Positions 1 to 56,879 of a stretch of 56,879 bases of DNA are shown here, piece by piece; the first letter of the stretch is position 1; each line of letters starts with the position of its first letter. Origin of the DNA: an uncultured SAR86 cluster bacterium (GTDB taxonomy: Bacteria > Pseudomonadota > Gammaproteobacteria > Magnimaribacterales > D2472); the NCBI GenBank assembly GCA_902547295.1, contig CACCNJ010000008.1:1-56879 (forward strand), written 5' to 3'. The position numbers were made by a program, and so were the translations under genes. The notes below the pieces were generated by a model, which did not search any database, had not been told where the DNA came from, and was given only the letters and a program-made list of their open reading frames with translations.

Positions 1-501
1 ATCAAAAGATCCTGAAAACCTTTTTGAAATCTCAGAGCCAAACATTGCTCCTAGGGAGCCTCCAGCCATTATGATTCCGTAAAAAGATCTCTTTCTTGAG
101 TCTCTATATAAATTAATGATTACAACCCAAAATAATGAAACTACAAAAAAAGAATATATGTTACACCAAACATAAAAAATTCTTCCTAGCCATATTGAAT
201 CACCAAGACCAAACGTTCTCCAACTCAAAAGAAATAGCATTAAATTTAGTATTAAAAAAGAATAGCAAAATAATATTATTTTTTTTAAGTTTGATCTTGA
301 TGCAACCCAAGAATAAAAAGGATTGATTATTAACATTGCCAAAGCACCAGCTGCCAGAAGATATGGTAATTCATCAACATTGGCTACTGCCATTTCATTT
401 CTAACTGGTCTTAACGTATACCAAGACGAAAGAACTAAAAAAAATAATAAGGAACCTAAAAATGAGTCCCTTGAGATAGAATTCTTTATAGAATTAATCA
501 A
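1..501 (-). CDS. Nucleotide-exchanger-like / MFS-type membrane transporter, 5' part only
   Basis: The reading frame stays open for 167 codons and runs off the left edge of the window. It starts with TTG at 501, six bases after a GGAG at 512-509. The translation is a polytopic membrane protein: hydrophobic stretches at about residues 14-30, 45-66, 75-95, 105-130 and 140-155 are visible, with the motif RPVRNEM at 31-37 between the first two. That motif and layout resemble the MFS-like family related to bacterial NTP/NDP exchange transporters; the substrate cannot be told. The gene lies 15 bases downstream of tRNA-Lys on the same strand and has no room for its own promoter, so it is probably read through the tRNA. 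Family assignment is from memory of the motif and is moderate; the gene itself is well supported by the long open frame and coding character. Confidence 0.72.
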   Translation of the reverse strand, partial: MINSIKNSISRDSFLGSLLFFLVLSSWYTLRPVRNEMAVANVDELPYLLAAGALAMLIINPFYSWVASRSNLKKIILFCYSFLILNLMLFLLSWRTFGLGDSIWLGRIFYVWCNIYSFFVVSLFWVVIINLYRDSRKRSFYGIIMAGGSLGAMFGSEISKRFSGSFD

Positions 502-516
502 AAAAAACTCCAAAGA

Positions 517-592
517 TGGTGGGTCGCACAGGATTCGAACCTGTGACCAATTGGTTAAAAGCCAACTGCTCTACCAGCTGAGCTAGCGACCC
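517..592 (-). tRNA. tRNA-Lys (anticodon UUU)
   Basis: A complete 76-nt tRNA cloverleaf. The 7-bp acceptor stem pairs GGGTCGC with GCGACCC, the D arm carries AGCTCAGCTGGTAGAGC, the anticodon loop is CTTTTAA with anticodon TTT, the T arm contains GGTTCGAATCC, and the CCA end is encoded (517-519). It follows cpoB, the same position in which E. coli carries its lysT/valT tRNA cluster. Only one tRNA is present here. Confidence 0.97.
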
Positions 593-625
593 ACATTTAT
601 AGTAATACATACTAGAAGATGGTGA

Positions 626-1282
626 TTATTCCATATTTTTCAATAACTGCAAGGCTAAGGAAGAGGCAGTATTATTTGGATATTCTCTCACCACAAAATT
701 ATACTTATCTTTAGCACTTTTCATGTCGTCAGATTTTAGATAAATATCTCCAATCTTTTTGTGAGATAAAGGAACTCTGTAATGATTTGGGTATAAGCTT
801 ATTAATTCCATATAAAAGGCCATAGCATTTTCCAGATCATTTTTAATCATACTAATTTCACCCAACCAAAAATATGAAAGTGGTGTTTTTTCTTCATCAG
901 AAAAGCTTTCAACAAAATAATTAAATAAATTAAATGATTTATCAAAGTTTTGATCCTCAAGAGCTTCTATTGCAGCACTATAAATCTGGTCCTTACTTTT
1001 AGGATCCTCAATGCCTGCAAACCTTATATCAGCGTTCAAGGTCAAATTCTCAAGATTTTCTGATTCATTTTCATCAACATCAGTTGATTCCGCTATAAGC
1101 TTTTCAATCAAATAGTTTTGAGATTCAAGCTTATTTCTTAATTCAGCAATTTCTAATTCAAGTTCTTGAATTTTTAAAAATAAGATATCTGTTTTTGCAT
1201 CATCATTTTCATTAGCGTGAGCAAAAATTGGTAAAAATAAAAATAGAGCTAAAAATTTAAAAAAGAGAAATTTTAAGATCAT
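626..1282 (-). CDS. cpoB: CpoB (YbgF), Tol-Pal-associated periplasmic TPR protein
   Basis: 218 aa. A signal peptide (hydrophobic core at about 5-20, cleavage near AHA/NE at 23) leads into a Leu/Glu-rich coiled coil at about 34-68, which trimerises in this family, then a linker and TPR-like helices from about 100 to the end (motifs such as YFWLGEISMIKNDLENAMAFY). CpoB coordinates peptidoglycan synthase PBP1B with Tol-mediated outer-membrane constriction in E. coli. It is the last protein gene of the tol operon. Its ATG shares one base with the pal stop codon. It is slightly shorter than the E. coli protein (about 263 aa). Confidence 0.93.
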   Translation of the reverse strand: MILKFLFFKFLALFLFLPIFAHANENDDAKTDILFLKIQELELEIAELRNKLESQNYLIEKLIAESTDVDENESENLENLTLNADIRFAGIEDPKSKDQIYSAAIEALEDQNFDKSFNLFNYFVESFSDEEKTPLSYFWLGEISMIKNDLENAMAFYMELISLYPNHYRVPLSHKKIGDIYLKSDDMKSAKDKYNFVVREYPNNTASSLALQLLKNME

Positions 1283-1770
1283 TAATTAATTTCAACTCTT
1301 CTGTTTTTTGCATAACTCATTTCATCTTGACCGATTACAGCTGGTCTTTCTTCACCAAAACTTTTAACGGTGATTCTATTCTTGCTTATTCCATTTAGAA
1401 CAAAATAGTCGCTTACTGTCTCAGCTCTTCTTTGGCCCAAAGCTAAATTATATTCTCGAGTTCCTCTCTCGTCGGCATGACCTGCAAGAGTAATTTGAAT
1501 AGAAGAATTTTCATTTAAAGCATTTACAGCGCTTTTTAGGGTTTGTATTGATTTACTTGTTAATGTAGATTTGTCAAACTCAAAATATATTGTTGCACTT
1601 GCAAAAACTGCCTTACTATCGTATCTAATACTATCCTCAGCCAAGGATGATGCTTGAACAGTTTTTACATCACCAGTGTATACTCTTTCTTCAGTGACAT
1701 TCATGCTTGAACATGAAGACAGAAAAGCAATAGCAATAATAAAATTTAACTTATTTTTTAGTATAAACAT
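1282..1770 (-). CDS. pal: Pal, peptidoglycan-associated outer-membrane lipoprotein
   Basis: 162 aa from the ATG at 1770, chosen because GGAG lies five bases upstream; an in-frame GTG at 1776 would sit on that site. Lipoprotein signal with lipobox LSSC, lipidated Cys at residue 20. The OmpA-like domain from about 55 contains the peptidoglycan-binding signature with AGHADERGTREYN and RRAETV, including the Asp and Arg that hold meso-diaminopimelate. Pal anchors the outer membrane to the wall and is moved by TolB and TolA. Nine bases separate the tolB stop from the GTG. Confidence 0.97.
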   Translation of the reverse strand: MFILKNKLNFIIAIAFLSSCSSMNVTEERVYTGDVKTVQASSLAEDSIRYDSKAVFASATIYFEFDKSTLTSKSIQTLKSAVNALNENSSIQITLAGHADERGTREYNLALGQRRAETVSDYFVLNGISKNRITVKSFGEERPAVIGQDEMSYAKNRRVEIN

Positions 1771-1785
1771 ATTCACTCCACATAA

Positions 1786-3042
1786 TTATCTTAAAAATCC
1801 AGACCACGCAGGCTCTCTTACAAAACCCATTTTGGCTGGCAATCTGAACTTGGCACCACTTAAAGTTACTCCAGCTAGCAAGTTCATACCATCGTCTTTA
1901 ATTGCATAAACTATAACATTTCCATTGGGTGAAATACTAGGAGATTCATCTAATTGTGCGTTAGTTAATGGTCTTATAAAATTTTCATTAAAATATTTTA
2001 TTGCTATTTGAAAGTTTATATTTTCTCTATGAACAAATATAAATCCCTCATTATTTGGTAAATATGAGCCTTTAGCATTGTAGTTTCCATCAAATGTTAT
2101 TCTTTTGGGTTTTGCATTAAATCGTCTCAAGTCAATTTCATATAATTGAGGAGATCCTGATCTTCCTGATGTAAACATAATTTTTGATCCCTTAGGAGAC
2201 CATGACGACTCAGTATCAATTGAGAAATGATTCGTTAGTCTAGTTAAATTTCTATTTTTTAAATTTAGTATGTATATTTCTGCATTTCCATCTTGATACA
2301 TTGTCAATGAAAGAAATTTACCATCAGGCGACCAAGAAGGAGAGCTTATTTGAGATGAATTTTCTATTGCAAGCTCTCTTTTACCAGTTGCTATATCTTG
2401 AATAAAAACTTTTGCCATTCCTGTTTCAAATGATACGTATGCTACCTTTTTTGAATCTGGAGACCATGATGGCGAAATAATAGGATCATCACTCTGTAAC
2501 AGTATTTGTTCATTACTTCCATCAGCATCTGCAACCATAAGGTTGAAGTTCTTATTCTCAGTTACATAAAGAATTTTTGTTGAGAATATTCCCTTTATAC
2601 CAGTTATTTCTTCATAAATGCCATCACTTACATAATGGCCTAACTGTCTGTTTTTGTTTGGAATACCGTAAACAGTTGAAGTCCTTATTTTTTTTCCTTT
2701 ATTAATATCAAATATCTCATAAACAACTGAAATGTTTATGCTCTCTTTTACAACTTTTCCAATAACTAAATAATCAATATTTAAGATTTTAAAATCATTA
2801 AATATAACTTCAGTTTCATTAGTTGGTATAGAGAGTAAATCTTCTTTTACAAATAAATTAAACTCTCCTGATCTCATTAAATTATTTTTTATAATTACAT
2901 CAATATCGTTCGAAATTTTTTGATCACCTTCAAATTTTAAAATAGCAACTCTGTAAGGATCTTCAGTACCTTGAGTAATTTCAAGGATCAGTTCTGATGA
3001 AAGCAAATTAGAAAATACTAGTATTAATAATATTTTTTTCAT
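1786..3042 (-). CDS. tolB: TolB, periplasmic beta-propeller of the Tol-Pal system
   Basis: 418 aa. Signal peptide at 1-17, an N-terminal alpha/beta domain to about residue 150, then a six-bladed propeller built from repeats carrying the PSWSPDGK/ISPNG signature (for example SPSWSPDSKKVAYVS and SSWSPKGSKIMFTS). TolB binds Pal and is displaced by TolA. Length matches the family (E. coli 430). The start codon overlaps the tolA stop in an ATGA, as expected for translational coupling. Confidence 0.97.
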   Translation of the reverse strand: MKKILLILVFSNLLSSELILEITQGTEDPYRVAILKFEGDQKISNDIDVIIKNNLMRSGEFNLFVKEDLLSIPTNETEVIFNDFKILNIDYLVIGKVVKESINISVVYEIFDINKGKKIRTSTVYGIPNKNRQLGHYVSDGIYEEITGIKGIFSTKILYVTENKNFNLMVADADGSNEQILLQSDDPIISPSWSPDSKKVAYVSFETGMAKVFIQDIATGKRELAIENSSQISSPSWSPDGKFLSLTMYQDGNAEIYILNLKNRNLTRLTNHFSIDTESSWSPKGSKIMFTSGRSGSPQLYEIDLRRFNAKPKRITFDGNYNAKGSYLPNNEGFIFVHRENINFQIAIKYFNENFIRPLTNAQLDESPSISPNGNVIVYAIKDDGMNLLAGVTLSGAKFRLPAKMGFVREPAWSGFLR

Positions 3043-3656
3043 GTCGGATTAAATGTAATCACTACACTTTTAAAATTTGAATTATATAAACTATATGGAA
3101 TGTCACTAAAGAAACTAAAAGTTTCAACTCTTTGAACAGCTTTTAAAGCTGAATTATCAAATCTTAAATTTCCACTACTTCTAATCAAATTAACATTAAT
3201 AATTCTTCCATTTTTATTAATTGACAATCTAAGGTCACAAACTAAGCCATCCTGAATATTTATTGGCTTACGCCAGGCTGATTGAATGCTGCTTATAATA
3301 AGAGAGCTGTATTGTTCTACTTGATTATTTTGTGATTCTTTTGATATTAATTTATCTTCGGCAATTAAGTCATTTAAGCTGACAGTTGGTATGAAAGAAT
3401 CAAATGAAATAGTTTTATCAGGAATTATCTCACTCAATGAATTATCAATTTTAGTTTCATTTGGTTCTAATGTTTGATTAACTTGCTCTTTTGCTATAAC
3501 TCTTTCTTCAAAAAGTAGATTTACCTCAATTGGCTTACTCAATACCGAGGTTTGTTTAGATTCATTATAAAAAAAACCGAGAAGATATAGAATAATTGAA
3601 GCATGAATTATAAAAGATATAAATGAAGCCTCTAAATATATTTGATTAATTTTCAT
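3039..3656 (-). CDS. tolA: TolA, compact energy-transducing inner-membrane protein
   Basis: 205 aa from ATG 3656 (an in-frame GTG at 3662 is the alternative). One N-terminal membrane helix holds the Ser-His pair typical of TolA/TonB (S14 and H18), then a linker of only about 85 residues, then a C-terminal TonB-like domain from about 120 (SAWRKP, VCDLRLSINKNGRI, FDNSALKAV). E. coli TolA has 421 residues with a long helical domain II, which is essentially missing here. TolA uses the TolQ/TolR proton motor to reach TolB/Pal across the periplasm. It overlaps tolR by 11 bases. Confidence 0.93.
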   Translation of the reverse strand: MKINQIYLEASFISFIIHASIILYLLGFFYNESKQTSVLSKPIEVNLLFEERVIAKEQVNQTLEPNETKIDNSLSEIIPDKTISFDSFIPTVSLNDLIAEDKLISKESQNNQVEQYSSLIISSIQSAWRKPINIQDGLVCDLRLSINKNGRIINVNLIRSSGNLRFDNSALKAVQRVETFSFFSDIPYSLYNSNFKSVVITFNPT

Positions 3657-4068
3657 AGCCACTTGTTACAATTCCAACTTTAGTAATACCTACGCTTTGA
3701 ACAGATGCCATGGCTTTTGCCACAAAATCAAACGCAACATTTCTGTCACTTTGAAAAACTACTTCAATATCAGGGTTTGCTTTAAAGATTACTTCAGACT
3801 TTCTCTTTAATTCATTTAAATCAATAGGCAACGATTCCTCTCCAACATTAATAAAATAATTTCCATTTTTATCAATTGATATTACAAGCGGTTCATTTTG
3901 AACACTCATTTTAGTTGTATCAGTTTGAGGTAAATCAACCTCCACGCCTTGAATCAACAAAGGTGACAAAACCATAAAAATAATCAACAAAACCAGCATA
4001 ACGTCGATATACGGAACTACATTTATTTCTGCTTTAAGATTTTTCTTTTTTGCTAGTCTGAATATCAT
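3646..4068 (-). CDS. tolR: TolR, ExbD-family proton-motor subunit
   Basis: 140 aa. Single N-terminal transmembrane helix with the essential proton-path aspartate at residue 22 (VPYIDVMLVLLIIF), followed by a periplasmic ExbD-like domain ending in a conserved VGIVTSG-type tail. It forms the stator/motor with TolQ. Its ATG shares one base with the tolQ stop codon. Length is normal for the family. Confidence 0.97.
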   Translation of the reverse strand: MIFRLAKKKNLKAEINVVPYIDVMLVLLIIFMVLSPLLIQGVEVDLPQTDTTKMSVQNEPLVISIDKNGNYFINVGEESLPIDLNELKRKSEVIFKANPDIEVVFQSDRNVAFDFVAKAMASVQSVGITKVGIVTSGYEN

Positions 4069-4739
4069 TATTTTTTATCAATTGACTGTTTATAAAAAAT
4101 ACTTGCTAACTCCTCTGCAAAAATTAATGTTCCTTGACTGATAGTTTCTGATTCAGATGTAAACTTATTAAAAGCCACTACTGCTGGTATAGCAGCAAAT
4201 AGTCCCATGCCAGTTGCAATCAATGCCTCTGATATTCCTGGTGCTACAGCATTTATAGTAGCTTGAGTGGCATCTGAAAGTCCCATAAATGATGTCATTA
4301 TCCCCCAAACTGTCCCGAGCAAGCCAATGTATGGACTGACAGATCCAACGTTTGCTAAAAAAGATAAATGCTTGTTCATTTCTTCTTCATCAGAAGCTAT
4401 AGAAACCCTCATAGAGCGATTAATACTCTCTAGATCTAATTCAGAAATGTTTTCTCCAATCTTAATTGAATTAAATTCTTTAAAAGAGTTTTTAAATAAG
4501 TTTCTTGCCCCATATAAATTTTCATCTTTCAATACCTCGTTATACAAAACATCTAAATCTTTTCCACTCCAAAAAATTCTTAAAAATTTATCATTGGCGT
4601 TTTTTACTTTTCTAAAAAAATTGTATCTTTCTACAATTATTATCCAAGAGAGGATTGAGGCAATAAAAAGAATTAACATTACTATTTTGACTACAATTCC
4701 TGCCTCTAAAATAAGATTTAATACTGATATATCATCCAT
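4068..4739 (-). CDS. tolQ: TolQ, MotA/ExbB-family proton-channel subunit
   Basis: 223 aa. Three membrane helices: about 12-35, then a pair at about 130-155 and 165-190 containing the conserved VSPYIGLLGTVWGIM and GISEALIATGMGLFAAIPAV segments of the MotA/TolQ/ExbB family. With TolR it converts the proton gradient into movement of TolA. An AGGA lies seven bases before the ATG. It follows ybgC by nine bases, the standard gene order of the tol operon. Confidence 0.97.
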   Translation of the reverse strand: MDDISVLNLILEAGIVVKIVMLILFIASILSWIIIVERYNFFRKVKNANDKFLRIFWSGKDLDVLYNEVLKDENLYGARNLFKNSFKEFNSIKIGENISELDLESINRSMRVSIASDEEEMNKHLSFLANVGSVSPYIGLLGTVWGIMTSFMGLSDATQATINAVAPGISEALIATGMGLFAAIPAVVAFNKFTSESETISQGTLIFAEELASIFYKQSIDKK

Positions 4740-4748
4740 AACACTATC

Positions 4749-5159
4749 CTAGTCAAAAATTAATAATAAATCATCAGGAAACCTTTTTGGTTTCTTCGAT
4801 GAAAGATTTAAAAAACAAACCTCTACCTCACCATTGACAAATTCTTCACCAGAGATTTTATCAATCACTTTTTGATAGAAAATCATTCTTGCAGCAGATT
4901 TTTTTTCTACATTTGACTGGACAACTATATAATTACCAAGCTCAGCAGCTTTTGAGTAATTAATTTTGATACTTTTTACTACAAATGCTAAATCTTTTTC
5001 TCTTAATTTATTTTGAGAAATATTTGCATAGGATAGAAATTCAGATCTTGATCTTTCGAAATACTTTAAGTAATTCGCATAATATACAACTCCTTGAAAA
5101 TCTGTATCTTCAACATATATTTTAAATTCCATATCTTTACACTTGATAATTTTTTTCAT
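4749..5159 (-). CDS. ybgC: YbgC, hotdog-fold acyl-CoA thioesterase of the tol operon
   Basis: 136 aa from ATG 5159, which has AGGAGG 12 bases upstream; ATG 5132 (127 aa, no ribosome site) is the alternative and would better match the usual N-terminus. The family signature EDTDFQGVVYYANYLKYFER is present, including the catalytic Asp of the EDTD motif; the histidine that often follows VVY is a tyrosine here, a variant I believe occurs in other members. YbgC is a 4-hydroxybenzoyl-CoA-thioesterase-family enzyme tied to phospholipid metabolism at the Tol complex. The chosen start overlaps the upstream nuclease gene by 23 bases. Confidence 0.9.
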   Translation of the reverse strand: MKKIIKCKDMEFKIYVEDTDFQGVVYYANYLKYFERSRSEFLSYANISQNKLREKDLAFVVKSIKINYSKAAELGNYIVVQSNVEKKSAARMIFYQKVIDKISGEEFVNGEVEVCFLNLSSKKPKRFPDDLLLIFD

Positions 5160-5562
5160 GCAGCTCAATATCCTCCTGAAATAACTCAAGTATTATCTGA
5201 ATAAAATCTGGCCATAAAAGGTCTACAGTAACAAGGTCGTTCTTAATATTATTATTAATAGAGTTTGCTAATATTCGAACTTTAATGGGTCTATTATTAA
5301 ATTTATACACAAGTGCGGGTCTTAAACCCTCTTGATTCGATGATGCGAGAACTTGCTCCCACCAATCAGATCTAGGTTCTGCACCAGCTCCATATGCCTT
5401 ACACTCGATACACCATTTTCCAAGCATGAGATCAGGTAACTCCTTTGTGCGGGTCTGCTCTAAGATTCTTTTAACTGGATTCTTTAGGTTAAGGTCATTT
5501 ATCAATGCATTAGCAATTTGTCGTTCAAATGCAGCACCTTTATTTCTTGAATTAACTGACAA
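5137..5562 (-). CDS. PD-(D/E)XK nuclease, possible Holliday-junction resolvase
   Basis: 141 aa, no signal peptide. The active-site pattern of the PD-(D/E)XK superfamily is visible: E13 in NKGAAFERQIA, P43-D44, and E53-C54-K55 (ECK) on the following strand. The opening NSRNKGAAFER and small size resemble Hjc-like and phage-type Holliday junction resolvases, but I cannot assign a named family. In related bacteria the yebC-ybgC interval holds ruvC, ruvA and ruvB; here only this gene fills it, which is the contextual reason to suspect a resolvase. Restriction-like or repair nuclease roles remain possible. Three bases separate it from yebC. Confidence 0.8.
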   Translation of the reverse strand: MSVNSRNKGAAFERQIANALINDLNLKNPVKRILEQTRTKELPDLMLGKWCIECKAYGAGAEPRSDWWEQVLASSNQEGLRPALVYKFNNRPIKVRILANSINNNIKNDLVTVDLLWPDFIQIILELFQEDIELHEKNYQV

Positions 5563-5565
5563 AAT

Positions 5566-6303
5566 TTATTCCTTTATCTCAAAATTTTCTGGGAATTCTG
5601 CATTAGTGTGAACTTCTTGGACATCATCAAGATCATCCATAAACTCCATAATATTTAAGACTTTTTCAGACATGTCTTGATCAAGGTCCACAAGTGTATC
5701 AGCTCGTAAGCTTAGTTCAGCATTTAAATATTGGATATCATTCTCTTTGAAGAAATCAATAACCTTGTTAAATTGATTTGGATCTGTTGTTACTTCAAAG
5801 AAATCATCTTCTTCTGAAAAATCTTGTGCTCCAGACTCAATAACACTCTCCATAAGCTTTTCTTCTGGGTAATCCTTATTTATATGGATTACTCCAAGTT
5901 TTTTAAATAAATATGAAACAGATCCATCAGTTCCAAGATTACCTCCAAACTTTGAGAATGCATGCCTAACATCTGAAACAGTCCTATTTCTATTATCTGT
6001 CATAGTTTCTACAAGGATAGCAACTCCTCCTGGACCATATCCTTCAAATATTATTTCTTCTAATTCTCCAGTTTCTCCTGTACCTGAGCCTTTTTCTATA
6101 GCTCTTTTAATAGTGTCTTTAGGCATATTTGCAGTATTTGCCTTTTCAAGAGCTAGTCTCAATCTTGGATTATCATTTGGATCAGGGCCATCCTTCGCTG
6201 CAACAGTAATTTCTCTTATCACCTTGGTCCAAACCTTTCCTCGTGATGCGTCTTGTCTAGCTTTTCTATGTTTTATGTTTGCCCATTTTGAATGACCAGC
6301 CAT
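5566..6303 (-). CDS. yebC: YebC/PmpR-family DNA-binding / translation-associated protein
   Basis: 245 aa, normal family length. It begins with the hallmark MAGHSKWANIKHRKARQDA and carries the downstream conserved segments GYGPGGVAILVE and TDNRNRTVSDVRHAF. Members act as transcriptional regulators in some species and have been linked to relief of ribosome stalling on proline runs in others. It sits between aspS and the recombination locus, as in many gammaproteobacteria. An AGGAAG inside the end of aspS serves as its ribosome site. Confidence 0.96.
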   Translation of the reverse strand: MAGHSKWANIKHRKARQDASRGKVWTKVIREITVAAKDGPDPNDNPRLRLALEKANTANMPKDTIKRAIEKGSGTGETGELEEIIFEGYGPGGVAILVETMTDNRNRTVSDVRHAFSKFGGNLGTDGSVSYLFKKLGVIHINKDYPEEKLMESVIESGAQDFSEEDDFFEVTTDPNQFNKVIDFFKENDIQYLNAELSLRADTLVDLDQDMSEKVLNIMEFMDDLDDVQEVHTNAEFPENFEIKE

Positions 6304-6306
6304 TAA

Positions 6307-8073
6307 CTATTCTTCCTTATGTGTACTATTTATTTTAAGTTCATCAAGCTGATCTTTATCAACCTTGCTTGGAGCATCTGTTAATAGACATGTTGCACTT
6401 TGAGTTTTAGGGAATGCGATAACATCTCTTATGTTTGTTGTATTTGTTACCAGCATAACAATTCTATCTAATCCAAATGCGATACCACCATGAGGTGGAC
6501 AACCTGAGGACAAAGCCTTTAAAAGGAAACCAAACTTACTCTCAGCTTCTTTCTTTGAAATATTAAGAATTTCAAAAATTGCTTCTTGCATACTTTTATC
6601 ATAAATTCTTAAAGATCCTCCACCTATTTCATATCCGTTCAAAACAACATCATATGCATATGCAAGAACATCATTTGGATTTTCTAAAAGTTCTTTCTTT
6701 GATGCTTTAGGTAAAGTAAATGGATGATGAAGCGGTGTAAGACTTCCTTCGGCATTTAATTCAAACATTGGAAAATTCACTATCCAACAAGGAGCCCACT
6801 TTGAGACATATAAATCTAAATCATGTCCCAATTTTTTTATAAGGCTACTCATTGATAAGTTAACAACAGATTCACTTCCAGCTCCAAAAAAGATTAAATC
6901 ATCTGTTTTCACTTCAAGACTTTTAAAAATATTTTGAATTGTTTTTTTATTTAAAAACTTCAATATGGGAGACTGAATGCCATTCTCAAGATCTCTAACA
7001 TCATTAATCTTTATGTAAGCAAGCCCTTTTGCACCCAACTTAGATACAAATTTTGTATAGTCATCAATTTGACCTCTTGACATTTTATTTCCGTTTGGCA
7101 CTTTTAAAGCAACCACTCTTGATCCTTCCTTTTTAGCAGGATCAGAGAATACTTTGAATTCCTCATTCATAACAAGATCTGATATTTCTTTGAGCTTTAG
7201 GGGAATCCTTAAATCTGGTTTATCACAACCATATTCCTCCATAGCGTCATGCCAATCAATCACCTCAAATTTATCAAGTTTTTCTCCACAAAATTCTTTA
7301 ATTACATCTTTAATCATCTTTTCGCTAAGCTTCATGATTTCTTCCTGATTAATGAAAGATGCCTCAATATCAATTTGAGTAAATTCTGGTTGTCTATCTG
7401 CCCTCAAATCCTCATCTCTAAAACATCGTGCAATTTGATAATATTTATCTAAACCGCCAATCATCAAGAGTTGTTTAAATAATTGAGGTGATTGAGGTAA
7501 TGCATAAAAACTACCTGGTTGAACTCTGCTTGGTAAAATATAATCTCTGGCGCCTTCTGGAGTAGCCTTAGTTAAAATTGGTGTTTCAATCTCATGAAAT
7601 TCATTTTTATCAAGGTAGTTTCTAATTAAAGAAGTAATTTTTGATCTTTTAATAATTCGTTCATTCATTTCTGGGCGTCTAAGGTCAAGTACCCTATTCT
7701 TTAATCTTACATCTTCATTAACTTCTTGATATTCGTCTATTGGAAAAACTGGAGTGTTTGCCTTGCTGAGGATATTGATATTAGAGACCTCTATCTCAAT
7801 TTCACCAGTTTGCATATTTTTATTTATTGTTCCTTCAAGTCTATTTCTTACAACACCTTCTATCTGAACAACAAATTCGTTTCTTATTGATTCTGCTAAT
7901 TGAAATGATTCTTTGTTATCAGGATTCACAACAGCTTGGCATATACCTTTTATATCCCTAACGTCTAAAAAAATTACTCCTCCATGATCTCTTCTTCTAT
8001 GTATCCATCCACAAATAGTAACCTTCTCTTTGAGATTAGATGATGTAATTTCACCACAATAATGAGATTTCAT
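6307..8073 (-). CDS. aspS: Aspartyl-tRNA synthetase
   Basis: 588 aa, full bacterial type (E. coli 590). N-terminal OB-fold anticodon-binding domain (about 1-105), class II catalytic core with motif 2 ([19 protein letters not shown]), the bacteria-specific GAD insertion at about 290-410, and motif 3 near the end ([13 protein letters not shown]). It charges tRNA-Asp. AGGG lies seven bases upstream of the ATG. It is the second gene of an apparent fmdB-aspS-yebC unit. Confidence 0.98.
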
Positions 8074-8086
8074 GATATTTCCCTAT

Positions 8087-8377
8087 TCACTTCTTAATTT
8101 TATCTTGTTTAGACCCTTTCTTGGAGTCTGTTTTGGAAGTTTCTTTTGTTTTGTCATTTTTTGCACCATCACTTGAGGCTATATTCTTTTTTTTGCCTGT
8201 TTTAAAGTCTGTTTCATACCACCCACCACCTTTGAGCCTAAAAGAAGGTGCTGAGATTTGCTTCTTAAGGCCTTTCTTGTTGCATTTTGGGCAAATCTCT
8301 TTTGGTTTATCATTAATTTTTTGAATTATCTCAATTTCATGTTCACATTTAGAACATTTGTAGTCATAAATCGGCAT
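8087..8377 (-). CDS. FmdB-family zinc-ribbon protein
   Basis: 96 aa. The N-terminus MPIYDYKCSKC with a second CPKC pair (about residues 29-32) forms the four-cysteine zinc ribbon of the FmdB/CxxC-CxxC-SSSS family; the phrase SAPSFRLKGGGWYETDF is also typical. The tail is lysine-rich and probably unstructured. The role is unknown, although the gene often lies beside aspS. GAGG lies four bases before the ATG. The start is only 31 bp from the divergent proS start. Confidence 0.92.
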   Translation of the reverse strand: MPIYDYKCSKCEHEIEIIQKINDKPKEICPKCNKKGLKKQISAPSFRLKGGGWYETDFKTGKKKNIASSDGAKNDKTKETSKTDSKKGSKQDKIKK

Positions 8378-8408
8378 AAGTCCTCAAAAAAAGATAAAAT
8401 TATAAACT

Positions 8409-9686
8409 ATGTTATTTTCAAAGCTACTATTACCTACTCTTAAGGATGCTCCCCAAGAAGCAGAAGTTGTGAGTCACAAATTAATGCTTCGTTCAGGAAT
8501 GATACGTAAAGTTGCTTCAGGTATCTATACTTGGCTACCACTAGGCTTAAAAGTTCTAAAAAAAGTTGAAAATATTGTAAGAGAAGAAATGGATAATTCT
8601 GGTGCTCAAGAGGTGTTTATGCCAATGGTTCAGCCAAGGGAATTATGGGAAGAAACAAAAAGATGGGAAAAAATGGGTCCTGAATTACTTAGAATCAAAG
8701 ATAGGCATGATAGAGATTTTTGTTTAGGTCCCACACACGAAGAAGTTATTACTGACATTATTAGGGATAATGTGAAAAGCTACAGAGAACTTCCATTAAA
8801 TATTTATCAGATTCAAACTAAATTTAGAGACGAGGTTAGACCTAGATATGGAATTATGCGGGGAAGAGAGTTTTTAATGAAAGATTCTTACAGCTTTAAT
8901 ATCGATGAGGAGTCTTTACAGGAAACATATTTAATTATGAGGGAGACTTACAAAAAAGTTCTTGAAAGAATAGGACTTGAATACAAAATTTCTGCTGCCG
9001 ACTCTGGAGCCATTGGTGGAGATAGTTCTGAGGAATTTCATGTGCTTGCTGAAAATGGTGAAGATACTATTGCCATAAGTGATTCATCTGAATTTGCAAT
9101 CAATACTGAGCTTCTTTTAAAAGATGGAGAAGATATAAGCACACTTGAAGGTAAGCCTTCTCCAGATGGCAATGGAACAATTCAAATAAGGAAAGGAATT
9201 GAGGTTGGTCATATTTTTAAACTTGGAAAGTTATATGCAGAATCAATGAAAACAAGTGTTCTGAATTCTGATGGAAATGCTTCAACATTATATATGGGCT
9301 GTTATGGAATTGGGGTTTCAAGACTTGTTGCAGCAGCAATTGAACAAAATCATGACGAAAAAGGTATTATTTGGCCTCATAGTATTGCACCCTTTGACAT
9401 AAATATTATTTCCATTGGATATGATAAGAATAAAGACATTGCTAAAGCATCAAAAGCTTTATACAAAGAACTTTCAGAAATGAATTATTCTGTTCTGCTA
9501 GATGATAGAAAAGATGGATACGGAGTAAAAATAAAAGATTCAGAACTCATAGGAATACCTCTCAATATTGTAATAGGTAAAAAATTTACTGAAAATAATG
9601 AAGTTGAGCTCATAGGAAGAAACGGCGAAATTTCATCAAACTCAATTGAAGATATTAAAACAATACTTGAGTTCTTTAAAAATTAA
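8409..9686 (+). CDS. proS: Prolyl-tRNA synthetase lacking the INS editing domain
   Basis: 425 aa. The N-terminal half follows the gamma/bacterial-type enzyme closely ([53 protein letters not shown]), and the C-terminal half resumes with [20 protein letters not shown] and motif 3 ([18 protein letters not shown]). Between residues about 230 and 250 the roughly 180-residue INS domain, which hydrolyses Ala-tRNA-Pro in E. coli (572 aa), is absent. The C-terminal anticodon-binding domain is present. No Shine-Dalgarno is seen; a TAAAAT hexamer lies eight bases before the ATG. Its stop interlocks with that of the convergent alpha-E gene. Confidence 0.95.
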
Positions 9687-10567
9687 TTAAAAAAATTTTC
9701 TTTTATAGTTTTGTCTAAATTTATTAACCCAAATTGGAAATCATCTAGGACCTTTAACATTTTCTTATCATTTTTATATAAATTTTCATTAGTAAAATCT
9801 TCTAATAGAATACTAATGTCTTTTTTGATAGAAGGAGATTTTGGCAAAAATCTCTGGACTTCTAAAAGTTTATTAACACAATACTTCAAGGATCTAGGAA
9901 ATAATTTTTCCATTATCATAAATCTAAGTACAATCTCTTGGTTAAGATTATCTTTATTGATCAATTTAAAGGATTCAAATCCATTGATCGACCTTAAAAC
10001 ACTACTCCATTGTAAATTTTGATAATATTTATTTACGTAATTTTCTTTCCTAAGAATTTGATCTTCAATTATTCTTGATAACATATCTGCTCTTTCAATA
10101 AATCTTCCTAGCTTGATGAAATTAAAAACATCATTCCTTTGCATCCCATCAGTAATAATTGCAAAAAATCTTTGAGAATTTCTAATTATTCTATAAAGAT
10201 CTTCGCTATGTGGCTTATGTTTGCTATTGAAATCTATATAAAGATTATTAAATTGCTCCCAGGCAGACTTTGGTAACATCGTCAGAAGGTATCTAGAATT
10301 CATCTTTGCCATTTCAATAGAGTATTTTATTGATGAGGGATTACTTTCATCCTGAATGAGAAAGTAATATACATTTTCTTTTGTGTTCTTTTTTTTAAAA
10401 TCATTAATATGTCCCGTTATTTTAATTAAATGCTTTAAATCATCTGATCCTTCATAGGGGATGTCTAGAAGTAAATCTGAGTTAACATTTATAAGTCTTG
10501 ATGTATTTTCAATTCTTTCGATATATCTTGAAAGCCAGTAGGTTTTTTCTGCAATACTTGCAAGCAT
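9683..10567 (-). CDS. Alpha-E domain protein (DUF403) of the Anbu/ATP-grasp island
   Basis: 294 aa, mainly alpha-helical. It opens with the family signature [20 protein letters not shown] and contains [17 protein letters not shown], both typical of the alpha-E domain (DUF403). Function is unproven; the family is regularly encoded with a circularly permuted ATP-grasp protein, a transglutaminase and the Anbu peptidase and is predicted to take part in peptide or amide-bond modification. It follows the ATP-grasp gene with one base between, so the two are surely cotranscribed. Confidence 0.93.
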
Positions 10568-10568
10568 T

Positions 10569-12002
10569 TTAATTAACTATCCAGGTATCTTTACTCCCAC
10601 CACCTTGAGATGAATTTACAATGGTAGACCCTTTTTTAAGAGCGACTCTAGTTAAACCACCATTAGTCACAAAAGTATCATTGCCAGATAGAATAAATGG
10701 TCTTAGATCAATGTGTCGTGGTTGAATGGAAGTTTTGATTAAAGTAGGGCTAGTAGAAAGTTTAATTAGAGGTTGAGCTACAAAATTTCTTGGATTATCT
10801 ATTATTTTTTGTTTATATTCTTCTAATTCTTTCTTTGAAGCATTGGGTCCTATAAGAATCCCATATCCTCCAGACTCATTTACTGGTTTAAGGACAAGTT
10901 TTTTAATGTTGTCTAGTACGTATTTCTTATCTTTATCAAATGCGCATAAATAAGTTTTAACTTGGGAAAGTTTTGGTGTCTCATTTAAATAAAACTCTAT
11001 CATCTTTGGAACAAATGCGTATACAGCTTTATCATCAGCAACACCGGATCCCGGAGCATTTACAATAGCTACTTTTTTTTCTTTCCAAGAGTTAATCAAT
11101 CCAGGTAATCCAAGTGTTGAATCCTTAATCCATACATTTGGGTCTAGATAGTCATCATTTATCCTTCTATAGATTACATCAATTTTTTTCTTTCCTGATA
11201 TAGTTTTCATGTAGACATAATTATCATCAGATAAGCATAGGTCAGAGGATTCAACAAGAACAATTCCCATTTGTTGTGCTAGATACGCATGCTCAAAATA
11301 TGCAGAATTAAAAACACCTGGACTTAAAATAACAATTGTTTTTTTCTTATCTTTTGAATAACTTGCATCGGATAAACATTTATAGAGTTGAGAAGTATAA
11401 TCGTCTACTGGCGATACTTTATAATTGTTAAATAATTCTGTTACTACTTTCTTCATTACATTTCTATTTTCAAGCATATATGCAACACCTGAAGGAACCC
11501 TTAAATTATCCTCTAGAACATAAAACTTGCCTGTATGATCTTTAATAAGGTCAGTACCTGAAATATGTGCCCAAATTTTATTTTTGGGAATTACTCCTTT
11601 GCATTCCTCTAAAAAATTTGGTGAATCTAAAATTAAAGATTTTAGAATAGGATTTTTATTTAAAAATTCTTGTTTATGGTAGACATCATGAATGAATAAG
11701 TTTATTGCCATGATTCTTTGAATTAATCCTTCCTTTACTTTAATCCATTCTTTTTCTTTAATAATTCTGGGAATTAAGTCTAAAGGCCATTCTCTATCAA
11801 TTAACTTATTATCATCATAAACTCTAAATGTAACTCCCATTGTACGGATTATTGAGTCACGCACTTTGGCCAATAATTTTTTTTTGTTTGAACTTAAACT
11901 GTCAAAGAATTGAAATGATTTATGATAATCTTTACGAGGAGCATTCTTACTATTTAAGTATTCATCATAAAAAAAACTAGATTTATTTTTTTTTGTTTCC
12001 AT
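10569..12002 (-). CDS. Circularly permuted ATP-grasp type 2 protein (DUF404/DUF407)
   Basis: 477 aa from ATG 12002; a longer in-frame form would need a TTG at 12032 and adds residues unlike the family. Recognisable segments are WPLDLIPRII, DLIKDHTGKFYVLEDNLRVPSGVAYMLENR, VAIVNAPGSGVADDKAVYAF and LKPVNESGGYGILIGP, the last being the ATP-binding region. ATP-grasp enzymes join a carboxylate to an amine with ATP. The substrate is unknown; the gene neighbourhood (alpha-E, Anbu) suggests a peptide-ligation step coupled to a proteasome-like peptidase. It faces the Anbu gene across a 190-bp divergent spacer. Confidence 0.93.
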   Translation of the reverse strand: METKKNKSSFFYDEYLNSKNAPRKDYHKSFQFFDSLSSNKKKLLAKVRDSIIRTMGVTFRVYDDNKLIDREWPLDLIPRIIKEKEWIKVKEGLIQRIMAINLFIHDVYHKQEFLNKNPILKSLILDSPNFLEECKGVIPKNKIWAHISGTDLIKDHTGKFYVLEDNLRVPSGVAYMLENRNVMKKVVTELFNNYKVSPVDDYTSQLYKCLSDASYSKDKKKTIVILSPGVFNSAYFEHAYLAQQMGIVLVESSDLCLSDDNYVYMKTISGKKKIDVIYRRINDDYLDPNVWIKDSTLGLPGLINSWKEKKVAIVNAPGSGVADDKAVYAFVPKMIEFYLNETPKLSQVKTYLCAFDKDKKYVLDNIKKLVLKPVNESGGYGILIGPNASKKELEEYKQKIIDNPRNFVAQPLIKLSTSPTLIKTSIQPRHIDLRPFILSGNDTFVTNGGLTRVALKKGSTIVNSSQGGGSKDTWIVN

Positions 12003-12053
12003 ATTACTCGATACCAATTGATAGCAAGACAAAGCATAGTAATATGTTCCATC

Positions 12054-12103
12054 GGTTCAAACTAACTTCTGTCTTTTATCAAAGATGAACCAGAAACTAA
12101 CTT
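12054..12103. repeat. Paired repeat in the ATP-grasp/Anbu divergent spacer
   Basis: AAACTAACTT occurs at 12059-12068 and again at 12094-12103, offset 35 bp. Each copy is preceded by a hexamer of an inverted repeat: GGTTCA at 12054-12059 and TGAACC at 12086-12091. The 190-bp spacer is otherwise AT-rich without a clear promoter. The arrangement looks like an operator or RNA hairpin for this divergent locus, but that is inference. Confidence 0.4.
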
Positions 12104-12192
12104 TAACAAATAGAAATAATAAAGATAATTATTATTATGTATTTTTTTATTATATAAATATAGAATATTCCATTCTAATAATTTTTTTTAAT

Positions 12193-12915
12193 ATGACATA
12201 TTGTGTGGGAATGAAAATGGACGATGGCATTGTTATGGTGTCAGACTCAAGAACAAATGCAGGATTAGATAATGTTTCCACTTACAAAAAAATGTTTACT
12301 TACTCGGTTGGCGATAGGTCAATAATTATTATCACTTCTGGTAATTTATCAACATCTCAGCATGTATATAAAACTCTTGAAAATGATATAAATTCATCAA
12401 ATCCTAAAAATAGTTTAAATCTCTGTAAAAACTTTGATGAAATTGCAAATTATGTTGGTGAAATATCACTAAATCATTCCAAAACTGATGGTATTTCGAT
12501 CAATACACATCTAGGTTCTAACTTTATAATTGGTGGTCAAATTAGCGGGCAAGAGCATGCTCTTATGATGGTTTACCCAGTTGGGAATTATATTCGTGCC
12601 TCTGAGATTAAACCCTTTTTTCAACTAGGTGAAACAAAATATGGGAAACCTATACTAGATAGACTTATTAGAAACGAAACCTCTTTAGGTGATGCGGCAA
12701 GATGTGCTTTGGTCTCGTTTGACTCAACAATGAAAAGTGATCTTACTGTTGGGCCACCTATTGACCTAGTAGTGTATAAGAAAGATTCTATTCAAATTTC
12801 ACTAGAGGAACACCTTCAATTTAAAACACCATTTTTTTCAGATCTTTCCAGTAAGTGGTCAGAGGGTTTAAGAAATCTATTTAAAGAATTACCCAAATTT
12901 GATTGGGAAAAATAA
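12193..12915 (+). CDS. Anbu-type bacterial proteasome-like peptidase
   Basis: 240 aa. I start at ATG 12193, because it gives the family N-terminus MTYCVGMKMDDGIVMVSDSRTNAG; the upstream in-frame ATG (12085) would add 36 AT-rich, non-conserved residues. Removal of Met would expose Thr2 as the N-terminal nucleophile of this Ntn-hydrolase, related to HslV and the proteasome beta subunit. Conserved FIIGGQISG and FQLGETKYGKPILDR segments are present. Anbu assembles into an open-ring particle in studied species; its natural substrate is unknown. Six bases separate it from the secreted hydrolase gene, so the two form an operon. Confidence 0.94.
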   Translation: MTYCVGMKMDDGIVMVSDSRTNAGLDNVSTYKKMFTYSVGDRSIIIITSGNLSTSQHVYKTLENDINSSNPKNSLNLCKNFDEIANYVGEISLNHSKTDGISINTHLGSNFIIGGQISGQEHALMMVYPVGNYIRASEIKPFFQLGETKYGKPILDRLIRNETSLGDAARCALVSFDSTMKSDLTVGPPIDLVVYKKDSIQISLEEHLQFKTPFFSDLSSKWSEGLRNLFKELPKFDWEK

Positions 12916-12921
12916 ATCTTA

Positions 12922-13854
12922 ATGAAGTTTATAAATTTTTTAATCATATCAATGGTTAGCTTTCAATCTTTTAGTACCGAATTATCAATCGGCTCAATTG
13001 AAGAAATTTATCTGAAAAGTGGAACTAATGAACGAAGAATTCAAATTTACTATCCTTACTCAAAAAATGTCAATAATAAGACAAAGTTCATTATTATGAA
13101 TGATGGTGAGGAGTTATTTTCAGAGAATGATTCTTGGAATGGAAAGGCATGGAATATTGATGAAACATTCAAAGAATTAAAAACTCAAAAAGAAAATCTT
13201 AACCTTGTAATTATTGCAATCGATAGTGCTAAGAGAATTAATGGGAATATTTTGGATGAAACAAGGAGGTACGCAGAATACTTTCCAAAAGAATCCATAA
13301 AATATATAGATGGAAATTTGAAAAGATCGATTTATTCTAATTTTATTGATTCTCAAAAATTTAATTATCAAGATTTTGTTATTAATAAAGTTATTCCCTC
13401 TATCGAGAAAAAATTTGATACAAAGCTTAATAAGGATAACCTCGGCATTATTGGTGCAAGTATGGGTGGGCTCTCCGCTTTAAATATGTCAATTGAAAAT
13501 CCTGAAATCTTTGGATTTGTTGGCTGCATTTCTACACACTGGGTTGGAATAAAAATAAGTGAATATTTAATTCTTCCGTTTAGAATGAAAATCAGTGGTG
13601 ATGAATCTACCACCAAAGCTATTAAGAAATATATTAAAGATAATGTAAGTAAGTTATCTTCACAAAAACTATATTTTGATCATGGAACAGTTGGCTTAGA
13701 CTCACTTTATGAGAACCCACAAAATGAAATAAATAAAATTCTGTTAGGCTCTCAAATAAATTTTATATATGAGGTACACCCAAATCACGACCACGAACCA
13801 AAATTTTTTGGACAAAGGTTTAAAAATATACTTTTAAACTTTACTGATAATTAA
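12922..13854 (+). CDS. Secreted alpha/beta hydrolase (esterase D / enterochelin-esterase-like)
   Basis: 310 aa. Signal peptide at about 1-18 (cleavage near FST/ELS). The nucleophile elbow GASMGGLSALNM (Ser near 178) and a C-terminal histidine in HPNHDHEPKFF fit the PF00756-type esterase fold; the oxyanion region is IIMNDGEELF. Members hydrolyse esters ranging from siderophores to acyl-glycerides, so the substrate is open. It directly follows Anbu in one operon, replacing the transglutaminase commonly found in such islands. The stop overlaps that of the convergent thiolase by four bases. Confidence 0.85.
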   Translation: MKFINFLIISMVSFQSFSTELSIGSIEEIYLKSGTNERRIQIYYPYSKNVNNKTKFIIMNDGEELFSENDSWNGKAWNIDETFKELKTQKENLNLVIIAIDSAKRINGNILDETRRYAEYFPKESIKYIDGNLKRSIYSNFIDSQKFNYQDFVINKVIPSIEKKFDTKLNKDNLGIIGASMGGLSALNMSIENPEIFGFVGCISTHWVGIKISEYLILPFRMKISGDESTTKAIKKYIKDNVSKLSSQKLYFDHGTVGLDSLYENPQNEINKILLGSQINFIYEVHPNHDHEPKFFGQRFKNILLNFTDN

Positions 13855-15032
13855 GCAATTCGTTTTATTATTGTTGCGTTTGCTGTACCACCACCTTCAC
13901 AAATGGCTTGAAGAGCATAATTTCCTTCTCTTCTTTCTAATTCATGTAGCATAGTAGTCATTAGCTTTGCCCCTGTTGCACCAAGAGGATGTCCGAGCGC
14001 CATTGCACCACCATTGACATTTAATTTGCTTCTATCTGCCTTTAGTTCTTCAGCCCATGCTAGAGGAACTGGAGCAAATGCTTCATTGACTTCATATATA
14101 TCCATATCATCAATGCTGAGTTTAGCAATATCTAAAGCCTTATGAGATGCGGGTATTGGACCAGTCAACATAAATACAGGATCATCTCCAACAACAGAAA
14201 TAGATACTATTTCTGCCCTTGGGTTAGATTTGATCTTTTTTAGTCCTGCGTCATTGCAAATAAGAACAGCTGCAGCTCCATCTGTGATTTGACTGGCATT
14301 ACCAGCGGTAATTTTGCCACCTTCAGTTACTGGGTTCAATCCTGCTAATTTATCAAGACTAGCATCAAATCTAATACCTTCATCTGCCATTACTAAATCG
14401 TTAATGCCTTCAGCATTTTTACCTTCGACAGGTAGAATTTCTTTATCAAAATATTTTGATTCTGATGCTTGAGCTGCCTTTTGATGACTTTCCAAAGCAA
14501 ATTGATCTAGATCTTCACGAGAAAGATTCCATTTATCAGCTACTAGTTCTGCGCCTGTAAATTGAGAGAAAAATATATCTGGGTATCTTTCTTTCATTCC
14601 TTCAGAATCAAACGGTAGCCCGTGTCCTGCATTATATCCATCTGTAACTGCTGCACCGATAGGTACCATAGACATTACTTCAACACCTCCACCAATAACA
14701 ATATCTTGAGTACCAGACATTACAGCCTGAATTGCAAAGTGAATTGCTTGTTGAGATGAACCACATTGTCTATCAACAGAAGTTCCAGGAACAGATTCAG
14801 GAAAAGACGAAGACAAGACTGCATTTCTAGCTACGTTTCCTGATTGTGCCCCAACCTGATCAACACAGCCAAAAATTACATCGTCTACAAGCACAGGATC
14901 AATATCTAATCTCGTTACTAGTTCATCTAGAACCCTTGCTCCAAGATCAGCCGGGTGCCATAGACTCAATCTTCCATCTCTTTTACCACCAGCTGTTCTT
15001 ACTGCTTCAACAATATATGCTTTCTCTGCCAT
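13851..15032 (-). CDS. Acetyl-CoA acyltransferase (thiolase)
   Basis: 393 aa, standard thiolase length. Active-site cysteine C90 in SVDRQCGSSQQA, the GHPLGATGA histidine loop near 346, and the second catalytic cysteine in ICEGGGTANATII near the C-terminus are all present. It condenses acyl-CoAs or cleaves 3-ketoacyl-CoAs; whether it works in beta-oxidation or in biosynthesis cannot be told without its partner genes, none of which are here. Its AGGA ribosome site (15040-15043) lies inside the 3' arm of the recA terminator hairpin, seven T residues before the ATG. Confidence 0.94.
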   Translation of the reverse strand: MAEKAYIVEAVRTAGGKRDGRLSLWHPADLGARVLDELVTRLDIDPVLVDDVIFGCVDQVGAQSGNVARNAVLSSSFPESVPGTSVDRQCGSSQQAIHFAIQAVMSGTQDIVIGGGVEVMSMVPIGAAVTDGYNAGHGLPFDSEGMKERYPDIFFSQFTGAELVADKWNLSREDLDQFALESHQKAAQASESKYFDKEILPVEGKNAEGINDLVMADEGIRFDASLDKLAGLNPVTEGGKITAGNASQITDGAAAVLICNDAGLKKIKSNPRAEIVSISVVGDDPVFMLTGPIPASHKALDIAKLSIDDMDIYEVNEAFAPVPLAWAEELKADRSKLNVNGGAMALGHPLGATGAKLMTTMLHELERREGNYALQAICEGGGTANATIIKRIA

Positions 15033-15066
15033 AAAAAAATCCTACTAAAATTAATTAATAGGATTT
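15033..15066 (-). terminator. Rho-independent terminator of recA overlapping the thiolase ribosome site
   Basis: Perfect 8-bp inverted repeat AAATCCTA (15066-15059 on the minus strand) and TAGGATTT (15044-15037) with a 14-nt loop, followed by seven T residues (15039-15033). It begins 14 bases after the recA stop. The 3' arm contains the AGGA that would serve as ribosome site of the thiolase gene immediately downstream. Confidence 0.8.
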
Positions 15067-15080
15067 ATTGTATCAAAAAT

Positions 15081-16088
15081 TTATTTAGATTTACTTGAAA
15101 TGTAAGAAGATCTTATTTCTTTTACAAGTTTGTCTCTAACTTTTGCATTTTCTTTTAGGAAAGTACTAGCTTTTACCTTACCTTGTCCAATACTCTCACC
15201 ATCTAATTTATAAAAAGCACCTGATTTATCAACCAAACCAAGTTTGTGACCAAAGTCTAATATTTCACCTTCCTGGTTGATTCCTTGTCCATACATAATC
15301 TGGAACTCTGCTTGTTTAAAAGGAGGAGATACTTTGTTTTTGACAACTTTAACTCTTGTTTCGTTACCCATTACTTCGTCTCCCTCTTTTACAGAACCAA
15401 TTCTTCTAATATCTAATCTTACTGAAGAATAGAACTTTAAAGCATTACCACCAGTAGTTGTTTCAGGACTGCCAAACATAACACCAATTTTCATTCTTAT
15501 TTGATTAATAAAAACAACAGTGGCGCCAGACCTTTGAATGTTACCTGTAATTTTTCTAAGGGCTTGTGACATTAATCTAGCTTGAAGGCCAACATGATGG
15601 TCTCCCATCTCTCCTTCAATTTCTGCTCTTGGAACCAATGCTGCAACGGAATCGATAATTACCAAATCTACGCTCTTAGATTTGACTAACATATCTGCAA
15701 CTTCTAATGCCTGTTCTCCAGTATCAGGTTGTGACAATAGCAATTCATCTACATTGACACCTAATTTTTCAGCATATTGTGGGTCTAAAGCATGTTCAGC
15801 ATCAATAAAGGCACAAGTTCCTCCTTCTTTTTGACATTGAGCAATTATTTGAAGTGTCAGGGTAGTTTTACCAGAAGACTCAGGTCCATAAATTTCTGTA
15901 ACTCTCCCTTTTGGAATTCCTCCTATTCCAAGTGCAATATCAAGACCAAGTGATCCTGTTGAAATTGAGGGGATATCAAGATTTTCTCGATCGCCCATTC
16001 TCATTACTGTTCCTTTACCAAAATGATCGTCAATACTTGCAATAGTATCTTTTAATGATTTTGAAGTAGTATCTTTCGATTTAGGCAT
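15081..16088 (-). CDS. recA: RecA recombinase
   Basis: 335 aa. Walker A GPESSGKT at 68-75, Walker [11 protein letters not shown], the L1/L2 DNA-binding loops (loop 2 around [18 protein letters not shown]) and MAW/QIRMKIG region are intact. RecA polymerises on single-stranded DNA for homologous recombination and triggers LexA self-cleavage. The acidic C-terminal tail of E. coli (353 aa) is missing; the end is basic. AAGGAG lies six bases before the ATG, with a consensus LexA box just upstream. Confidence 0.99.
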
Positions 16089-16104
16089 AATTAACTCCTT
16101 AATT

Positions 16105-16124
16105 TACTGTATATTTATACAGTA
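16105..16124. promoter_or_regulatory. LexA (SOS) box controlling recA
   Basis: TACTGTATATTTATACAGTA is an almost perfect palindrome matching the gammaproteobacterial SOS box CTGT-N8-ACAG with TA flanks. It lies 17-36 bases upstream of the recA ATG, placed to cover the promoter. It implies a working LexA elsewhere in the genome. The fdxA start is on the far side (16206). Confidence 0.93.
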
Positions 16125-16205
16125 TATAGTATTTTTCTATTTTTTTAAACAGTTTTGTGTAAATTTAAAAATTAGTAAGCTAAAATTCAGTCTTCTCAAC
16201 TAATT

Positions 16206-16523
16206 ATGACATACGTAGTAACAGAATCATGCATTAAATGTAAATACACTGATTGTGTTGAAGTATGTCCTGTTGATTGTTTTTACGAAGGTCCAGAATT
16301 CCTTGTCATACATCCAGATGAATGCATTGACTGTGGTTTATGCGAGCCTGAATGCCCTATTGAAGCTATTTATGCAGATGACGAATTACCGTCAGATCAA
16401 ATAGAATTCATAGAGATCAATCTCAGGCTTTCTGAAGTTTATGAAAATATAACAGAAGCGAAAGAACCATTACCAGAGGCTGAGAAATATAAAGATATTA
16501 AAGGTAAAAAGGAATTTTTATAA
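16206..16523 (+). CDS. fdxA: FdxA-type 7Fe-8S ferredoxin
   Basis: 105 aa. N-terminal cysteine set C9, C12, C17, C21 and second set C39, C42, C45, C49 ([12 protein letters not shown]) match the 3Fe-4S plus 4Fe-4S ferredoxin of the Azotobacter FdI/FdxA family, including the typical start [26 protein letters not shown]. It is a low-potential electron carrier. No Shine-Dalgarno is seen; TAAAAT at 16181-16186 could be a -10 element. It is divergent from recA, and its stop interlocks with that of the convergent popT gene. Confidence 0.96.
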
Positions 16524-17249
16524 AAGAAGATTAACTATTTCTGCAAGATCCAATAACCCAGCAGAAAAAATTAATCCACCAAAAAATATTAGCATTGATT
16601 TTCCATATTTCTCATATGCTTTATTAATAATCCTGGGCATAATTATTAAAGCTATTAACATTCCAATAGCAAAAGGAAGTAATACATCAATATTAAGATT
16701 CGATATACTGCCAATAATATAAGGATAAATACCAACGGCTAACAAAAATGCGCTGCCAGATATTCCTGGAAAAAGTAAAAATGTGCATGCAAAAAAACCA
16801 AATATAATTTGCGCACCTACAGAGGGTGTAAATGGACCATCAGGTGGATATGATCCGGTTATGTAAAAGCCACTTAGCAAAAAACCAATAAAAATTGCAA
16901 GAAAAACATTTAAGTAAAAAGTTTTGCCTTTATTAATATTTTCTTTTAAGTAAGTATTTATTAACAAAAAAATGCCGTATCCAATCATTATAAAAGCTAT
17001 AAAAATGTTAAATGTTTGAGTAAAGTTCGTGTATAAGAAGTTAACAAGCGAAGAAAATAAAAATACACTTAATACCATCCCAACAAATAATGGAATAATT
17101 AAATTTAAATCTCTAAATTTCGTCAAAAAATTTAGAATCTTTTCATAGACTCCAAACATTAATGCTACAGTCGCACCAGATATACCTGGTAACAATTCAG
17201 ATATGCCAATAAAGACACCTGCTGTAAAGTATTTAAGTTGATCTTTCAT
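16518..17249 (-). CDS. popT: DUF368 / PopT-type polyprenyl-phosphate transporter
   Basis: 243 aa, polytopic. Two internally repeated re-entrant motifs, [22 protein letters not shown] near the N-terminus and [22 protein letters not shown] in the second half, define the DUF368 family. Members (PopT) return undecaprenyl phosphate, the lipid carrier of wall precursors, to the cytoplasmic face of the membrane. It is the last gene of the long minus-strand run that also encodes mraY and murG, which use that carrier; ATGA overlap with pcm implies coupling. The gene name is by family, not by close homology. Confidence 0.9.
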
Positions 17250-17926
17250 ACATCATTTCCATCTTCTGATTTTCCTGCAAGCATTGGAACAAATGATACA
17301 TCATCAAATTCTTCTTCATTTATTTCATCATTATTGATTTTAGTTATAACATTCAATTTCTGAGAAGCCCCACCAACGGGAATTACTAGCTTTGCATCAT
17401 TACTTAAAACAGAAACTAAATCGTTAGGATACTCTCTTGGAGCAGCAGCACATAAAATACCATCATATTTTTTTTCTTTTTCCCAATCTTGATATCCATC
17501 ACCATGCCTAAATAACACATTATTAATTTTTAATTGAGATAAATTCTCTTTTGATTTTTGAACAAGTGGTTTTATTCGCTCAATTGCATCAACATTTTCA
17601 CTAAAAAAAGATAGTACTGCTGATTGATATCCACAACCTGATCCAAGTTCAAGTAGATTTTCAAATATTTTGCCTCTCGAATTTGTATGAGAAATTAATA
17701 ATTCAGTCATTCTTGCAACTATATATGGCTGAGAAATTGTTTGCTTATAACCAATAGTCAATGATCTATTTTCATAGGCTCTCGACCAAAGAGCTTCGTC
17801 AAGAAAAATATGTCTTGGCACTTGTGAAATCGCATCGAGAACTCTGAAATCTTTTATCCCTAAATCCAGAAGTGTTTCAATCATTTCCTCTCTAACCCTT
17901 CTAAAAGTAAATCCAGAGTTACTCAT
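17246..17926 (-). CDS. pcm: Protein-L-isoaspartate O-methyltransferase
   Basis: 226 aa. SAM-binding motif LELGSGCGYQSAVL, the substrate loop SQPYIVARMTELL and the post-motif GILCAAAPREYP identify Pcm. It repairs isoaspartyl residues in aged proteins. It overlaps surE by eight bases; surE-pcm is a classic gammaproteobacterial pair, but the nlpD-rpoS genes that usually follow pcm are absent here and popT follows instead. Confidence 0.96.
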   Translation of the reverse strand: MSNSGFTFRRVREEMIETLLDLGIKDFRVLDAISQVPRHIFLDEALWSRAYENRSLTIGYKQTISQPYIVARMTELLISHTNSRGKIFENLLELGSGCGYQSAVLSFFSENVDAIERIKPLVQKSKENLSQLKINNVLFRHGDGYQDWEKEKKYDGILCAAAPREYPNDLVSVLSNDAKLVIPVGGASQKLNVITKINNDEINEEEFDDVSFVPMLAGKSEDGNDV

Positions 17927-18674
17927 TTATTATCTCAGAAAGATTATCAATAAATTCAGATGAGCCTAGACTATAGTCGAGTACAGATATAGAAACATAT
18001 CCATCCATAACAGCTTCTGCATCAGTAACATAATCACCTTTAATAGGCTCGCCTGATAGGTTATATCGATATCTGTAAGTTTCTTTTGATAGGGATTGAT
18101 CTTCTATCTTTATAGGTTTGGCTGGAACGTCTCTTTTAGATAATCCTGTTGCCTTAACTCCTTTATATTCATCTTCAGAAATATCTGGAAAGTTTATGTT
18201 GATTACTTTTCCAGAATAAGTTTCACTAAATTTAATAATTTTATTAATTAACTCAAGCGATTTTTTTGTTATAAAGCTTATATCCTTAGCATCATAAGAA
18301 GCAACAGATATAGCAATTGGTGGATACTTTAAATTCCTTCCTCCAACAGCAGCTCCAACTGTTCCTGAATATAAAACGTCATTACCAATATTGGCTCCAT
18401 GATTAATACCTGATATAACAATATCAAATTCAAAATCTACTATACTTAATAATCCTAAATATGTGCAATCAGCCGGGGTTCCATCTACTGCATAGATCTT
18501 ATCATCAACTTTCATAACCTCAATCTCACTTAGGTAAGAAATAGCAGCACTCATACCACTGCAATTATTTTTTGGAGCGACTATCCACACATCATGATCT
18601 TTTGATAGTTCGTCATACATGCACTGAATATTATGGGCTTTATATCCATCATCATTTGTAAGCAATATTTTCAT
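17919..18674 (-). CDS. surE: SurE, 5'/3'-nucleotidase
   Basis: 251 aa. Metal-binding LLTNDDGYKA (N7, D8, D9), the serine/asparagine loop NCSGMSAAIS and SGINHGANIGNDVLYSGTVGAA are diagnostic. It dephosphorylates nucleoside monophosphates and is linked to stress survival. The start overlaps the ispDF stop in ATGA. The truD gene that separates ispF from surE in many gammaproteobacteria is absent. Confidence 0.97.
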   Translation of the reverse strand: MKILLTNDDGYKAHNIQCMYDELSKDHDVWIVAPKNNCSGMSAAISYLSEIEVMKVDDKIYAVDGTPADCTYLGLLSIVDFEFDIVISGINHGANIGNDVLYSGTVGAAVGGRNLKYPPIAISVASYDAKDISFITKKSLELINKIIKFSETYSGKVININFPDISEDEYKGVKATGLSKRDVPAKPIKIEDQSLSKETYRYRYNLSGEPIKGDYVTDAEAVMDGYVSISVLDYSLGSSEFIDNLSEIINE

Positions 18675-19807
18675 GATAGGTCCTTTAAATTTACTATACT
18701 TTGAACTGATATAGCTTCATTATTTCCAATAATTCCAATTTTTTCTGATGTGGTAGCTTTTAAGCCAATTTTTTTTATAGGAACTTTTAATATTGCAGAC
18801 AAATTTTCTAAAATTTTTTCTCTGTGCGGATGAATTTTAGGATTTTCACAAATAATTGTTGTATCAATATTATAAATTTCTAAATCCATTTTATTTAATT
18901 CATTTAGGCAGTGTTCAATGATAAGCGTACTATCTAAATTCTTATTTTTATTATCTTGATCTGAAAAAAACATCCCAATGTCACCCAACCCGGCAGCACC
19001 CAATATTGAATCAGCAATTGAATGGAGTAATACGTCTCCATCAGAATGAGCTACAATCTTGTAATTACATGTAATTTTATATCCGCCCAAAATAATCCCA
19101 TCTCCTGGTTCATATTTGTGAAGGTCATAACCAATACCACTTCTTGTAAGAAAATTATTGAGAATTTCTATATCAGCTTTCTCTGTTACTTTTATATTCG
19201 ATCTATCTCCAAGAATCTTAGATAATTTAAGATTTGAATATTCAATGGCAAATGATTCATCAGGACAATCTAAATTATTATCGATACAGCTTTGTATAGA
19301 TTTTTTTAAGTCTTTGAAATTACATATTTGAGGAGTTTGAACTAAATTAAATTTAGACTTATCTAATGTTCTATCGTCTTCCCTAATTGAATCATAAACA
19401 GGAGTATATAGATATGAACAACTCGACTTTGAATGAACAATATCTTCAAAAAGTCTTGCAATATCATTTTCGGAAACATTTGGTCGAGCTGCATCATGCG
19501 TAATTACAAATTCATAATCATCTTCAATCGAGTTAAGAGCATTAAAAATTGATTCTTGTCGAGTCAATCCTCCAATAATATATTCAATTTTTTTGCAATT
19601 ATAAAAGTTCTGGCTTTTTATAAGCTCATCTCCATCAGAAATTGCGATTACTATCTTAGAAATATATTTTGAATCTATAAAAGGCTTTACAGCATTTTCA
19701 ATAATAGATCTTCCGTTAATTTTGACATACTGCTTGGGCAAATCACCATCAAATCTTTTTCCAATTCCTGCAGCCGCAATTATTGCCAATAAACTATTTT
19801 CTTTCAT
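18671..19807 (-). CDS. ispDF: Fused IspD-IspF: MEP cytidylyltransferase and MEcPP synthase
   Basis: 378 aa from ATG 19807 (a TTG at 19828 would extend into ftsB). Residues about 1-220 are IspD: nucleotide loop AAAGIGKRF, LPKQY, and THDAARP. Residues about 221-378 are IspF: RSGIGYDLHKY with the zinc ligands Asp and His, AHSDGDVLLHSIADSILGA and GLKATTSEKIG. These are the third and fifth steps of the non-mevalonate isoprenoid pathway, which supplies undecaprenyl carrier and quinones. Most gammaproteobacteria keep the two genes separate in this position; the fusion is better known from alpha- and epsilonproteobacteria. It overlaps ftsB by 14 bases. Confidence 0.96.
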   Translation of the reverse strand: MKENSLLAIIAAAGIGKRFDGDLPKQYVKINGRSIIENAVKPFIDSKYISKIVIAISDGDELIKSQNFYNCKKIEYIIGGLTRQESIFNALNSIEDDYEFVITHDAARPNVSENDIARLFEDIVHSKSSCSYLYTPVYDSIREDDRTLDKSKFNLVQTPQICNFKDLKKSIQSCIDNNLDCPDESFAIEYSNLKLSKILGDRSNIKVTEKADIEILNNFLTRSGIGYDLHKYEPGDGIILGGYKITCNYKIVAHSDGDVLLHSIADSILGAAGLGDIGMFFSDQDNKNKNLDSTLIIEHCLNELNKMDLEIYNIDTTIICENPKIHPHREKILENLSAILKVPIKKIGLKATTSEKIGIIGNNEAISVQSIVNLKDLS

Positions 19808-20099
19808 CGTCTTTTTTTTCTTCTTCAAAAGATATAAATTCTTCCTCAGGATAAGTTAAGTTTAGCTTCTCTCTAGCAAAATTCTCCACATGATCATTTG
19901 AATTTTGGGCATTCTTAATCTCAAATTCAAGAATTTCATTTTCTTTTTTAATGGCTTCATTTTTTAATCTTTGTGCAGTATTTTCTATTACAAGAGCATC
20001 TCTATTGGAGTAATTATTTTCACCAAAAAAATTGCTGTTTAATAAAAAGATAATTATTAAAACCAACAATAAATAGAATAAATAATTTAGTTTATTCAT
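19794..20099 (-). CDS. ftsB: FtsB, division-protein coiled coil
   Basis: 101 aa. One N-terminal membrane helix (about 5-24), then a coiled coil (NTAQRLKNEAIKKENEILEFEI) and the FAREKLNLTYPEEEF segment equivalent to the FtsB ARxELGM motif. It acts with FtsL and FtsQ to activate septal wall synthesis. It lies between eno and ispDF, the canonical position, and overlaps eno by eight bases. The acidic/basic tail is not conserved. Confidence 0.92.
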   Translation of the reverse strand: MNKLNYLFYLLLVLIIIFLLNSNFFGENNYSNRDALVIENTAQRLKNEAIKKENEILEFEIKNAQNSNDHVENFAREKLNLTYPEEEFISFEEEKKDDERK

Positions 20100-21369
20100 T
20101 TAACAAAATATCATTGCTTTTATTTTCAATCCAAAGCAATCTATTATATTTTGCAATTCTGTCAGACCTGCAAGGTGCTCCAGTTTTAATTTGTGATGCT
20201 CCTAATCCAACAGCTAAATCTGAAATAGTTGTATCCTCAGTTTCTCCAGACCTGTGAGATATAATACATTTATAGCCGTTTTCTCTTGCACATTCAATTG
20301 TCCCAAATGTTTCCGATATAGTCCCAACCTGATTAAATTTAATCAAAATTGAATTAGCGAGTTTGTGATTGATGCCTTCTAAAAAAACTTTTTTATTAGT
20401 TACAAATAAGTCATCGCCGACAAGCTGACATTTTTCCCCCAATTTATCAGTAACTAGCTTCCAACCCTCTACATCATTTTCATCCATTGCGTCCTCAATA
20501 GATGAAATTGGGTATTGTGTAATTAGGTTATCAAGATAATTTGTAAATTCTGCATATGTATATTTTTTATTTTCACCTTTTAAAAAATAATTATTACCAT
20601 CAAAAAACTCACTTGCAGCACAATCAAGAGCAATGCTCACATCATCTCCTGGGTTAAGTTTTGATGCTTTAATTGATTCAATGATTAATTCTATTGCTTC
20701 TTCATTTGAATCTAGATTTGGTGCAAATCCGCCCTCATCACCTACTGCTGTGGAATAATTTTTAGATAATAAAATTTCTTTTAAATTATGATAAATTTCC
20801 GTTGACCATTTCATTATCTGAGTAAAATCCTTAGCACCACTCGGTACGATCATGAATTCTTGAATATCAACATTATTATCAGCATGCTCTCCTCCGTTCA
20901 AAATATTAAACATTGGCATTGGTATTGAGTATTTATTTGCTTTACCTGTTATATCTTTGTAGATGCTCGAAAAATGCTCATATAAGTTAACTTTTTTATT
21001 TTTAGCTGCAACATGAGAGCTTGCTAGGGATATAGCTAATATAGCATTTGCACCCATGGATGATTTATCATCTGTGTCATCATAATCAATTAATATTCTG
21101 TCAATTTCAATTTGATTTTCTGATTCTTTTCCAATTAATAAAGGACCTAATTTATTATTAATATTTGAAATAGCATTAAGAACTCCTTTTCCATGATAAT
21201 TTGAATCACTGTCTCTGAGCTCTAGTGCCTCCTTCGAACCAGTCGATGCTCCACTTGGAACCATTGCTGATGCACATATCCCGTTATCAAGACTTATTTC
21301 GCAAGCAATTGTAGGAATGCCTCTAGAATCAAAAACTTGAATAGCATTTACATTCGATATTTTTGACAT
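20092..21369 (-). CDS. eno: Enolase
   Basis: 425 aa (E. coli 432). N-terminal signature VFDSRGIPTIACEI, metal ligands in ALDCAASEF, SSIEDAMDENDVEGW and LVGDDLFVTN, catalytic lysine in NSILIKFNQVGT and the SHRSGETEDTTISDLAVG loop are all present. It interconverts 2-phosphoglycerate and phosphoenolpyruvate; PEP also feeds MurA and KdsA encoded in this window. It follows kdsA by two bases. Confidence 0.98.
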   Translation of the reverse strand: MSKISNVNAIQVFDSRGIPTIACEISLDNGICASAMVPSGASTGSKEALELRDSDSNYHGKGVLNAISNINNKLGPLLIGKESENQIEIDRILIDYDDTDDKSSMGANAILAISLASSHVAAKNKKVNLYEHFSSIYKDITGKANKYSIPMPMFNILNGGEHADNNVDIQEFMIVPSGAKDFTQIMKWSTEIYHNLKEILLSKNYSTAVGDEGGFAPNLDSNEEAIELIIESIKASKLNPGDDVSIALDCAASEFFDGNNYFLKGENKKYTYAEFTNYLDNLITQYPISSIEDAMDENDVEGWKLVTDKLGEKCQLVGDDLFVTNKKVFLEGINHKLANSILIKFNQVGTISETFGTIECARENGYKCIISHRSGETEDTTISDLAVGLGASQIKTGAPCRSDRIAKYNRLLWIENKSNDILLNE

Positions 21370-21371
21370 TG

Positions 21372-22202
21372 TTATTCGATCTCTAAATTATTTTGACCTT
21401 TAACAAAATCATCCAAATCTTTTATTTGATTTAAAAATTCATCTAGATAAGAGAGAGGCAATGCACAAGGTCCGTCACATTTAGCCTCATCAGGATTTGG
21501 ATGTGCTTCCAGAAAAAGTCCAGCTATTGATTGCGACATACCAGCTTTTGCAAGACTTAAAACATATTCTCTTCTACCACCAGTTGAACTTCCTAAGCCT
21601 CCTGGTAATTGAAGTGAATGTGTTACATCAAAAATTACAGGTTTTGATAATTTTTTTAAAATTTGAAAATTTAAAGTATCAACAACCAAATTGTTGTATC
21701 CATATGAGTTACCTCTTTCACACAAAGTAATATTTTTATTTCCAGCTGCTTCACATTTTTCAACGACGTTTGACATCTCTTGAGCTGATAAAAATTGAGG
21801 TTTCTTAAATTGAATTATGGAAGAAGTTTTTGCAGCTGCACTAACTAGATCGGTTTGTCTTGCAAGGAAAGCAGGTATTTGAATAACCTCACAAATTTCA
21901 CTAACTGATTCTGCTTGATTAGGCTCGTGAATATCGGTGATTACAGGAATATCATAAGTTTTTGAAATTTCCTCTAATATTTTTAGGCCTTCATCCAAAC
22001 CTGGCCCCCTGAATGAATTAATAGAGCTCCTGTTAGCTTTGTCAAAAGAGCCTTTAAAAATATAATTAATACCATTTTTATCAGTTACATCCTTAAATTT
22101 TTCAGCTACTTCCATTGCCAAATCTCTTGATTCAAGAACATTCATGCCACCCATGAGGGTCATTTTTTCATTATTATCAATTTTAAAGTCTCTTAATTGC
22201 AT
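21372..22202 (-). CDS. kdsA: KDO-8-phosphate synthase
   Basis: 276 aa. Family landmarks: GGMNVLESRDLA, FKGSFDKANRSS, DIHEPNQAE, IQIPAFLARQTDL, ERGNSYGYNNLVVD and FDVTHSLQLPGG. It condenses PEP with arabinose-5-phosphate to make the LPS core sugar KDO; its substrate comes from KdsD, encoded at 53722. It is inserted between pyrG and eno, two and two bases from its neighbours, an arrangement also known in other gammaproteobacteria. Confidence 0.97.
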   Translation of the reverse strand: MQLRDFKIDNNEKMTLMGGMNVLESRDLAMEVAEKFKDVTDKNGINYIFKGSFDKANRSSINSFRGPGLDEGLKILEEISKTYDIPVITDIHEPNQAESVSEICEVIQIPAFLARQTDLVSAAAKTSSIIQFKKPQFLSAQEMSNVVEKCEAAGNKNITLCERGNSYGYNNLVVDTLNFQILKKLSKPVIFDVTHSLQLPGGLGSSTGGRREYVLSLAKAGMSQSIAGLFLEAHPNPDEAKCDGPCALPLSYLDEFLNQIKDLDDFVKGQNNLEIE

Positions 22203-22204
22203 TT

Positions 22205-23842
<1,638 letters not shown>

Positions 23843-23868
23843 TCATGATGGGATATTAGAATAACAGA

Positions 23869-24930
23869 TTAATTTAATGTTTTATATACTTTTTTTACTC
23901 GTGATTTCACACTTGTCATCAGATAATAAGAAATAAGATCATTCGAACTAGCTATATTTGTAATTGGTAACTCAGGTGAAAAAAATTCGCACCAATCGCC
24001 AACAGAACATTTTTCTATGTTGCTTATATCAATTGTAGTTAAATCCATACTAACTTTTCCAAAAACAGAAGCCATTTCATTATTGATCATTACAGAAGTG
24101 CCATCTTTTATGTTTACTGGTAACCCATCTGCATATCCAAGGTAGACTGATGCTATTTTCATATCTTTCTTTGCAATAGCCCTTCCGTCATAGCCAACTT
24201 TATCTCCTTTATTGATATTTCTTATGTTCACAATTGGGGATCTTAATGTCATGGCAGTTTTAAGGTCATGGTTTCCAATGTATCCTCCATAAATTCCAAT
24301 ACCACACCTGACCCAATCATATGTTTTATTTGGATAGTTCATAATACATCCAGTGTTAGCAATACTCCTTTCAATTGAATTGTGTAATCTAGTGGAAATA
24401 TCCTCAAAAATTTTAAATTGATTTTCATTAGAAGGATTTGATGTGTCATTAGAAGATGCTAGATGGGACATTAAAGTAAACTTTTTATCATATAAATATT
24501 CTTCATATATTTTCAAAAATTCATCTATATCAAAACCAAGTCTGTTCATGCCTGTATTGAGCTTTAACCATAACCCTTCATAATGATTGCCTTCTTTAAG
24601 AATTTGAAATTGCTCTAGATTATGAACAACTAGATCAAATTTATTTTGTATTGAAATATCAAGATCCTCTTTTGAATAAACTCCCTGCATAAGAAGTATT
24701 TTTTTACTTGAAAGCTCTCTTATTTTCAAAGCTTCATCAATTCTTACAACTCCAAATCCATCTGAAAGATCCTCAATGTCTTTAACTATGTGTTCAAGGT
24801 GATGGCCATAAGCATCAGATTTAATAACAGCCATAAACTTAGAGGAATTGTTGAGTTTATTTTTTAACAATGAAATGTTATCTCTAAATATTTTAGGATC
24901 GATTATTAATTCAGAATTTATTGAGGTCAT
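23869..24930 (-). CDS. alr: Alanine racemase
   Basis: 353 aa. PLP lysine K37 in MAVIKSDAYGHH, the AWVRCGIG-like stretch TYDWVRCGIGIYGG and the catalytic-tyrosine segment DKVGYDGRAI are present. It supplies D-alanine to Ddl, encoded 5 kb upstream in the same run. It overlaps the dnaB stop in ATGA. The dnaB-alr pair is conserved in gammaproteobacteria. Confidence 0.95.
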   Translation of the reverse strand: MTSINSELIIDPKIFRDNISLLKNKLNNSSKFMAVIKSDAYGHHLEHIVKDIEDLSDGFGVVRIDEALKIRELSSKKILLMQGVYSKEDLDISIQNKFDLVVHNLEQFQILKEGNHYEGLWLKLNTGMNRLGFDIDEFLKIYEEYLYDKKFTLMSHLASSNDTSNPSNENQFKIFEDISTRLHNSIERSIANTGCIMNYPNKTYDWVRCGIGIYGGYIGNHDLKTAMTLRSPIVNIRNINKGDKVGYDGRAIAKKDMKIASVYLGYADGLPVNIKDGTSVMINNEMASVFGKVSMDLTTIDISNIEKCSVGDWCEFFSPELPITNIASSNDLISYYLMTSVKSRVKKVYKTLN

Positions 24931-26297
24931 TCAAATGATTCGTAAAAACTGTCGCTAGAAAAGTTTTCAAATCTTGTGAATTCTTTTAAGAAAGTTAAAT
25001 TAACAGTACCGATTGGTCCATTTCTTTGTTTGCCAATAATTATTTCCGCTTTATTACCCTGCTCAGAATCCTCATTGTAAACTTCGTCTCTGTATATAAA
25101 TAAGATTACATCTGCATCTTGTTCAATAGCACCTGAATCTCTCAGATCAGCCATTATGGGCCTTTTGTTTGGTCTTTGTTCTACAGCCCTGTTTAATTGA
25201 GATAATGCAATAACTGGGACATTTAGCTCTTTTGCTAAAGATTTTAATGATCTAGAAATTTCAGATATTTGATTAACTCTATTTTCAATTGATAGTGGAA
25301 GTTGCATTAACTGAAGATAATCTACAACTATCAAAGAAAGGCCATCTTTTTCTGTTCTTGCAAGCCTTCTAGCCTTTGCTCTAAGTTCCATTGGAGATAA
25401 TATTGAGCTGTCATCTATCCACAGAGGCATATTTTTTAACTTTTCACTTTGTTGTAAAAGGATTCTTAATTCATCATCTTTCAACATCCCAGATCTTACA
25501 TTTTGCTGATTTAACTTAGTCATTCCAGAAAGTAGTCGTGTCGTAAGAGATTCACCTGGCATCTCTAAACTAAAAATAAGAACAGCTCCATTTGAATCGT
25601 CATCTAGCAAGACATTTTCTGCAATGTTCATTGCAAATGATGTTTTACCCATACTAGGCCTACCAGCAACAACAACAAGATCGCCTTTCTGTAATCCTTG
25701 AAGTTTATTATCTAAGTCTTTAAAGCCAGTTGATGATCCTATTAAACCGCCAGATTTGTTAGATAGTTCATGAAGTCTGTCCATTGTAGATGGAATTAGT
25801 TCTCTCATTGACTGAAGATTTTGATCATTTAGATTTGTTTCATCATTCAAAGCAAAAATCATACTTTCCGCTTTATCTAATAATGATGCTCCATCCTGAC
25901 CTTGGGGATTAGATATAAGTTCACTAATATCAGAATTTGCCTTCATTAGTTTTCTAGTAATTGATCTTTGCCTAATTATTTCTGCATATGCTTCTAGATT
26001 TGCAGCAGATGGAGTTGATGTAGCTAATTCAATTAAATAATCTTTTCCACCAACTTTATTAAGTGAGTTTTTATTATCCAACTTTTCAGATACGGTTAAT
26101 GGATCTAGAGGTTTATTCTCTTCAACAAGTTCTGACATTGACTGAAATATGATTTGATGATCTTTGCCATCAAAATCATTTTCTTTTATTACTTGTATCA
26201 CAGTATCAAATCTATGAGTTTCCAACATCAAGCCGCCTAAAACAGCTCTTTCAGCTTCTCTTGCTTGTTCGTTTTGATTGATATTTATATCTGACAT
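24927..26297 (-). CDS. dnaB: DnaB replicative helicase
   Basis: 456 aa. N-terminal primase-interacting domain with REAERAVLGGLML, RecA-like ATPase domain with Walker A GRPSMGKTSFA, Walker B LIVVDYLQLM and the arginine-finger region ADLRDSGAIEQDADVI. It unwinds DNA at the replication fork. It follows rplI by 38 bases, as in the rpsF-rpsR-rplI-dnaB cluster of other gammaproteobacteria. Confidence 0.98.
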   Translation of the reverse strand: MSDININQNEQAREAERAVLGGLMLETHRFDTVIQVIKENDFDGKDHQIIFQSMSELVEENKPLDPLTVSEKLDNKNSLNKVGGKDYLIELATSTPSAANLEAYAEIIRQRSITRKLMKANSDISELISNPQGQDGASLLDKAESMIFALNDETNLNDQNLQSMRELIPSTMDRLHELSNKSGGLIGSSTGFKDLDNKLQGLQKGDLVVVAGRPSMGKTSFAMNIAENVLLDDDSNGAVLIFSLEMPGESLTTRLLSGMTKLNQQNVRSGMLKDDELRILLQQSEKLKNMPLWIDDSSILSPMELRAKARRLARTEKDGLSLIVVDYLQLMQLPLSIENRVNQISEISRSLKSLAKELNVPVIALSQLNRAVEQRPNKRPIMADLRDSGAIEQDADVILFIYRDEVYNEDSEQGNKAEIIIGKQRNGPIGTVNLTFLKEFTRFENFSSDSFYESFE

Positions 26298-26335
26298 TGG
26301 AATATGATTTTTACATCATATTTCAAAATATACAA

Positions 26336-26782
26336 CTACTCTGGAGATACTTTTACTAAAACTTGTATTGAGACCTCTGGATGAACACTAATCATTATAT
26401 TGTGTTCGCCTATTTCTTTTATGGGTCCATCAGGAAGCTGGACTTCGCTTTTATCAATTTCAATATCTTTTGCTGTAAATGCCTCAGAGATCTCTCGAGT
26501 ACCAACAGATCCATATAAAGCTCCTTCTTCAGTTACGGGTACCAATATTTCACACTCAGAACCCTCAATATCTTTTGCTCTTGATTGAGCTTTTGTAAGA
26601 ATATCTGCTGACATTGCAGCTAACTCATCTTTCTTTGCTTCAACTTCAGCAATATTTTTTTCGCTTGCAAAAGCTGCTTTTTTTTGAGGAATTAAAAAGT
26701 TTCTTGCATACCCACTGTTAACCTCGACCACATCACCGATCTCTCCTAACCGCTGTATTTTGTCTAATAATATAATTTTCAT
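26336..26782 (-). CDS. rplI: Ribosomal protein bL9
   Basis: 148 aa, same length as E. coli. N-terminal domain signature LLDKIQRLGEIGDVVEVNSGYARNFLIP, a long connecting helix rich in Ala/Lys, then the C-terminal domain (GALYGSVGTREI). It binds 23S rRNA near the L1 stalk. Two bases from rpsR. Confidence 0.98.
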   Translation of the reverse strand: MKIILLDKIQRLGEIGDVVEVNSGYARNFLIPQKKAAFASEKNIAEVEAKKDELAAMSADILTKAQSRAKDIEGSECEILVPVTEEGALYGSVGTREISEAFTAKDIEIDKSEVQLPDGPIKEIGEHNIMISVHPEVSIQVLVKVSPE

Positions 26783-26784
26783 AA

Positions 26785-26979
26785 TTATTTATGCATGTCA
26801 GTATATGGAATCAAAGCTAAAAACCTAGCAATTTTAATATATCTAGTAAGTTTTCTTTGATTAGATGCAGATACACCTGTTACTCTTGCTGGAATAATTT
26901 TACCAGTCTCTGTTATAAATTGTTTCAGAAGACTTACATTTTTATAATCAAATTTTTTTGGTAATTCATATTTACTCAT
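26785..26979 (-). CDS. rpsR: Ribosomal protein bS18, N-terminally short
   Basis: 64 aa from ATG 26979, with GAGG about ten bases upstream; a longer in-frame form beginning at 27021 lies inside the rpsF coding region and is not conserved. The core [25 protein letters not shown] and the C-terminal [17 protein letters not shown] match bS18, but the basic RRRKFC-type N-terminus of E. coli S18 (75 aa) is replaced by a short [10 protein letters not shown]. It pairs with bS6 on the platform. It overlaps rpsF by eight bases. Confidence 0.93.
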
Positions 26980-27460
26980 CTTTGCTGTCCTCTTCAATTG
27001 AATCAGGCGAAGCATCCTCAATAGATTCTTCCTTTGAAACTATTTCTTCCTCATTTTTCTTTTCATCATCCTCTGCAGATTTTTCTTTGACTTCATTTTT
27101 AACAATACTCTCTTCATCTTCTGATTCAGACTTCTTATTTCTCGAATCAATTAACAATTGAGAATCTTCTCCGTCATGCTCCTTAACTGAAATAAAGAGG
27201 TGCCTAATAATAGATTCGTTATATTTAATTTTATTTTCAATATCAATTATATTTTCTGCGTTTCCTTCAATATTAAAAATTAAATAATGTCCTTTATTGT
27301 GATTATTAATCGAATATGAAAGTTGTCTTCTACCAATATCTTCCATTTTTTTAATGTTAAAGGTATTAGCTTTTAGAAGTTTTTCAAAATCTTTTATAAA
27401 TGTGTCTACCTTAGAAGAAAGGTTAGGATTTAAAATAATTACTGCTTCGTACTTTTTCAT
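26972..27460 (-). CDS. rpsF: Ribosomal protein bS6 with long acidic tail
   Basis: 162 aa. Residues 1 to about 97 are the bS6 ferredoxin-like fold ([41 protein letters not shown]). The remaining roughly 60 residues are low-complexity Glu/Asp/Ser/Lys, longer than the polyglutamate-bearing tail of E. coli S6. AAGGA lies four bases before the ATG. A 77-bp gap separates it from ftsA; within it is an AT-rich 7-bp inverted repeat (27481-27499), possibly a leader hairpin. Confidence 0.95.
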
Positions 27461-27537
27461 ATTTTCCTTATGGTTATAGATTTTTACTTATTGTAAAAAC
27501 CAAGGAATGCGAATTCTAAATGAATTAATTTTTATTA

Positions 27538-28764
27538 TCAATACTCACTTTTAACTATTCTAAGAAGCTTGGAGAAAAACCCTTGATTTTGTTCTGCAAG
27601 CATTTCATGATTAATCTGCTTATAACCATGTTCTATAAGTCCAATTGAGGTTGAATATATTGGATTTTGAAGTATGGACTCCATCCCTTTGAACTTAGAC
27701 GGAATTCCCATTCTTACTGATGTTTGAAAAATTGATTCAGCTAATTCAACAACTCCCTCCATCTTGGAGGTGCCACCAGTAAATACAATTCCAGCAGAAA
27801 TTTTGTCTTCAAACCCATTTCTTGAAATTTCAGCTTTTATTAAATCAAATAGTTCAGAATATCGAGGCTGAATTATGTCGGCTAATGAGCTTCTTGATAG
27901 TTCTCTAGGAGGCCTTCCACCAACACCAAGGACTTCAACAGTTTCATCATCTTTTGTAAATTCGGTGACTGCGCATCCATGTTTTTGTTTTATGTCTTCT
28001 GCTTGAGGTGTAGGCGTTCTTAAAGCTTGTGCAATATCACTTGTTACTTGATCACCTGCAATTGGAATCACCCCAGTGAATACAATTGAGCCTGTATTAA
28101 AAATTGCAATATCCGTCGTCCCCCCTCCAATATCAACCAAACATACTCCAAGATCCTTTTCATCTTCAGAAAGAATAGAATGTGAGCTTGCTAACTGCTC
28201 TAAAACAAACCCGTCTACACTTAGTCCACAATTTTTTATGCATTTTTCGATGTTTTTAATTGCGCTGCTTGCGCATGTAACAAGGTGAACTTTAGCCTCA
28301 AGCCTTACTCCAGACATTCCTAGAGGGTCAAGGCTTACTTCTTGATCATCAATAACAAAGGACTGAGGTAGAACATGAAGAACTCTCTGATCTGATGGTA
28401 TTGAGACTGCTTGAGCTGACTCAATGACTCTGTCAATATCGAATGCCGACACCTCATTATCCTTGATGCCAACAGCGCCTTGTGAATTAAGACTTTTGAT
28501 GTGATTTCCAGCAATTCCAACATAGACCGACTTAATTTTTTCCTCAATCATCGATTGAGCTTGTTCTACTGCTTTGCTAATTGCATCGGTGGTAGCATCA
28601 ATATTTACAACTACACCTTTTTTTAACCCGCTCGATGGATATGCACCCAATGCAACAATTTCAAGTTTAGCTTCGCTATTATATCTTCCTACAATACAAA
28701 CAACTTTTGACGTACCTATGTCCAAACCAACTATTATATTAGAATTTTTATTGTTATTTGCCAT
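27538..28764 (-). CDS. ftsA: FtsA, actin-like divisome assembly protein
   Basis: 408 aa. Actin-fold ATP motifs VGLDIGTSKVVCIVG, VCLVDIGGGTTDIAI and GIVFTGGTSKMEG are present, and the C-terminus ends with a membrane-targeting amphipathic helix (GFFSKLLRIVKSEY). It tethers FtsZ to the membrane. It overlaps ftsQ by 11 bases. In nearly all relatives ftsZ follows ftsA directly; here rpsF does. Confidence 0.97.
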   Translation of the reverse strand: MANNNKNSNIIVGLDIGTSKVVCIVGRYNSEAKLEIVALGAYPSSGLKKGVVVNIDATTDAISKAVEQAQSMIEEKIKSVYVGIAGNHIKSLNSQGAVGIKDNEVSAFDIDRVIESAQAVSIPSDQRVLHVLPQSFVIDDQEVSLDPLGMSGVRLEAKVHLVTCASSAIKNIEKCIKNCGLSVDGFVLEQLASSHSILSEDEKDLGVCLVDIGGGTTDIAIFNTGSIVFTGVIPIAGDQVTSDIAQALRTPTPQAEDIKQKHGCAVTEFTKDDETVEVLGVGGRPPRELSRSSLADIIQPRYSELFDLIKAEISRNGFEDKISAGIVFTGGTSKMEGVVELAESIFQTSVRMGIPSKFKGMESILQNPIYSTSIGLIEHGYKQINHEMLAEQNQGFFSKLLRIVKSEY

Positions 28765-29380
28765 AATTTAATGCAACTCCATCTCTATATCTAATATCTA
28801 TGATACTAGGATTTTTTCCATTCTCGAACAAATAATTTGCTGTATATTCAAAATTTTTGAATTTTGTTTCTGTTAAATCGTTACCAAACCTGATTAAAGT
28901 TTTATCTGTAATAGCATCCCACCCATTAACATAACTGTAATTGATTTCACTAAGATTAAAATTAATGCTTGAAATAGAATCAATTCTAGTAATTATTTCT
29001 AAAATATCTTCTTCATTTTTTACAGGTCCCTGCACGATTACCAAGTCTCTTTTTGAATTATCAAACTTAAATTTATGTAAATTAATATCATAAAAAAATT
29101 GATTGTTAAGAACAAAAATTGGCTCTCTATTTGTAATACTTACATAAACTTCCTTTTTAAAAGGTTTGTAGACTATTGAGAAATCTTTTATCCAATCTTG
29201 TCTTTTAAGAATTTTCTCAATCTGTTTTTTTGATTTAGAATTTTTTAGATCACTTATTAATATTTTTTGTGATTCAAATTCAAATCCTGATTCAAAATTA
29301 ATATTAATTTCATATTCTGCAAATAAATTTGTAGGATTTAAGATTACAATTATTAGCAATAGTTTTTTATAAAGATGCAT
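28754..29380 (-). CDS. ftsQ: FtsQ (DivIB), divisome protein with reduced N-terminus
   Basis: 208 aa. A POTRA-like domain (ILISDLKNSKSKKQIEKILKRQDWIKDFSI) and the beta domain (VSITNREPIF, FYDINLHKF, VQGP, RFGNDLTETKFKNFEY) follow. The N-terminus is unusual: only five residues precede a short hydrophobic core that ends in LFA/EYE, which reads like a signal peptide instead of the usual 20-50-residue cytoplasmic tail plus anchor. E. coli FtsQ has 276 residues. It overlaps ddl by 14 bases. Confidence 0.88.
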   Translation of the reverse strand: MHLYKKLLLIIVILNPTNLFAEYEININFESGFEFESQKILISDLKNSKSKKQIEKILKRQDWIKDFSIVYKPFKKEVYVSITNREPIFVLNNQFFYDINLHKFKFDNSKRDLVIVQGPVKNEEDILEIITRIDSISSINFNLSEINYSYVNGWDAITDKTLIRFGNDLTETKFKNFEYTANYLFENGKNPSIIDIRYRDGVALNYGK

Positions 29381-30293
29381 CGATGATTTTTTGGACTACC
29401 TCATTATAAGTTAAGCCTAATAGACTTCCAGACTTTGGAACATTGCTGTGGCTTGTCATTCCAGGAACTGTGTTAATCTCTATTACATAAAAATTACCTT
29501 TTTTATCTTGAATCAAATCAACTCTTGCCCATGCTTTGCAATTGAGCGCTTCAAATGCTTGAAGAGATACTGATTTAATATCAACTAATTCACTTTGCGT
29601 TAATTTTGCTTCAATATGCAATGTATCGTCTGAAATATACTTTGCATCATAATCATAAAATTCATTTTTTGTAATTATTTCAATAGGCGGATAACATTCT
29701 TTATCAATTACGGTCACAGTTAGTTCTCTTCCATCAATATATTCTTCAAATAAAAAACCTCTTTCACGATTAGTGCATTTTTTATATGCATTTTTAAGGC
29801 TTTCTTCATCACTTATTTTAAAAATATCAATACTGGAGCCATCTTCCTCAGGTTTTAAAAATAAATAATTAAATGGTCTGAATCGATCAAATGATGATGT
29901 ATTTAAACTTTGATTTGCATCTTCTATAGAAAACTCAGAAATACTTAGGGAGACAGGAGTATTTATATTATTTTCTTTTAAGATTTCTTTTGTGACTTTT
30001 TTGTTCCATGTTTTCATGCAAGCTTCAGGACCTGATCCAGAATATAAAATATTTAAATCATCTAAATCTCTTTGAAGTTTACCGGCTTCGCCTTCAAAAC
30101 CATGAAGAGCAATGAATATAAAGTCATAAATCTTTAATTCATTCAAATTGTTAAGATCTTTAAAATCAATTAGATCTGATTCATAGCCTAAATCACAGAT
30201 TGCATTATGAACACCCTTTCCACTTTGTATAGAAACTTCTCTTTCAGAGGAAGAGCCTCCATATAGAACTGCAATTTTATTTATGTTTCCCAT
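29367..30293 (-). CDS. ddl: D-alanine-D-alanine ligase
   Basis: 308 aa, DdlB type. ATP-grasp fold with AVLYGGSSSEREVSIQSG, FIALHGFEGEAGKLQ, and the metal-binding C-terminal ARVDLIQDKKGNFYVIEINTVPGMTSHSNVP. It makes the D-Ala-D-Ala used by MurF. It lies between murC and ftsQ as usual and overlaps murC by 13 bases. Confidence 0.97.
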   Translation of the reverse strand: MGNINKIAVLYGGSSSEREVSIQSGKGVHNAICDLGYESDLIDFKDLNNLNELKIYDFIFIALHGFEGEAGKLQRDLDDLNILYSGSGPEACMKTWNKKVTKEILKENNINTPVSLSISEFSIEDANQSLNTSSFDRFRPFNYLFLKPEEDGSSIDIFKISDEESLKNAYKKCTNRERGFLFEEYIDGRELTVTVIDKECYPPIEIITKNEFYDYDAKYISDDTLHIEAKLTQSELVDIKSVSLQAFEALNCKAWARVDLIQDKKGNFYVIEINTVPGMTSHSNVPKSGSLLGLTYNEVVQKIIDASL

Positions 30294-31675
30294 TGATTTT
30301 TAATTATTTGACAAATATTCGAAACACTACCAGCACCTTGTGTGACTAAAATATCAAAATCATCCTTTTTCTTTTTAATCAAATCTATTACATCATCATG
30401 TTTTTTCAAATAAGTAACATCTTTATGACCATTTTGTTTTAGAGTTTCTACAATTCTCCTTGAGTTTATGCCTTTTATTGGCTTCTCGCTTGCAGAATAA
30501 ATATCTAACATTATTAATGAATCGGTGTGTTTTAATACCTTTATAAAATCATCAAAGAGCTGTGCTGTCCTTGAAAACCTATGTGGTTGAAAAATCATAC
30601 ATACTTTTTTATTTTTATATTCCTCTTTATACGCCTTTATGTTTGATTCAATTTCTAACGGATGATGACCATAATCATCAATTAAGGTTAATGATTTATC
30701 ATCAATTTTAATTTCATGCTTTTCATATCTTCTTCCAACCCCTGTAAATTCTTTAATGCCATTCCTTATTGAGCTAATTGAAATACCTTCCTCTAAAGCA
30801 ACAGCGATTGCAGCTGTTGCATTAAAAACATTATGCTTACCAGGAAGATTAATTTTAAATTTATGAACGTTTCTTGTTTTTTTATCAAAAATTTGAAAAT
30901 CTTGCTTACCGTTTTTTGAAATGATTTTGATAATTTTATAATCACATTCTTTTGATTCTCCAAACGTAACTTGTGATCTAGATATTCTTTTTGAGATTTT
31001 TTTTATGTTCTTATCATCGCCATTAATTATCAGATATCCATAAAAAGGTACGTTTTCTGAAAACAAAACAAATGAATCTAAAAGATTTTCAAAAATGTTA
31101 TTAAAATGAACCAGATGATCATCATCTATATTTGTTAAAACTGCGACATCGGGTTGAAGGTGAATGAATGATCCATCACTCTCATCCGCTTCTGCGACAA
31201 TATATTTTCCTTTACCTAAGTCAGAGTTCTCGTCTGTACTTAAAACTTTTCCTCCAACAACATATGTTGGGCTTAAATTTGCAACACTTAGTATTTTTGC
31301 AATCATGCTTGTTGTTGTGGTTTTACCATGACTCCCAGCAACAGCAATACTTTCATATCCAATCATTATACTTCCAAGCATTTCGGCCCTTGGTATTGAT
31401 GTAATAGAATCTTTTTTTGCCTGGACTAATTCAGGATTTCCGGAACTAATTGCAGATGATATAACTAGCAAATCTGCACCCTTAATATTTTTAGATGAAT
31501 GACCAATAAATACCTTTGCACCATGTTTTTCTAATTTTCTTAATTCACGAGAGTCTGATATGTCAGAACCTGATATTTTGTATCCTTTTTTCAGCAATAC
31601 TTTAGCAATACCTATCATTCCTGCTCCACCAATTCCTACAAAATGGATATGTTTTACTTTTTTAAAAAATTTCAT
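30281..31675 (-). CDS. murC: UDP-N-acetylmuramate-L-alanine ligase
   Basis: 464 aa. N-terminal Rossmann GIGGAGMIGIAKVL, P-loop AGSHGKTTTTSM, DESDGSF, and the C-terminal IDDYGHHPLEIESNIKA and FQPHRFSRTAQLFDDF segments of MurC are all present. It adds the first peptide residue to UDP-MurNAc. The ATG overlaps the murG stop (ATGA). Confidence 0.98.
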   Translation of the reverse strand: MKFFKKVKHIHFVGIGGAGMIGIAKVLLKKGYKISGSDISDSRELRKLEKHGAKVFIGHSSKNIKGADLLVISSAISSGNPELVQAKKDSITSIPRAEMLGSIMIGYESIAVAGSHGKTTTTSMIAKILSVANLSPTYVVGGKVLSTDENSDLGKGKYIVAEADESDGSFIHLQPDVAVLTNIDDDHLVHFNNIFENLLDSFVLFSENVPFYGYLIINGDDKNIKKISKRISRSQVTFGESKECDYKIIKIISKNGKQDFQIFDKKTRNVHKFKINLPGKHNVFNATAAIAVALEEGISISSIRNGIKEFTGVGRRYEKHEIKIDDKSLTLIDDYGHHPLEIESNIKAYKEEYKNKKVCMIFQPHRFSRTAQLFDDFIKVLKHTDSLIMLDIYSASEKPIKGINSRRIVETLKQNGHKDVTYLKKHDDVIDLIKKKKDDFDILVTQGAGSVSNICQIIKNQWET

Positions 31676-32718
31676 TTATTAAGATATTCTTCAATGTGTT
31701 TCACTATTTCATTTGCTGCGTTTACATGATTTGTAAGTTCATTTTTTTTCCAATTGATATATTTTTTATCTTTAATAATTTCATTTATTTTATCAGTGAG
31801 ATAACTTATATCTTCATCTTCTTCATGCAAAATACCCATACCCATATCCTCAATTTTTTTTGCATTTTCGTACTGATGATTATCAATAGAATTTGGCAGA
31901 GGAATCATTAAGGCACCTTTCTTCATTGAAGTGATTTCAGATAAACTAAGTGCTCCTGCTCTTGAGACAACAAAATCTGACCATTTTATCTGTTCTTCAG
32001 GATTATTGAAAAATTCCAAAACCTCTGCTTCAATATTATTCGATTCATATCCACTTTTTACTTGTTCAAGATTATCTAAACCACATTGATGTTTTATCAA
32101 TAAATATTCCGATAATGGCTCCAATGCATGAGGCATATTTAAATTGATATATTTAGATCCTTGACTTCCACCAGTAATATAAACTTTAATCTTGTCTTCT
32201 AATTCTTCTGTTATATCTTTACTATAATCTCTAAAAGTATCTCTAATTGGATTTCCTGAAAATATAGAATTATTTATATTTGAAATCTCAAATCCTAGAA
32301 AATTTATCACAGCAAATTTTGAGAGTAACTTATTAGCTGAACCCATTACAGAGTTTTGCTCATGAGTAAAAACTGGAATACCTTTTATAAAGCATGCTAT
32401 GCCAGCTGGTACGTTAATAAAACCGCCAAAGCCAATCATGGCATCTATTCTTTCTTCTTTAATTACCTTTAGTAGATAGAATATATTGGTAATGATTTGA
32501 AATAACACCCTAATTTTTATGAAAACATTCTTTCCTCTAAAGCCATCTATATTAAGTTGATATTGCTTTGAATTTAGGTCCTCATATGCATTTATTTCAA
32601 TATTGTTTCCAGTTCCAATCAAAATAATTTGATGATCTTTATTAATAAGTTTTTTGCTTACTGTTGCAGCAGGAAATACATGACCTCCAGTCTTAGCAGC
32701 AACGATTAAGAATTTCAT
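31672..32718 (-). CDS. murG: MurG, lipid II-forming glycosyltransferase
   Basis: 348 aa. GT-B fold. AAKTGGHVFPA near the N-terminus, VIGFGGFINVPAGIA, TGGSQGSKYIN (donor loop), and the UDP-GlcNAc-binding SRAGALSLSEI with IPLPNSIDNHQYENA. It transfers GlcNAc to lipid I on the inner membrane face. Directly abuts ftsW. Confidence 0.97.
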   Translation of the reverse strand: MKFLIVAAKTGGHVFPAATVSKKLINKDHQIILIGTGNNIEINAYEDLNSKQYQLNIDGFRGKNVFIKIRVLFQIITNIFYLLKVIKEERIDAMIGFGGFINVPAGIACFIKGIPVFTHEQNSVMGSANKLLSKFAVINFLGFEISNINNSIFSGNPIRDTFRDYSKDITEELEDKIKVYITGGSQGSKYINLNMPHALEPLSEYLLIKHQCGLDNLEQVKSGYESNNIEAEVLEFFNNPEEQIKWSDFVVSRAGALSLSEITSMKKGALMIPLPNSIDNHQYENAKKIEDMGMGILHEEDEDISYLTDKINEIIKDKKYINWKKNELTNHVNAANEIVKHIEEYLNK

Positions 32719-33828
32719 TTAGAGAACTTTATTTTCATTATTTATTCTAAGGACAATCCCCATTAAAGATAACATTATAATGATACTTGTTCCTCCATAG
32801 CTGATAAAAGGTAATGTAAGGCCCTTAGTTGGCAAAAGACCAATATTTACTGCTATATTAAACAAGGCTTGGATTGATATTAAAAGAAATACACCAAACA
32901 CTACATATCCCTGAAATAATCTATCTTTTTTGAAAGAATCAAAAGATATAAAAATCAATCCAATCAACATAGTCACATATAAAAAAATTAACAACATGCC
33001 TCCTATTATTCCAAGTTCCTCAACTAAAATTGCAAATATAAAATCTGTATGAGCTTCAGGTAAAAAAAAGCTTTTTTGAAAACTATTTCCTAGGCCAAGA
33101 CCAAACCATCCCCCTTGACCAATGCTTATTAAAGAATTGGACAATTGCCATCCTGCATTTTGCACAACATCTAATGCAAAAGGATCTGTGAATGCTAAAA
33201 CCCTAGCTAATCTCATTGGTGAAGACGTTATTGCTAAGTAACCTAACAAAATAATTAATAAAACTAGCAAACAAATTTGATAGAAAGATATGCCTGCATA
33301 AAAAAGAATACCAACAACTAGAAAGCAAATGATGGCTGTAGAACCAAGATCAGGTTGGCCCATTACTAGTAAAGATATTATGAATAACAGAAATAATGGT
33401 TTTAAGAAACTTCTAAGCGAATTCATTTCTGACATTCTTCTAACAGAGTATCCAGAAATATATAGAATTAAACTAAATTTACAAATCTCCGAGGGCTGTA
33501 TATTAATTGGTCCCATTCTTATCCATCTAATACTCCCATTTACACTTGTACCAACTTCAGGAATAAAAAGAATAATTAAAAGAATTATGCTCAATAACAT
33601 AAATATCCAATCGGACTTTAAAAGAAAATCTGATGGCAATATTAAGAAAAATGTCATTGAAAATAGTCCCACTGATATAAATAATGCTTGTCTTTTAGCA
33701 AAATGGAAGGGATTAGAGGTCATATCATCAGCAATATATATGCTTGATGAAGTTACCATTACCAGACCTATAATAAGCAATAAACCCAATGGCAAAATTA
33801 CCAAAATGTCACTCCTACTAATATTCAT
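32719..33828 (-). CDS. ftsW: FtsW, septal SEDS peptidoglycan glycosyltransferase
   Basis: 369 aa with about ten membrane helices. SEDS signature segments: WIRMGPINIQPSEICKFSLILY, QPDLGSTAI, GWQLSNSLISIGQGGWFGLGLG, LPEAHTDFIFAILVEELG and the C-terminal LPTKGLTLPFISYGGTS. The partner transpeptidase FtsI is encoded upstream in the same cluster. It abuts murD and murG without spacing. Confidence 0.97.
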   Translation of the reverse strand: MNISRSDILVILPLGLLLIIGLVMVTSSSIYIADDMTSNPFHFAKRQALFISVGLFSMTFFLILPSDFLLKSDWIFMLLSIILLIILFIPEVGTSVNGSIRWIRMGPINIQPSEICKFSLILYISGYSVRRMSEMNSLRSFLKPLFLLFIISLLVMGQPDLGSTAIICFLVVGILFYAGISFYQICLLVLLIILLGYLAITSSPMRLARVLAFTDPFALDVVQNAGWQLSNSLISIGQGGWFGLGLGNSFQKSFFLPEAHTDFIFAILVEELGIIGGMLLIFLYVTMLIGLIFISFDSFKKDRLFQGYVVFGVFLLISIQALFNIAVNIGLLPTKGLTLPFISYGGTSIIIMLSLMGIVLRINNENKVL

Positions 33829-34857
33829 TTATTTATTAAATGCGTGAATGTTGAAGATCTCACCTCTTTCGTTAAAATCTTTGAAGTCATCACCGCTTGG
33901 ATAACCAGGAGAAAAAAGTATATTACATGTACTTTTTTTAGTATGAACAAAGTCAAATAATTCTTTAATATTCTTAAATAATTTCTTTTTAGGATGCTCA
34001 ATACATTTATTTATTTGATTAGAATGCTTTCCAAAAATATAAACTTCGCTTGGATCTTTAAGATGAATTTCTTTATATTTTTCTTTTTTAGGATTTCCAC
34101 ACACAATCAAAATATATTCACTATTAAAGCATTTTTTTGCTTTTTTCATTGCATACTTCAAAGAATGATAATTTGTTGACTTTGAATCATTAATAATTTT
34201 TTCAGATATATGTTCAAATCTATATGGAAGATTTTTTAATTGTATTTTTTTAGCTTCTTTACCAGTAATCCATTTAAATAGATTATACGGATCTATCTCA
34301 AAAGAAATGCTTTCATTAGCTGAGAGAATTTTTTCTTTTGCTAGTTTATAAGATTTAAAGTTGCCATGATAATCAAGATGATCTTCTTCAATATTAAGCA
34401 AAATGCCAAAATCAAGCCGATTTTGATTCATCTTATCTAATTGAAAACTTGATAATTCAATTATTGAGAACTCTTTTCCATTATTAATAAAGTCCAACAT
34501 TGTATTTCCAATATTGCCAACTAAATTTGAAGATTTATATTTATTTAATAGTTGATGTAAATGAAATGCTGTAGTGCTTTTCCTGTTAGTTCCAGTAATA
34601 CCAATTTTTACAGATTTGTCTTCATTAAAAAAAATGTCTACATCTGTAAATGTATTGATATTTTGGCTCTTAATATTCTCAAAAATGTCTTTTGGTACTC
34701 CAGGACTGCACAAAATTTGATCAAAGTCTTCAAAGTTATAATTTTGATTATATTTAGCAATATTTGAATCAAAAATATCAAAAACAATTTTTTTATTTTT
34801 TAAGTATCTTTCAAAAGATTTACCTGTATCCCCATAACCATATATTAGAGATCTCAC
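33829..34857 (-). CDS. murD: MurD, compact UDP-MurNAc-L-alanine-D-glutamate ligase
   Basis: 342 aa versus about 440 in E. coli. The N-terminal domain, a P-loop reading GTNRKST at 89-95 (the usual G at position 4 is R92), the carbamylated-lysine/DHLD region at 159-162, LPYRFE at 210-215, INDSKSTN at 222-229 and the C-terminal SPGYPSGDDFKDFNERGEIF are recognisable. Only about 50 residues separate DHLD from the RFE motif, against well over 100 in E. coli, so much of the central domain is gone. Position between mraY and ftsW supports MurD. No frameshift is visible, and both flanking genes fit tightly. Confidence 0.92.
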   Translation of the reverse strand: MRSLIYGYGDTGKSFERYLKNKKIVFDIFDSNIAKYNQNYNFEDFDQILCSPGVPKDIFENIKSQNINTFTDVDIFFNEDKSVKIGITGTNRKSTTAFHLHQLLNKYKSSNLVGNIGNTMLDFINNGKEFSIIELSSFQLDKMNQNRLDFGILLNIEEDHLDYHGNFKSYKLAKEKILSANESISFEIDPYNLFKWITGKEAKKIQLKNLPYRFEHISEKIINDSKSTNYHSLKYAMKKAKKCFNSEYILIVCGNPKKEKYKEIHLKDPSEVYIFGKHSNQINKCIEHPKKKLFKNIKELFDFVHTKKSTCNILFSPGYPSGDDFKDFNERGEIFNIHAFNK

Positions 34858-34863
34858 TTAACC

Positions 34864-35949
34864 TTACCTTAACTTTAATGTTGATAATGCAATCAGAATT
34901 AAAACAAGTGTGATTATCCAAAATCTAACAATAATCTTAGGCTCAGCCCAGCCCTTAAGTTCAAAATGATGATGAATTGGTGCCATTAAAAAAACTCTCT
35001 TACCTCTTGTTTTAAACGAAATTACTTGAATTGCTACACTTAGAGTCTCCATTACAAATACTCCAGCCATAATTGCAAAAACTAATTCGTGTCTTAAAAT
35101 AATTGCGATTATTCCTAATATAGCTCCGAGACTTAGTGACCCAATATCTCCCATAAATACTTGAGCTGGATATGTGTTATACCATAGAAAACCAATACCT
35201 GATCCAATTAGTGCCCCACAGAACACTATTAACTCTCCAGATAATGGAAGATGTGGTAGATATAAATAATCTGCTATATTTTGGTTCCCCATAGCATAAG
35301 CAATTAAGCCAAGTGCTCCTCCAATCAAGACTGAGGGAAGAATTGCAAGACCGTCCAGCCCATCAGTCAAATTGACAGCATTCGAAGAGCCAACTAATAC
35401 AAACACTCCAATAAAAATAAAAACAAAGGGAGACATGGGGATTATTAAATCTTTAAAAAAAGGAACAATAAACGACTGTTCAGGAATAATCTCAGCTGAG
35501 TAATATAGATATGTTATTGATATAAGCGCAATTATGGATTGAAAAAAAATCTTTTGTTTTGAAGATAGTCCATCGGGGCTTTTATTTTTAATTTTTAAAT
35601 AATCATCAAAAAAACCAATTATTGAAAAACCTATGGTTACTCCTAATACAACCCAAATATATCTATTTCCAAGATCAGCCCATAAAAGAGTTGAAATTAT
35701 TAAAGAAGATAATATAAGTAATCCTCCCATTGTGGGCGTACCCGTTTTTTTGTAGTGGGATTGTGGCCCATCTTTTCTGACAAACTGCTCAAATTGCATT
35801 GATTTGAGAGAATTAATTATTAATGGTCCCATCAAGATTGAAAGCAAAAGCGCTGTTACCGTGCCACCAATTGTTCTCACAGTTAAGTATCTTAGAACGT
35901 CAAAACCAGGATCAACAGATACTAAAACTGTACCCAAATACTCAAACAT
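34864..35949 (-). CDS. mraY: MraY, phospho-MurNAc-pentapeptide translocase
   Basis: 361 aa, ten predicted membrane helices. Landmarks include [32 protein letters not shown] (Asp-Asp pair), [30 protein letters not shown] and [20 protein letters not shown]. It makes lipid I from undecaprenyl phosphate. Overlaps murF by eight bases. Confidence 0.98.
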
Positions 35950-37282
35950 CTATAAATCTCTCCATTTTCATACCTCTTGAACCTTTTATTAAGATAACAT
36001 TTTTTGAAGTTATATTTTTCCTTAAATAGTTTTTTAACTTAGTCTCATCATTAAAAAAAATCCCATTTTTTCCAAAGCCATCAATTGAATATCTTGTAAG
36101 ATTGCCAAATGCAATCAATTTACTGATTCCCTTAGATTTTGCATATTCCCCAACTTCTTTATGAAGTTTATTTTTATACCTACCCAACTCCAACATGTCT
36201 CCTAATAATAAGACAGTTTTTTTGTTGTAATTACTTAATAAATCAATAGATTTTTTTGTTGAATCTGGATTTGCATTATAACTATCATCAATTAAGGTAG
36301 ATCCTTTTAGCCATTTGTATTTTACCTGCCTTAAATTGTCGAGTTTAGATAAGCTAATTGATTTTGAAAAATCCTTTAGGTTTTGACCCAGACAATAATG
36401 CACTGCACAAGCTGAAAGAATATTTTTAACATTATGAATTCCTTCCAGTGAAGATGATATTTTTATTGGTTTTTCAAGCAGTCTCGAGGTGACTAAAAAG
36501 CTTAGTCCATTTTGTTTTATTTTTACGTCAATAGGATAAAAATCAGCATCATCCTTCATACCAAAAGAAATTGTTGTTATATCTGATCTCATTTTTTTCC
36601 ATTTATTAAGATGCTTCTTATTATCATTAGGTACAACTAAAAAGCCATTTTTCTTAATATTTTTAACTATTTCAGACTTTACTTTAAAAACACCATCAAT
36701 ATTCTTTAGGGACTCTAAATGTGAATTTCCAATATTTGTTATTAATCCAATATTAGGTTGTAAGATTTTACTAAGATAATCAATGTCATTTAATTTGGAG
36801 GCACCGATTTCAAAAATTAAATTCGTTGATTTAAAAGAAGCATTCATCAAGCTCAGAGGCATACCGATTTCGTTATTAAAATTTTTTAAAGTTTTTGAGT
36901 TATTCTTTAGGGTTTTACCAATAATATTTGTTGTTGTTGTTTTTCCATTGCTGCCAGTAATCGCAATTACGTTACCACCATAATCTTTTATGATGTTATT
37001 TGATATTGTTTTAAGTGCTTTTATCGAATCATTCACCCATATAATTCTTTTATCTTTATTGTTTTTAAAACGTTTATTATCAGCAATAATAATATTCGAA
37101 CCTTTTGAGAGTGCCTCATCAACAAAATCATTTCCATCAAAATTTTCACCTTTTATAGCTATAAATAATGAATTCTTTTTTAATGATCTTGTATCAGTTG
37201 AAATCGATTTTATTAGTGCATTAAATTTTATTTTCTTATTAAGAAATTTTGCTAAATCTGAAGTATTAGTTATAAATTTCAT
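35942..37282 (-). CDS. murF: MurF, D-Ala-D-Ala-adding ligase
   Basis: 446 aa from ATG 37282, with GAGG six bases upstream (a TTG sits just before). P-loop [28 protein letters not shown], and the ATP ligase C-terminal segments [19 protein letters not shown] and [10 protein letters not shown]. It completes the UDP-MurNAc-pentapeptide. Overlaps murE by 17 bases. Confidence 0.97.
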
Positions 37283-38729
37283 CAACTACCTCATGGTCAC
37301 TAAAATGATAAATCTTTCCATCAATTTCTTGAGTTTGTTCATGTCCTTTGCCAAGAATTAACAAACAACTATTTTTATCCAAAAATTTATTTGCATTGAT
37401 TATTGCCTCTTTTCTATCTTCTATGATTGTTATATCTCTCTGATTATTCCCTTTCATGGCATCTTTTATAATATTTTCAAATTTCTCACTCCTGGAATTG
37501 TCTGATGTTAAAAAAATTTTAGATGAATTGTCTAAAGCAATTTTTAACATCTTTGCTCGTTTAGATTTGTCTCTATCGCCTCCAAAACCAAAAACTAAAA
37601 TTAAATTATCGAAATATTTTTTGATTGAACATAATAGCACTTCAAAAGAGTGAGAATTATGGGCATAGTCTATGATTATATTTTTAGAAATATTATTTAT
37701 AACCTCAGTCCTGCCTTTTGGTAACTTGATGAAAGATAGATCATTAACATACTTATCAGAGAATTCATCAAATCCTATTGAAGAAATTGCAAATATAAGA
37801 TTAGTAATATTAAACTCTGGGAAAAGAGCGCATTTAAATTTATATTTCTTATTTTTATGTATTTCTTGCCCGCTTGGTGGGTTATTAAGAAATATTTTAA
37901 ATTCGCAATTTTTAAAATTAGCTTTTGTGATTTTATAATAAATATCAGAAAAATTATTTTTACTACTGATAGATGTCAACTTTGTTTCTTTTAAATAATC
38001 ATAGTTCTTTACAAAGTTATTAGATTCATCAGTGACAAGTTTTATTGGCGAATTCATTTTAAAGATACTAAATTTTGAGTCTCTATAAGAAGAAATATCC
38101 TTATGGTAATCCAAATGATCTTCACCAATATTTAATATTGATGCAGAATTTAGCCTTTGAATGCCATCAAGCCTATTTTGATCAAGCGAATGAGATGATA
38201 CTTCCAGACATATACTTATAGAGTCTAAACCGCAATTAAGTGAATCAAGTATTTCATATAATTCAAATATATCTGGAGTTGTTTTATTTGAAAATTTTGT
38301 TTGAATTTTTTCATCATTATGTTTGATACCCAATGTACCTATGTATAAAGATTCATAATCCATATTACGAAGTAATTGATGACAAATGTAAGCAGTTGAC
38401 GACTTGCCATTTGTGCCTGTAAATGCGAAAAAATTATTACTATTAATATCTATTGAATAAAAGGAATCTAAAAATTTAATAATATTTTTTTTTAGATCTT
38501 TTGAGTAAATTATCTTTTCATTATTTTTTACAAACAAAGGATCGTCGTGAATAACCAACGATGCTCCATTCTTAATGGCATCTTTAGCATACTTGCTTCC
38601 ATGAACTTTAGTTCCTTTGAATCCAAAAAAAATTGAATCCTTTGTTACCTTCTTTGATGAATTGGTTACAGCTTTAATTTTAGTATTTTTAGGAATTTTT
38701 ATACCTAATATTTCTTCATATTCACTCAT
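37266..38729 (-). CDS. murE: MurE, UDP-MurNAc-tripeptide synthetase
   Basis: 487 aa from ATG 38729 (AGGA ten bases upstream); TTG 38735 is the alternative. P-loop FTGTNGKSSTAY, KTTPDIFELYEIL, SHSLDQNRLDG and DYAHNSHSFEVLL are present. The residue-specificity loop reads DNSRSE where diaminopimelate-adding enzymes usually have DNPR; the retained arginine suggests meso-diaminopimelate as substrate. Overlaps ftsI by eight bases. Confidence 0.96.
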   Translation of the reverse strand: MSEYEEILGIKIPKNTKIKAVTNSSKKVTKDSIFFGFKGTKVHGSKYAKDAIKNGASLVIHDDPLFVKNNEKIIYSKDLKKNIIKFLDSFYSIDINSNNFFAFTGTNGKSSTAYICHQLLRNMDYESLYIGTLGIKHNDEKIQTKFSNKTTPDIFELYEILDSLNCGLDSISICLEVSSHSLDQNRLDGIQRLNSASILNIGEDHLDYHKDISSYRDSKFSIFKMNSPIKLVTDESNNFVKNYDYLKETKLTSISSKNNFSDIYYKITKANFKNCEFKIFLNNPPSGQEIHKNKKYKFKCALFPEFNITNLIFAISSIGFDEFSDKYVNDLSFIKLPKGRTEVINNISKNIIIDYAHNSHSFEVLLCSIKKYFDNLILVFGFGGDRDKSKRAKMLKIALDNSSKIFLTSDNSRSEKFENIIKDAMKGNNQRDITIIEDRKEAIINANKFLDKNSCLLILGKGHEQTQEIDGKIYHFSDHEVVDEIYN

Positions 38730-40341
38730 CTTCAAAATATCCTAAGTGATTTAGAGAATTTTCTGCAATCTTTGCAAAAGCAGGTGCTGCCACACTGCCA
38801 CCAGAATATGAATCTAAACTTGGATCATCTATAGAAACAAATATTGTCAGAGAGTTTTTGTTTAAAGGCGTTATTCCTATGAATGAAGCCCTATACATAT
38901 CTTCCGCATAACCTGATCCAGATCTTATTTGGTGAACAGTTCCAGTCTTACCTCCTTGAGAAAACCCATTAACATTTGCAGCTTTTCCTGTTCCTTCTTT
39001 TGTAGCCATTTCTAAAGCTTTCAAAATATTTGATGCAGTTGATTCAGAAATAACTCTTCTCGATGAAACATCTTCGTCTTTGAGCAGCTTAAAATCTTTA
39101 AAAATCCCATTGTTAGCAAATACTGAATAAGCTGATGCTATCTGAAAAGGGCTAATTGTTAAGCCATAACCATACCCTAAACTTGCAAGTTCTTTGTCAA
39201 CAATTTTATCCTTAATGGCCATATAGCCAAATGCGGATGATGGAAAGTTAATTGAAATTGGTTTTGTAAAACCAAAATCATAATAATTTGATTTTAGATC
39301 ATCATATCCTAGCTCTAAAGCAATTTTAGATGCTCCAATTTGACTAGAATATGTAATTATTTCTGCTGGCGTTAGTTTCGCATATTGCTTTGAATCGACA
39401 ATAATCTTGTCATTAAGATACAGTCTTCTTGGTATATCTATATACTCATCGATATTCACAATTTTTTGTTCAAGAGCTTTTGACAAAACAATGGGTTTTA
39501 AGACTGAGCCCAACTCGTATGCATCGACCAAAGCCCTGTTCTTTTGTATCTTTCTTTGAGGATGATTTGGGTTATATGATGGAAAGCTTGCCATAGCCAG
39601 TATTTCACCATCTATATTATTTAAAATTATAGCTGTTCCAGATTTTGCTTTGTTGCTTTTTATGGCCTCAACTAAGAATTTGTATGCATAAAATTGTAAA
39701 GTACTATCAATAGTTAGATGTATATCACTTCCTTGTATCGTTCTAGAAACTTCAATAGGTTTTGAAATAATTTCTTGTTTTGCATTCTTAAAGTATTTTT
39801 GCCTCCCCTTTTTACCTGATAAAACCTTGTCATAACTTTTTTCAAGTCCCTCTTGTGCCCCATCTTTACCGTAGAATCCGATTAAAGGTGCAATTTGATC
39901 GCCCAACGGATAATGTCTACTTTGACGAACCTCCACCTCTATATTTTTTAATCTTGAATTTCTGATTTCTATTAACGCTTCATTTGAAATGTTTTTCTTT
40001 AAAAGCGTTTTTTTGTTGAAAACTTCAATTCCAGGATCAATATCCAAATCAACTTTTTCTGATATATTAAGCAGCTGAGATTTTGTAAATCCCCTTAAAG
40101 CATAAAGATCATAATTAATTACCGATACTGCTAACGGAAAATTGTTTCTGTCGTATATTGTTCCCCTTACTGGCACAACGTCTTTGTATTTAACATACCT
40201 CTTGTTACCTTCATTCTGAAGGAAACTACTCTCAAAAAATTGTATTGAGAAAATCTTATAGATTATTGCTATCAAGCAAATAAAAATAGCAACAGCTATT
40301 AGTATAAATCTCCAATTTAAGTAATTGAGTTTTTTATTCAT
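38722..40341 (-). CDS. ftsI: FtsI (PBP3), septal transpeptidase
   Basis: 539 aa. One N-terminal membrane helix (about 12-31), the dimerisation/pedestal region with VVPVRGTIYDRNNFPLAVS, and the penicillin-binding domain: SxxK at S279-K282 (GSVLKP), KTG at 465-467. The SxN motif, SSN in E. coli, reads S332-S333-Q334. It crosslinks septal peptidoglycan with FtsW. Overlaps ftsL by eight bases. Confidence 0.97.
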   Translation of the reverse strand: MNKKLNYLNWRFILIAVAIFICLIAIIYKIFSIQFFESSFLQNEGNKRYVKYKDVVPVRGTIYDRNNFPLAVSVINYDLYALRGFTKSQLLNISEKVDLDIDPGIEVFNKKTLLKKNISNEALIEIRNSRLKNIEVEVRQSRHYPLGDQIAPLIGFYGKDGAQEGLEKSYDKVLSGKKGRQKYFKNAKQEIISKPIEVSRTIQGSDIHLTIDSTLQFYAYKFLVEAIKSNKAKSGTAIILNNIDGEILAMASFPSYNPNHPQRKIQKNRALVDAYELGSVLKPIVLSKALEQKIVNIDEYIDIPRRLYLNDKIIVDSKQYAKLTPAEIITYSSQIGASKIALELGYDDLKSNYYDFGFTKPISINFPSSAFGYMAIKDKIVDKELASLGYGYGLTISPFQIASAYSVFANNGIFKDFKLLKDEDVSSRRVISESTASNILKALEMATKEGTGKAANVNGFSQGGKTGTVHQIRSGSGYAEDMYRASFIGITPLNKNSLTIFVSIDDPSLDSYSGGSVAAPAFAKIAENSLNHLGYFEDE

Positions 40342-40603
40342 AATTAATTTTTTTAGGTCTCTTTTTTGTCATTCCTAAATCTTCTTTAGCAATTTTTTCA
40401 ATGATTGCTGGAGAATTTTCCAAATGGTACTGTGTTGTTAATTTAAGATTGAGATCTTTAAGTTTTTCAAACTCAACTTTTATATTTTCACTATTGTTAT
40501 AAAGAGTGCTTATTTCCCATGATAATTTTATTTTTTCAATACTTAGAATAAAGATTAAAACTATTAAAAATAGATATTGAAATATTATTTTCTTTTTAAT
40601 CAT
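40334..40603 (-). CDS. ftsL: FtsL, divisome coiled coil
   Basis: 89 aa. A membrane helix at about 7-22 followed by a coiled coil (STLYNNSENIKVEFEKLKDLNLKL) and a conserved-type end (EKIAKEDLGMTKKRPKKI). It forms the FtsQLB complex. Identification rests on size, topology, the EDLGM motif and its place between rsmH and ftsI. ATGA overlap with rsmH. Confidence 0.92.
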   Translation of the reverse strand: MIKKKIIFQYLFLIVLIFILSIEKIKLSWEISTLYNNSENIKVEFEKLKDLNLKLTTQYHLENSPAIIEKIAKEDLGMTKKRPKKINYE

Positions 40604-41493
40604 ATTTTTTGAAAGACCCTCATTATTGCACTTCTTGATCTTGGGTTAATATTTGTTTCATCTTTGGAGGCCCTGACTTTTTTTGCAATACATTTAAATT
40701 TCTTTTCTTCTTTGTTATTTATAGGAATATCTTTGGGGAAAGATACCAAGGATGGTTTAAAAAAATTTTTGATAATATTATCCTCTAATGAATGAAAAGC
40801 TATTGTTACTATATAACCACCTAATTTTAAAAGTTTTTCTGCTGCTTTAAGAGATTCAGCAAATTCTTCAAGTTCGTTGTTTATAAAAATACGAAAAGCT
40901 TGAAAAGATTTCGTTGCTGGATGAATTTTTTTATTTTTTTCAGGATGTATGTCTTTTATAATATTTGAAAGTTGAGTCGTTGTTGTAATCTTATTCTTAA
41001 TCTTGCTTTTAACAATCGCATTACTAATTAATTTTGCATGTTTTTCATCACCATATTTATAGAGAATATCTCTGATTTGTTCCTCTGAAGCATTTTCTAA
41101 CCATACAGAAAATGGTATACCTATTTTGTTATTAAAGCGCATATCAAGTGGACCATCTTTATTAAAGCTAAACCCTCTTTCAGGTTGATCAAGATGAGTC
41201 GAGCAAGTACCAAGATCATAGAGAATTCCGCTTATGCTTTCTTCTTTAAAATATTTCTCGATGTTATTAAATGAATCATTAATAATCTTGAAATTATCAT
41301 TTTGAAATTTCATAGCATATTCACATGCATCAGGATCTTTATCGATGCCTGTTAAAAGTCCATCTTTTGATAATTTCTCTAAAATTAACTTTGAATGTCC
41401 GCCCCTACCAAAAGTACAGTCAATATAATGACCGTTTACGTCATTTAGTAAAAAATCAACGGATTCTTCCAGTAAAACTGGAAAATGAAGCAT
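40600..41493 (-). CDS. rsmH: RsmH, 16S rRNA m4C1402 methyltransferase
   Basis: 297 aa. HFPVLLEESVDFL, the SAM site DCTFGRGGHSKLIL, YDLGTCSTHLDQPERGFSF, HPATKSFQAFRIFINNEL and the C-terminal PRSRSAIMRVF are family signatures. It methylates N4 of C1402, where RsmI (encoded at 43527) methylates the 2'-OH. It follows ftsZ by one base, whereas mraZ is its normal upstream neighbour. Confidence 0.97.
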   Translation of the reverse strand: MLHFPVLLEESVDFLLNDVNGHYIDCTFGRGGHSKLILEKLSKDGLLTGIDKDPDACEYAMKFQNDNFKIINDSFNNIEKYFKEESISGILYDLGTCSTHLDQPERGFSFNKDGPLDMRFNNKIGIPFSVWLENASEEQIRDILYKYGDEKHAKLISNAIVKSKIKNKITTTTQLSNIIKDIHPEKNKKIHPATKSFQAFRIFINNELEEFAESLKAAEKLLKLGGYIVTIAFHSLEDNIIKNFFKPSLVSFPKDIPINNKEEKKFKCIAKKVRASKDETNINPRSRSAIMRVFQKI

Positions 41494-41494
41494 T

Positions 41495-42604
41495 TTAATC
41501 TACTTGTTTTCTCATAAAAGTCGGCACATCAAGGAAATCAATTTCCTCTGCAGACGACGTGCCAACTTTTTGACTGGTTTTATCTTTATCCAAACCAACA
41601 GGATTTAATTTCATTGATGGTTCGTTATCAATCACTAAAGATGGTGCTCTTTGGTCCACCCCTGTTGCAACGATTGTTACTTTAATTTCATCTTTATAAC
41701 TTTTGTCAAAAACAAGACCATAAATAATATTTGCATCTTCACTAACAATCTCATCAATAATATCTGCTACCTCAGCTTGATCCCTAAGAGTAGGCTCTTT
41801 ACCTGTGATATTCACCAAAACACCTCTGGCATTTTTAAGATTAATATCATCTAACAATTCACTTTTAACAGCCATTGTTGCTGCAGCTTCAGCTCTATTC
41901 TTGCCACTTGCAATACCTGTACCCATCATGGCAATGCCTTTTTCTGACATAACAGCTTTTACATCAGCAAAGTCAACATTTACATGACCTCTTTGCATAA
42001 TAATATCTGAAATACCTTGAACAGCGCCCTTTAAAACGTCATCAGATTTTGCAAAAGCATCTTGCATGGAAGTATCCAATCCTAATATTTCAAAAAGTTT
42101 CTCATTTGGGATAGTTACAAGGCTGTCTACCTCTTCAACTAATGACGCAAGGCCTTTTTCAGCGGCTCCCATTCTCTTTTTTCCTTCAAATTTAAAGGGT
42201 TTTGTTACTACAGCAACAGTTAATGCTCCTAATTCTTTTGCAATTGATGCAATTACAGGCGCAGCTCCAGTACCTGTACCTCCTCCCATTCCAGCAGTAA
42301 TGAAAACCATATCTGAACCAGATAATAATTCTTCTATTGCCATTCTGTCACTTTCAGCAGCTCTTCTACCAATATCAGGATCCGCTCCAGCACCTAATCC
42401 TTTAGTCAGGCCATTGCCCAGTTTTATTGTAGTTGCGCTTTTTACAGATTTTAAAGCTTGAGTGTCAGTATTTGCACAAATAAAATCTACACCCTTGATA
42501 TCATGATTAATCATATGAAGTATTGCATTTCCTCCACCGCCGCCAACTCCAACAACTTTAATTTTTGCGTTTTCTTGTTTTGTTTCAACTACCTCAAAAT
42601 TCAT
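41495..42604 (-). CDS. ftsZ: FtsZ, tubulin-like division GTPase
   Basis: 369 aa from the second of tandem ATGs (42604), four bases after GGGGAG. The tubulin signature GGGTGTG is at 107-113; the T7 synergy segment FADVKAVMSEKG and a short linker lead to the C-terminal FtsA/ZipA-binding peptide LDVPTFMRKQVD. It forms the Z ring. The protein is ordinary but its place is not: it lies between mraZ and rsmH, not after ftsA. Confidence 0.98.
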   Translation of the reverse strand: MNFEVVETKQENAKIKVVGVGGGGGNAILHMINHDIKGVDFICANTDTQALKSVKSATTIKLGNGLTKGLGAGADPDIGRRAAESDRMAIEELLSGSDMVFITAGMGGGTGTGAAPVIASIAKELGALTVAVVTKPFKFEGKKRMGAAEKGLASLVEEVDSLVTIPNEKLFEILGLDTSMQDAFAKSDDVLKGAVQGISDIIMQRGHVNVDFADVKAVMSEKGIAMMGTGIASGKNRAEAAATMAVKSELLDDINLKNARGVLVNITGKEPTLRDQAEVADIIDEIVSEDANIIYGLVFDKSYKDEIKVTIVATGVDQRAPSLVIDNEPSMKLNPVGLDKDKTSQKVGTSSAEEIDFLDVPTFMRKQVD

Positions 42605-42615
42605 CATACTCCCCT

Positions 42616-43083
42616 TTAAAATGACATTTCTTTAATACTTTCAGGTAGCACAACATCCAAAATCTCTGTTGAAAGAGATCCTCCTGTTTGTCGCATTTCC
42701 CAATTTTTAATATTCCAAATTTCAAATTTGTTACCCATTCCAACTAATGCAACTTGTTTTTGTTCATTTATTTCAGCATAACTTTGCAAATCTGAGGGAA
42801 TTCTAACTAGCATTCTGCCCTCGATATCAATATCTGTTTGATAAGCATTACCAAGTATTGTCCATTGTAAATTTCTAACGATAGGATCTAAGCCCTGAAG
42901 TGATTGAAGTTTTGTTGAAATCCTTTGCCATTCTAAATGATGATAAAGTTTTAAAGATGGATATTGAGGATCTTTTGTTATTACAATTTCGTTATGGTTT
43001 TGTGTTTTAAAGTCAATTCTATACCTAGCAGGAATAGCTATTCTGCCCTTACTATCAATAGATGGCGTATTAAATCCAAACAT
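42616..43083 (-). CDS. mraZ: MraZ, transcriptional regulator of the dcw cluster
   Basis: 155 aa from ATG 43083, giving the family N-terminus MFGFNTPSIDSKGRIAIPARYR; an in-frame ATG at 43143 would translate the operator repeats and is rejected. Two AbrB-like half domains carry DSKGRIAIP and DIEGRMLVRIP. MraZ binds direct repeats ahead of its own gene and controls dcw transcription (repressor in E. coli, activator in Mollicutes). No usable ribosome site: GAGG touches the ATG, and TATATT ends six bases before it, so the mRNA may be leaderless. Confidence 0.96.
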   Translation of the reverse strand: MFGFNTPSIDSKGRIAIPARYRIDFKTQNHNEIVITKDPQYPSLKLYHHLEWQRISTKLQSLQGLDPIVRNLQWTILGNAYQTDIDIEGRMLVRIPSDLQSYAEINEQKQVALVGMGNKFEIWNIKNWEMRQTGGSLSTEILDVVLPESIKEMSF

Positions 43084-43089
43084 CCTCAA

Positions 43090-43095
43090 AATATA
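43090..43095 (-). promoter_or_regulatory. Candidate -10 element for a leaderless mraZ transcript
   Basis: On the minus strand TATATT is followed by TTGAGG and then the mraZ ATG (43083). The six-base distance places the expected start site on the A of the ATG. The operator repeats occupy the region where a -35 would be. Confidence 0.5.
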
Positions 43096-43107
43096 AAGAC
43101 TTTTTAC

Positions 43108-43144
43108 ACACTTTGCAACACTTTTGCACACTTTTTCACACATT
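43108..43144 (-). promoter_or_regulatory. MraZ operator: AAAGTGT repeats with 10-bp period
   Basis: Reading the minus strand, AATGTGT (43144-43138), AAAGTGT (43134-43128), AAAGTGT (43124-43118) and AAAGTGT (43114-43108) are each separated by exactly three bases. Three copies are perfect and the first has one mismatch. The pattern AAAGTG(T/G)-N3 is the published MraZ site of Mollicutes; the E. coli site TGGGN-N5 has the same 10-bp period. It spans -25 to -61 relative to the mraZ ATG. Confidence 0.85.
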
Positions 43145-43174
43145 TATTAAAAGCAAAAAATCTACAAAAATAGA

Positions 43175-43505
43175 GTTGAGTTGGTTTATAAGCCGGATTC
43201 TGTTGTAGATGATCATCTATCTCGATATTATGTTGCCATAATACTCTAGCAACCTACCCAAATCCAAAGCGAGCAACTTTATTGGATTTCTATTTGGTTT
43301 TGCTTCAGGCTGGGGTTTGCAATGCCTTAAATGTTACCACTTAAGCGGTAAGCTCTTACCTTACCTTTTCACCCTTACCAATAAATGGCGGTATATTTTC
43401 TGTTGCACTTTCCGTAAGCTCACGCCTCCCAGGTGTTACCTGGCGCCCTGCTCTTTGAAGTCCGGACTTTCCTCTAAATAAATTTAGCGATCATCCAACC
43501 AACTC
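43175..43505 (-). ncRNA. rnpB: RNase P RNA (bacterial type A)
   Basis: About 330 nt. The universally conserved GAGGAAAGTCCGGAC lies at 43474-43460 (minus strand), followed by CAGGTAACACCTGGGAGGC-like hairpins, ACGGAAAGTGCAACAGAAA, GGTAAGGGTGAAAAGGTAAG and the 3' AGAATCCGGCTTATAA. The ends pair as helix P1 (GAGTTGGTT with AACCAACTC). It is the catalytic RNA that matures tRNA 5' ends. It lies between rsmI and mraZ, a known gammaproteobacterial arrangement. The 3' end is set from P1 and may be a few bases off. Confidence 0.96.
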
Positions 43506-43512
43506 AGACGCT

Positions 43513-43518
43513 ATTATA
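43513..43518 (-). promoter_or_regulatory. -10 element of rnpB
   Basis: A consensus TATAAT on the minus strand, eight bases before the G that opens the P1 helix (43505). No good -35 hexamer is visible; the element lies in the 21-bp gap after rsmI. Confidence 0.65.
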
Positions 43519-43526
43519 AACATTTT

Positions 43527-44339
43527 TTATTTTTCTATAAGCTTTTTATAGATATCTCTTTTATTTTTCCCAATTAACATAGAGATTAACTTGGCAGAAT
43601 CAGAGGCTGACAGCTTTGATAAAAATTCCTTTTTAATTTGCGTATTAATATTTAGATCTATTTGATTATCTGCTCCCTCAATTACTAAAACTAACTCTCC
43701 CTTAAGATTAATTTGATCATTTTCAATATCTTTTATGATTTCAGAAATTTTTCCTCTAAAAACACCTTCGTGAATTTTAGTCATTTCTTTGCACAAAGAA
43801 ATTTTTCTTTTTTTACCTACAAATTTTTGCAAGTTAATGAGAGTCTTTTTAATTCTCTTTGGTGATTCAAATACAATTGATGTTTTTACATCATTAGATA
43901 AAGTTTCAAAAAATCTATTTTGGTCACCTGCTTTTCTTGGAATAAATCCATAAAAAGAGAATCTATCAGGTGAAAGACCAGACATTACTAAAGAGCTCAA
44001 AACTGAAGAAGGTCCAGGGATTAAAGTATATTTTATATTTTCCTTCAAACATATTTGTATTAGCTTATATCCAGGATCTGATACAACTGGAGTTCCAGCA
44101 TCTGAGACTATTGAAACAATATTTCCATTTTTTAAATTTTCAATAATTTCTAGTGACACTTTATGTTCATTGTGCTCATGAAAACTTTTAGATTTAAGTT
44201 TTAAATTAACGAACTTTAGTAATTTTTTTATGTTTCTTGTATCTTCTGCATACAAATAATCAGATGATCTTATAACATCTATAGCCCTAAGTGATATATC
44301 ATTTAAATTACCAATTGGAGTAGAAACAAAATATAACAT
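43527..44339 (-). CDS. rsmI: RsmI, 16S rRNA 2'-O-methyltransferase of C1402
   Basis: 270 aa. Tetrapyrrole-methylase fold: YFVSTPIGNLNDISLRAIDVI, AEDTRNIKKLL, HEHNE, SIVSDAGTPVVSDPGYKLI and LIPGPSSVLSSLVMSGL. It completes the double modification of C1402 begun by RsmH. No ribosome site is visible: a TATTAT hexamer ends six bases before the ATG, suggesting a leaderless mRNA. Divergent from the lpoA-like gene with 17 bp between. Confidence 0.97.
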   Translation of the reverse strand: MLYFVSTPIGNLNDISLRAIDVIRSSDYLYAEDTRNIKKLLKFVNLKLKSKSFHEHNEHKVSLEIIENLKNGNIVSIVSDAGTPVVSDPGYKLIQICLKENIKYTLIPGPSSVLSSLVMSGLSPDRFSFYGFIPRKAGDQNRFFETLSNDVKTSIVFESPKRIKKTLINLQKFVGKKRKISLCKEMTKIHEGVFRGKISEIIKDIENDQINLKGELVLVIEGADNQIDLNINTQIKKEFLSKLSASDSAKLISMLIGKNKRDIYKKLIEK

Positions 44340-44344
44340 CTTAA

Positions 44345-44351
44345 GATAATA
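44345..44351. promoter_or_regulatory. Overlapping divergent -10 elements for rsmI and lpoA
   Basis: In the 17-bp spacer (44340-44356), plus-strand GATAAT (44345-44350) ends six bases before the lpoA ATG, and minus-strand TATTAT (44351-44346) ends six bases before the rsmI ATG. The hexamers are the same DNA offset by one base. Both starts would fall on the A of the ATG. Confidence 0.6.
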
Positions 44352-44356
44352 AATTT

Positions 44357-45283
44357 ATGAAATTTAGCTTAACATTAATTTTAACTTGTTTAATTATTTT
44401 TATTTCATCTTGTTCAATCTCACCAAGACAAGATTTTATTAAGCCTGATATAAGTTTAAAAATTGAAACGAGCAATAAAAATAAAGAGATAATTATTCAA
44501 TCGTTGTTAAGAGATGAGAATATATTTTCAATAGACTTTAATAGTGAAGATTCATATTTTCTTGAAGATAACATACTCACTTCAAACCTAAAGTATTTTT
44601 GTAAAAGTCTCGTCGAAGAAGAAAGAGAAGTTCTAGAAAAAAACATTTTTAGAAACAAAAAAGATTTAGATAAAAAAGTTTTTGTTATTTTTTCTGAAAA
44701 TTATACTAATGTCGCTAAACTCTTAAAAAATAAATACCCTGAAGAAGAATATATTATGATTATGACCGAAGATTTTGATTCACAAATAAAAAAAATTCTT
44801 AATGTTGACTCAAGTTCAAGAAATTATAATGACTTGGCTAAATTTGATCCGAGTATAGAAATATCACATTCACCAAGAATAAGGAATGACATTGCAAGTA
44901 TTTACTATATTACTAATTATGAAAGTGGGAAAACAATCGTACCTATATTAAGAAGCTATGCATTAAATATAGAAACATTTTCATCAAGTGAAATATTTCA
45001 TAATGCAAATGATATTAAAAAATTAGTAGACTTTGAAAATACATATATTCCAATTACAAAAAAAATGATTGAAAATATTTCAAAAAAACAAGATTCTTTA
45101 ATCATAAATGAGATTGAGAGAACTCTTATAAGAGACTTCCTTATTATTGAAAAAATCAACCAAAATAACTTATTTCGAGAAAATTTTTTACCAGACTCAG
45201 GAAATAGAAAAATTAAAAGAAATGGTTGTATTGATCGAGATTTAAGTTTGTGGAAGGTTTCAACCGCAACTTTTACTAATTAG
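44357..45283 (+). CDS. lpoA: LpoA-like outer-membrane lipoprotein, short form
   Basis: 308 aa. Lipoprotein signal with lipobox ISSC (Cys19). The segment SPRIRNDIASIYYITNYESGKTIVPILRSYALNIETFSSSEIF resembles the C-terminal periplasmic-binding-like domain of LpoA, the activator of PBP1A (RRRQDVDAIFL-type motif). The N-terminal TPR half of E. coli LpoA (678 aa) is absent. Divergence from rsmI is the conserved LpoA position. Sequence similarity is weak, so the call leans on context. Confidence 0.72.
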   Translation: MKFSLTLILTCLIIFISSCSISPRQDFIKPDISLKIETSNKNKEIIIQSLLRDENIFSIDFNSEDSYFLEDNILTSNLKYFCKSLVEEEREVLEKNIFRNKKDLDKKVFVIFSENYTNVAKLLKNKYPEEEYIMIMTEDFDSQIKKILNVDSSSRNYNDLAKFDPSIEISHSPRIRNDIASIYYITNYESGKTIVPILRSYALNIETFSSSEIFHNANDIKKLVDFENTYIPITKKMIENISKKQDSLIINEIERTLIRDFLIIEKINQNNLFRENFLPDSGNRKIKRNGCIDRDLSLWKVSTATFTN

Positions 45284-45887
45284 ATTTAAGATCTCTTTCA
45301 ATAGATGAAAGGCTATCTAAAAATCCGGGCCTATCAAACACAGTATTCTGATAATCTATAAGAGGTTTTAAATGTCTGTTTACCGGCAGCTTTATCCCAA
45401 CTGATGGTAACCTCCAAAGTATAGGTGCAAAGCAACAGTCAACTAGGGTAAACTCATCGCTCATAAAAAATTTGAACTCTTTAAATGTAGGTGCAATGGA
45501 TGAAATCTCATGCAAAAGTTCTTCTCTAATTTTTATCATTTCTTTTTCAGATTTTTCACCAAGAATAAGAGCATCTATTAGTGGGCACCATTCTCTGTCT
45601 ATTCTTAACATTAGTGTTCTGCAATTTGCTCTTGCCACTGGATAAACAGGCAGAAGTGGTGGATGAGGGAATCTTTCATCTAAATACTCCATCATTACAG
45701 ATGGATCATGAATGGCTAAATCTCTATCAACTAGAATTGGAAGTTTATGATAAGGACTTATTGAAAGAATTTCATCTGATGTCTCCTCAGGCTTAGCTTC
45801 ATTAATTTCTGCTGAAATATCTTTCTCAGCAAGAACAATTCTAACTCTTTGGCTATAGTGATCGTCTCTGTCAGAATATAAAATCAT
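45276..45887 (-). CDS. sspA: SspA, stringent starvation protein A
   Basis: 203 aa, GST-like fold. N-terminal thioredoxin-like part with LYSDRDDHYSQRVRIVLAEK and ISPYHKLPILVDRDLAIHDPSVMMEYLDERFPHPPLLP; helical C-terminal part with REWCPLID. SspA binds RNA polymerase in E. coli and alters transcription in starvation and acid stress. GAGGGG precedes the ATG. The position after petABC is the gammaproteobacterial norm, but the usual following sspB is absent; the lpoA-like gene converges instead. Confidence 0.96.
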   Translation of the reverse strand: MILYSDRDDHYSQRVRIVLAEKDISAEINEAKPEETSDEILSISPYHKLPILVDRDLAIHDPSVMMEYLDERFPHPPLLPVYPVARANCRTLMLRIDREWCPLIDALILGEKSEKEMIKIREELLHEISSIAPTFKEFKFFMSDEFTLVDCCFAPILWRLPSVGIKLPVNRHLKPLIDYQNTVFDRPGFLDSLSSIERDLKSN

Positions 45888-45905
45888 TATCCCCTCGCTT
45901 TTAAG

Positions 45906-46733
45906 TTATTTATTGTAGTCTTTATGATACTCTCTGTATAACAATGAAGATAATGCTGTAAAAATTAAAAAATAAAAAACAACATACCAGCCAATTCTTT
46001 CTCTTGTAGCTTTGCTTGGCTCTCCAACATAAACTAAAAAGTTAGTTAAATCATATATTAGTGTATCAAATTCTTCTCTGGTTAATATTCCTGTGCCTTC
46101 CTGAACTTCAAGAAATCCGCACTTTTCTTTAAATATCGTATTGCCAAAATCATCTCTTTTTTCACCACCATTTTTTGCAAGCAAAGGAACATCTTTACAA
46201 ATTAATTGCTGGTTTCCTTGAAGTGACATCAAAACATTTGGCATTGCAGTTCCTGGATAAACTAAATTATTTACACCATATTGTTTAGAGGAATCCTCAT
46301 AATATGCTCTTAAGTATGAGTAAATCCAATCATCACCTTTATATCTAGAAACTAAAGTAAGGTCTGGAGGTTCCACCCCAAACCAATTTGCAGAGTCTTC
46401 AGGCATAGCGCCAACCATCAAATCACCAGGCTTAATAGATTTATCAAAAACAAGGTTCTCAAAAAAGATGTCTTCTGGTATTTGTAAGTCTTTAGCTACT
46501 CTTCCCCATCTTGAATATTTGAGGGAATGGCATCCATAGCAATAATTAATATATGTAGAAGCCCCTCTTTGAAGAGACTCTATATCATTAAGTGAATATT
46601 GAAACTTGTCGCACTCTCCGTAGTCTTTACATGGACCGCCCTCAGCTGCATAAATTTCATTAAAAAAGAATAATAAAATAGATAAAACTATGCCTTTTGA
46701 AATAATTTGAAAGCAGTTAAGCATAGAAATCAT
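45906..46733 (-). CDS. petC: Cytochrome c1 of the bc1 complex
   Basis: 275 aa. Signal sequence, heme-binding C65-x-x-C68-H69 (CYGCH), a candidate axial methionine in GTAMPNVLMSL, and a C-terminal membrane anchor (WYVVFYFLIFTALSSLLY). It takes electrons from the Rieske protein to soluble cytochrome c. ATGA overlap with petB. Confidence 0.97.
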   Translation of the reverse strand: MISMLNCFQIISKGIVLSILLFFFNEIYAAEGGPCKDYGECDKFQYSLNDIESLQRGASTYINYCYGCHSLKYSRWGRVAKDLQIPEDIFFENLVFDKSIKPGDLMVGAMPEDSANWFGVEPPDLTLVSRYKGDDWIYSYLRAYYEDSSKQYGVNNLVYPGTAMPNVLMSLQGNQQLICKDVPLLAKNGGEKRDDFGNTIFKEKCGFLEVQEGTGILTREEFDTLIYDLTNFLVYVGEPSKATRERIGWYVVFYFLIFTALSSLLYREYHKDYNK

Positions 46734-47947
46734 AATCTTTCAGGGACTTCCTTGGTGGTTTCATACTTTGTATAAATTGGCATTAGCAAGAAATATGCAA
46801 AATAAATTATTGTACAAATAACACTCATTGTTTTTCTTACTTCTGTTACTCCAACAGTTCCTAAATATCCAAGTGTTAAAAAGCTAACTCCGAACATAGT
46901 TATAGCAATCTTGCTATAAATTCCTTTATACCTAATTGAAGCAACCTTGCTTCTATCTAGCCATGGAACTATAAAGAAAATTGCCACTGCAGAAGCCATA
47001 ACAATTAAACCACCAAGTGGGTCTGGAATTGCTCTTAGCATTGTATAAAAAGGAGCGTAATACCACACAGGCGCAATATGATCTGGAGTTACTAATGGAT
47101 TTGCTTCTTGAAAATTTGCCATTTCAATGAAATAACCGCCTCCTTCAGGAAAAAAGAACATTATTATTGAAAATACTGTCATGAAAACACCGATTGCTAC
47201 TAATGCATTCAATACCTTATATGGGAAAAATGGCACGCTATCAAGAGGTACACCATCATCATCAAGATGTTCTTCAATATCAACTCCTTCTGGATTACCG
47301 GCGCCAACCTCATGAAGAGCAACTAAGTGAAGAAAAACTAGCGCAATCAAAACTAAAGGAAGTGCAACCACATGTAAAGCAAAAAATCTTGAAACTGTTA
47401 TGCCAGATATGTAATAGTCTCCTCTAACCCATAATTCTAATGATTCTCCAATATATGGAATTGCTCCGAATAGTGAAATGATTACTTGAGCTCCCCAATA
47501 TGACATCTGACCATATGGAAGAACATAACCAAGAAAGCCTTCCGCCATCATAGCAAGATAAATTGTGCATCCAAAAATCCAAACTAACTCTTTAGGTTTT
47601 TGATATGACCCATATAAAAGCCCTCTAAACATGTGAAGATATACTACTGCGAAAAATAATGATGCACCTGTTGTGTGCATGTATCTAATAACCCATCCAT
47701 AGTCAACGTCTCTCATAATATATTCAATAGAAGAAAAGGCTTGTTCCTCAGTATTGGAGTATGGCATTATCAACCATATTCCAGTAACAACCTGAATAAT
47801 TAGAGTAACCGCAGCCAATGCGCCAAATAAATACCAAAAGTTTACCTTTGAAGGAACCGGATGTTTTGAAAGATGTCTCTCAAAAGTGTTAACTATTGGA
47901 AGTCTTGTATTTATCCATGTAAATAATTTTCCAGCTATTTCAGTCAT
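46730..47947 (-). CDS. petB: Cytochrome b of the bc1 complex
   Basis: 405 aa, eight membrane helices. Heme-ligand histidines lie in RYMHTTGASLFFAVVYLHMFRG and FFALHVVALPLVLIALVFLHLVALHEVG. The quinol-site motif reads PVWY (HIAPVWYYAPFY) in place of the mitochondrial PEWY, a form I recall from other beta/gammaproteobacteria. It oxidises ubiquinol and pumps charge. Abuts petA. Confidence 0.98.
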   Translation of the reverse strand: MTEIAGKLFTWINTRLPIVNTFERHLSKHPVPSKVNFWYLFGALAAVTLIIQVVTGIWLIMPYSNTEEQAFSSIEYIMRDVDYGWVIRYMHTTGASLFFAVVYLHMFRGLLYGSYQKPKELVWIFGCTIYLAMMAEGFLGYVLPYGQMSYWGAQVIISLFGAIPYIGESLELWVRGDYYISGITVSRFFALHVVALPLVLIALVFLHLVALHEVGAGNPEGVDIEEHLDDDGVPLDSVPFFPYKVLNALVAIGVFMTVFSIIMFFFPEGGGYFIEMANFQEANPLVTPDHIAPVWYYAPFYTMLRAIPDPLGGLIVMASAVAIFFIVPWLDRSKVASIRYKGIYSKIAITMFGVSFLTLGYLGTVGVTEVRKTMSVICTIIYFAYFLLMPIYTKYETTKEVPERL

Positions 47948-48529
47948 TTATAACTCCTTATCCTCTCCAATTGTTAATATACTTCCATCGAACATATGGG
48001 GTGGTACTACGAGATTTGTTGGTGCAGGAACTCCTTTAAAAACTCTTCCAACAATATCAAACATTGAACCATGGCAAGGACAAAAAAATCCACCATTCCA
48101 TGTAGCATCCCAAGGCTTAGGTTCAATTTCAGGAAAATATTTTGGTGCGCAACCCAAATGAGTACATACACCAGAAAATACTGAATACTCTGGACTTTTT
48201 GATCTAGATGGATTTAGACCTCTGTAAGGTTCTTCAATCTGATCGCTATTTGGATCTGCTAATTTTGGCAAAGCTAAATCTAAGCTGGCAATACTTTCTT
48301 CAGTATGTCTAACAATAAAAACAGGTTGTTTTCTCCATGAAACTTGTATTTGTTGTCCGTATTGCATCTTAGAAACATCTAATTTAACTGCTGCACCTGC
48401 AGCTTTTGCCTTTGCACTTGGATTCCATGCAGCAATAAATGGAGTTGCAGCAAATGGTAAACCTGACAAACCAACTGCACTTGTTAGGCCAATTAATACT
48501 TTCCTTCTAGTTTTATCTTTATCTTGCAT
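47948..48529 (-). CDS. petA: Rieske iron-sulfur protein of the bc1 complex
   Basis: 193 aa. The N-terminus has a twin-arginine motif (TRRKVLIG) before a membrane helix, fitting Tat export. 2Fe-2S ligands: C122-T-H124 with C127 (CTHLGC) and C150, H153 with C152 (CPCHGS). It is the first gene of petABC-sspA, with a clear extended -10 promoter ahead. Confidence 0.98.
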   Translation of the reverse strand: MQDKDKTRRKVLIGLTSAVGLSGLPFAATPFIAAWNPSAKAKAAGAAVKLDVSKMQYGQQIQVSWRKQPVFIVRHTEESIASLDLALPKLADPNSDQIEEPYRGLNPSRSKSPEYSVFSGVCTHLGCAPKYFPEIEPKPWDATWNGGFFCPCHGSMFDIVGRVFKGVPAPTNLVVPPHMFDGSILTIGEDKEL

Positions 48530-48560
48530 TAAGGGTGTGTGCTACTCAAATAACGCAAAA

Positions 48561-48569
48561 ATTATACCA
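48561..48569 (-). promoter_or_regulatory. Extended -10 promoter of petABC-sspA
   Basis: On the minus strand TGG-TATAAT gives a full extended -10 (TGn plus consensus hexamer). No good -35 is seen. The start would fall near 48554, giving a leader of about 25 nt before petA. The 99-bp gap after rpsI holds no other clear signal. Confidence 0.7.
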
Positions 48570-48628
48570 TAAATATGTAATATAAAATCCGCTTATAATT
48601 AAAAATAAGTATGGCTTTTAAGCTATAT

Positions 48629-49021
48629 TTATCTCTTAGAAAATTGCTTACTTTTTCTAGCTTTTACCAGTCCAGGCTTCTTCCTTTCAACTCTTCTTGG
48701 ATCTCTTGTAAGCAAACCTGCTTTTTTAAGTTGTGGTCTTAATTCTTCATCAAAAGATGTAAGAGCTCTTGATATTCCATGTCTAATTGCACCGGCTTGT
48801 CCAAAACTTCCACCACCCTTAACTTTGATATTGATATCTAATTTTTCAGATAAATCAAGAAGCTCAAGTGGCTGCATTACCAACATCTGAGCAACTTTTC
48901 TACCAAAATACTCATCAAGCTTTCTATCATTAACAGATATATCACCTTTTCCTTTTTTTAAATAAACTCTTGCTGAGGAAGTTTTTCTTCTCCCAGTTGC
49001 ATAGAAAATCTCATTGCTCAT
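48629..49021 (-). CDS. rpsI: Ribosomal protein uS9
   Basis: 130 aa. [21 protein letters not shown] at the start and the basic C-terminus [24 protein letters not shown] that reaches the P-site tRNA are intact. Its ATG shares a base with the rplM stop. Confidence 0.98.
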
Positions 49022-49452
49022 TAGCTAGGATTCCACTCAGTTGGTTGTTGAGATTCGTGATCATGATTTGGACCTTGAAAAACTTTTAGTTTTTTAATTA
49101 TTGATTTTCCAAGTTTATTTTTTGGAAGCATTCCCTTAACAGCTTCTTCAATGACTCTTTCAGGATTCTTTTCGTTTAATTCCTTGAAAGTTTGTGATTT
49201 TAAGCCTCCAGGATATAAGGAATGGCGATAGTACATTTTGTTATTAAATTTAGATCCAGTAACTTTAATTTTCTCAGCGTTAATAACAATCACATAGTCA
49301 CCGCCGTCAGTATGGGGTGTGAATGTCGGTTTATCTTTACCTCTAATTTTATCAGCAATTTTAGTAGCAACTCGACCTAATACCCTATCAGTTGCATCTA
49401 CAACAAACCAATTTCTTTGCACTTCTTCTTTTTTTAAAGAGTATGTTTTCAT
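49021..49452 (-). CDS. rplM: Ribosomal protein uL13
   Basis: 143 aa from ATG 49452 ([21 protein letters not shown], aligning with the E. coli start); an ATG two codons upstream is possible. [27 protein letters not shown] and [11 protein letters not shown] are typical. Assembly-initiating 23S rRNA-binding protein. The 74-bp gap from zapE lacks a strong promoter signature. Confidence 0.97.
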
Positions 49453-49526
49453 AATCATTCAATTTGAGTAGCGAATATTAATGTTTAGAGCTAAATATAG
49501 CAATATTTATGTTAATTTTTATTAAA

Positions 49527-50576
49527 CTAATTATTAGTTAAATATTCTTGTGTTCTCATTTCGGATAGTCTACTTTTGCATCTAACCCAAAGATTCTCAA
49601 TCTTTGAGCCTGAATAGATACTTTCAATAGCAATATCATTAAAGAAAAACTTAATTTTTGTTCTATTTGTATATGTTATATCTATAAATGATATAAATCT
49701 TCTTACAATGTCAATCGTATCATCATTATTTTTTTTAAAATTACTTATAAATATCCAATCGAATTTATTAGAAATATAAGTATAGTCCTTGGATCCTGTA
49801 GCTTCCCTAAAAAAGTCGTTGAATTCAATCCAAAGAATATTATTAGAAACAAGTTTACAGCTAAATTTTCTATCGTTAATTAATATTTGATCTGATTTTT
49901 GTTGATCCAAACCAAAATTATCAATTATGAACTTAAATATTTCCTCATCTGGAATAATTTTATTACTATCATACTCGTCAAATTTAATTATATTTCTTGT
50001 TCTATAATCTATGTCTCCGTCAAGTTTATGAATATTTACATTTTTTAAAAATATCTTAAAGGAGGCTAAAAATTTTTGTCTTTGAAGTCCATCAAGATAC
50101 AAATCATTAGGATGTGCATTTGAAGTCAATATTATTTTTATTCCATGCCCTGAAATAAGTTTCAACAGGTCTCCTATAATCATTGCATCAGCAACGTCTT
50201 CAACCTGAAATTCATCTATAAATATTATGCTGGTGTCTTTAGTTAAAGTTTTAGATATTTTTAATAGCGGATTTTTTACTCCAGAATTTTTATTTAGTTG
50301 ATCATGTATATGGCTCATCAAATCTATGTAATGAAAGCTTTTTATATCATCTCTTTTCAGCTCTTTAAGATATGTTTTTGTTATTAGGGTTTTTCCTCTT
50401 CCAACATCACCCCAAATATATGTTCCCAATAAATTATCTTTAGAGAATACTTTTTTAAATGAAAATTTATTTGAAATATTCATCTTACATAGCTTTTCAA
50501 TTAGATTTATTTGAGACAAATCTGGATTAGCTCCTTGGTTTTTCAGAGTATCGATGATATTTTTAACGTTAGGCAT
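49527..50576 (-). CDS. zapE: ZapE, AFG1-like divisome ATPase
   Basis: 349 aa. Walker A GDVGRGKT at 56-63, Walker B FIDEFQ at 119-124 and the sensor region LTSNAHPNDLYLDGLQRQKFL mark the AFG1/ZapE family. In E. coli ZapE acts on the Z ring late in constriction. It precedes rplM as in E. coli. Its ATG is one base from the divergent protease ATG, so its promoter must lie inside that gene. Confidence 0.95.
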   Translation of the reverse strand: MPNVKNIIDTLKNQGANPDLSQINLIEKLCKMNISNKFSFKKVFSKDNLLGTYIWGDVGRGKTLITKTYLKELKRDDIKSFHYIDLMSHIHDQLNKNSGVKNPLLKISKTLTKDTSIIFIDEFQVEDVADAMIIGDLLKLISGHGIKIILTSNAHPNDLYLDGLQRQKFLASFKIFLKNVNIHKLDGDIDYRTRNIIKFDEYDSNKIIPDEEIFKFIIDNFGLDQQKSDQILINDRKFSCKLVSNNILWIEFNDFFREATGSKDYTYISNKFDWIFISNFKKNNDDTIDIVRRFISFIDITYTNRTKIKFFFNDIAIESIYSGSKIENLWVRCKSRLSEMRTQEYLTNN

Positions 50577-50577
50577 T

Positions 50578-51564
50578 ATGAAATCTTTTCAAATTAATTT
50601 TCTAAATTATCTTTTGGTGATTATTATTACATTTGCAGGCACATGGTACTTTATATCTAATGATAAAAACAAATTGGTTTTAGCGTCAGAAAAATCAATA
50701 CCCTCAGTTGTAACTGTTATATCGAATCAAAATAAGACTTTTTCTAACAATAGAAATGGCATTGGATCTGGGGTAATTTTTTCTGAAGATGGTTATATTG
50801 TTACGAACTTACATATCATATCCGGAGATGACATATATATTAAGCTAGAGGATGGTAATAACTATCCTGCAAGCATAATTGGTGTAGATCAAAATACAGA
50901 TATAGCAGTTCTTAAAATAATACCTGATGAAAAACTAAACCCCATAAATTTTGCAAATTCTGATGAATTAAAAATAGGTGACGATGTGCTTGCGATTGGT
51001 AATCCATATGGAATTGGAATTTCAGTCTCAAATGGAATTATTAGTGCGACAGGGAGAGATTATGGAAATCCTTATTTACAATTAATCCAAACAGATGCTG
51101 CAATAAATCCAGGAAATTCTGGCGGAGCATTAATAAATTCAAATGGTAATTTGGTTGGTATTAACTCTAAAATTTTTTCAAGAACTGGAGCATATCAAGG
51201 TATAGGGTTTGCAATACCATCAAACCTGGTTGTTCAAATTGCAACTCAGCTAATTAGATTTGGTGAGCTTCAAAGTCTTTGGATAGGTAATTTTAGAGTT
51301 GCAAAAATTAGGATAAATAAAGGTGGTTTTGTCAGTAGTGGATTGAGAATTATTGAGATGCAAAATAAAGGTCCTTTGTTTGAAAAAGGTGTAAGAGTAA
51401 ATGATGTTATCCTCAGCATAAATGATAAAACAGCAAGTTGGAGTAATTTAACGAGTTCTTTGAAATTTGCCACACTTGGTGAAAATTTAAGCATTGAAAT
51501 CTTAAATCAAAAAAATGAAATAGTATCTATAGATTTTGACTCTTACACTGAAAAATCTAACTAG
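50578..51564 (+). CDS. degS: DegS/HtrA-like membrane-anchored serine protease
   Basis: 328 aa from ATG 50578, four bases after TTAGG. One N-terminal membrane anchor (about 8-25), trypsin-like domain with H79 (TNLH), D108 (NTDIAV) and S181 (NPGNSGGAL), then a single PDZ domain from about 235. One PDZ and an anchor fit DegS/AlgW, which starts the sigma-E envelope-stress cascade, not the two-PDZ DegP. Next to zapE and murA, as in relatives. No RseA is in the window to confirm the role. Its stop interlocks with murA. Confidence 0.88.
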   Translation: MKSFQINFLNYLLVIIITFAGTWYFISNDKNKLVLASEKSIPSVVTVISNQNKTFSNNRNGIGSGVIFSEDGYIVTNLHIISGDDIYIKLEDGNNYPASIIGVDQNTDIAVLKIIPDEKLNPINFANSDELKIGDDVLAIGNPYGIGISVSNGIISATGRDYGNPYLQLIQTDAAINPGNSGGALINSNGNLVGINSKIFSRTGAYQGIGFAIPSNLVVQIATQLIRFGELQSLWIGNFRVAKIRINKGGFVSSGLRIIEMQNKGPLFEKGVRVNDVILSINDKTASWSNLTSSLKFATLGENLSIEILNQKNEIVSIDFDSYTEKSN

Positions 51565-52816
51565 GAAGTCTTACTATATTTGCACCTAAATAATTTAATT
51601 TTTCCTCGATTCTCTCATATCCACGATCTATATGATAAATTCTATCTACGACTGTCTCACCTTTAGCACACAGCCCAGCAAGTATTAAGCTTGCAGATGC
51701 TCTTAAGTCTGTTGCCATAACTTCAGCACCATATAATGACTTTACTCCTTTAATGATTGCATGATTACCGTTAACCGAAATATCACATCCCATTCTGTTT
51801 AGTTCAAGAATATGCATAAATCTATTTTCAAAGATAGTCTCATAAATATTAGCAGTACCGCTTGAAATCGCATTTATAACAGAAAATTGAGCTTGCATAT
51901 CTGTTGGAAATTCAGGAAAAGGTGCTGTTGTGATATCTACTGGATCAGGAATATCATTCGTCATGATAAATGAAATGGAATCTTCATCATAGTCAACTTT
52001 TGCACCAGTATTAATTAATTTATCAATAACTTTCATAAGCCTATTTGGATTAATACCTTCAATTTTTATGTCTCCTTTTGTTACTGCTGCAGCTGCAAGA
52101 TAAGTTCCAGCTTCTATTCTGTCGGCAGGTATTTCAAATGAAGTTCCACTTAGTTTTTCGACGCCTTGGATAGTGATCTTATCTGATCCTGCCCCATCAA
52201 TTTTTGCTCCCATCGAGTTTAACATATCGGCCAAATCAGCAATCTCTGGTTCCTTTGCAACATTTAATAAAGTTGTTTTGCCCTCTGCAAGTGTTGCAGC
52301 CATCATTAAATTTTCAGTGCCTGTAACAGTAACTCCATCGAATCTAATATCTGCACCTTTTAAACTTTTTGCCGATGCTTCAATATAACCATTTTTTAAA
52401 ACTATCTCAGCTCCCATTTGCCTAAGAGAATCAAGATGATAATTTACAGGCCGTGATCCAATAGCACAACCTCCAGGAAGTGCTATTCTTGCTTTACCAT
52501 ATTTAGCAAGCAAAGGACCTAAAACTAATATTGAAGCTCTCATTGTTTTTACTAATTCATACCTAGCTTCAATATCTTTGAGATTATTTGATTCTATTGT
52601 GAAGTTCATATCTTCATCTAATAAGATGTCAGCACCCATTGAACCTAAAAGCTCAAACATTGTGGTTATGTCTTGAAGATATGGAAGATTTTTTAAAGTA
52701 ACTTTTTCATCAGACAAAATCGTCGACGAAATCATAGGTAAGGCTGCATTTTTTGCGCCTGAACATGTTATTTTTCCAGAGAGTTGATTCCCTCCTTTGA
52801 TTAATAACTTCTCCAT
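51557..52816 (-). CDS. murA: MurA, UDP-GlcNAc enolpyruvyl transferase
   Basis: 419 aa, full length. GAKNAALPMISSTIL with the catalytic-site lysine, the active-site loop GGCAIGSRPVNYHLDSLRQMGAEI with the Cys that fosfomycin alkylates, and RASASLILAGLCAKGETVVDRIYHIDRGYE. It is the committed step from UDP-GlcNAc to peptidoglycan. It follows ibaG as in the mla-ibaG-murA cluster. Confidence 0.98.
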   Translation of the reverse strand: MEKLLIKGGNQLSGKITCSGAKNAALPMISSTILSDEKVTLKNLPYLQDITTMFELLGSMGADILLDEDMNFTIESNNLKDIEARYELVKTMRASILVLGPLLAKYGKARIALPGGCAIGSRPVNYHLDSLRQMGAEIVLKNGYIEASAKSLKGADIRFDGVTVTGTENLMMAATLAEGKTTLLNVAKEPEIADLADMLNSMGAKIDGAGSDKITIQGVEKLSGTSFEIPADRIEAGTYLAAAAVTKGDIKIEGINPNRLMKVIDKLINTGAKVDYDEDSISFIMTNDIPDPVDITTAPFPEFPTDMQAQFSVINAISSGTANIYETIFENRFMHILELNRMGCDISVNGNHAIIKGVKSLYGAEVMATDLRASASLILAGLCAKGETVVDRIYHIDRGYERIEEKLNYLGANIVRLPS

Positions 52817-52817
52817 A

Positions 52818-53033
52818 TTAGAAAGTCTTTGTCTCTAAACTTAAAGCATGTAATTCACCTGATTGAAATTTATCTTCCAAAAGCCTCATAACTGTTTTAT
52901 GTTGATCTATAAGAGACATACCTGAAAATGTGCTAGATGTAACAACTAGTTTCAAATTACATGAATCGCCTTCAAAGCTACATTTTGCATCATCAATACT
53001 AGCAGTAATAATTTTCTTAATTATATCTTCCAT
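52818..53033 (-). CDS. ibaG: IbaG/BolA-family protein
   Basis: 71 aa from ATG 53033, which directly follows the mlaC stop; a longer in-frame version would run back into mlaC. BolA-fold features: IIKKIITASIDDAKCSFEGDSCNLKLVV, then LIDQHKTVMRLLEDKFQSGELHALSLETKT. BolA-type proteins work with monothiol glutaredoxins and Fe-S clusters. Position between mlaC and murA matches IbaG (YrbA). Confidence 0.9.
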   Translation of the reverse strand: MEDIIKKIITASIDDAKCSFEGDSCNLKLVVTSSTFSGMSLIDQHKTVMRLLEDKFQSGELHALSLETKTF

Positions 53034-53034
53034 A

Positions 53035-53676
53035 TTATGAAATACCTGCATCGCCTGCATCAGAAACCCAATTTTTTAATGTTAGTTCAATGTCTTCATC
53101 ATGAGATATAGCAAGTGCTTGAAATTGATTTCGAAAAGTTAGGCCAAGATTTACACCATTAATAATAATATTCACAATTTTCCATCCATTATTACTTTTC
53201 CTAAGCTTATATGATATTGGATATTCGCTTGTGCCTGTATTTAAAATTTGTTTAACCTCGACATTACTTTCAAAACTTTCAAATTTTTTTGATAAAAAGT
53301 CGTCTTCTGGAAATTCAGTTGAAATAGTTGATTCACCCCATTGAGCAAGTGTTTCTGCGTAGGTATCTAAAAGTGAGTCTTTGAATATCTCAATAAACTC
53401 ACCTCTTTGCTCTTTCGTTGCCAGAAGATAATATTTTTTTCCCATAACACTAGCTGAAACCCTTCTAAAATCTATCATAGGTTCAAAAATTTCTTTAATT
53501 TTGTTTTCATAAGCTTCTCTGTTAGATTCAAATAGATTGGAGTTTGATGTAAGAACTTTAACCATATCCTGAGCATTGGAATCTATAAAAATATATGGAT
53601 TTTCTGCAGTGTAAATGTTGTTTATATTAAAAATGAGCAAAAAAAGAAATAAATATTTTTTGAGTGTATGCAACAT
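53035..53676 (-). CDS. mlaC: MlaC, periplasmic phospholipid-shuttle protein
   Basis: 213 aa. Signal peptide (core about 6-20), then the Tol/Ttg2-type MlaC fold: IKEIFEPMIDFRRVSASVMGKKYYLLATKEQRGEFIEIFKDSLLDTYAETLAQW and WKIVNIIINGVNLGLTFRNQF. It carries phospholipids between MlaA and MlaFEDB. None of mlaF, mlaE, mlaD or mlaB is beside it. The start has no ribosome site; a TATAAT ends six bases before the ATG. Confidence 0.94.
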   Translation of the reverse strand: MLHTLKKYLFLFLLIFNINNIYTAENPYIFIDSNAQDMVKVLTSNSNLFESNREAYENKIKEIFEPMIDFRRVSASVMGKKYYLLATKEQRGEFIEIFKDSLLDTYAETLAQWGESTISTEFPEDDFLSKKFESFESNVEVKQILNTGTSEYPISYKLRKSNNGWKIVNIIINGVNLGLTFRNQFQALAISHDEDIELTLKNWVSDAGDAGIS

Positions 53677-53682
53677 TAGACT

Positions 53683-53691
53683 ATTATAACA
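53683..53691 (-). promoter_or_regulatory. Extended -10 promoter giving a leaderless mlaC mRNA
   Basis: Minus strand TGT-TATAAT followed by AGTCTA and the mlaC ATG (53676). The full extended -10 consensus and six-base spacing place the start site on the A of ATG. It lies in the 45-bp spacer shared with kdsD. Confidence 0.7.
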
Positions 53692-53721
53692 TTAGGGATT
53701 AAATAAATTTTTAAGTTTAAG

Positions 53722-54687
53722 ATGAAAAAATATAACTATATAGCCTCTGCAAAAAGAACCTTAAAAATTGAATCAGAATCAATTCAATCAATATCTAATC
53801 AATTGGATAGTTCATTTGTAGAACTTTGCGATAAGGTTTTAAATTGTGATGGAAAATTTGTAATCATGGGAGTTGGTAAGTCAGGTCATGTTGCGCAAAA
53901 AATTTCTGCAACTTTATCCAGCACCGGTACTCCATCAATATTTATTCATCCAACTGAAGCTGCCCATGGTGACATGGGATTAATAAATAAAAAAGATATT
54001 GTTATGCTAATTTCCAATTCGGGTGAAACAGATGAGATTATAAATATACTATCTTCATTAAAAAGGCATGCAAAAGAAATAGTCTCATTAACTAGTAATA
54101 ATAAATCACCTATAGCAAAGTTTGCTGATATTAAGATACAAATAAAGTCTAAAAAAGAGGCCTGCCCTCTTGATTTGGCACCAACATCTTCCACTACAAA
54201 TGCTTTAGCTTTTGGTGATGCTTTGGCAATAGCTCTACTTGAAGCAAAAGGCTTTACTAAAAAAGATTTTGCTTCATCACATCCAGCAGGAAAACTAGGA
54301 AAAAAACTTATTACACAAGTTCAAGATTTAATGCACAAAGGAAATAAAGTTCCAAAAGTCAATCTAAATACTGTTTTAGACAAAGCGTTAATTGAAATAA
54401 CAAAAAAAAATCTAGGCATAACTTTGGTTACAAATAAGTCAAAGATTGTTGGAATTTTCACTGATGGTGACTTAAGAAGATGTATTAATAAAAAAATAGA
54501 CATTCAGAAAACAAAAATTAAAGATGTTATGACAAAAACTTTTAAGACGGTTGATTCAAATGCACTTGCTGTAGATGCTGCAAAAATAATGGAAAAGAAT
54601 AAAATTTTTACTTTAGTTGTGCTTGAAAAAAATAAATATATTGGAGTTTTGTCAATGCATGACTTGATTGAAGCTAGGATACTTTAA
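53722..54687 (+). CDS. kdsD: KdsD, arabinose-5-phosphate isomerase
   Basis: 321 aa. SIS domain with FVIMGVGKSGHVAQKISATLSSTGTPS and HPTEAAHGDMG, then two CBS motifs (VPKVNLNTVLDKALIEITKKNLGITLV and FKTVDSNALAVDAAKIMEKNKIFTLVV). It supplies arabinose-5-phosphate to KdsA. It heads the kdsD-lptA-lptB-rpoN unit. kdsC and lptC, normally next, are missing. Confidence 0.97.
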   Translation: MKKYNYIASAKRTLKIESESIQSISNQLDSSFVELCDKVLNCDGKFVIMGVGKSGHVAQKISATLSSTGTPSIFIHPTEAAHGDMGLINKKDIVMLISNSGETDEIINILSSLKRHAKEIVSLTSNNKSPIAKFADIKIQIKSKKEACPLDLAPTSSTTNALAFGDALAIALLEAKGFTKKDFASSHPAGKLGKKLITQVQDLMHKGNKVPKVNLNTVLDKALIEITKKNLGITLVTNKSKIVGIFTDGDLRRCINKKIDIQKTKIKDVMTKTFKTVDSNALAVDAAKIMEKNKIFTLVVLEKNKYIGVLSMHDLIEARIL

Positions 54688-55104
54688 TTGAAAAATAAAT
54701 ACTTAATTATAATTCCTTTTTTTTTATTTATACTTGATCTAAATTCAAAAAGTCTCGCTAGTGAAGTGAAAATTCAATCTGATAAAGTTGAGTTTTTAAA
54801 TGATTCAAAAAATATAAGCTTTCTTTCCAATGTGAATATAAATTCTAGTTACGTTGAAATTTCTGCTAGCTCAGCAATTTATGATGATAAAAAAGAAGTA
54901 ATTTCAATTTCAGGTGATCCAAGTACAATCAAATCACACAAAGAAAATAACTTTTTTAATGGAGAGGCAGAAAAGATACTTTTTTTTAGTGACGAAAAGA
55001 TACACCTAGTTGGAAATGCCTCAATTAAATTCGAAAAAATTTCTATCAGCTCAAATTTAATCATCTTTAATCCAAAAACTGGCAAGATAACCTCGGATAA
55101 ATAA
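54688..55104 (+). CDS. lptA: LptA, periplasmic LPS-bridge protein
   Basis: 138 aa from a TTG start that directly follows the kdsD stop, with AGGA eight bases upstream. Signal peptide to about 25 (SLASEV), then OstA-like beta repeats: IQSDKVEFLNDSKNISFLSNVNI, ASSAIYDDKKEVISISGDPSTIK and LVGNASIKFEKISISSNLIIFNPKTGKI. It forms the periplasmic bridge carrying LPS from LptBFGC to LptDE. Two bases from lptB. Confidence 0.92.
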   Translation: MKNKYLIIIPFFLFILDLNSKSLASEVKIQSDKVEFLNDSKNISFLSNVNINSSYVEISASSAIYDDKKEVISISGDPSTIKSHKENNFFNGEAEKILFFSDEKIHLVGNASIKFEKISISSNLIIFNPKTGKITSDK

Positions 55105-55106
55105 AA

Positions 55107-55820
55107 ATGTTAGAAATAATTAATGTATTCAAATCGATTAAAGAAAAAAAAATTATTTCAGATATATCTTTTAATGTAAATTATGGAGAAATTTTCGGTT
55201 TGTTGGGGCCCAATGGTGCAGGTAAAACCTCAACCTTTTACATAATTGCTGGCCTAATAAATGCTGATAATGGGAAAGTAGTCCTTGAAAAAGAAGATAT
55301 AACAACAATGCCAATGCATCTGAGATCAAATCTTGGATTAAAGTATTTACCTCAAGAACCCTCTATATTTCTTAACCTTACTGTTAGAGAAAACCTATAT
55401 GGACTTGCCGAACTTTCATTTAAAAGTAAGGCAGAAATAAAAAAATTTATTGATACATCAATTGAGGAATTTGATCTATCAGATATCTTAAATCTAAAAG
55501 GTAGGCAGTTGTCAGGCGGTCAAAGAAGAAGAGTTGAAATTGCCAGAACTCTCGCATCTAAACCTAAAATTATCTTGTTGGATGAGCCGTTTGCAGGCAT
55601 TGATCCAATTGCAATAGAAGATATTAAAAATGTTCTTATAAAGTTATCGAAAAAAAATATTGGAATTTTAATTACAGATCATAATGTTAGAGAAACTCTA
55701 GAAATATGTAATCAAGCTGCAATTATTAATAATGGTGAACTAATTGCAGAAGGTGATAAAAAAAGTCTGATTAACAATGATTTAGTTAAAAAGGTTTATC
55801 TTGGAGATATGTATTCATAA
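55107..55820 (+). CDS. lptB: LptB, ATPase of the LPS exporter
   Basis: 237 aa. ABC ATPase: Walker A GPNGAGKT at 34-41, Q-loop LPQEPSIF, signature LSGGQ at 135-139, Walker B IILLDE at 155-160, and ITDHNVRETL with the switch histidine. It powers LPS extraction with LptFG. It directly precedes rpoN, as in most gammaproteobacteria. Confidence 0.98.
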   Translation: MLEIINVFKSIKEKKIISDISFNVNYGEIFGLLGPNGAGKTSTFYIIAGLINADNGKVVLEKEDITTMPMHLRSNLGLKYLPQEPSIFLNLTVRENLYGLAELSFKSKAEIKKFIDTSIEEFDLSDILNLKGRQLSGGQRRRVEIARTLASKPKIILLDEPFAGIDPIAIEDIKNVLIKLSKKNIGILITDHNVRETLEICNQAAIINNGELIAEGDKKSLINNDLVKKVYLGDMYS

Positions 55821-56879
55821 ATGAGTATTATCCTTTCAAAAAACTTAAAACAAAAGCAAAGTGTAAAACTTACACCATCCTTAAAAAAATCAATAGATTT
55901 GCTTCAACTTTCAAGATTTGAATTAATTAAAAAAATTGATAGAGAGATAATAGAAAATCCATTTTTAGAAAAAAATGATGCTAATAATGACTATGAAGAT
56001 TTTAATCATTCTGATTTCAACTTTGATATAGAGTCCAAGGTAAATTTAAGAGATTCTTTAATTGCTCAATTGAATGATTTCCATTTAAATGAAAAAGAAA
56101 TCAAAATTGCTAAATTAATTATTGGGTGTATTGATGAATCTGGTGAACTTTCTGAAAGTACTGAGCAGATTGAGAAGATATCTAATTTTATTTACTCAGA
56201 AAAAGAGATCGAAGATATCCTTTTAAATATAATTCATAAATTAAGTCCCAGCGGAATTGGTTATAGAAATCATAAAGAATGTATAAATATCCAAATTGAC
56301 AACAAAAAAAATATCTCTAAAACCAAGAGAGCTTTAATTAAAGATATACTTCTTAATGATAAGCTTGATAACCTTACTGAAATAAGAAAGATTGCATATA
56401 AAAATGGTTACACAGATAAAGAATTTAAATCAGCTTTAAATGAGATAAAAAATTGTGATTTGAGTCCAGGCTTAAACTTTGAGAGAACTAATTTTATTGA
56501 AGCAGACTTAAAGGTCTCCTTCGTAGATAAAAATTTCAAGGTTGTATTTAATGATAATAATTTTCCCCTAATTAAATTAGACAATGGCTTAATTAGCGAT
56601 GTAAAAAAAGAATTAAAGAAAAAGAAAAATGAAGAAATATTGCAAAAAATTAATGACGCAAAATGGCTTTTAACATCTGTAAAAAAAAGAAATGATACAG
56701 TAAAAAGTGTTGGTGAATATATTTGCACAAAACAAATTGCATTTTTTGAAGATAATCCGCTAAAGCTGAACACTCTGAGCAATAAAGAAATTGCAGATGA
56801 GATTGGGGTTCATCCCTCAACAGTGTCAAGGATTTTAAGGAACAAGTATATTGATACTCCCAAAGGAGTTATGCCACTC
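55821..56879 (+). CDS. rpoN: RpoN (sigma-54), 3' end beyond the window
   Basis: The frame is open for 353 codons from the ATG that directly follows the lptB stop and runs off the right edge. Region I (SKNLKQKQSVKLTPSLKKSIDLLQLSRFEL) contacts enhancer-binding proteins; the core-binding domain follows (LKLNTLSNKEIADEIG) and the helix-turn-helix VHPSTVSRILRNKYIDTPKG is at the end of the visible part. The -24-recognising RpoN box would lie just past the window. Acidic region II is short compared with E. coli. Confidence 0.96.
   Translation, partial: MSIILSKNLKQKQSVKLTPSLKKSIDLLQLSRFELIKKIDREIIENPFLEKNDANNDYEDFNHSDFNFDIESKVNLRDSLIAQLNDFHLNEKEIKIAKLIIGCIDESGELSESTEQIEKISNFIYSEKEIEDILLNIIHKLSPSGIGYRNHKECINIQIDNKKNISKTKRALIKDILLNDKLDNLTEIRKIAYKNGYTDKEFKSALNEIKNCDLSPGLNFERTNFIEADLKVSFVDKNFKVVFNDNNFPLIKLDNGLISDVKKELKKKKNEEILQKINDAKWLLTSVKKRNDTVKSVGEYICTKQIAFFEDNPLKLNTLSNKEIADEIGVHPSTVSRILRNKYIDTPKGVMPL

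Follow-up and report, generated by a model that had tools for sequence, protein, structure and literature searches.

In an uncultured SAR86 cluster bacterium the cell-division gene ftsZ occupies the second place of the dcw cluster, between mraZ and rsmH, and the position behind ftsA where it would be expected is taken by rpsF. The cluster lies on the minus strand of a stretch of 56,879 nucleotides (contig C8, hereafter the window) from an assembly (G000) of 1,053,698 bases in 23 contigs that is 77% complete. Open reading frames and NCBIfam matches agree on this placement, which a first-pass annotation had proposed from the sequence, and also on its statement that the rest of the cluster is canonical from rsmH through ftsA with a full gene set (ftsQ by position). 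We consider it probable, at about 0.6, that ftsZ leads the structural genes of a single long operon autoregulated by MraZ and that its move was favoured for a promoter-proximal, MraZ-tuned dose. The gene order on the minus strand is rsmI, rnpB, mraZ, ftsZ, rsmH, ftsL, ftsI, murE, murF, mraY, murD, ftsW, murG, murC, ddl, ftsQ, ftsA, rpsF, rplI, with the following features.

43173..43506, minus: rnpB (RNase P RNA), RF00010, 321.7 bits; upstream of the operator-like array
43109..43144, minus: MraZ-operator-like array of four AAAGTG-type units in 10-bp steps, the first unit with one mismatch
43090..43118, minus: promoter-like site TTGCAA-17-TATATT, overlapping the array (consensus scan, 9/12 positions)
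42616..43083, minus: mraZ, TIGR00242, 90.8 bits, below the cut-off of 98.35
42608..42615, minus: mraZ-ftsZ spacer AGGGGAGT, 8 nt, Shine-Dalgarno-like, too short for a promoter
41495..42607, minus: ftsZ in second place, TIGR00065, 400.9 bits, above the cut-off of 295.2
40600..41493, minus: rsmH, TIGR00006, 322.8 bits; begins 1 nt past ftsZ
40334..40603, minus: ftsL, TIGR02209, 29.3 bits, below the cut-off of 42.45; named also by position
38722..40341, minus: ftsI, FtsI/PBP2-type matches, all below curated cut-offs; named also by position
37266..38735, minus: murE, TIGR01085, 334.6 bits
35942..37285, minus: murF, TIGR01143, 377.5 bits
34864..35949, minus: mraY, TIGR00445, 444.9 bits
33829..34857, minus: murD, short (342 aa), TIGR01087 matched in two stretches at 193.1 bits, under the cut-off of 211.95
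32719..33828, minus: ftsW, TIGR02614, 369 bits
31672..32718, minus: murG, TIGR01133, 233.7 bits, below the cut-off of 250.25
30281..31675, minus: murC, TIGR01082, 509.4 bits
29367..30293, minus: ddl, NF002378, 283.4 bits
28754..29380, minus: ftsQ, named by position, with the same place in relatives and no NCBIfam match
27538..28764, minus: ftsA, the final dcw gene, TIGR01174, 473.2 bits
26972..27460, minus: rpsF, 77 nt past ftsA, where ftsZ would be expected

The frame of mraZ is open as far as 43143, and its likely true start is at 43083, after whose ATG the family match begins; two PF02381 (MraZ) matches are present in the assembly, and the one listed exceeds the Pfam cut-off. The murD gene of the window may have lost a part, and longer murD matches were seen in two other genera of the family (L065, L091). 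From mraZ to ftsA the cluster measures 15.5 kb. By first start codons no gap between its adjacent frames exceeds 8 nt, and some frames overlap, which leaves the stretch ahead of mraZ as the sole intergenic space that could hold a promoter. Given this single space, and the array there that overlaps the promoter-like site, ftsZ most likely stands first among the structural genes of a single transcript.

The search for a second ftsZ returned a single FtsZ_C match in the whole assembly (77% complete). One match was likewise found in 131 of the 132 ftsZ-bearing genomes of the taxonomic order; the other genome, G083, has two partial matches, each covering part of the domain. Among the 34 genomes of the window's genus, 30 carry an FtsZ_C match, and in all 30 loci (the window's own and 29 from elsewhere in the genus) mraZ is immediately upstream of ftsZ; rsmH follows immediately in 29 and was not found in L025. 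The mraZ-ftsZ junction was present in all ten sampled genera of the window's family, f1, and longer stretches from all ten display the entire gene order to the ends of the stretches (shorter in L068 and L092). Misassembly, or a second ftsZ behind ftsA, was rejected as the source of the unusual order, which is identical in independent genomes, some of them in one or two contigs (two of the 29 other same-genus genomes are in 2 contigs). An assembly artefact, or acquisition of the mraZ-ftsZ pair from a distant donor, is scarcely credible on these grounds, even though the genome is a fragmented draft; the best of the FtsZ matches listed from named genomes also belong to gammaproteobacteria (about 54% identity). 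In its favour stands a pair of relatives in which identity falls sharply where ftsZ meets rsmH: L004 (G012) and L005 (G021) share 91-93% DNA identity with the window across mraZ-ftsZ, and 72-73% in rsmH and ftsL. This is probably a recombination break, suggesting that the mraZ-ftsZ pair can probably be exchanged as a unit among close relatives.

The SAR86 identity of f1 was examined with SAR86-1245, described in the part of PMC8701031 used here as a 16S probe for the SAR86 clade. Its target was matched exactly in the analysed assembly and in 36 of the 151 genomes of the order in all, comprising 36 of 55 f1 genomes and none of 96 in families f2 to f4; the reversed probe gave no match. The match in another f1 genome (L344, G166), the one checked for location, falls in a 16S gene. 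Within the order the target is thus confined to f1, which we take as SAR86 in the strict sense.

The three other families of the order deviate as well. Read at length, f2 (6 of 7 genera) and f3 (4 of 4) have mraZ-rsmH-ftsL-ftsQ-ftsA-ftsZ-ftsI-murE-...-ddl, followed by rpsF where the stretch reaches that far, so that an ftsQ-ftsA-ftsZ block is placed between ftsL and ftsI; ftsA-ftsZ-ftsI was present in all 30 short loci of these two families. Their ftsL and ftsQ were named from frames of suitable size and place; L075 (G035, f3) showed no ftsQ-like frame in the interval from ftsL to ftsA, unlike its relatives. Family f4 (one genus, 7 genomes) has rsmI-rnpB-ftsZ-rsmH-...-ddl-(ftsQ)-ftsA-rpsF, and a profile search gave no mraZ match across the genus. 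The ATG of f4 ftsZ lies 24 nt past the end motif of rnpB in all seven loci (L079, L080, L087, L088, L089, L090, L095), and 19 nt past the Rfam 3' end of rnpB in the six loci scanned. No Shine-Dalgarno sequence was seen by eye before ftsZ in the seven loci, and transcription of the f4 division operon may simply continue from rnpB. A FastTree phylogeny built on seven concatenated dcw proteins gave a support of 1.0 to each of the groups f1+f4 and f2+f3 and of 0.992 to the order; SH-aLRT values in a mixture-model tree were 100, 100 and 98, respectively.

A survey of the class was based on one genome per family, 137 in total with two from this order, all at least 85% complete except that of the window. 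FtsZ_C was found in 128 genomes, RsmH in 129 and both in 124. The two genes share a contig and strand in 91 genomes, and in 80 of these ftsZ lies 12-19 kb behind rsmH. All 38 genomes read out of these 80 have ftsA immediately before ftsZ. So do 36 of an additional 40 genomes with ftsZ and rsmH on separate contigs or at other distances, or with ftsZ alone (G255 is also among the 38); nearly all of this set have split or stretched clusters, and the split cluster of G204 likewise keeps ftsA-ftsZ. The reading left out the ftsZ of G279, at a contig edge, and of G192, beyond the fetched stretch. Outside the moved lineages the pair is kept in 74 of 78 genomes read; in three (G201, G286, G168) contig ends or masked bases leave the position unassignable, and in one (G238, family f75, L116) ftsZ lies outside the dcw cluster, near a gene resembling ispH by eye. 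Among the records listed from named genomes, the 80 best FtsZ matches (identities 47-58%) all have ftsA immediately before ftsZ. With ftsA-ftsZ conserved in 80 of these 80 and in 36 of the 40, the mraZ-ftsZ junction is not a matter of chance.

In four lineages beyond the order ftsZ is one of the first five dcw genes, at a site that differs from lineage to lineage. Bracketed ftsL denotes a gap of fitting size, rarely a profile match. Family f53 has mraZ-rsmH-ftsZ-(ftsL)-ftsI in all 30 loci read, of 57 genomes with ftsZ. In f95 the order is ftsZ-mraZ-rsmH (6/6 loci), with ftsZ placed between the array and mraZ. Family f135 displays mraZ-rsmH-(ftsL)-ftsZ-ftsI in all 21 genomes with ftsZ, and f39 displays mraZ-rsmH-(ftsL)-ftsI-ftsZ-murE in 12 of 12 genomes; two families of the same taxonomic order as f39, f140 and f141, keep ftsA-ftsZ (8/8). 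The ftsA gene remains at the tail in f95, f135 and f39, and was not found near the cluster in f53. Some additional loci look like contamination and were therefore left out of the counts: L199 (G366:C10) and L221 and L241 (both G400) are extra FtsZ loci without dcw neighbours, and L242 (G393:C19, in an f135 genome) is an extra ftsZ locus of f39-type order. The order mraZ-ftsZ-rsmH had been noted at first as unfamiliar from other gammaproteobacteria. Within the class sample this exact order is indeed confined to the one taxonomic order; it is no oddity of one genome, being present in every f1 genus, and the tendency of ftsZ to move to the head is wider.

On a tree of 35 rows, a minimum of 4 changes between moved and canonical states was required, and 6 among all distinct orders; parsimony counts of this kind do not separate gain from reversal. 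Placement of all moved lineages in one clade was rejected in a 19-row set (p-AU 0.000512), and a single common origin is therefore rejected. Deep nodes of the trees are weakly supported, and the placement may be wrong for long rows of odd composition (L181, f135, f39); SAR86, f135 and f39 could share one early move.

The regulatory side of our reading starts from the sequence before mraZ. There, AATGTGTGAAAAAGTGTGCAAAAGTGTTGCAAAGTG (43144-43109) carries AAAGTG-type units in steps of 10, and no other site in the genome (1.05 Mb) matches when up to 2 mismatches are allowed; the reversed pattern gave none. Under a rule of two adjacent units within 150 nt, arrays precede mraZ in 37 of 40 f1 loci, with 0.35 expected, and the other three (L020, L066, L068) possess degenerate arrays by eye. 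By the same rule arrays were found before mraZ in f2 (6/6), f3 (4/4) and f53 (1/1). In f95 the array precedes ftsZ (4/5 loci), and none of the 7 f4 loci, all of which are without mraZ, has one. In one f39 genome (L084) three GTG spaced at exactly 10 nt precede mraZ, and no such array was found in one f135 genome (L083); f53, f135 and f39 are represented here by one genome each. The units match the MraZ site of Mollicutes, which the portion of PMC8475190 drawn on here gives as AAAGTG[T/G] direct repeats, unique in the genome of M. genitalium; the same portion reports FtsZ about 25-fold higher there without MraZ. A promoter controlled by MraZ had been predicted at this place. The genome-unique array and the 8-nt mraZ-ftsZ spacing are consistent with it; the promoter-like site that overlaps the array is weak, TTGCAA-17-TATATT being common by chance (23 such matches in the scan against a mean of 17.2 in shuffles).

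The gene order and its conservation, together with the array and the spacing, suggest the following mechanism. In the family holding SAR86, ftsZ would have shifted from the dcw tail to the slot behind mraZ. MraZ, if it binds the array and represses its own promoter as predicted, would directly set FtsZ synthesis, with ftsQ and ftsA now transcribed 13-14 kb downstream. The supply of ftsZ would then track the MraZ loop and may be greater than that of ftsA, given the place of ftsZ along a transcript of 15.5 kb. That the dose would be set at the operon head, as the first-pass annotation held, follows by inference from the anatomy of the cluster. The joint loss of array and mraZ in f4 was counted for such wiring.

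Several observations were counted against the selective part of this reading: the genome sizes of f53 and f95, the f2/f3 block, G238, f135 without an array and f4 without MraZ. The moves do not share a cause in the loss of internal promoters, since the genomes of f53 and f95 (1.3-3.1 Mb) show no streamlining. Because f2 and f3 carried ftsQ and ftsA along, a parting of ftsZ from ftsA is no general feature, and since f4 kept the order without mraZ, MraZ control is not what maintains it in that family. The narrow mraZ-ftsZ gap was counted for the reading; it spans 11-18 nt in the f1 loci where it could be measured, 31 of 41 (under a start rule different from that giving 8 nt in the window). But short gaps before ftsZ also occur in genomes with ftsZ at the tail: the median is 4 nt in f140/f141 (6 measured), and among the best 80 named matches it is 50 nt, from -19 to 250, with 70 of 80 measured. 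The promoter-like site also counts against the reading, matching at chance level, and a promoter inside mraZ is possible. The ftsZ gene of E. coli is transcribed largely from promoters within ftsQ and ftsA.

Neutral shuffling, by tandem duplication of the cluster and subsequent loss of one copy per gene, would leave the FtsZ dose unaffected and set by translation signals or internal promoters. We regard it as unlikely, though worth serious weighing: the orders of f1, f2/f3, f53, f95, f135 and f39 could each be written as one duplication-loss step from the canonical one, ftsZ retains its own Shine-Dalgarno-like spacer, and the f4 order stayed unchanged after mraZ and the array were lost. However, in the six cases read in the class sample where ftsZ is parted from ftsA and still within the cluster (f1, f4, f53, f95, f135, f39), it is always among the first five genes and never in the middle or second half; elsewhere the ftsA-ftsZ junction survives even where most clusters are split or stretched (the 36 of 40 above), and the orders are constant across the sampled families. 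It is also conceivable, though we think it improbable, that ftsZ and the rest of the cluster are transcribed chiefly as read-through of rnpB or rsmI, to which the mraZ promoter adds little, and that ftsZ gained a strong, steady transcript by its move. The packing of rsmI, rnpB and mraZ, with gaps of 20 and 89 nt, fits this, as do a scan that found no terminator-like site between rnpB and mraZ on that strand and the f4 ftsZ start, 24 nt past the rnpB end motif in all seven loci with no array. But f4 is a separate family, and f1, f2 and f3 all retain the array ahead of mraZ, which would make little sense for a minor promoter. We retain the MraZ-governed operon with ftsZ at its head as the best explanation. 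A bolder extension of it, which we hold doubtful, is that the head moves represent a recurrent, selected rewiring in which MraZ ceased to be a weak regulator of the cluster at large and became a feedback controller dedicated to FtsZ dose, and that f4 then dropped mraZ and operator and reads ftsZ without a Shine-Dalgarno sequence from the RNase P RNA transcript. If this were true, f4 would couple the supply of the division ring to a housekeeping RNA.

These lineages form a natural series of exceptions, with at least 4 changes between moved and canonical states, all of which bring the ring gene nearer the promoter, and they offer a natural test of why dcw gene order is usually so fixed. Relatives with ftsZ at head and tail, such as f39 and f140/f141 within one order, are comparable for FtsZ level, FtsZ:FtsA ratio and MraZ control. 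The relocation also bears on the ratio of ftsZ to RNase P transcripts, presented in the available part of PMC13349992 (2026) as an in situ growth index, SAR86 included. The rnpB and ftsZ genes share a strand, with about 570 nt between them; if the index of that source, as far as it is described in this part, counts rnpB, its two genes are neighbours here.

Compared with the canonical gammaproteobacterial cluster (mraZ-rsmH-ftsL-ftsI-...-ddl-ftsQ-ftsA-ftsZ), that of SAR86 is alike in gene set, strand, start with mraZ and inner order from rsmH to ftsA, and differs in having ftsZ second rather than last and rpsF after ftsA. The clusters of f53, f95, f135, f39 and f2/f3 resemble it in holding ftsZ within the first six dcw positions, whereas their insertion sites differ, except that f135 and f2/f3 share the ftsL-ftsI junction. 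In Mycoplasma genitalium, going by the portion of PMC8475190 drawn on here, the arrangement is mraZ-mraW-MG_223-ftsZ, which has in common with SAR86 an ftsZ close behind mraZ and a genome-unique AAAGTG-type operator (operator-like in SAR86); a rise of FtsZ upon loss of MraZ is reported for M. genitalium. Its cluster comprises four genes with ftsZ still last, whereas SAR86 possesses a full cluster in which ftsZ has been relocated.
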